Part shown: positions 1 to 25,265 of the stretch, one piece after another
How the letters are laid out: the number at the start of each line of letters is the position of its first letter
Position numbering within the stretch: position 1 is the first letter of the stretch
IMG/VR virus record: IMGVR_UViG_3300043172_000056
Span: 1-25,265 of that record
Length of the DNA: 25,265 nt
Origin: a virus
Strand: one strand, 5' to 3'
Notes under the pieces: model-generated
Seen by the model: only the letters and a program-made list of their open reading frames with translations
Told to the model about the DNA's origin: nothing
Database searches by the model: none
Translations under genes and position numbers: made by a program

Positions 1-143
1 GTAATTGTGATTGTGATATAAAAACACACGAAGAAGAAAAAGGACTATTTATAGAAGGGATCTTTTACGGTAAAAAAGAAATTGAACATTTCAGCGACTG
101 CCCTAATTGCGGACTAAAACTAGACACTAACGAATTAATCTAA
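1..143 (+). CDS. 3' end of a small zinc-ribbon-like protein (partial)
   Basis: The window opens inside a reading frame whose codons begin at base 3 and which stops with TAA at 141-143. The 46 visible residues contain CDC near the start and CPNCG about 33 residues later. Two CxC/CxxC pairs at that distance are what a small zinc ribbon would show. Zinc binding is inferred from cysteine spacing only. The true start is upstream of the window, so length and family cannot be judged. The next gene starts 17 bases after the stop, on the same strand, so it is probably in the same early operon. I do not recognise the family. Confidence 0.6.
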   Translation, partial: NCDCDIKTHEEEKGLFIEGIFYGKKEIEHFSDCPNCGLKLDTNELI

Positions 144-160
144 ACTAAAAACTAAATATT

Positions 161-472
161 ATGAAAACAAAAATTAAAGAAATCCAAGACTATTTTGCAC
201 AAAAGATTTACGATTGTGATTTTGAAATTGTAAACCATGACACAATAACAACCACTATAATAATAGATGATCTATTCACTTTTGAGTTATGGAAAAACAG
301 AGTTGGGGTTTATGAAGGATCGTCAAATACCTTTATGATTATAGATATGGAAGAAGATAAAAGCGAAAAATATATTAGATTTATAAATACCTACGGGGTA
401 CCAACCAAAGAAGAAGTAAAAGCCGAAAAACTAGAGCAGTACAATAAACTTAAAAAAGAACTAAACTTATAA
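161..472 (+). CDS. Hypothetical phage protein, 103 aa
   Basis: The start is fixed by the AAATATTATG leader that recurs in front of several genes in this phage. The protein is acidic and probably alpha/beta, with a central strand-like stretch rich in Thr and Ile (TTTIIID, about residues 30-36) and a charged helical C-terminus rich in Lys and Glu. No catalytic motif, signal peptide or membrane segment is visible. It ends two bases before the ERF gene, so the two are probably translated from one message. That places it with the recombination genes but does not reveal its job. I do not recognise the family. Confidence 0.75.
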   Translation: MKTKIKEIQDYFAQKIYDCDFEIVNHDTITTTIIIDDLFTFELWKNRVGVYEGSSNTFMIIDMEEDKSEKYIRFINTYGVPTKEEVKAEKLEQYNKLKKELNL

Positions 473-474
473 TT

Positions 475-1107
475 ATGAAAAACCTAGCAAAAGCAATTAT
501 TAACGTAATGAAAGACGTTAAAAACATAAGCAAAAACACGACTGTTGGAGGTGGTAGTTTCGCTTACAAAGGTGTATCTGATAAAGACGTAAAAGAAACA
601 TACAAAAATTCAATGTCTAAAAACGGACTTTGTATTTTACCAATAGATATTGACGCGAAAACAACTATTGAAAGATGGGAAGAAACAAACAACTACGGAA
701 CAAAACAAAAACAGTTAGTTTTTTCAGAGGTTAAGACAAGGTATTTATTACTTCATGACAGTGGAGAAAGCCAAGAAATAAGCGGGTACGGTCACGGAAC
801 GGATGCAATGGATAAGGCAGCAGGGAAAGCAACAACATACGCGCTTAAATATGCTTTACTTTATACGTTCATGACTCCAACGGGAGATATTGAAGATACA
901 GACACGGAGCATAGTAATAATGTAGCTGTACCTCAACAAGCAAAACCTAAACAACTTCAAAAGAAAAAACTAGACGACAATCAGTTTAAACAATCAATTA
1001 AAGCACTTAAAGAAGGAACCGTAACAGTTTCACAGTTCACTAACTATGAATTAACAACACTGCAAAGCAAGATATTCACAGAAACATTAGTTTTAATAGG
1101 AAAATAA
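475..1107 (+). CDS. erf: ERF-family single-strand DNA annealing protein
   Basis: ERF-family proteins anneal complementary single strands during phage recombination and genome circularisation. The diagnostic block is at residues 104-143: GYGHGTDAMDKA, then GKATTYALKYAL, then PTGD followed by EDTD. The Gly-rich start, the DKA.GKA.TYA.KYAL core and the acidic end after PTGD are typical of the family. An N-terminal GGGSFAYKGVSD stretch (about 25-36) also fits, as does the length of 210 aa. The C-terminal 65 residues are Gln/Lys-rich and look like a flexible tail with a short helical end. It starts 2 bases after the previous stop and is followed 2 bases later by the next gene, so it is part of an early operon. 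The phosphoesterase downstream may be its nuclease partner, which is an inference from context. Confidence 0.9.
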   Translation: MKNLAKAIINVMKDVKNISKNTTVGGGSFAYKGVSDKDVKETYKNSMSKNGLCILPIDIDAKTTIERWEETNNYGTKQKQLVFSEVKTRYLLLHDSGESQEISGYGHGTDAMDKAAGKATTYALKYALLYTFMTPTGDIEDTDTEHSNNVAVPQQAKPKQLQKKKLDDNQFKQSIKALKEGTVTVSQFTNYELTTLQSKIFTETLVLIGK

Positions 1108-1109
1108 TT

Positions 1110-1334
1110 ATGAAACCAAACGATATACTAACTATAAATTGTACGCTTAAAATACTAGCGTGCGATTTACATGTATTAGAACATAAACTACGAGCAAATT
1201 ACGAGGTGATTGATTATAAAATATTACCCGATACAGACGCTTTATACGAGAAAGACCCTAACTTTAGAAAACTAGTTAAGAGCGCAAAAGATATTAAGAA
1301 GCTAAAAGAGGTTTACATAAACGATCATAACTAA
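1110..1334 (+). CDS. Hypothetical phage protein, 74 aa
   Basis: A small, slightly basic protein that is likely helical at both ends, with a KLVKSAKDIKKLKEVY segment near the C-terminus that would form an amphipathic helix. Two cysteines (residues 11 and 18) do not form a zinc motif. It sits 2 bases after the ERF stop, and its own TAA overlaps the next ATG as TAATG, so translation is probably coupled on both sides. No family is recognised. Its place between ERF and the phosphoesterase suggests a DNA metabolism accessory role, but nothing in the sequence shows this. Confidence 0.7.
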   Translation: MKPNDILTINCTLKILACDLHVLEHKLRANYEVIDYKILPDTDALYEKDPNFRKLVKSAKDIKKLKEVYINDHN

Positions 1335-1654
1335 TGAAGCTACATGAAATTTTAGAGAAAGTAGATTTAATTATAGAGACTTACGAAAGTGGCACCTACT
1401 TATCTTTAGAGAACCTACAAAAATCCCATCGTATATTGGTGGGATTAAATTACAGACTCACAATTTTTAACATAGATTACTTTCAGAACCACAATACAAT
1501 TATGTATGAGTTTAAAGGAAGTGCCGCGAAAGGAAAAGTATTTGCAGACGAAGCAGTACCCGAAATTAGAATGTTACGTAAAATTATGGAAGCAATAGAC
1601 AACGTTGTTTGGTCTATGCGATCCGAAATATCAATAATCAAAAAAGAACATTAA
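1334..1654 (+). CDS. Hypothetical helical phage protein, 106 aa
   Basis: The start ATG shares its A with the stop of the gene before it (TAATG). The protein reads as mostly helical: MKLHEILEKVDLIIETYE at the N-terminus, LENLQKSHRILVGLN in the middle, and a final long helix around IRMLRKIMEAIDNVVWSMRSEISI. No catalytic residues or membrane segment are evident. The layout would suit a small DNA- or protein-binding adaptor, but I do not recognise a family. The following phosphoesterase starts 14 bases after this stop. Confidence 0.7.
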   Translation: MKLHEILEKVDLIIETYESGTYLSLENLQKSHRILVGLNYRLTIFNIDYFQNHNTIMYEFKGSAAKGKVFADEAVPEIRMLRKIMEAIDNVVWSMRSEISIIKKEH

Positions 1655-1668
1655 TAAATCTATCAAGT

Positions 1669-2787
1669 ATGAAAAGACGATTAAAACCACAAGAAGCAAG
1701 CGCGCTAGGATTTACGGTAAAACCAAGCCCCTCAGAAGGAAACCCAAGATACCAACTAAACGACGAACAAGAAGAAAACCTCATTAAATTGCGTAATGTT
1801 GGAGTTATTGAAAGTTGCGATAGTTTATCAATAGATCCTACAACCGCAAAACATTTATGGAAAAAAGACAAAGGATCAAGTATTTTCGTTAAAAATCCGA
1901 TGTATATAAACCTGGAGGAACAAGAAAAAATAGACCAAGTAAAAGTACTACACGATAAATTTATTACTGACATTAAAAACTATTCTTTTAAATATCCTAA
2001 GTTTAAACGATCAGAAATAAAAGACCCACACTGTTTAGTCTTCGATGCCGCAGATATCCATATAGGTAAGATTTGCAGTTCTTTTGAAACGGGCGAAACA
2101 TACAACAGCCAAATAGCAGTACAACGCGTTAGAGAAGGTTTAGCGGGTATTATAAATAAGTCGAAAGGATTTAATATTGATAAGGTTATTTTTATCACAG
2201 GTAATGATATTTTACATGTTGATAACGCAGCTAGTTCTACAACAAGCGGAACACATCAAGATACCGATCAAATGTGGTACGATAATTTTATGATGGGTAA
2301 GAAATTACTAGTTGAAATCATAGAAACATTGCTCACTATTGCAGATGTAGAGGTGGTTTACAATCCATCTAATCACGATTTTACACACGGGTTTATGTTA
2401 TTGGATAGTATTTCTTCATGGTTCCATAATTGCAAACAAATAACGTTTGATAACGACATGCGACACAGAAAATACACTATTTACGGTAAAAATCTAATTG
2501 GTAGTACTCACATGGACGGTGCAAAAGTTGAGAAAATGCACGGTTTAATGGCAGAAGAAGCGAGCGAACATTGGCACACCTGCAATCATAGGTACTTTTA
2601 CGGGCATCACTTACATCATAAAGTTGCAAAAGACGTGTTTAGTGTATGTGTTGAGACTTTAAGAAGTCCAAGCGGAACGGATGGTTGGCATCATAGGAAC
2701 GGTTTTCAGTTTGCGCCAAAAGCAGTCGAAGGATTTATACATCACAAAACATTAGGTCAAGTAGCAAAATTAGTTCACATATTTTAA
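1669..2787 (+). CDS. Calcineurin-like metallophosphoesterase, putative nuclease
   Basis: The 372-aa protein carries the ordered metal-binding motifs of the calcineurin-like phosphoesterase fold: D129-x-H131 (DIHIGK), G178-N-D180, S234-N-H-D237 in place of the usual GNHD/E, a further His at 281 (GSTHMDG), and G312-H-H with His 315-316 close by. Members of this fold include SbcD/Mre11-type nucleases. A DNA-processing role beside the ERF protein is an inference. The first 80 residues precede the catalytic domain and contain a short helix-turn-helix-like stretch (SIDPTTAKHLWKK, about 54-66). The ATG at 1669 is chosen over the in-frame ATG at 1609, which would overlap the previous gene by 46 bases. 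The stop overlaps the next start as TAATG. Confidence 0.85.
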   Translation: MKRRLKPQEASALGFTVKPSPSEGNPRYQLNDEQEENLIKLRNVGVIESCDSLSIDPTTAKHLWKKDKGSSIFVKNPMYINLEEQEKIDQVKVLHDKFITDIKNYSFKYPKFKRSEIKDPHCLVFDAADIHIGKICSSFETGETYNSQIAVQRVREGLAGIINKSKGFNIDKVIFITGNDILHVDNAASSTTSGTHQDTDQMWYDNFMMGKKLLVEIIETLLTIADVEVVYNPSNHDFTHGFMLLDSISSWFHNCKQITFDNDMRHRKYTIYGKNLIGSTHMDGAKVEKMHGLMAEEASEHWHTCNHRYFYGHHLHHKVAKDVFSVCVETLRSPSGTDGWHHRNGFQFAPKAVEGFIHHKTLGQVAKLVHIF

Positions 2788-2981
2788 TGGCTAAACAGGA
2801 CAAATATCAATTACCTTTAAGTACGTTAATAACAGTAACGGCACGTAAAGGTAATTTTTGCTATATTGAAAACATGACGTTTGAACAGGCTTTAAATAGA
2901 GCTGAGGCTAATCGTAATAACGGATGGAGCTACAAAAACTACAAGCTAGGATATTGCGAGATGAAAGAAAAACATAAATAA
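2787..2981 (+). CDS. Hypothetical small phage protein, 64 aa
   Basis: The start codon overlaps the phosphoesterase stop (TAATG), so translation is likely coupled. The protein is basic and polar, begins MAKQDK, has a strand-rich first half (LSTLITVTARKGNFCYI) and a helical middle (FEQALNRAEANRNNGW). Two cysteines at residues 29 and 57 are not arranged as a metal site. I do not recognise the family. It is the last gene before a non-coding gap of about 200 bases, and its final codons fall in an 8-bp AU-rich inverted repeat (AACATAAA/TTTATGTT) with no T tract, too weak to call a terminator. Confidence 0.65.
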   Translation: MAKQDKYQLPLSTLITVTARKGNFCYIENMTFEQALNRAEANRNNGWSYKNYKLGYCEMKEKHK

Positions 2982-2994
2982 TATTACTTTTATG

Positions 2995-3025
2995 TTGTGA
3001 GAACTAATAAAAGGTTGTATATTGC
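2995..3025 (+). promoter_or_regulatory. Putative Bacteroidota-type promoter for the structured RNA
   Basis: TTG at 2995-2997 and TATATTGC at 3018-3025 are 20 bases apart. This resembles the Bacteroidota -33 TTG and -7 TAnnTTTG arrangement, with a shortened T run in the -7 box. Transcription would start near 3031-3034, about ten bases before the large hairpin. Called from pattern only. Confidence 0.45.
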
Positions 3026-3032
3026 AGCATCT

Positions 3033-3165
3033 AACGATATATAATATAGGTCGTATGGCAGGGGGGAGATGTTGCGTTTTAGTGGAGATGCATTGAAGCT
3101 AAGAAGCGCGGTTAAAAAGCGACATGTTTACCGCTCCCTCCTGCGATATTACCTATATTTAAATA
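3033..3165 (+). ncRNA. Candidate structured non-coding RNA (long GC-rich hairpin)
   Basis: The 208-base gap 2982-3189 has no plausible gene but folds strongly. Bases 3043-3051 (AATATAGGT) pair with 3151-3159. A 4-bp helix (3053-3056 with 3146-3149, one G-U) follows. Bases 3058-3068 (GCAGGGGGGAG) then pair with 3134-3144 over 11 bp with one G-U. The arm is 26 nt long with two mismatches. Inside it, 3069-3080 (ATGTTGCGTTTT) pairs with 3114-3125 over 12 positions with one mismatch and one G-U, closing a 33-nt loop. The run of six G in an AT-rich phage is unusual. The promoter-like box upstream would start transcription just before the helix. No T-rich terminator follows, so it may be a long 5' leader of the gene at 3190. 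It fits no RNA class I can name. Confidence 0.6.
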
Positions 3166-3189
3166 ACTTAACAATCTAAAATAAATATT

Positions 3190-3570
3190 ATGAACGAAGA
3201 ACAAGAATTTCCTTTATTCCCAGAACTAACAGAAGAAGGGAAAAAGCAAGCACAAGACTTAATGATTAAGTTCGATAAGCAACTTTTAGATAGAGCAAAG
3301 GAATTGATAGGAACAATCACAAATGAATTCTACTACGAAATAGCTAACGAGGTTGAGAGCGATCATTGGTTTAATTACAGGCAAAAAATAATAGATGGAA
3401 TATCTAATTATAATAACAAAGGTCATTCAAAGCATGATTTTGATACTATTAGAAAAGCTATTTACAGAAACCATAAAGAAGAGATTGTAAAAGACTTGAA
3501 TCAAGACTTATTAAAAGAGATAGAAGATTTAAAAAAGAGACTAGAAAACGCTTATTCAAGTAGATTTTAA
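3190..3570 (+). CDS. Hypothetical phage protein, 126 aa
   Basis: An acidic protein preceded by the AAATATTATG leader. Residues 15-50 look like one long helix, a Trp/Tyr-containing middle (SDHWFNYRQKI) follows, and the C-terminal 30 residues (LNQDLLKEIEDLKKRLENAY) form a probable coiled coil. No membrane segment, signal peptide or catalytic motif is visible. It is the first gene after the structured RNA, so it could be controlled by that element if the RNA is a leader rather than a separate transcript. I do not recognise the family. Confidence 0.7.
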   Translation: MNEEQEFPLFPELTEEGKKQAQDLMIKFDKQLLDRAKELIGTITNEFYYEIANEVESDHWFNYRQKIIDGISNYNNKGHSKHDFDTIRKAIYRNHKEEIVKDLNQDLLKEIEDLKKRLENAYSSRF

Positions 3571-3592
3571 CAACTAACAACCCGCAAATAAT

Positions 3593-3638
3593 CCACCCGC
3601 TACAACTAAATATTGTGATTTTCCAAGTAGCGAGGTGG
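3593..3638 (+). other. Strong intergenic RNA hairpin with a bulged A
   Basis: CCACCCGCTAC at 3593-3603 pairs with 3627-3638 (GTAGCG, bulged A at 3633, GGTGG), giving an 11-bp stem around a 23-nt A/T-rich loop. There is no T tract after it, so it is not a standard terminator. It ends 26 bases before the ATG at 3665 and could act as a leader structure, processing site or protein-binding hairpin. Confidence 0.5.
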
Positions 3639-3664
3639 TAAGGGTTAATCTAAAAACTATAACC

Positions 3665-3817
3665 ATGCCAGATATTTCAATGTGCAAAAACATCACATGT
3701 TCAAAAAGACAAACATGTCACCGATTTACAGCAACTCCTAATCCATACAGACAAACATACGCGGAGTTTGTAGAAGATCTAACTGATGGCGGTTGTGAAT
3801 ACTATATTAAAAACTAG
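3665..3817 (+). CDS. Small cysteine-rich phage protein, 50 aa
   Basis: The ATG at 3665 is preferred over a GTG at 3635 because the GTG lies inside the hairpin and the protein then begins MPDISMCKN, as in small cysteine-rich proteins I recall from other phage genomes. Cysteines at residues 7, 12 and 18, in the order C-x4-C-x5-C-HRF, and a fourth at 44 near a CEYY end suggest a small metal-binding or disulfide-free knot fold. Metal binding is inferred, and the biochemical role of this type of protein is not known to me. It sits in the early orphan cluster, 5 bases before the next small ORF. Confidence 0.7.
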   Translation: MPDISMCKNITCSKRQTCHRFTATPNPYRQTYAEFVEDLTDGGCEYYIKN

Positions 3818-3822
3818 ATAAA

Positions 3823-3996
3823 ATGAAATTCAAAGTAGTTACAAAAGGAAACGAAAATGAAGTCTGGGCAACTGGGTTTCATGGATTGTTAGGATTTAAT
3901 AAAGCAACTAGCAGGATTAAGGAAGGTTATTTTTATGATCACATGTATATTGAAGAAAGGTATAAACAATTAATAGTAATAGAGGATAAGACATAA
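3823..3996 (+). CDS. Hypothetical small protein, 57 aa
   Basis: The short frame starts at ATG 3823 after an AT-rich GATAAA leader and stops with TAA at 3994-3996. It encodes a basic alpha/beta protein with an N-terminal strand (KFKVVTKG), a middle containing GFHGLLGFNKATSRIKEG, and a final strand LIVIED. Tight packing between two better supported genes (5 and 11 bases away) and a sensible composition argue that it is real. No family or function is recognised. Confidence 0.6.
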   Translation: MKFKVVTKGNENEVWATGFHGLLGFNKATSRIKEGYFYDHMYIEERYKQLIVIEDKT

Positions 3997-4007
3997 TACA
4001 AAACACC

Positions 4008-4505
4008 ATGATAAGAACAACAGCAGGAGGAGGAAGTAAAATGAAAATAAATAAACCTGTAGCAAATACTCAGATTTCCGAGGTTTTATACATGTTATTA
4101 ACATTGGATATACTAACATATAAAATAGCCGTTAACAGAGCTGATATATGTAATCTAAACTCTATAATATCAAAGCTAAGATACAGGTATAGTTTAGTTA
4201 TAGAATACGATAACATAGAATCAGTCAACGAATTTAAAAGAGTAGCCTTAAACGGTGGTTGGTATTTAAGCGACAAAGAAAAAGCACTGCAGCTATACAA
4301 CAGAATAAACACAGAGAGCAAAAAAGGTTACTCAGAATCAATCAGTCACTTAGATTACGAACTCGTAGTTAACTATTTCAAAAAACATGAAGATAACAGT
4401 CCTGGAGATATACATAAATCAACAGGGATCAGTAAAGCAAAAATAAAATATATTCTTAATGAGTATATCGGAGGGTTAAAAATAGGTTTAAAGGATGATA
4501 ATTAA
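4008..4505 (+). CDS. Putative helix-turn-helix DNA-binding protein
   Basis: The 165-aa protein seems to hold two DNA-binding-like segments. The first (about residues 22-65, QISEVLYMLLTLDILTYKIA then CNLNSIISKLRYRYSLVIEY) resembles the small winged-helix modules of phage regulators in which an ILxYLL helix precedes a recognition helix and a hairpin. The second (about 125-155, SPGDIHKSTGISKAKIKYI) has the spacing of a classical helix-turn-helix. A role in phage gene control is inferred. An in-frame ATG at 4041 with the purine-rich AGGAGGAGGAAG just upstream is a serious alternative start and would remove only MIRTTAGGGSK. The gene ends 11 bases before the promoter box of the next ncRNA, so it may regulate that RNA. 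Confidence 0.7.
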   Translation: MIRTTAGGGSKMKINKPVANTQISEVLYMLLTLDILTYKIAVNRADICNLNSIISKLRYRYSLVIEYDNIESVNEFKRVALNGGWYLSDKEKALQLYNRINTESKKGYSESISHLDYELVVNYFKKHEDNSPGDIHKSTGISKAKIKYILNEYIGGLKIGLKDDN

Positions 4506-4516
4506 TAAATATTTTG

Positions 4517-4526
4517 TATCTTAGCA
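4517..4526 (+). promoter_or_regulatory. Putative -7 promoter box TATCTTAGCA
   Basis: TATCTTAGCA matches the flavobacterial -7 type TAnnTTTGC apart from the A before GC, and the identical ten bases recur at 8462. No clear TTG is seen at the -33 position, so the call rests on the -7 box and on the terminator about 145 bases downstream. Confidence 0.45.
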
Positions 4527-4530
4527 CTTT

Positions 4531-4670
4531 AAGAGTGTCCTATTATCCATTAGCGTTATTGGTGCACTATAAAATAACAACGGTTTCAGGAGTCGGACAC
4601 TGATAATCAAAAACATTTACCACTTAAGGTGCGGCAGTTCGACAATAGCCAATCCTTAAGTGGTTTTTTT
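4531..4670 (+). ncRNA. Candidate 140-nt phage small RNA
   Basis: A promoter-like box at 4517, no convincing frame, and an intrinsic terminator ending at 4670 define a free-standing transcription unit. The 5' part is enclosed by AGTGTCC (4534-4540) pairing with GGACACT (4595-4601). Within it GTTATT (4555-4560) and AATAAC (4573-4578) form a hairpin with a 12-nt loop. The 3' part is the terminator stem. The unit lies between a putative DNA-binding gene and a small orphan. It could be a trans-acting small RNA or an attenuated leader of the gene at 4691. It does not resemble a tRNA, tmRNA or 6S RNA that I can recognise. Confidence 0.55.
4620..4670 (+). terminator. Intrinsic terminator with a long loop
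   Basis: CCACTTAAGG (4620-4629) pairs perfectly with CCTTAAGTGG (4654-4663) and is followed by seven T. The 24-nt loop can itself form a GGC/GCC pairing (4633-4635 with 4647-4649). It ends 20 bases before the next ATG. Confidence 0.85.
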
Positions 4671-4690
4671 ATACACTAAAATTAGATATT

Positions 4691-4990
4691 ATGATTTATA
4701 AAAGCGCAAAAGTAGGAGAAATAAACGACGTAACTGTTATTGAATTTGGAACAGGTGACGTAGCTATAGGAGCATGTAAAGACAAAAACGGAATGTGTGC
4801 ATTAACGTTTATGCAGACAGAAAAAGGAAAAGTAGGTTCAACTCATAGAGATAAAGGAAAGAATATAAACGAAGTAGGATTAGATGTTTTATTTACTTTT
4901 ATGAATATAGAGAGTTTAGAAGTTGTAGAGGATATGCTGTCTAAAGTAAAAGTATTATTAAAAAACGAATTAAACACAACAGATAAATAA
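4691..4990 (+). CDS. Hypothetical phage protein, 99 aa
   Basis: It starts behind a GATATTATG leader, 20 bases after the terminator. The N-terminal half is strand-rich (VTVIEFGTGDVAIGACKD, then CALTFMQTEKGKVG), and the C-terminal half forms one amphipathic helix (LEVVEDMLSKVKVLLKNEL). Two cysteines (29 and 36) flank a turn. The order of strands then helix looks like a compact globular domain, but I recognise no family. It may depend on read-through of the terminator, on a promoter I cannot see, or on attenuation. Confidence 0.7.
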   Translation: MIYKSAKVGEINDVTVIEFGTGDVAIGACKDKNGMCALTFMQTEKGKVGSTHRDKGKNINEVGLDVLFTFMNIESLEVVEDMLSKVKVLLKNELNTTDK

Positions 4991-5009
4991 ACACTTAATA
5001 AAATATATT

Positions 5010-5183
5010 ATGGGAATAATCAAGATACAAAGATTAAAATGTATAGATAACCAAAATTACAAATTCTTAACAGTAGGTAAAGTTTATGTAATGCTAGAAG
5101 AATTAGATATTTATTATACTGTTATATGTGATTTCGGAACAGAGGCTACAATGAGTAAGGTTAGATTTGAGAAAGTAGATTAA
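5010..5183 (+). CDS. Small SH3-like phage protein, 57 aa
   Basis: It begins after TATATTATG and stops at 5181-5183. The pattern KCID, then LTVGKVYVMLEE, then YYTVICDFGTEA and a final KVRFEKV resembles small beta-barrel phage proteins in which a LTxGKxYxV strand, a YxVxxDxG strand and a final RFE strand form an SH3-like fold. The fold is an inference from this pattern and the function is unknown. It sits in the early orphan cluster, 19 bases after the previous gene. Confidence 0.65.
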   Translation: MGIIKIQRLKCIDNQNYKFLTVGKVYVMLEELDIYYTVICDFGTEATMSKVRFEKVD

Positions 5184-5202
5184 ACACTTAATAATAAACA
5201 AC

Positions 5203-5235
5203 AATAACTTTTATCAGTTTAGTAAAACTGTTATT
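5203..5235 (+). other. Leader hairpin upstream of the gene at 5241
   Basis: CAGTTT (5215-5220) pairs with AAACTG (5225-5230) around an AGTA tetraloop. AATAA (5203-5207) can extend the stem with TTATT (5231-5235) across a seven-base bulge. It ends five bases before the ATG and may affect translation. The stem is AU-rich and short. Confidence 0.3.
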
Positions 5236-5240
5236 TAATT

Positions 5241-5447
5241 ATGGCAAAAATAGAATTAAGACATTTAGACTGCACGGGGAGTACTAATTTCGGAACAGTT
5301 GAGGTAGTGGAATTGTACAGTAAAGAAGCGGTCAAGATAAATATCTACGATGAAGTTAAGCGTCGTATAACTCCTTTGATTTTAGATAAATCTACAGCGA
5401 TAAAGTTTGCAAAAACTATACGAACTGCAATAAACGAAATCAAATAA
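5241..5447 (+). CDS. Hypothetical phage protein, 68 aa
   Basis: A small basic protein with a first half of predicted strands (KIELRHLDC, GTVEVVELY, VKINIYDEV) and a C-terminal helix (TAIKFAKTIRTAINEIK). The start is taken at the ATG behind TTTAATT, the only one that gives a complete product. It ends two bases before the replication initiator gene and is therefore probably in its operon. No motif or family is recognised. Confidence 0.65.
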   Translation: MAKIELRHLDCTGSTNFGTVEVVELYSKEAVKINIYDEVKRRITPLILDKSTAIKFAKTIRTAINEIK

Positions 5448-5449
5448 TC

Positions 5450-6238
5450 ATGGCAAAAGAACTGCCATACTTCCAATTTGAACCAGCCGAGTATTTAACT
5501 AAGGACATATCTTTTTGTTCTTTATCTGCTCAGGGCTTATTTATTAACCTATGTGCTTATTATTGGCAAAGAGGTTGTAAAATCACAAAAACACAATTTC
5601 TTAAACGCTTAAACAACGAAAAAGAATTCACGGAACTATTAGAAGAAGGTATTTTCGACCTTGATAACGATGGTAATATTTCAGTTGGCTTTTTAGATAT
5701 TCAATTTATGAGTATCGAGGAACAACAAAAAGAAAACAGTACTAGAGGTAAGATAGGAAACTTAAAACGATGGAACATAGATGCTTACAATAAGTTTATG
5801 TCTAAAGAATTGACATTAGAAGAAGCATTAAAACTTCCTAAAGTATCGGGTGGCGATCGGGGGGCGACTACAGAAGTATCGGGTGACGATGCTTTGGCGA
5901 TCGCAAAGAAAATCGCAGATAAGAAGAGAGAAGATAAGATAAAAGAAGATAAGAAGAGAGAAGATAATAGAATAGAAAGACTAAAGAAGGCTAAAGCGGA
6001 ATTTAAAAATTCCTTACTACCTCACTTATCTAAATACGGAAAGAAAACATTAAATGACTTTTATCAATATTGGACAGAGCACGGAGAGAACGATAAGAAA
6101 ATGCGATTCGAGAAACAAACTAGCTACTCAATACCACACAGATTAAGTAATTGGGTTAAAAATGATTTCGGTAAAAGCTATAAAGACGAAGCGGTAACAG
6201 CAGTAAATAAACGCGTAAGCACTATAAAAATAGGATAA
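5450..6238 (+). CDS. Putative phage replication initiator / helicase-loader protein
   Basis: The N-terminal domain (about residues 1-80; MAKELPYFQFEPAEYL, then LSAQGLFINLCAYYWQRG) matches the winged-helix N-terminal module of DnaD-like phage replication proteins (Lin1244/DUF4373 type). The middle, about 130-175, is a charged Lys/Glu/Asp linker with repeated DKKRED units. The C-terminal domain (about 178-250) has NDFYQYWTEHGEND, then MRFEKQTSYSIPHRLSNW, a pattern I associate with replication proteins of Bacteroidota phages. Such proteins bind the origin and recruit helicase, and the DnaB gene follows only one small gene later. The linker is encoded by direct DNA repeats that could be the origin, as in lambda O. 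The assignment to replication is firm from context and the exact activity is inferred. Confidence 0.75.
   Translation: MAKELPYFQFEPAEYLTKDISFCSLSAQGLFINLCAYYWQRGCKITKTQFLKRLNNEKEFTELLEEGIFDLDNDGNISVGFLDIQFMSIEEQQKENSTRGKIGNLKRWNIDAYNKFMSKELTLEEALKLPKVSGGDRGATTEVSGDDALAIAKKIADKKREDKIKEDKKREDNRIERLKKAKAEFKNSLLPHLSKYGKKTLNDFYQYWTEHGENDKKMRFEKQTSYSIPHRLSNWVKNDFGKSYKDEAVTAVNKRVSTIKIG
5842..5967 (+). repeat. Direct repeats inside the initiator gene (candidate origin)
   Basis: Two repeat pairs lie side by side. AGTATCGGGTGRCGAT occurs at 5842-5857 and 5875-5890 with one difference. An identical 21-mer, beginning AGATAAGAAGAG, occurs at 5917-5937 and 5947-5967. Between the pairs is an 8-bp palindrome GCGATCGC (5897-5904). 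They encode the linker of the initiator. Iterons inside an initiator gene mark the origin in lambda. Origin function here is inferred. Confidence 0.5.
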
Positions 6239-6242
6239 TATT

Positions 6243-6500
6243 ATGAAATACATGGAAATAATTGAAATAGTATGGTTAACGGTAGCAATAGTTGGTTTAA
6301 TTATTTGCTCTTACGGAATAACAAGAAGTTGGAATGAAATTAACAAAATTAAAAAAGACATTATACGAAACGAAGAAGTATATGAGTACAGAATGGGTCT
6401 TATTGATAGGATAGGCATAGTCGAACGCAAGAAAATAGCTTCGTATAATGAAATGATGAAAAGCGACAAGCCTTTAACTGATGAATATTGGATAAACTAA
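6243..6500 (+). CDS. Small single-pass membrane protein, 85 aa
   Basis: It starts behind a TAATATTATG leader. Residues 5-26 (IIEIVWLTVAIVGLIICSYGI) form one hydrophobic helix, followed by a charged cytoplasm-like region (RSWNEINKIKKDIIRNEE) and a helical tail. This fits a short N-terminally anchored inner-membrane protein with its C-terminus inside. It lies between the initiator and the helicase, with gaps of 4 and 5 bases. Membrane attachment of replication is one possibility, but no motif supports a specific function. I do not recognise the family. Confidence 0.7.
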   Translation: MKYMEIIEIVWLTVAIVGLIICSYGITRSWNEINKIKKDIIRNEEVYEYRMGLIDRIGIVERKKIASYNEMMKSDKPLTDEYWIN

Positions 6501-6505
6501 ACTAA

Positions 6506-7906
6506 ATGGACAAAGGAAAAATACAACCACAATCAATAGAGATAGAACAAGCTATCCTAGGCGCAATCCTAGTAGATAAAGAAGCGATTAATGAAGTAGG
6601 TGACATACTTGTATCGGAAATGTTTTATTATCCCGCAAATCGGCTTATTTACGATGTGATAATAGAACTACATTCTACTAGTTCAAATATAGACTTATTA
6701 ACTATTGCTGATAAATTAAACGCCAGCGGAAATTTAAAGCTAGTAGGCGGTGATATGTATCTCATGGACTTAATAACAAATGTAGCCACGACATCACATA
6801 TAGAGTCACATGTAGAAATATTAACACATAAGTACGTACAAAGGCAATTAATACAGAAATCTACAGAAACAATTAACAACGCTTACAATGACGAGGTAAA
6901 CGCAAACGAGTTATTAAGTAGAGCTTATAATGGTTTAAATAGTATTTCCGAAAAGTCCGTTAGAACACAGGACGCTTCATTAGCTGACTTAATCGACAAT
7001 CAAATTGAGCACGGGCAAATGATCCACGCAGGAGAAGTAAAAGCAGGCATACCTACACCAATCCATAAGTTGACAGAAAAAACAGGAGGTTGGAGAAACT
7101 CGGAATTGATTATATTAGCTGCACGTCCTGGAATGGGAAAGACTGCGTTTGCTGTTAGCTGTGTATTAGAAGCTGCAAAACTCGGAATCCCTGCAGCGTT
7201 TTTCTCGTTGGAAATGTCAAAGGAGCAATTAACTGATCGTATTTTATCAATGGAAGCTAGGGTTGAAAGTGATAGGTTTAATATTAGAGGCTTAAACGAT
7301 CATGATGTTGCACAAATAAGTACCGTAAAGAACGAATTAAAATCATTACCGTTGTATATTGATGATGGTGCAAGTTTAACTATCACACAGTTTCAAGTCA
7401 AGGCTAAGAGACTTAAAAACAAGTACGATATTGGATTTATAGTTGTTGATTATTTGCAATTAATGAGTGGTGAGGGTAAAGGAACGAATCGAGAGCAAGA
7501 AATAAGCAAGATTTCACGAGGCTTAAAGATGGTAGCAAAGGAATTAAATATACCTATCATGGCATTATCTCAATTATCGAGAGCAGTTGAAACAAGGGGA
7601 GGAAGTAAACGCCCGTTATTATCTGATCTTAGAGAATCTGGAGCAATAGAACAGGATGCAGACGTAGTAATGTTTCAATATAGACCAGAGTATTACGGTC
7701 AAACAGAATGGGAAGAAGAATACAACCGAGAACCAACAGAGGGCGAGTGCGAATATATCGTAGCTAAGAATCGAAAAGGTGGTTTAGTAAGAAATAGAAT
7801 GAGGTTTGAAGGTAGATTTACATTGTTCTCGGACTTGGAACCAGAAGAGTGGCAGACTTGCGAAAACACAGAATTAACAAACCCATCACTAGACCAAGCA
7901 TTTTAG
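6506..7906 (+). CDS. dnaB: Replicative DNA helicase, DnaB family
   Basis: The 466-aa length and domain order match DnaB. An N-terminal helical domain (about 8-110; PQSIEIEQAILGAILVD) is followed by a linker and the RecA-like core. The core contains Walker A AARPGMGKTA at about residue 205, FFSLEMSKEQLTDRIL, Walker B VVDYLQLM at about 311-318, ALSQLSRAVE and SDLRESGAIEQDADVVMF, and the arginine-finger region EYIVAKNRKG. Hexameric DnaB unwinds DNA 5' to 3' at the phage fork. The initiator two genes upstream is the likely loader. The start ATG sits 5 bases after the previous stop. I see no missing catalytic residue. Confidence 0.97.
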   Translation: MDKGKIQPQSIEIEQAILGAILVDKEAINEVGDILVSEMFYYPANRLIYDVIIELHSTSSNIDLLTIADKLNASGNLKLVGGDMYLMDLITNVATTSHIESHVEILTHKYVQRQLIQKSTETINNAYNDEVNANELLSRAYNGLNSISEKSVRTQDASLADLIDNQIEHGQMIHAGEVKAGIPTPIHKLTEKTGGWRNSELIILAARPGMGKTAFAVSCVLEAAKLGIPAAFFSLEMSKEQLTDRILSMEARVESDRFNIRGLNDHDVAQISTVKNELKSLPLYIDDGASLTITQFQVKAKRLKNKYDIGFIVVDYLQLMSGEGKGTNREQEISKISRGLKMVAKELNIPIMALSQLSRAVETRGGSKRPLLSDLRESGAIEQDADVVMFQYRPEYYGQTEWEEEYNREPTEGECEYIVAKNRKGGLVRNRMRFEGRFTLFSDLEPEEWQTCENTELTNPSLDQAF

Positions 7907-7940
7907 AAAATAGAAAACAAATCATTTAAAAAATAATATT

Positions 7941-8306
7941 ATGGATAAAGAACTAAACTATAAAATGAATAAAGACAGGATAAACGAACAATTCTATATA
8001 GACAGAAAAGGAATTATTAAAAAATATACAGGAGACATGTATAAGGAGGTGATTAGTTTTCATTATGAAATATCATTATCATTATTTCCAAATATTAAAT
8101 ATCCTGATTCTCCTGACGATCACGCACTCATGAAAGGACTTGTGTTAGTTGGGAGTAGCGTATATTCTGGAGCTATAATTAAAAAAAGACCTACTATTTC
8201 TCAGGTAAAAAAACTTAAAGAACTTAATTTATATGATTGTCTTTGTTTTGAACATAATAATTATTGGATAAATTTTGATAAATATCAATTACTAATGAAA
8301 AAATAA
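7941..8306 (+). CDS. Conserved-looking hypothetical phage protein, 121 aa
   Basis: It starts after a TAATATTATG leader, 34 bases downstream of the helicase. The core reads SLFPNIKYPDSPDDHALMKGLVLVGSSVYSGAIIKKRPTISQ in two continuous parts, followed by a helix (QVKKLKELNLYDCLCF) and a short end with paired Asn and Tyr. The LMKLGxxxVGSSVYSxxI-like block resembles orphan proteins seen near replication genes of Bacteroidota phages. That resemblance is from memory and gives no function. No membrane segment or catalytic signature is present. Confidence 0.7.
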   Translation: MDKELNYKMNKDRINEQFYIDRKGIIKKYTGDMYKEVISFHYEISLSLFPNIKYPDSPDDHALMKGLVLVGSSVYSGAIIKKRPTISQVKKLKELNLYDCLCFEHNNYWINFDKYQLLMKK

Positions 8307-8310
8307 CAAC

Positions 8311-8427
8311 ATGAAACACAAATTAATAATAACAGACAAGAACAACAAAACAGTATTCGAAACAAAGCAAAAAGAGATTAAGAACGAAGCCGAGTTAAAA
8401 AGAATATTGAAGAAATATACGGAATAA
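8311..8427 (+). CDS. Very small hypothetical protein, 38 aa
   Basis: ATG at 8311 follows the previous stop by four bases (ATAACAACATG) and the frame stops at 8425-8427. The product is highly charged: a strand-like KHKLIITDKNNKTVFET, then a Lys/Glu helix (KNEAELKRILKKYTE). Tight linkage and codon use like its neighbours suggest that it is translated, but the length makes this uncertain. No function can be given. Confidence 0.5.
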   Translation: MKHKLIITDKNNKTVFETKQKEIKNEAELKRILKKYTE

Positions 8428-8461
8428 CAACATTTTAGTAGGTTGGTAAGTTAAATTAAAC

Positions 8462-8471
8462 TATCTTAGCA
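8462..8471 (+). promoter_or_regulatory. Putative promoter, -7 box TATCTTAGCA
   Basis: The box is identical to the one at 4517. A TTG at 8443-8445 lies 16 bases upstream, slightly short for a Bacteroidota -33 element. Transcription would start about 8478, leaving a leader of about 14 bases before ATG 8492. Confidence 0.5.
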
Positions 8472-8491
8472 ATGAATTTAAAACTAATATT

Positions 8492-8752
8492 ATGAGCAGA
8501 GAAGAATTAAAAGAGTTAGGATTTGAAGAAATACCGCATTTTACGGTTATGAATAACTTAATCTATCAAATAAGAAGACATAGGCACTTTTCAATAGGAT
8601 GTCTAGGCGAGCCTAACGAGGTTATGTTTATATGTCAGAAAGACAGAGATACAAACGATAGAATAATCGATTTAGTTTGTGTTCATAATTACGATTTTGA
8701 CGGATTATTGACTCTTGAAAAAGTAAAAGCACTTATCAAACTTATAAAATAA
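8492..8752 (+). CDS. Hypothetical phage protein, 86 aa
   Basis: First gene after the promoter box, with a TAATATTATG leader. The protein begins with an SREELKELGFEEIPHFTV motif followed by strand-rich sequence (HFSIGCLGEPNEVMFICQ), an HNYDFDGLLTLEKVKALI segment and a short Lys-rich end. Its N-terminal KELGF motif recurs in the protein at 9079, hinting that both derive from one orphan family of small accessory proteins. I recognise no enzymatic motif. Its place at the head of a run of small genes suggests an early host-takeover cluster. Confidence 0.7.
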   Translation: MSREELKELGFEEIPHFTVMNNLIYQIRRHRHFSIGCLGEPNEVMFICQKDRDTNDRIIDLVCVHNYDFDGLLTLEKVKALIKLIK

Positions 8753-8772
8753 TTAATTTAAACTATAAACAA

Positions 8773-9033
8773 ATGAAAGTAGAAACAATCGAACAAATGG
8801 AAAGTATTTTTGAAAACACAGATAGTAAATGGAAAGGCGACAACGCGTACCAAGGGCTTCAAATATTATCTAAATATACAAATAACTTAATCCAAGGCGC
8901 AGGGCATGACGTAATATGGGCTATGGATATTGACGAAGCTATAAAGGCAGGAATAACAAAAGAGGACGTTACTAAGTTGGCGTTATTAAATTGGATGATA
9001 GAAGATAGTAGTTATTTTGCATGCTTCGTTTAA
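8773..9033 (+). CDS. Hypothetical acidic protein, 86 aa
   Basis: A small acidic, mostly helical protein that begins MKVETIEQMESIFENTDSK. The middle GDNAYQGLQILSKYTNNLIQGAGHDVIWAMD and the following DEAIKAGITKEDVTKLALLNWMIE are helical segments with Trp residues. It starts 20 bases after the previous stop behind TATAAACAA. No membrane segment or catalytic signature is visible. Similar unnamed helical proteins occur in accessory regions of many phages, but I cannot assign a family or role. Confidence 0.65.
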   Translation: MKVETIEQMESIFENTDSKWKGDNAYQGLQILSKYTNNLIQGAGHDVIWAMDIDEAIKAGITKEDVTKLALLNWMIEDSSYFACFV

Positions 9034-9078
9034 ACCAATTAAACAATAAAGAATAAACCTAATTAAAAACAAAACAAG

Positions 9079-9306
9079 ATGATTAAAACAGAATTAAACC
9101 AAGAGAAAGAAGTAAAAGAGTTGGGATTTCCTAAGTTGATGGTAAGTAAAGATGGTTCATGTATTATTTTAATGATTAGACATCAAGCAGGAACTGTAAT
9201 AGTAGGAAATAATATTCATGATACGGGTTATTTTTGCAGCGTATGGGCGTCAGGTGATTTCAAAGACTACAAAGGAACAATAACACTAAGCAACGAACTA
9301 GAATAA
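9079..9306 (+). CDS. Hypothetical protein, 75 aa (KELGF-type)
   Basis: The gene is preceded by AAAAACAAAACAAG, an exact 14-base leader that also precedes the gene at 9325. The protein starts with a charged segment, then VKELGFPKLMVSKDGSCIIL and strand-rich sequence through VIVGNNIHDTGYFCSVWASGDF. The KELGF start is shared with the protein at 8492, but the rest is too different for me to call a duplication. Two cysteines are not arranged as a metal site. Function is unknown. Confidence 0.65.
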   Translation: MIKTELNQEKEVKELGFPKLMVSKDGSCIILMIRHQAGTVIVGNNIHDTGYFCSVWASGDFKDYKGTITLSNELE

Positions 9307-9324
9307 AAATAAAAACAAAACAAG

Positions 9325-9609
9325 ATGAGCGGAGGAAGCCATAATTATTTATACTGCAAAGACAGTGACGAAATACTAAACCATATAAGTGACATAGAAG
9401 GGATGCGCGATAGATTAACCGAAGAAGGATATTTAGACGCAGCCAAGGAAACGGAGGAAGTTATACTTGTTATCAATTCGTTTAACGTAAGAATGCAAGC
9501 AAGATTAAACAGATTAAGTCAAGTATGGCGAGCTGTTGAATGGTGCGATAGTGGAGATAGTGATCCAAATCACATTAAAGAAGAAGTAGAAAAATATAGA
9601 GAATTATAA
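9325..9609 (+). CDS. MSGGSxNY-type conserved hypothetical protein, 94 aa
   Basis: The N-terminal MSGGSHNYLYCK start, the helical middle (DEILNHISDIEGMRDRL, then DAAKETEEVILVI) and the LSQVWRAVEWCDSGDSDP segment before a final Lys/Glu helix match an orphan family that I know from phage and plasmid accessory regions. In these the MSGGSxNY start and a VWxAVEWxDSGD motif are constant. No biochemical role is known to me. The gene has the repeated AAAAACAAAACAAG leader. Confidence 0.75.
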   Translation: MSGGSHNYLYCKDSDEILNHISDIEGMRDRLTEEGYLDAAKETEEVILVINSFNVRMQARLNRLSQVWRAVEWCDSGDSDPNHIKEEVEKYREL

Positions 9610-9664
9610 ACCAAGGAAAAGCACCCATCCTTTATTAAACGGGAGCGATAAAACAATAAACAAG

Positions 9665-9958
9665 ATGAACAACGAATTACAAGGATGCCAACCAATGGAA
9701 AGAAAAACATTAATTAATGCATTTGAAAGATTATCAGGTAAATGTAATCAATTAAGAGAAGTCGCAAATTTAACAGACAGGCTCACGGCTAAATTACACA
9801 GAACAGAAGACGAGCCAAGACCTACAGACGAAAAGGTTAAGCAGGAAAATAAACGAATGGATATTGTAGATTTATTTAATTCTATTGCAGATGATATGGA
9901 AATACAAATAAACAGAATAGGATCAAACACAGAGGAAGCAATAAACATCATTGAGTAA
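9665..9958 (+). CDS. Hypothetical coiled-coil protein, 97 aa
   Basis: The leader AAAACAATAAACAAG is a variant of that before 9079 and 9325. After a short polar start the protein is almost all helical: RKTLINAFERLSGKCNQLREV, a second helix around ANLTDRLTAKLHR, a charged Pro-containing linker (EDEPRPTDEK), and a third helix (DIVDLFNSIADDMEIQINRI). This suggests an oligomeric helical bundle, but no family is recognised. It is the last gene before a 291-base stretch that carries a short RNA unit. Confidence 0.65.
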   Translation: MNNELQGCQPMERKTLINAFERLSGKCNQLREVANLTDRLTAKLHRTEDEPRPTDEKVKQENKRMDIVDLFNSIADDMEIQINRIGSNTEEAINIIE

Positions 9959-9997
9959 AATAAACCAAATAAACAGCAGTAGATCAAAATAAAACAT

Positions 9998-10007
9998 TAT
10001 CTTTACA
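9998..10007 (+). promoter_or_regulatory. Putative -7 promoter box TATCTTTACA
   Basis: TATCTTTACA fits the flavobacterial TAnnTTTG type closely and recurs exactly at 11001 in front of the sigma factor. No TTG at the -33 position is obvious. A terminator follows within 85 bases. Confidence 0.5.
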
Positions 10008-10009
10008 CA

Positions 10010-10092
10010 GCAAAGGTTAGTAAGTTTTACATTTCATAATGTTTAGTTTTAGATTATATCCCTGCTTGATTCATACAAGTGGGGATTTTTTT
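10010..10092 (+). ncRNA. Candidate short phage RNA, about 80 nt
   Basis: The gap 9959-10249 holds no credible gene. It contains a promoter-like box at 9998 and a T-tailed terminator ending at 10092, so a short transcript of about 80 bases is expected. The part before the terminator is AU-rich and has no strong helix of its own. No leader gene lies inside. It may be a small regulatory RNA or a decoy, or simply the end of an unproductive early transcript. After it, 10093-10167 shows nothing I can name. Confidence 0.45.
10058..10092 (+). terminator. Intrinsic terminator
   Basis: ATCCCTGCTTG (10058-10068) pairs with CAAGTGGGGAT (10076-10086) over 11 positions including two G-U pairs, with a 7-nt loop and seven T (10086-10092). 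Confidence 0.85.
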
Positions 10093-10167
10093 ATATATAT
10101 CTGTATGCTTTTACATAAAATAACATAGTTATATGTATAAAACTTAGTGTTTCATGGTTAATTGTCG

Positions 10168-10231
10168 TATATTGTAGTCTAATAGTTTAGATTCTAACGA
10201 ATTAACAAACTATAAGTATGTATCAGATACA
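10168..10231 (+). promoter_or_regulatory. Putative promoter and dyad operator before the gene at 10250
   Basis: TATATTGTA at 10168-10176 resembles the -7 box at 3018. Downstream, ATAGTTT (10182-10188) can pair with AAACTAT (10207-10213). TGTATC-A-GATACA (10219-10231) is a perfect 13-base odd dyad of the type bound by dimeric regulators. The leader would be about 65 bases. All three calls rest on pattern only. Confidence 0.35.
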
Positions 10232-10249
10232 AAATTTAAACTAATCAAA

Positions 10250-10582
10250 ATGGACGTAATACTAATAACAGATGCAGAAGGAGAAAGAGCATACGATAAG
10301 TACGGAGAAGAAATAAAACTAAATAAAATGGAAAACAAAGAACTAATAAAGAAAGCTAAAGAGATTATATTAAAAGGAGCTAAGCAGGTGAATATTGAGT
10401 TGCCTGAGTTTGAGATTGATATTGAATATGATATAAAATTCCTTAGACCAGCAGTAAATAATAAAAATCCTTATGCGTGCCTTAATTCTGCATTTGATTT
10501 CGAAGAAGGGAAACATGATGATGATGCTTTTTGGCGGTGGATTGCTTTATGCGATAAACTACCTAAAACCATAAACAACTAA
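10250..10582 (+). CDS. Hypothetical acidic protein, 110 aa
   Basis: The frame opens with a strand DVILITDAEGERAYDKYGEEI, but an in-frame ATG at 10328 (MENKELIKKAKEIILKG) could be the true start, since it begins a clear helix. The C-terminal part has NKNPYACLNSAFDFEEGKHDDDAFWRWIALCDKLP, acidic with two Trp. No motif of known activity is seen. It lies after the leader with the dyad and may be under its own control. I do not recognise the family. Confidence 0.65.
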   Translation: MDVILITDAEGERAYDKYGEEIKLNKMENKELIKKAKEIILKGAKQVNIELPEFEIDIEYDIKFLRPAVNNKNPYACLNSAFDFEEGKHDDDAFWRWIALCDKLPKTINN

Positions 10583-10611
10583 CAATCAACAACTAAGTCA
10601 ACATGCGCCAC

Positions 10612-10668
10612 GGGCAATATAATGCTAATTAACATGTATATTAACTAATAAATAGCAACATACTGCCC
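10612..10668 (+). other. Intergenic RNA hairpin
   Basis: GGGCA (10612-10616) pairs with TGCCC (10664-10668), TAT with ATA just inside, and TGCTA (10623-10627) with TAGCA (10653-10657), around an AU-rich loop. No T tract follows. It lies in the 116-base gap ahead of the small gene at 10699. Confidence 0.4.
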
Positions 10669-10698
10669 ACAGCGTAGAGACAATAAAAACAAAACGAT

Positions 10699-10845
10699 AT
10701 GAACCATTACGAAATAGAATACGAATACGGAGACGGATTTACAGACGGAATAATTTACGAAGGCGAAACAGTTATTGACGCTATAAACAGTTATATTGAA
10801 GATAATGGACAAATTCATGATATAGTTTGTGTAACCCTAGTTTAA
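10699..10845 (+). CDS. Very small acidic protein, 48 aa
   Basis: ATG 10699 follows AAAAACAAAACGAT, a variant of the leader seen at 9079 and 9325, which supports translation. The product is acidic with an N-terminal strand of alternating Glu and Tyr (HYEIEYEYGDGF), a helix (ETVIDAINSYIEDNG) and a final strand (DIVCVTLV). It is probably a small alpha/beta fold. Function is unknown. Between its stop and the next promoter, 10846-11000, only a 24-aa frame is seen. Confidence 0.55.
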   Translation: MNHYEIEYEYGDGFTDGIIYEGETVIDAINSYIEDNGQIHDIVCVTLV

Positions 10846-10902
10846 GAACAGCAGCAATACATAAGGCAAATGAAATATTTAATAATTTAAAGTAAACGAG
10901 AT

Positions 10903-10977
10903 ATGAAAGAATATACAGGAATAGAATTAATATCAGTAGAGGAGATGCTAGAAATATTAGAACGAATAGATAATTAA
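10903..10977 (+). CDS. Possible 24-aa peptide
   Basis: ATG 10903 to TAA 10977 encodes an acidic amphipathic helix (MKEYTGIELISVEEMLEI, then LERIDN). The leader AAACGAGAT resembles that of the gene at 10699. The length gives little support, so it may be chance. Confidence 0.25.
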   Translation: MKEYTGIELISVEEMLEILERIDN

Positions 10978-11000
10978 ACAACACTTAAATAATAAAAGAC

Positions 11001-11010
11001 TATCTTTACA
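11001..11010 (+). promoter_or_regulatory. Putative promoter of the sigma-factor gene, TATCTTTACA
   Basis: The box is identical to 9998-10007 and both are followed by a YAG trinucleotide. It is 16 bases from ATG 11027, so transcription would begin about ten bases before the start codon. No good -33 TTG is seen. It implies that host RNA polymerase reads the sigma gene. Confidence 0.5.
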
Positions 11011-11026
11011 TAGAAAAACAAAACAC

Positions 11027-11512
11027 ATGCTAGAAGATATTTGCAAAAAAGATAAGTATTGGAGAACAACAGCGACGTTTATATGTAAAAACAAAACTAT
11101 TGCAGACGATCTAGTCCAGGATATGTATTTAAAAGTTAGCACGATTACAAAGCCTATAAACGATTATTATATTATATTGATAATACGTAACCTTTGGATT
11201 GACATGTGTCGTAAAAAAGGTACTACAGTTGATATAGATAGCCTTTACTACATAGAAGACAAAGAGCATACATTTGAACCAGATGATTACGAAGCGAAAC
11301 TATTAGATAAAGCGAGTAGTCTAAAGTATGTTCAACAAGAATATCTAAAAGAAAGCTTTGACAGAACGCTTAGACAGATTGGAGAGGAGTATAAAACTAA
11401 TTATGGTTTTGTATATCGAGAGTTGGACAAGGCAAGAAAGGAGGTGTTAGGATCTGATTACGCTGAGAAGTATAATAATAAAAGATTGAAGTATAGAAAA
11501 CCTAAAAAATAA
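11027..11512 (+). CDS. Phage-encoded sigma-70-like (ECF-type) factor
   Basis: The 161-aa protein looks like a reduced sigma factor. The region 2-like part is at residues 24-63: IADDLVQDMYLKV corresponds to the core-binding helix (region 2.1/2.2 pattern ADDLVQDxFLKx), and IIRNLWIDMCRKKG corresponds to the -10 recognition helix (RNxxxDxxRK). The region 4-like end, about residues 103-140 (KESFDRTLRQIGEEY, then FVYRELDKARKEV), has a helix-turn-helix layout. It sits immediately before the terminase genes, where a late-gene activator would be expected. A host-type box drives it. Sigma activity is inferred, and region 4 is weaker than region 2. It ends four bases before the next gene. Confidence 0.75.
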   Translation: MLEDICKKDKYWRTTATFICKNKTIADDLVQDMYLKVSTITKPINDYYIILIIRNLWIDMCRKKGTTVDIDSLYYIEDKEHTFEPDDYEAKLLDKASSLKYVQQEYLKESFDRTLRQIGEEYKTNYGFVYRELDKARKEVLGSDYAEKYNNKRLKYRKPKK

Positions 11513-11515
11513 ATC

Positions 11516-11851
11516 ATGGGAGCAGTTTATAGATGTGTAGAGCCAAGAAAACAAAAAGGTAGATATATTTATAATAGAGATAGGTTACATAAAGTTGGAT
11601 GGAAACCAAAGCATAAACTAAGATACAGAATATTACAACGAGAATTTATAAACATTATGAAACATCAAGAAGCAATAGATATACTAGATAGTATGGTTGA
11701 CGCAATAACCAACTACGAGTTAGATGAGATTTGGTGTAGCCGTGATATTTATGATGCCTTAGGGTTAAAAGAATACAAAGGATTTAAAATACACACTAGT
11801 CCTTTACTGCCTAAAAAAGGATATGCAGCACAGGGTAAATTATACTTTTAA
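11516..11851 (+). CDS. Hypothetical basic protein, 111 aa
   Basis: The first 40 residues are very basic (PRKQKGRYIYNRDRLHKVGW, then KPKHKLRYRILQRE). The rest is acidic helical (EAIDILDSMVDAITNYELDEIW) with an end rich in Lys and Gly that reads DALGLKEYKGFKIHTSPLL. An in-frame ATG at 11657 (MKHQEAIDIL) is a possible start that would drop the basic part. It lies between the sigma factor and TerS, in the terminase region. No HNH or other nuclease motif is present, so a packaging role is only suggested by place. Confidence 0.65.
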   Translation: MGAVYRCVEPRKQKGRYIYNRDRLHKVGWKPKHKLRYRILQREFINIMKHQEAIDILDSMVDAITNYELDEIWCSRDIYDALGLKEYKGFKIHTSPLLPKKGYAAQGKLYF

Positions 11852-11852
11852 A

Positions 11853-11881
11853 TAACAATAGAACAATTTTAAACGTTTTAA
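11853..11881 (+). promoter_or_regulatory. Bipartite late element, copy A (before TerS)
   Basis: TAACAA at 11853-11858 and AAACGTTTTAA at 11871-11881 match the block at 13365-13392 closely in sequence and spacing. A looser copy is at 22579-22608. It is a candidate late promoter or activator site for the phage sigma factor. Confidence 0.45.
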
Positions 11882-11886
11882 ATCTG

Positions 11887-11902
11887 AGTTGAATATTCAA
11901 CT
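11887..11902 (+). promoter_or_regulatory. Perfect 16-bp palindrome before TerS
   Basis: AGTTGAATATTCAACT equals its own reverse complement. It lies between the late element and ATG 11914, where a dimeric regulator could act. No T tract makes it a terminator. Confidence 0.4.
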
Positions 11903-11913
11903 TTATATCAACC

Positions 11914-12180
11914 ATGGGAAGTGTAAAAGATAACGGAGGGAAGAGAGAAGGTGCAGGACGTAAGCCAAAAGCAGACGAGGACAAGCTTATACAAAAGTTA
12001 TCCCAATTAGATGACAAGGCTTTTAAATGCCTAGAGGATGGAATAAAAAGCGGCAACTATCAGTATTGGAATAAGTTTATGGAGTTTAGATACGGGAAGC
12101 CGAAGGAAAGAGTAGACGTAACTACGGGGGGTGAAACTTTAAACATACCAATTATAAATTTTGTAAAGTCTGGATCTTAA
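11914..12180 (+). CDS. terS: Terminase small subunit
   Basis: The start NGGKREGAGRKPK is the Gly/Arg/Lys-rich, DNA-binding beginning common in small terminases of Bacteroidota phages. It is followed by helices (EDKLIQKLSQLDDKAFKCL), the YWNKFMEFRYGKPKERVDV motif and a short strand-like end (GETLNIPIINFV). TerS recognises the packaging site and stimulates TerL. The length of 88 aa is at the short end. The assignment is strengthened by the TerL gene, which begins inside its last codons. A late element and a palindrome precede it. Confidence 0.85.
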   Translation: MGSVKDNGGKREGAGRKPKADEDKLIQKLSQLDDKAFKCLEDGIKSGNYQYWNKFMEFRYGKPKERVDVTTGGETLNIPIINFVKSGS

Positions 12181-13363
12181 TTCTAAATATAACAACCTTT
12201 TTACTGCTGATTGTAGATACTTTATAATCACAGGCGGTCGTGGTTCTGGTAAGTCATTCGCAGTAACAGTATTTCTAACCTTGCTTACAATGGCGAAAGG
12301 GTTTAGAATACTGTTTACTCGTTTTACAATGAAGTCTGCACACTTATCAATTATTCCTGAGTTCCTGGAGAAGATTAGCTTACTTGGATTAGACAGTATA
12401 TTTAACATAAACAAAACGGAAGTAGTTAACACCTCAACTTTATCAGATATTATATTCAGTGGTATTAAAACGAGTGCCGGAAATCAAACAGCAAACCTTA
12501 AATCATTGCAAGGTGTTAGTACATGGGTTTATGATGAGTGCGAAGAAGAACAAAGCGAAGATAGATTTGATACAATTGATTTATCTATTAGGCAAAAAGG
12601 AATTAAGAACAGAATCATTTTAATACTTAATCCTACAACAAAAGAGCATTGGATATACAAACGATTCTTTGAGCAACGAGGCGTAGAGGGTGGATTTAAC
12701 GGTATTAAAGACGATGTGTGTTACATACATTCAACCTACTTAGATAACAAAGAAAACCTTAGTAAGAGTTATTTAAAACAGATTGACAACATAAGAATAA
12801 ACAACCCTAAAAAGTACAAGCATAAAATAATGGGGGGATGGCTTGATAAACAGGAAGGTGTTGTATTTGAAAATTGGGAGTACGGAGAATTTAATCCAGA
12901 TAGTTTACAAACGTCTTGCGGTATGGACTTTGGATTTAGTGTTGATCCTGACACATTGACTGAGGTTGCAATTGATAAGGCTAAGAAGATAATATACTTA
13001 AAGCAACATATTTATCGCAACAGATTAAAGGTTGATGATTTGGCAAAGTTGATACTTGAAAAGGTAGGTAATAAGCTTATAATATCAGAGGTTGATCCTA
13101 GGCTGGTCGATGATTTATACAGTCGTGGGTGTAATATCCAGCAACATAAGAAAGGTAAAATAGAAGTAGGTATTACCTTAATGCTAGAGTACAGGCTAAT
13201 CGTAGAACCAAACAGTATTGATATAGGTAAGGAGTTAAACAACCATGTGTATTCCGATAAGAGTAGCAAACTATATGTTGATGATTGGAATCACGCAATA
13301 GACGGATCACGATATAACATCGAACATCATTTACTAGGTAGCTACGGAATAGAAATAAGATAA
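12170..13363 (+). CDS. terL: Terminase large subunit (non-ATG start)
   Basis: TerL is the packaging ATPase and nuclease. The reading frame extends well upstream of the first ATG and the TTG at 12281. It contains Walker A GGRGSGKS (residues 22-29), then FTRFTMKSAH, Walker B VYDE at D122-E123, and the LILNPTTKEHW coupling motif at about 152-161. The nuclease part has CGMDFGFSVDP (D253), EVDPRLVDDLYSRG (E307, D309) and VDDWNHAIDGSRY (D378). An in-frame TAA at 12164-12166 bars any earlier start. CTG at 12170 gives MDLNSKYNNLF, which fits the start of homologues I recall. It would overlap TerS by 11 bases. Start assignment is uncertain, identity is not. Confidence 0.9.
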   Translation: MDLNSKYNNLFTADCRYFIITGGRGSGKSFAVTVFLTLLTMAKGFRILFTRFTMKSAHLSIIPEFLEKISLLGLDSIFNINKTEVVNTSTLSDIIFSGIKTSAGNQTANLKSLQGVSTWVYDECEEEQSEDRFDTIDLSIRQKGIKNRIILILNPTTKEHWIYKRFFEQRGVEGGFNGIKDDVCYIHSTYLDNKENLSKSYLKQIDNIRINNPKKYKHKIMGGWLDKQEGVVFENWEYGEFNPDSLQTSCGMDFGFSVDPDTLTEVAIDKAKKIIYLKQHIYRNRLKVDDLAKLILEKVGNKLIISEVDPRLVDDLYSRGCNIQQHKKGKIEVGITLMLEYRLIVEPNSIDIGKELNNHVYSDKSSKLYVDDWNHAIDGSRYNIEHHLLGSYGIEIR

Positions 13364-13364
13364 A

Positions 13365-13392
13365 TAACAATCAACAAAATAAAACGTTTTAA
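13365..13392 (+). promoter_or_regulatory. Bipartite late element, copy B (before the tail chaperone)
   Basis: TAACAA at 13365-13370 and AAACGTTTTAA at 13382-13392, just after the TerL stop. The block matches copy A at 11853. The AAACGTTTTAA box ends only four bases before ATG 13397, so if it is a -10 element the transcript would be almost leaderless. Confidence 0.45.
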
Positions 13393-13396
13393 TTAC

Positions 13397-13963
13397 ATGA
13401 AGATAATTTTACCAGAGGACATCGGAGAAATTACATTAGAGCAGTTCCAAAGATACTTTAAACTAACGCAAAGAACTGACTTAAACGAGTTAGATTTTAA
13501 CAAGCGTAAGATTGAAATATTCACAGGTATAGCATTTCAGAAGGTTGCCAACATGCAGCAGACAGACTACGAAGATATTATAAAACAAATAGACCTGGCG
13601 ATTAATAAAGAGGTTCCATTCGTAAATAGGTTCACTCTAAAAGATATAGAGTTTGGTTTCATTCCTAACTTTGATAACATATCAGTGGCGGAATTAGGAG
13701 ATTTAAAAGAGTACGGAGACAAAGAAGAGGAATTAAATAAAACAATGTCTGTATTATTTAGACCGATTAACGGAGAGGATGCATTCGGTAATTATACAAT
13801 TGAAGATTATAACGGAACAGCATCACGAAAAGAACTATTTAAACAGATGCCTTTGAATATTGTAAACGGTGCCTTGGGTTTTTTTTTGAATTTGTCCAAC
13901 GACTTAGAGATAGCTATCCTGAGATATACGGAGGAGGCACGAGTGAAGGCAGCAGCGCATTAG
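13397..13963 (+). CDS. Tail assembly chaperone, unshifted product (G)
   Basis: The 188-aa in-frame product starts MKIILPEDIGEITLEQFQRY and has FNKRKIEIFTGI (about 35-46), VPFVNRFTLKDIEFGFIPN, a conserved-looking ELGDLKEYG, then MSVLFRPINGEDAFGNYTIEDYNGT. These match tail assembly chaperones of Bacteroidota phages as I recall them. Such proteins bind the tape measure protein and recruit tail tube subunits during tail assembly. A run of nine T at residues 161-164 is the slippery site. It lies directly behind TerL rather than between the tube and tape measure genes, which is unusual. Confidence 0.75.
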   Translation: MKIILPEDIGEITLEQFQRYFKLTQRTDLNELDFNKRKIEIFTGIAFQKVANMQQTDYEDIIKQIDLAINKEVPFVNRFTLKDIEFGFIPNFDNISVAELGDLKEYGDKEEELNKTMSVLFRPINGEDAFGNYTIEDYNGTASRKELFKQMPLNIVNGALGFFLNLSNDLEIAILRYTEEARVKAAAH

Positions 13964-14163
13964 ATTACTTTGAAAAATGGGGATGGTACGCAACTATATT
14001 AAGTTTAACAAACACAACCGAGGAAGGAATAGGAGACATTACAAAAATAAAAGAAGTAGAGAACATGAATGTACATTTTGTACACAACTTTTTAGCAGCA
14101 AGAATCGACACAGCGAAGTTAAAGAATAATATAAGGAAAGGAAATAACACAATAGATTTATAG
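13397..14163 (+). CDS. Tail assembly chaperone, -1 frameshift product (GT)
   Basis: Reading 13397-13885 and then continuing at 13885 in the -1 frame gives a 255-aa fusion of the first 163 residues plus 92 more, with stop TAG at 14161-14163. The extension (about residues 164-255; ALDYFEKWGWYATILSLTN, then NVHFVHNFLAAR) has no start codon of its own near the junction and is packed tightly before the next gene. It carries the KWGWYxTI motif of T-frame extensions. G and GT made in a fixed ratio is the known arrangement of lambda G/GT and many long-tailed phages. Frameshifting is inferred from sequence; the slip heptamer is T TTT TTT. Confidence 0.7.
13879..13887 (+). other. Slippery T9 tract for -1 frameshifting
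   Basis: GGT TTT TTT TTG in frame 0 contains T TTT TTT, which allows P- and A-site tRNAs to re-pair one base back. Continuing in -1 gives TTT GAA TTT GTC and an open frame to 14163. A 10-bp palindrome GATAGCTATC about 25 bases downstream could be a weak stimulator. Confidence 0.7.
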
Positions 14164-14165
14164 TT

Positions 14166-14306
14166 ATGAAATATACGACATTATTAAAAAATAAACCACT
14201 TCTATTCATAGATAAATTACTAAGGTTATTCGGTTATTACATTACCGTAACAGGTGTTGACTTAAAAACTAAAGATTTTGACAGTATGGAAATTAGACGA
14301 AATTAA
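14166..14306 (+). CDS. Hypothetical small protein, 46 aa
   Basis: ATG 14166 lies two bases after the stop of the frameshift product, and the frame ends six bases before the next start. The protein is basic with a helical first part (KYTTLLKNKPLLFIDKLLRLFG), a short strand (YYITVTGVDL) and a charged tail. Its tight packing supports translation. It might be a minor tail or chaperone-linked protein, but I recognise no family. Confidence 0.55.
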   Translation: MKYTTLLKNKPLLFIDKLLRLFGYYITVTGVDLKTKDFDSMEIRRN

Positions 14307-14312
14307 ATAGAC

Positions 14313-14840
14313 ATGAACCTATATACACAATTACTGAACTACTTTAAAGCTCTAGGAGAGGCGGATACTTTTGTAAATACAATTACACAAGGAGACTTTA
14401 CGAAGATAGATTTAGACAAAGGACAATTGCACCCGCTATTACATATTCAGGTTAATAACGGGATATTCCCTAGTGATTCAGTAATACAATTCAATGTACA
14501 AATAGGATGCTTTGATAATAGAGATATTAACAAAGAGATTGTTGAGGATAGATTTTGGAAGCAGGATAACGAAGTCGACAACCTTAACGAAACTTTAGCC
14601 ACTTTAAATAGGTTATGGTTAAACATGTACAGGAACTTTAACAACAATAACATAACGGCAACACAAGCGAGTTTTGAACCGTTCACAATGGAGTACGCAA
14701 AGTTATTAGACGGTTGGATAATGACATTTGACATTGAGATACCTAATAATATAGTAAGTCTTTGTGACGGTACTGTTATACCGATAGTAACATTTAGTAA
14801 TACACAACTAACATTTAGTAACAATAACGGAAATGGCTAA
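14313..14840 (+). CDS. Putative tail terminator / tail completion protein
   Basis: The 175-aa protein has the pattern I associate with tail terminators in Bacteroidota phages: an N-terminal helix (YTQLLNYFKALGEADTFVNT), an IDLDKGQLHPLLHIQV strand region, then FNVQIGCFDNRD, a helix with DNLNETLATLNRLWLNMYR, and the ASFEPFTMEYAKLLDGWIMTFDIEIP end. Tail terminators cap the growing tube and join it to the head. The assignment is by resemblance and by the neighbouring tail genes. Its last 8 bases overlap the next gene as ATGGCTAA. Confidence 0.6.
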   Translation: MNLYTQLLNYFKALGEADTFVNTITQGDFTKIDLDKGQLHPLLHIQVNNGIFPSDSVIQFNVQIGCFDNRDINKEIVEDRFWKQDNEVDNLNETLATLNRLWLNMYRNFNNNNITATQASFEPFTMEYAKLLDGWIMTFDIEIPNNIVSLCDGTVIPIVTFSNTQLTFSNNNGNG

Positions 14841-15435
14841 ACAAATAATAGATAGAGGAACAGTAGACGATCCTAAAACGGGGGATAGTTTATACGAAGG
14901 AGCTGGTAAGATAAACGATAACTTTACTGAGTTGTACGATAGACCTGTTGGAGGTGGGGGTGGTTCACTAGAATATAGTAGGACTGATATACTTGATCTT
15001 AATGCGTCGTTTTTAACTTGGTTTCAAGGAGTTACAAGAAATGCAACGGATCGAAAAATTGACAATCCGGCGTCTAACGTAACAATGACAGGCGCAACAG
15101 CATCAAGCATAAGTAACGTTACTCCATTAGCTCACATAGTAGGTAATCAGACATTAAACAGATTAGACGTTTTCTTTGGTCGTGGTAGTTCGGGTGTTGT
15201 TACTGAAATAGGCATGATAAGAGTCAGGTTTACAAACGGAGTTCATACCGCGTTTGATGTATATGAAGTACTTTTGGAACAAAGTATCACGCAAGTTATT
15301 TCAGATTATCACTCGTTCACTTCGTTTGGAAACGTGAATTTGTTAGATAAGGATTTGATATATGTATTTTTTAAAGGGGTAAACGGTAATGAAATATCAC
15401 CCGTAATGTATAAAATTAACACAACACCCGTATAA
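14833..15435 (+). CDS. Fibre-like tail protein with N-terminal anchor motif
   Basis: Residues 1-35 read MAKQIIDRGTVDDPKTGDSL, then AGKINDNFTELYD. This is the small GTxxNDxxGDxLxxAxxKxNxNFxELY module found at the N-terminus of phage fibre and related proteins. A GGGGG linker and a beta-rich body follow. The second copy of this module is at the start of the gene at 19767. An anchor for a short fibre or receptor-binding protein is the best reading. The start codon overlaps the previous stop (ATGGCTAA). Confidence 0.65.
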   Translation: MAKQIIDRGTVDDPKTGDSLYEGAGKINDNFTELYDRPVGGGGGSLEYSRTDILDLNASFLTWFQGVTRNATDRKIDNPASNVTMTGATASSISNVTPLAHIVGNQTLNRLDVFFGRGSSGVVTEIGMIRVRFTNGVHTAFDVYEVLLEQSITQVISDYHSFTSFGNVNLLDKDLIYVFFKGVNGNEISPVMYKINTTPV

Positions 15436-15436
15436 C

Positions 15437-15835
15437 ATGAAACATTTTTACAGTATAAACAAAGGCGGTCACATTCTATATATACACGAAGAAGAAGATA
15501 GAGAACTCAAAGAAGGTGAGATAAAACGCGATTCAATGTTTATTAAACCATGCATAATTGACGGCATTATTTCGGAAGGATCAAACGATCAATTGGAATT
15601 GGAACAACTCGAAAACGCAAGAACTCAAAAAATACAAGAAGTAAAAACATTAGCGGGTTCTATTTTAAGTAAAACAGATTACTTAGCTATAAGACAATAT
15701 GAGGGTTCTAAAGATATGCCTAATTATGTAAAATTAAAAAGGAATGAGATAAGATATAATTCTAATATTATTGAAAAAGAAATATCAATATTAAAAACAT
15801 TAGAACAAATCAATAGTTATAAGATAGATTTATAA
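15437..15835 (+). CDS. Putative fibre-associated chaperone-like protein
   Basis: The 132-aa protein follows the fibre gene by one base and its stop overlaps the next ATG (TAATG). After an N-terminal beta part (HFYSINKGGHILYI), it has a helical half with the ILSKTDYLAIRQYEG motif (residues 76-90), like the short C-terminal segment in fibre-assembly proteins (gp38/DUF4376-like). The link to fibre folding is inferred from place and this motif. It could equally be a minor structural component. Confidence 0.5.
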   Translation: MKHFYSINKGGHILYIHEEEDRELKEGEIKRDSMFIKPCIIDGIISEGSNDQLELEQLENARTQKIQEVKTLAGSILSKTDYLAIRQYEGSKDMPNYVKLKRNEIRYNSNIIEKEISILKTLEQINSYKIDL

Positions 15836-16365
15836 TGAACGTAGAAAAGGAGTTAAATAAGTTCGGTAAATTCTTAGTTCAGCAATCTAAGAGTAACTTA
15901 ACCAAGAAGGATAAGAACGCTTCTAAGGAACTTTATAATTCTATTGGATATGATTTAGCTGTACATAAAAATTCCTTTACATTCTCTTTTAGCATGGAGA
16001 ACTACGGTAAGTTTGTGGACGCAGGTGTAAAAGGTGTTGGAGGAACGAAAGCAAACGGTGAGCAATGGAAAAAGAAAAGAGTAACAAATAGTAAATTCAA
16101 GTACAGAAATAAACGACCTCCTGCATCAGCTTTTAACGGATGGGTAGTTCGTAGAGGAATAGCACCAAGAAGCGCAAGCGGACAATTTGTCAGTCGTAAA
16201 AGCTTACAGTTTGCTATTGCTAATTCAGTTTATCACACAGGATTAGAAACGACTAACTTTTTCAGTAGACCGTTTGAGTTAGGATTTGAGAAATTAACCG
16301 ATGATGTTGTAGAAGCATTTGGATTAGATTTAGATAATTTATTAGAACACGCATTAAATAATTAA
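15835..16365 (+). CDS. HK97 gp10-like head-tail joining protein
   Basis: The 176-aa protein has the features of the gp10-like neck family: an N-terminal helix (VEKELNKFGKFLVQQSKSNL), a YGKFVDAGVKGVGG turn at 57-70, a basic loop with KKKRVTNSKFKYRNKRPPAS, the NGWVVRRGIAPR segment, and an FFSRPFELGFEKL end. In HK97-like phages gp10 completes the head-tail connector. The basic mid-region suggests contact with DNA or acidic capsid proteins, which is an inference. The start overlaps the previous gene (TAATG). Confidence 0.7.
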   Translation: MNVEKELNKFGKFLVQQSKSNLTKKDKNASKELYNSIGYDLAVHKNSFTFSFSMENYGKFVDAGVKGVGGTKANGEQWKKKRVTNSKFKYRNKRPPASAFNGWVVRRGIAPRSASGQFVSRKSLQFAIANSVYHTGLETTNFFSRPFELGFEKLTDDVVEAFGLDLDNLLEHALNN

Positions 16366-16367
16366 CC

Positions 16368-17417
16368 ATGATAAAAACACTTTCTCCTTATTACTTAAAT
16401 GTACCGTTATCCGATGGAGGTGTTCCGTTTGACTATTACATATTTACGTTATACGTTTGGACAGGATTACAAAGTTCTGAGCCTGCAACTGCAAGTTATC
16501 AATTAACCAGGCAGAACCCAACGCAAAGCATAACCACAGATAAAGTAAATATATCTAATCTCATAAATGACTTTATAGAATTCGAATCACAGACAGCAAC
16601 GACCACAAGTTTAATAGATGGAGTAAATCAAGTGTGGGTATCTGCGTATTACGAAGGATTTATAGACGACGTTTCAAGCGGTGTAGTTCAATTAGTTTTA
16701 GATAATGCTATAAGTGGATATAATTACGGAATGGATGGAGAGAACGCAACAGTACCGACTAATAAAATACTATTATCAGGCTCAGAGTTTAAGGTAAATG
16801 CAGATAGTTCATTTATTATACCTTTAATTGGTAACGATACAAGCGTAACTGTAATATCTTATCCAGATAATGAGATAAACGAAGACATAAACGTGCCTAT
16901 TTCGCTTGATTCTAGCGAGGTTGTTAGTTATTTATGGGTGCAATGCTCAGAAACGTCACAAGATAACCTTATAGAAGTGATTTATAACGGTGTCACGATC
17001 AGTTTATTCCTTAAGAACGAGTACAGATACACGCCAATCGACATACATTTTAAGAATAAAGAGGGAACACAGCAAGTATTAACGTTCTTTAAGGAGCGAA
17101 AAGACAATATAAAAGTCACAGGAGAAACATATAACGGCTCAGGAGGGCAACCGATAAACGGATTTCACCAAAAAGTAGACTATAATAAGAACGGTACAGC
17201 TAGTTTTGTTGCGAGTAGTGGATTTGTAGACGAAGAAAACAACGATACGTTTAAGCAATTGCTATTATCCGATAAGGTTTGGCAGTATGATGGCTCAATA
17301 ATGACTCCTTTAAACATAGGAAGCAAAGGAATAGAATATAAATCACAAGTAAACGACAAATTAATTAATTATACTATTGAATTTGAGTATTCATTTAATG
17401 AGATCAACGATATATGA
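16368..17417 (+). CDS. Bacteroidota-phage tail/baseplate protein, 349 aa
   Basis: Strand-rich throughout, with no predicted signal peptide or transmembrane helix. Recognisable segments are YLWVQCSETSQDNLIEVIYN (about 188-207), RYTPIDIHFKNKEGTQQVLTF (about 218-238), and VWQYDGSIMTPLNI with YKSQVNDKLINYTIEFEYSF near the end. I recall this order from tail genes preceding the tape measure in Bacteroidota siphophages. It probably builds the tail tip. No enzymatic motif is visible. Its stop overlaps the next start as ATGA, implying coupled translation in equal amounts with the 786-aa protein. Confidence 0.55.
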   Translation: MIKTLSPYYLNVPLSDGGVPFDYYIFTLYVWTGLQSSEPATASYQLTRQNPTQSITTDKVNISNLINDFIEFESQTATTTSLIDGVNQVWVSAYYEGFIDDVSSGVVQLVLDNAISGYNYGMDGENATVPTNKILLSGSEFKVNADSSFIIPLIGNDTSVTVISYPDNEINEDINVPISLDSSEVVSYLWVQCSETSQDNLIEVIYNGVTISLFLKNEYRYTPIDIHFKNKEGTQQVLTFFKERKDNIKVTGETYNGSGGQPINGFHQKVDYNKNGTASFVASSGFVDEENNDTFKQLLLSDKVWQYDGSIMTPLNIGSKGIEYKSQVNDKLINYTIEFEYSFNEINDI

Positions 17418-19774
17418 TAACAGGTTTATACATAGGGAACGATCCGACAGATTTATTAGATTTATATGGAGATGAAAACATAGAGATGAATTCCTCTGTT
17501 ACTGATATTGAAGACATCGAAAAGAACACCACGGAGTTTATAAAAACATTTACAGTACCCGCGTCTAATAAAAACAATAGAAAGTTCAAGCATTACTATA
17601 ACGCTGATATTGATAATTCATTTGATGCGCGTATAAAAGTCGAGGGCGGTATTTCTTTAAATGGTTTTGGTTTTAAGTTGGGTAAATACAGGCTGTCAAA
17701 AGTAAGCATGAAGAATAATAAACCATCAAGTTACACTATACAATTTTGGGGGAACTTGATAAGCTTAAAGGACAGTGTAGGTAAAGATTTATTATCTGAT
17801 TTGGACTTATCAGAGTTCGACCATGATTATACGAGCAACAATGTTAAGGCAGGTTTAACAGGCTCCTTAATAAACGCAAATATAATTTATAACCTATTCG
17901 TAAAGAAGCAATACTACTACAGTACTGATCCAGGTGATAAAACTATTACGGACCAATTGGTAAATATTGCTTATGGTGATGGTTTAGGCGATAACGGGAT
18001 AACATGGAGTGATTTAAGACCCTCAATAAGGATTATAGAAATAATAAAAGCTATAGAGGCTAAATATGGTTTTACATTTAGCCGTGACTATTTTGGTAGG
18101 GCTGAGTTTTTAAATTTATTTATGTGGTTAAATCCAAGCGCAAGCGGTGAACCTGGAGGAGGTGAGCAAATGGTTGATTTTGATTCTGGAGATACGACCA
18201 ATTTTAACCTAACAACTAATATAGGTACTTTTGACGTATCTACTAGTATAACTTATAATATAGGGTATACGGTAACAGTAAGCGCAGGATTTGAAGACGT
18301 AGAATATACTGTTAAGTTCTATAAAAATGGTGAGTTATCAACGCAGACAACAGTAACGGGAACGCAAACATTTTTCATTGAGGCTTTAAATATTTCTGGA
18401 ACAGGAGAGGATTTTTTTACATGGGATATTTATTTTGAAGTTTCATCTAATAAGAAATTTGATTATGAGTTTGAAGTATCACAATCTAAGTTTGTAGGTA
18501 CGTTTTTTACAGGATCAGTAACAACTTTTGCGAGTGAAAACAATATAGTAAGAAGGTTTATTGTGTCCGATGAATTCCCTAAAATGAAAGTAATAGACTT
18601 TTTAAAGGGTATTTTCAAGAAGGATAAGTTAGTTATTATACCTACAGACTTTGATAATTTATACGTTAATACATTAGTTGATTATTATGCGGAAGGTGAT
18701 CTGATTGATATTACAAGATATGTTGATAATACAAGTCATGATGTTAACAGGGGTAAATTATTAAACGAAATTAACTTTACATTTACAGAACCTACGACAA
18801 TTTTAAATACACAATTTGAAATAAATACAGGTAAAGGATACGGAGATGAAGAGAACGAAATAAAAGACGAAGATGGAAATCCTTTAGATGGTGATAAATT
18901 AGATTATAAACTTCCATTTGAGCAGATAGTATATGAAAGGCTAATAGATGTTTTTATTAATGAAATTGCAAACGTTCAATACGGAGCAATTATAAAAGAT
19001 GATTTAACTAAAGCTAACCCGAAGCCACATATATTTTATAGCATAAACACATCTTTAGGGAGTACACAGTTGTCTTTTATAGATGATTTAGGGAATAGGA
19101 CACTATTAAACAACTCTATTAACATTCCTAGCCATACAATGACGTTAGAAAATGTTAATTTTAGTACTGTATTTAGTGAGGAATTTAGCGAATGGACAAA
19201 TGTTAAAATAACAAATACACTATATAAAAATTATCACAAGGATTTTATAGATAGTTTATTTAACATCAAAAGAAGAGATTATAAATTTAACGCAAAGTTA
19301 CCATTTAGGATTCTGTCTAAACTAGAGTTAAACGATATATTTAAAATAAGAGATAACTATTATAGGATAAGTAACTATAACTTAAATCTATTAACTGCGG
19401 AAGCTGAATTAAATTTAATAAGTTCTTTTGATGCTGTTATAGGAGGGTTTTCTGCTTCGATAACTGATATATTTGTTGACTACAAAGCGCAAATACAAAG
19501 TATCTATGTAACTAATTTAGGTAATTCAACGTTTGATAAAGTAGATAATGGTTTTGATGTTGATTGGGTTTCAGTATCTAGTGTTCTGAATAATGTTTAT
19601 TTTTCTATTGCATTAAACGAAACAGGATTAACAAGGGATATGTTTGTAGACATTACAAACGAGGGAGCAACAAAAACAATTAGAGTTTATGTAAATCAAA
19701 CAGGAGGTAACGTAACGGTAGACAACACGACCATAACAGTAGATAACAACATAATAACAGTAGACAATGGCTAA
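17414..19774 (+). CDS. Large tail-tip/baseplate protein with BACON-like C-terminus
   Basis: The first 110 residues contain KTFTVPASNKNNRKFKHYYN, then RIKVEGGISLNGFGFKLGKY and YTIQFWGNLISLKDSVG. This is the N-terminal module of a large tail protein type common in Bacteroidota phages. A beta-rich middle with Asp/Asn-rich linkers follows. From about residue 678 to 765 the sequence VDWVSVSSVLNNVYFSIALN, then MFVDITNEGATKTIRVYVNQ has the strand pattern of a BACON domain, a carbohydrate-binding fold of Bacteroidota proteins. The end is a short TVDN repeat. Likely roles are tip assembly and surface binding. BACON identity is inferred from pattern. It overlaps both neighbours. Confidence 0.6.
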   Translation: MITGLYIGNDPTDLLDLYGDENIEMNSSVTDIEDIEKNTTEFIKTFTVPASNKNNRKFKHYYNADIDNSFDARIKVEGGISLNGFGFKLGKYRLSKVSMKNNKPSSYTIQFWGNLISLKDSVGKDLLSDLDLSEFDHDYTSNNVKAGLTGSLINANIIYNLFVKKQYYYSTDPGDKTITDQLVNIAYGDGLGDNGITWSDLRPSIRIIEIIKAIEAKYGFTFSRDYFGRAEFLNLFMWLNPSASGEPGGGEQMVDFDSGDTTNFNLTTNIGTFDVSTSITYNIGYTVTVSAGFEDVEYTVKFYKNGELSTQTTVTGTQTFFIEALNISGTGEDFFTWDIYFEVSSNKKFDYEFEVSQSKFVGTFFTGSVTTFASENNIVRRFIVSDEFPKMKVIDFLKGIFKKDKLVIIPTDFDNLYVNTLVDYYAEGDLIDITRYVDNTSHDVNRGKLLNEINFTFTEPTTILNTQFEINTGKGYGDEENEIKDEDGNPLDGDKLDYKLPFEQIVYERLIDVFINEIANVQYGAIIKDDLTKANPKPHIFYSINTSLGSTQLSFIDDLGNRTLLNNSINIPSHTMTLENVNFSTVFSEEFSEWTNVKITNTLYKNYHKDFIDSLFNIKRRDYKFNAKLPFRILSKLELNDIFKIRDNYYRISNYNLNLLTAEAELNLISSFDAVIGGFSASITDIFVDYKAQIQSIYVTNLGNSTFDKVDNGFDVDWVSVSSVLNNVYFSIALNETGLTRDMFVDITNEGATKTIRVYVNQTGGNVTVDNTTITVDNNIITVDNG
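19712..19770 (+). repeat. 21-bp tandem repeat encoding TVDN units
   Basis: Three successive 21-base units (19712-19732, 19733-19753, and a 17-base partial at 19754-19770) share AACnGTAGAYAAC. They encode the TVDN repeats at the end of the 786-aa protein. The third unit carries the ATG of the next gene. Confidence 0.7.
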
Positions 19775-20657
19775 GCAAACAATAAACGTAGGAACATCAC
19801 CAAACGACGGGTTAGGAGACACGTTAAGGGATGCAATGATAAAGGTTAATAGTAATACAGATGAATTATATACAGCGCAAATAACAACCGAGCACCCTGT
19901 TTTGATTCCTTTTGATTTCCCTTTAAATAATAAAACAGACCTAAATAGTATTCATGGTTCTTTGTTAATAAACAACTCAGAGGACGGAATTATATTAAAT
20001 AGCGGTCAGGACATTATCGGAGACGGTGGTATATCTAAAGTAATGGCAGTAGTTTTAGCAGGTACAGATCTCGTTGGAGGTGTTACAATAACAGGTGTTT
20101 CAGTAGATAGAAATACAGGAGTAGAGACACCTGCCGACACAGAAGTTTTAAATATAAACGGACTGACTACAGATACAAGCTCTACAGATTCTAACGGTAA
20201 TATTATACATGGATATTCAAATGCGTATTTAAGTTCTAAATGGTGGAAAGGTACTCTAACATTTAGCACTACTGATCTGGACTTAACAGAAATTAGATTC
20301 GCTCAATTATCATTTGAGCAATTTAACGATACTCCAGATATAACATTAAATTCATTCGACACTAATTATATTATATCTAACACTACTGCTGTAATGGACA
20401 CTTATTTATACACAGTTAAGGTTGCGGGAAGTATAGTAGAAATAGAACAAGTAGCGTCGTTAAATCATGAGTCTGGAGAGTTTGTAGGATCAAGTTTCAG
20501 GAAAAGAATAGGTAATATAAATGAAGAACTAGACGGAACAACTGACGGTATATTTATAGATTTATTTTTAGACCCAACAAACCAACAATATTTTTCATCA
20601 TTCACGATGAAGGTATGGGCGACTCAAACACAAACAGTAACAATAGTTATACCGTAA
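19767..20657 (+). CDS. Second fibre-like tail protein, 296 aa
   Basis: The N-terminal MAKQTINVGTSPNDGLGDTL, then DAMIKVNSNTDELY is a close match to the anchor motif seen at 14833. The body is strand-rich and Thr/Asp/Asn-rich, without coiled coil, and ends in alternating Thr-Val (TQTVTIVIP). It fits a trimeric fibre or receptor-binding protein anchored at the tail tip. The start overlaps the previous stop as ATGGCTAA, and the stop overlaps the next start as TAATG. No pectate-lyase or other enzyme motif is evident. Confidence 0.65.
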   Translation: MAKQTINVGTSPNDGLGDTLRDAMIKVNSNTDELYTAQITTEHPVLIPFDFPLNNKTDLNSIHGSLLINNSEDGIILNSGQDIIGDGGISKVMAVVLAGTDLVGGVTITGVSVDRNTGVETPADTEVLNINGLTTDTSSTDSNGNIIHGYSNAYLSSKWWKGTLTFSTTDLDLTEIRFAQLSFEQFNDTPDITLNSFDTNYIISNTTAVMDTYLYTVKVAGSIVEIEQVASLNHESGEFVGSSFRKRIGNINEELDGTTDGIFIDLFLDPTNQQYFSSFTMKVWATQTQTVTIVIP

Positions 20658-20806
20658 TGATAGAAGTAATCAACATATTAAGAAGTAGAGATTTTTACGG
20701 ATGCAGTGATACAATTGATATTGCTAAAGGTAAAAACGAAATGGTATCGACTTGGAAGGGTTTTAAAATTAAAATGAAACGAGTATGGCAATCGAAAAAG
20801 AAATAA
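20657..20806 (+). CDS. Small protein overlapping the tape measure start, 49 aa
   Basis: The ATG at 20657 shares its A with the previous stop; an earlier in-frame ATG at 20615 lies inside the previous gene and is rejected. The product is basic, with an N-terminal helix (IEVINILRSRD), a GCSDTIDIAKG turn and a Lys-rich end (FKIKMKRVWQSKKK). It overlaps the tape measure gene by 22 bases. It may be a small tail accessory protein. No family is recognised. Confidence 0.5.
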   Translation: MIEVINILRSRDFYGCSDTIDIAKGKNEMVSTWKGFKIKMKRVWQSKKK

Positions 20807-22581
20807 TAATAAAAGGTGATAGTACTGACGCTGTAAAAAGTATTCAGGACGTTGACGATGCTATAAAAAAGACTGATAAAAGCGTTGATAAATTAGGAGA
20901 CTCAACAAAATCCTCGCTAGATAAAACTAAAAAGGGAGCTAGTGGAGCTGCTAAAGGATTTAAAGCAATAGGCACCGCTTTTAAAGCTATAGGTATAGGT
21001 ATTGTTGTTGCGTTATTTGCTAAGCTTGCTGAGATACTAGGCAAGAATCAAAAAGTAATGGACGTTTTTAGTAATGTTATGACTAGTTTGGAGATTGCTT
21101 TTAATGACTTGTTTTCTTTTGTGTCTAATAATTTTATGCCGGCATTTGAAGGTATGAAAAAATTCTTTTCTGAGTTGACATTTAAGAGTGTTGGAGATGG
21201 AATTAAAAAGAATATAATTGAGAGATTCGAGTCAGCATTAGAAGTACTTGGATTCCTTAGAAAAGCATTTAATAAATTCAAAGAAGGTAAATTTAGTGAA
21301 GCTTTTGACGAAATTAAGAATGCAGGAAAGGAAATGGTCGATGTACTTACAGGTGTTGACAATGTAGTGGACAAAGTTACAGATGTAGTAATAAAAGGCG
21401 CGGACGCAATTACAGGATATGCTAAGAATACTTTTGAAGCAGCGGCAGCGATAACAGCAGCATCAAAAGCCGCTTTAATAGGTGCAGCAATACAAGCTCA
21501 ATTAGTAGAAAAATTTGATATTGCAGCGGAAAAACAGAGACAAATAAGAGATGCAGAAAATAAATCTATTAAAGAAAGAAAGATAGCAAATGATGAGTTA
21601 GGGAAAGTTCTAGAGAAACAAGAAAAAGCAATGCTGAGACAAGCTGACCTTCAAATAGCAGCAGCAAGGAACGCTTTTAACCTAAATAAATCTGACGAAA
21701 ACAGGATAGCCTTAATTGATTCGCAAACTAATAAAATAGGAATATTAGCACAGATAGAAGGGTTTAGGAGTGAACAGATAGTTAACAGGATAGCTTTACA
21801 GAAAGAAGAGATAGAGTTAAATAATTCTATCAGCGATTCAGAAAAAGAAAGACAAATAGCGCAATTAGCATTTGAAGAAGAGCAAGAGGAAAACGCAGTA
21901 TTAAAACTAGAAAAACAAAGAGAAAGGTTAGACGAGGAAAACGAAATAATCGCAGAAGATTTAGAACGCAAAAGAGAATTATTCCAAGAAGGTACACAGG
22001 CGAGGGTAGACGCAGAACAAGAGTTTCTTACCAGGAAACAGGAGATTGATAACCAAATAGTAGCAAACGAAAAACAGGCAGCTATCGAAAAAAAGATAGT
22101 TGCACAATTAGAGGCAGATGCAAAAATAGAAATAGCAAACCAAGTATTTAATTTAGTTGGATTGTTAGCCAAGAAAGGAAGTAAGTTAGCAAAAGGAGCA
22201 GCAGCAGCACAAACCCTTATGAATACTTATCAAGGTGTTACATCAGCACTAGCGGCAGTTAGTACAATTCCTGAACCATTCGGAACAGCTTTGAAATTTG
22301 CTAACGCTGCGGTGATTGGAGTTAGTGGATTACTAAACGTTAAAAAGATTCTAAGTACTGACGAAACAGGACAAAGTTTAAGTAGTGGGAGACCTGATAC
22401 ACCAAGCGGAGGAGGTCAAAATGCACCGTCTTTTAATTTAGTACAAGGAACTCAAGGAAATCAAATAGCAAGTAATATAGCAGGACAAAATGAAACACCT
22501 GTGAAAGTTTTTGTTACCAGTTCGGATGTTACATCAGCTCAGGAACTAGATAGAAACGCAGTAAGCAACGCGTCACTATAA
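20785..22581 (+). CDS. Tape measure protein
   Basis: The 598-aa protein has the expected layout. The start is Lys/Asp-rich (KGDSTDAVKSIQDVDDAIKK), one hydrophobic segment at about 59-88 (GFKAIGTAFKAIGIGIVVAL) could insert into the host membrane, and a long helical, coiled-coil-rich middle (about 230-470, Glu/Gln/Lys-rich with QEKA and EEEQEEN repeats) follows. After it comes a second hydrophobic Ala/Gly-rich stretch (QTLMNTYQGVTSALAAVST), then a Gly/Ser/Gln-rich tail. Tape measure proteins set tail length. By the usual rule of about 0.15 nm per residue this one would give a tail of about 90 nm, an estimate. It follows the tail-tip genes rather than the tube gene. Confidence 0.85.
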   Translation: MAIEKEIIIKGDSTDAVKSIQDVDDAIKKTDKSVDKLGDSTKSSLDKTKKGASGAAKGFKAIGTAFKAIGIGIVVALFAKLAEILGKNQKVMDVFSNVMTSLEIAFNDLFSFVSNNFMPAFEGMKKFFSELTFKSVGDGIKKNIIERFESALEVLGFLRKAFNKFKEGKFSEAFDEIKNAGKEMVDVLTGVDNVVDKVTDVVIKGADAITGYAKNTFEAAAAITAASKAALIGAAIQAQLVEKFDIAAEKQRQIRDAENKSIKERKIANDELGKVLEKQEKAMLRQADLQIAAARNAFNLNKSDENRIALIDSQTNKIGILAQIEGFRSEQIVNRIALQKEEIELNNSISDSEKERQIAQLAFEEEQEENAVLKLEKQRERLDEENEIIAEDLERKRELFQEGTQARVDAEQEFLTRKQEIDNQIVANEKQAAIEKKIVAQLEADAKIEIANQVFNLVGLLAKKGSKLAKGAAAAQTLMNTYQGVTSALAAVSTIPEPFGTALKFANAAVIGVSGLLNVKKILSTDETGQSLSSGRPDTPSGGGQNAPSFNLVQGTQGNQIASNIAGQNETPVKVFVTSSDVTSAQELDRNAVSNASL

Positions 22582-22608
22582 CAAAAATCGATACAAATCG
22601 TTATTAAT
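22579..22608 (+). promoter_or_regulatory. Bipartite late element, copy C (before the prohead protease)
   Basis: TAACAA at 22579-22584 and AAATCGTTATTAAT at 22595-22608 resemble copies A and B, with two changes in the second box. The distance between the start of the first box and the CG of the second is 20 bases, against 21 and 20 in A and B. Confidence 0.35.
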
Positions 22609-22621
22609 ATAAGTTATATAT

Positions 22622-23728
22622 ATGAAGACATACAAAGTACTTTTCGATAAATTAAAAAACAAAGGCGTTTATGGCATTTCTTTAGTTCATGATCCTGCGA
22701 TGCAAGGCGAATTTATTGCGTTATCTAAAGAAGATAACAAAATTAAATTAGCTGAACTAGATAAAGAACAGCGTATTTTAATCGGTTTAGTTTTAGAACC
22801 TGACAAGCCTATTTACAGAAACCAAGGAGGCGAAGAGTTCAATATTATTTTTGATGCTGACACTATAAAAGACCTATCTCATAATTTCTTTATGAGTAAT
22901 TCACATAAAAACTCAACCATAGAACACGAGGAAAAAGAGTTGAGCGGTGTTACGTTTGTTGAGAGTTGGATTATTGAAGACGAGAAAAACGACAAGTCAA
23001 ACGCATTGGGTTTAAGCTATCCAAAAGGATCATGGATGGCCACAATGAAAGTAGACAATGAAGACGTTTGGAATAACTACGTTAAGACTGGAGAGGTGCA
23101 AGGGTTCAGTATTGATGCGATGGTAAATTTAGAAGAAATTAACTTAAAAAGTGAAATAAAGATGAGTAAAGATTTAGACAAAACATTTTTTGACTCTATG
23201 GTTGATCGTATAGTTTTAGCTTTAACACCTAAAAAAGAAGACGATACAAAAGTAGAATTAGGAAGTGTAAACAGTGCCGACGGTTCCGTTGTTATTCAAT
23301 ACGACGGTGAACAATTAGTTGCAGGAATTCCTGTATTTGTATTAGATGAAGCAGGTGAAAAAGTACCAATTCCAGATGGTGAGATTGAACTAGAAGGAGG
23401 TTTAATTTTAGTTGTTGCAGATGGTATAGCAATGGAAATTAAAGAAGCGGTAGTAGAAGAAGAGTTAAACGAAGAAGCAAAACAACCTAGTGATGCGGAC
23501 ACGTTAAGCGCAATTGAAAATGCTATTAAATCTATTATGATTAAATATAGCGAGATTACAGATTTAAAGATTAAAGATTTAAAGAAGGAAAATTTAGCTT
23601 TAAAAGAAGATATTTTAGAGTTACAAAAACAACCCGCGGCTAAGAAAATATCAGCATCGGCAGTACAGGTTGATTTAAGTAAAATGACCGAGTGGGAAAA
23701 AAGAAAACACTTTAGAAACAATGGCTAA
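22622..23728 (+). CDS. Prohead protease (XkdF/S78-like) with C-terminal scaffold region
   Basis: Residues 1-170 match XkdF-like serine proteases: GVYGISLVHDPAMQGEFIAL, VLEPDKPIYR (58-66), FNIIFDADTIKDLSHNFF, STIEHEEKELSGVTFVESW (98-116), and GEVQGFSIDAMV. H102 and S115 or S163 are candidate catalytic residues, tentative. A beta-rich region (about 210-275; LVAGIPVFVLDEAGEKVPIP) follows, like a domain I have seen in Bacteroidota phage head proteins, then a coiled coil (about 300-340) that would serve as built-in scaffold. The protease trims the prohead. The capsid gene is two genes downstream. Its last 8 bases overlap the next gene. Confidence 0.8.
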   Translation: MKTYKVLFDKLKNKGVYGISLVHDPAMQGEFIALSKEDNKIKLAELDKEQRILIGLVLEPDKPIYRNQGGEEFNIIFDADTIKDLSHNFFMSNSHKNSTIEHEEKELSGVTFVESWIIEDEKNDKSNALGLSYPKGSWMATMKVDNEDVWNNYVKTGEVQGFSIDAMVNLEEINLKSEIKMSKDLDKTFFDSMVDRIVLALTPKKEDDTKVELGSVNSADGSVVIQYDGEQLVAGIPVFVLDEAGEKVPIPDGEIELEGGLILVVADGIAMEIKEAVVEEELNEEAKQPSDADTLSAIENAIKSIMIKYSEITDLKIKDLKKENLALKEDILELQKQPAAKKISASAVQVDLSKMTEWEKRKHFRNNG

Positions 23729-23930
23729 GAAATACATTTTAAAAGACGGTGTGGTTTTGCATCCCTTTGGTGTAAATTCTAAAATCGATAATTCTAATAT
23801 AACGGACACAATCGCAGAGATGCTTTTAAAAAAAGGTAGAGCAAAACAAAGCGATTTTATAGACAGTAAAATAGACATGGTTGTTAAGACCATTAAAAGA
23901 AAGTATAAAAAATTTAAAAATAAAAGATAA
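23721..23930 (+). CDS. Small head-associated protein, 69 aa
   Basis: The basic protein reads MAKKYILKDGVVLHPFGVNS at the start and has a helix TIAEMLLKKGRAKQSDFI, followed by a Lys-rich tail. A pattern of a short strand, a PFG turn and a LLxKGRAxxSDF helix occurs in small proteins encoded between prohead protease and capsid in other phages. A capsid-linked role is inferred from place. Its start overlaps the protease stop in the ATGGCTAA arrangement, and the gap to the capsid gene is five bases. Confidence 0.65.
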   Translation: MAKKYILKDGVVLHPFGVNSKIDNSNITDTIAEMLLKKGRAKQSDFIDSKIDMVVKTIKRKYKKFKNKR

Positions 23931-23935
23931 TTATC

Positions 23936-24955
23936 ATGGGTATAGTAAGTAATTCATTAGACATTTTAGGTGTAGCAGCAGAGCCTATTATAGAAGAAAT
24001 TTTATTTCAAAATAACACAGTCGCTAAAGGCTTGGTTACTTTTGAAGATGATGTAAAAGCAGAAACAATTTTCACCGAGGCAGACGCAACAGCAACAATG
24101 CAAGCGTGGATATCAGGAGCTCCAACTTCGCAAGGTACTTTAGATTCTTGGGACACTAAAGTTACTCCGGAAAAAGTAATGTTTTATCAAGAGTTTGATC
24201 CTGAAACATTGCGTTTTAGTAGATATAAAAGAAGCATGAAACCTGGAGCTTGGGAAAACTTCTCAACTGAATTTGAACAAGTTGTTATCGGTGGTATCTA
24301 TGCGAATAGAATTTCATTAAGTGCTGAAAATAACTTTTGGAACGGTGCAACATCTGCAACACAAGCAGCAATCGCAGCTTTAACTCCAGGTACTTTACAA
24401 ACAGAAGTAAGTACAGAAGAGCAAGCAATGGCAGCAGCTATTGGAGCAGACGGTTTGTTTGATGGTCTTTTAACTAAGATACTTTATAACGATTCTAGAC
24501 CTACTCACGTAGCAGGATTAGGAGAAAGAATTAAAGTAGCAGGAATAACAATTACAAGTGCTAATATTAAAGCTGAGTACGACAAGCTTTATGCTGCGAT
24601 TCCAGCAGTTGTTTTAGAGAACGGAGAGCAACCAACAATTTACGCTCCTTATTCTCATAAACAATTAATCACTATTTTTAATAACAACGTAGCTAATTTT
24701 AAAGATGCTTTTGCTGTTAGCGGTGATACTTATGGGTTCAACGGATTAACAATTGAGTTTGTACCGATTCCTGAGAACGTACTTTTATGTGCTAAGAAAG
24801 AACATTTATTCTGGGTGACTGACTTAATGAGTGATATTAACATATTGAAGATGGATAAAATTGCAAACAACAGAGAGGATTATTTCTTGAAGTCTGCAAT
24901 GTCAGAAGGAGCACACGTAGCAAATCAGAAGTATAACGTTTTATACGTAGGATAG
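23936..24955 (+). CDS. Major capsid protein (HK97 fold)
   Basis: The 339-aa protein matches the major capsid type of Bacteroidota siphophages: an N-terminal arm (LDILGVAAEPIIEEILFQNN), the ISGAPTSQGTLDSWDTKVTP and PEKVMFYQEFDPETLRF segment, then the long spine-helix region (ENFSTEFEQVVIGGIYANRI), and an ending ANNREDYFLKSAMSEGAHVA with a final strand (YNVLYVG). The HK97 fold is inferred from this resemblance, the size and the preceding protease. No decoration domain is fused. A terminator follows within ten bases of the stop, as is usual for highly expressed capsid genes. Confidence 0.85.
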   Translation: MGIVSNSLDILGVAAEPIIEEILFQNNTVAKGLVTFEDDVKAETIFTEADATATMQAWISGAPTSQGTLDSWDTKVTPEKVMFYQEFDPETLRFSRYKRSMKPGAWENFSTEFEQVVIGGIYANRISLSAENNFWNGATSATQAAIAALTPGTLQTEVSTEEQAMAAAIGADGLFDGLLTKILYNDSRPTHVAGLGERIKVAGITITSANIKAEYDKLYAAIPAVVLENGEQPTIYAPYSHKQLITIFNNNVANFKDAFAVSGDTYGFNGLTIEFVPIPENVLLCAKKEHLFWVTDLMSDINILKMDKIANNREDYFLKSAMSEGAHVANQKYNVLYVG

Positions 24956-24965
24956 AAATTAACAT

Positions 24966-24995
24966 AAGGGTGTTATAACAATTGACACCCTTTTT
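24966..24995 (+). terminator. Intrinsic terminator after the capsid gene
   Basis: AAGGGTGT (24966-24973) pairs perfectly with ACACCCTT (24985-24992) around an 11-nt loop and is followed by a short T run to 24995. It would limit transcription from the capsid gene into the tube gene. Confidence 0.75.
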
Positions 24996-25011
24996 AAAAA
25001 CCTTATATAAT

Positions 25012-25265
25012 ATGCCTTGTAGTAGTGATATAACAGCAGGAAGAGATAGAGTTTGCAAGTCTAGTTTAGGAGGTAATTCTATTCTATACTTATACAACTT
25101 TGTTCCAGATCCTTTTACAGTTGTTGCAGGAGAAGCAACAGCAGTTAACGTATTGTTAACAACAGTATTTGCATTTGAATTGGAAGGGGACGGTAATACG
25201 TTAGTTGAAAATATGGTTTCAGACCGTAATACATCGACAACAGTAAACACACAGACCCTTACAGC
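25012..25265 (+). CDS. Probable major tail tube protein (5' part)
   Basis: The frame runs from ATG 25012 to the end of the window, so it is incomplete. The start MPCSSDITAGRDRVCKSSLG and the following NSILYLYNFVPDP, then AFELEGDGNTLVENMVSDRNTSTTVNTQTL resemble the tube proteins of Bacteroidota siphophages. Such a protein polymerises around the tape measure to form the tail tube. It lies 16 bases after the terminator that follows the capsid. Identity rests on the first 84 residues only. Confidence 0.55.
   Translation, partial: MPCSSDITAGRDRVCKSSLGGNSILYLYNFVPDPFTVVAGEATAVNVLLTTVFAFELEGDGNTLVENMVSDRNTSTTVNTQTLT

Follow-up and report, generated by a model that had tools for sequence, protein, structure and literature searches.

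A statistically strong hairpin upstream of an accessory phage gene: a possible mRNA leader in an exchangeable slot

The gap upstream of a gene starting at position 3190 in a viral genome raises the question of whether the phage carries an unusual RNA there, and of what such an RNA would do. The sequence analysed (the window) is a stretch of 25,265 nt from IMG/VR record IMGVR_UViG_3300043172_000056, and corresponds to the opening 25 kb of a viral contig 35 kb long. The window encodes an Erf-like annealing protein and a DNA repair exonuclease family protein (phrog_704), and contains a weak match to sigma region 2. Among named phages, the exonuclease-like protein is nearest to Flavobacterium phage proteins (55%), which suggests a Bacteroidota host. 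The original prediction, made from the letters alone, placed a large GC-rich structured RNA at 3043-3159 and suggested that it may be either an undescribed phage RNA or a leader of gene 3190.

Read as plus-strand RNA, the left arm (3043-3068) and the right arm (3134-3159) of the hairpin pair at 24 of 26 positions, with two G-U pairs among them. The pairs run in blocks of 9, 4 and 11, the two mismatches are C-U and G-G, and the identity of the arms read as DNA is 85%. The 26-position helix with two mismatches was thus recovered as predicted, as was a run of six G residues paired with a C-rich arm. The real sequence also folded better than shuffled sequence, as the original prediction implied: the 165 nt at 3025-3189 gave -51.4 kcal/mol, compared with -33 +/- 3.64 when shuffled (z -5.05), with none of 200 shuffles as good, and the 117-nt core (3043-3159) reached a z of -6.4. 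The hairpin was the most stable of all 120-nt windows in the whole sequence on both strands. The best folds of 24 locally shuffled windows (block shuffling) ranged from -28.5 to -37.4 against the real -51.4, and a Gumbel fit put the chance of this value at about 6e-5, a rough figure with few shuffles behind it. Among the related phage loci, only L032 and L033 had lower folds, in repeat-rich stretches that were higher in GC. The 3043-3159 hairpin is a real and statistically strong feature.

The strength is confined to the stem. When folded alone, the 65-nt middle (3069-3133, plus strand) gave -13.3, compared with -12.7 +/- 2.5 when shuffled (z -0.25; 178 of 500 shuffles as good), and it has several near-equal folds. 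The inner 12-position helix of the original prediction did not hold up, as it contains a G-A mismatch and is a mere alternative (-48.2 when constrained, versus -50.9 for a junction fold), one among several folds within about 3 kcal/mol. As all of the excess structure lies in the two 26-nt arms and the middle is no better than shuffles, 'large structured RNA' is an overstatement; what survives of that description is the strength of the stem and the GC content, which is 45% in the hairpin element versus 33% in the window. The evidence supports one strong stem, not an elaborate RNA.

Contrary to the claim that the region has no open frame, an ATG at 3069 opens a frame of 36 codons on the plus strand that ends with a TAA at 3179. 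Its synonymous-codon score was -1.39 against -0.90 +/- 0.12, the lowest of 183 equal-length gene segments in the window, and its log-odds score lay below that of every in-frame segment. This indicates that the frame is probably not a gene, although the codon test could miss a recently acquired foreign gene. No relatives of the 36-aa product were detected in phages by tblastn.

The promoter-like block (2982-3025, plus strand) was present as described, with TTG at 2995-2997 followed after 20 nt by TATATTGC at 3018-3025. Four of the six key positions in the -7 element of Flavobacterium (consensus TAHHTTTG; PMC6847099) are matched by this octamer, and all six by its counterpart in L003, TATATTTG. 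A start near 3030 is predicted when position -12 of the -7 element is set at 3018. Such motifs are common in AT-rich DNA, with nine similar sites in the window. The TTG, TA and ATT of the block are invariant across four phages, and this conservation is a better argument for a promoter than the motif itself. Downstream, a scan covering loops of 3-8 found no terminator-like sites in 2780-3700, and no T run follows the stem in TAAATAAC, so that the hairpin does not have the stem-then-T-run form of an intrinsic terminator.

Comparison with the closest viral contigs (L003, L004 and L111) placed the hairpin within a variable region. Similarity extends from a conserved 64-aa gene at 2787-2981 on the plus strand (94% identity in L003, 78% in L004 and 89% in L111) through the TTG to the -7 region, and is followed by divergence. 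Two other genes occupy the slot in L003, one in L004 and one in L111, and in all three phages a gene starts about 25-40 nt after the promoter-like block with no hairpin between. The right edge is marked by a conserved structured element at 3571-3658 (plus strand), which is also present in L003 (7066-7153), L004 (6650-6742), L111 (3519-3611) and L063 (314-414). This is an intergenic stem-loop with AACCC/GGGTT outside and CCACC-CGCTAC/GTAGCG-GGTGG inside; the type in L004 and L063 has CCGC/GCGG versus CCAC/GTGG elsewhere, an A-U to G-C change that was read by eye and that automatic alignment moved by one column. As the relatives share the edges of the slot and hold other genes, the hairpin and gene 3190 are one alternative among several that fill an exchangeable slot, and the hairpin is no fixed companion of either neighbouring gene. 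The mapped accessory slot, from conserved promoter-like block to conserved structured element, is the more useful by-product of this analysis and gives searches for cargo genes and RNAs in these phages a defined location.

Gene 3190 (3190-3570, plus strand), the gene likely to be controlled, is an accessory phage gene of 126 aa with relatives at about 41-45% identity in Desulfofustis phage LS06-2018-MD01 and several viral contigs. In distant phages, a W-x-NYR motif is invariant among its relatives. The protein could be assigned to no convincing known family or function, and its structure model (pLDDT 53) was too poor to use. The window hairpin was absent upstream of the sampled relatives, and none of five distinct upstream regions of distant relatives contained a comparable long stem, which indicates that gene 3190 does not need the stem. 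Inspection of the relatives ruled out a hairpin as a constant feature of gene 3190, since only the Desulfofustis phage also has one and it is unrelated in sequence. That hairpin (3925-3968 in L069, OP947158.1) has 18 perfect pairs, lies 17 nt before the start codon of the relative of gene 3190, has a z of -8.1 and may serve that phage as a separate terminator-like or leader element; a single case is no pattern. Gene 3190 itself occurs at 97% identity in L063, a contig that begins inside the gene and is therefore silent on whether the hairpin travels with it.

Homologues of the hairpin were sought in several collections. Rfam covariance models gave no match at gathering score, in agreement with the original prediction, which could match it to no known ncRNA class, and a permissive search returned chance miRNA models only. 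A covariance model built from the single sequence likewise led to no homologue: it matched the window alone among 67 loci, nothing credible in 34 whole records (one weak match, E 0.07), nothing at E 0.001 in 365 phylum-level genomes and only weak matches in 397 family-level genomes. BLAST with the hairpin gave short pieces only in phages and short chance-level matches only in 397 family-level and 395 class-level genomes. Exact and degenerate arm and loop patterns, searched in all viral contigs, found the window's own record and chance matches, and the GTDB genome collection lacked a 22-mer from the hairpin middle. In all, sampling covered about 1,150 Bacteroidota genome draws; matches in them were not significant once the number of genomes was counted, and those checked were unrelated coding sequence in different frames or an unrelated hairpin. 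A one-sequence model and exact patterns are weak tools, with which a viral-contig relative at 70-80% identity could be missed.

One viral contig, L066, contains an exact 22-nt match (TAGTGGAGATGCATTGAAGCTA) to the hairpin middle at 10806-10827 on the minus strand, where a match to an 18-mer of the middle lengthens to 22 nt within a non-coding stretch beside a manA-like RNA. It was rejected as a homologue because the stretch folds like shuffles and has no wider support, and by our own estimate one to two 18-mer matches are expected by chance; the match is probably coincidental. The surrounding 10540-11330 (minus strand) comprises about 750 nt with little coding sequence; besides the manA-like RNA (E 3e-10, under the Rfam gathering score), it includes a T-arm-like GGTTCGAGCCC and a final T run. 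This stretch is possibly a larger unrecognised RNA.

Most likely, this is a common type of mRNA leader hairpin and not a new RNA class. Of the two options in the original prediction, the leader fits the layout, in which the promoter-like block is followed by the hairpin about 13 nt past the predicted start, by no terminator and by gene 3190 about 30 nt downstream; the large RNA is not supported, given a middle that looks random and a search that found neither homologue nor covariation. The fuller proposal, that the hairpin acts in cis in the 5' leader of gene 3190 and arrived together with the accessory cassette, is advanced tentatively and falls just short of probable. We infer that transcription would begin from the promoter-like block near 3030 and that the transcript would fold into the 24-pair stem about 13 nt from its 5' end. 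As no terminator follows the stem, the transcript should continue into gene 3190, with its AT-rich, unstructured start region. Long stems near the 5' end of an mRNA or between genes are usually ribonuclease substrates or barriers, and by analogy a ribonuclease or stability role may carry over to Bacteroidota phages. On the mRNA, the stem could be a target for RNase III, provide a 5' structure that slows decay or insulate gene 3190 from read-through out of the upstream gene, with translational control of gene 3190 as a further option.

Several observations favour a leader hairpin: the strength of the stem and its uniqueness in the window, the position of the promoter-like block at the same place in four phages with differing slot genes, the lack of an intrinsic terminator in the scanned region, the non-coding appearance of the inner frame and the upstream hairpin, of unrelated sequence, beside the gene's relative in the Desulfofustis phage. 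In addition, the stem ends about 30 nt before the ATG at 3190 and leaves the AT-rich start region stem-free, which is consistent with the finding that structure near the start codon lowers initiation in Flavobacterium (PMC6847099). The reading is weakened by the incomplete -7 element, by the lack of detected homologues and hence of covariation, and by the three other phages, whose genes follow the same block directly.

A cassette-borne inverted repeat acting at the DNA level, either a small insertion of MITE-like or foldback type or a palindrome bound by a protein, with the RNA fold as a by-product, is rather unlikely and is the strongest competitor. It would account for a non-random signal limited to the arms, for a composition unlike that of the window and for the lack of the hairpin in the corresponding slot of three close relatives. 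A TA-flanked reading of the arms is possible (TA-GGT...ACC-TA, at 3047-3048 and 3154-3155), which carries little weight in AT-rich DNA, and the minus strand of the region also beats shuffles. However, the plus-strand RNA fold is clearly stronger than the minus-strand fold, and no second copy was found in the phage's own 35-kb record, for the arm consensus in all viral contigs, or by BLAST in about 790 genome draws at family and class level. The two G-U pairs, which make up two of the four differences between the arms and are not statistically telling, are compatible with selection on RNA and too few to prove it.

The very stable body and a promoter-like block of its own directly upstream would also suit an independent phage small RNA, transcribed from that block, released by processing and serving as a trans-acting regulator, decoy or sponge. 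This is unlikely, as its 3' end would have no terminator, its middle is structured no more than expected by chance, no antisense target above chance was found within the window, and neither an Rfam family nor a homologue was detected. A small RNA of a type not yet described, autonomous and borne as cargo by the accessory slot (for example, a decoy or counter-defence RNA directed at the host), is more doubtful still and would be a surprise. A small protein gene formed by the 36-aa frame, whose start codon adjoins the stem, is highly improbable: the frame is open and is preceded by AGGGGGGAG, but its codon score ranks last, it has no phage relative, and the GGGGGGAG immediately 5' of its ATG is unlike the A-rich sequence around the starts of neighbouring genes.

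Among known systems, the large ornate GOLLD and ROOL RNAs (PMC12286853) resemble the hairpin in being non-coding RNAs in phage sequence, but they are far longer, conserved and structured throughout, whereas the hairpin is one stem with no Rfam match. Prokaryotic MITEs (reviewed in PMC10969869) are likewise short and non-coding, with inverted terminal repeats, possible TA flanks and atypical composition; the window hairpin has 26-nt arms in the place of terminal repeats, but it is a single copy, and no related elements or transposase were found. RNase III processing hairpins and 5' stabilising stems resemble it in having a long and nearly perfect stem that lies between genes or in a leader. The RNase III sites of T7 early mRNA are processing hairpins. 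In Escherichia coli, 5' stem-loops such as that of papA lengthen mRNA life (work cited in PMC3997798). The loop region of the window hairpin (65 nt) is longer than in the usual examples, and processing or stabilisation is putative here. With 24 pairs, its stem reaches the roughly 20 nearly continuous pairs expected of an RNase III-type or stabilising leader stem, and if it is a leader hairpin it would be a single strong case for a group of phages whose transcripts are little documented.
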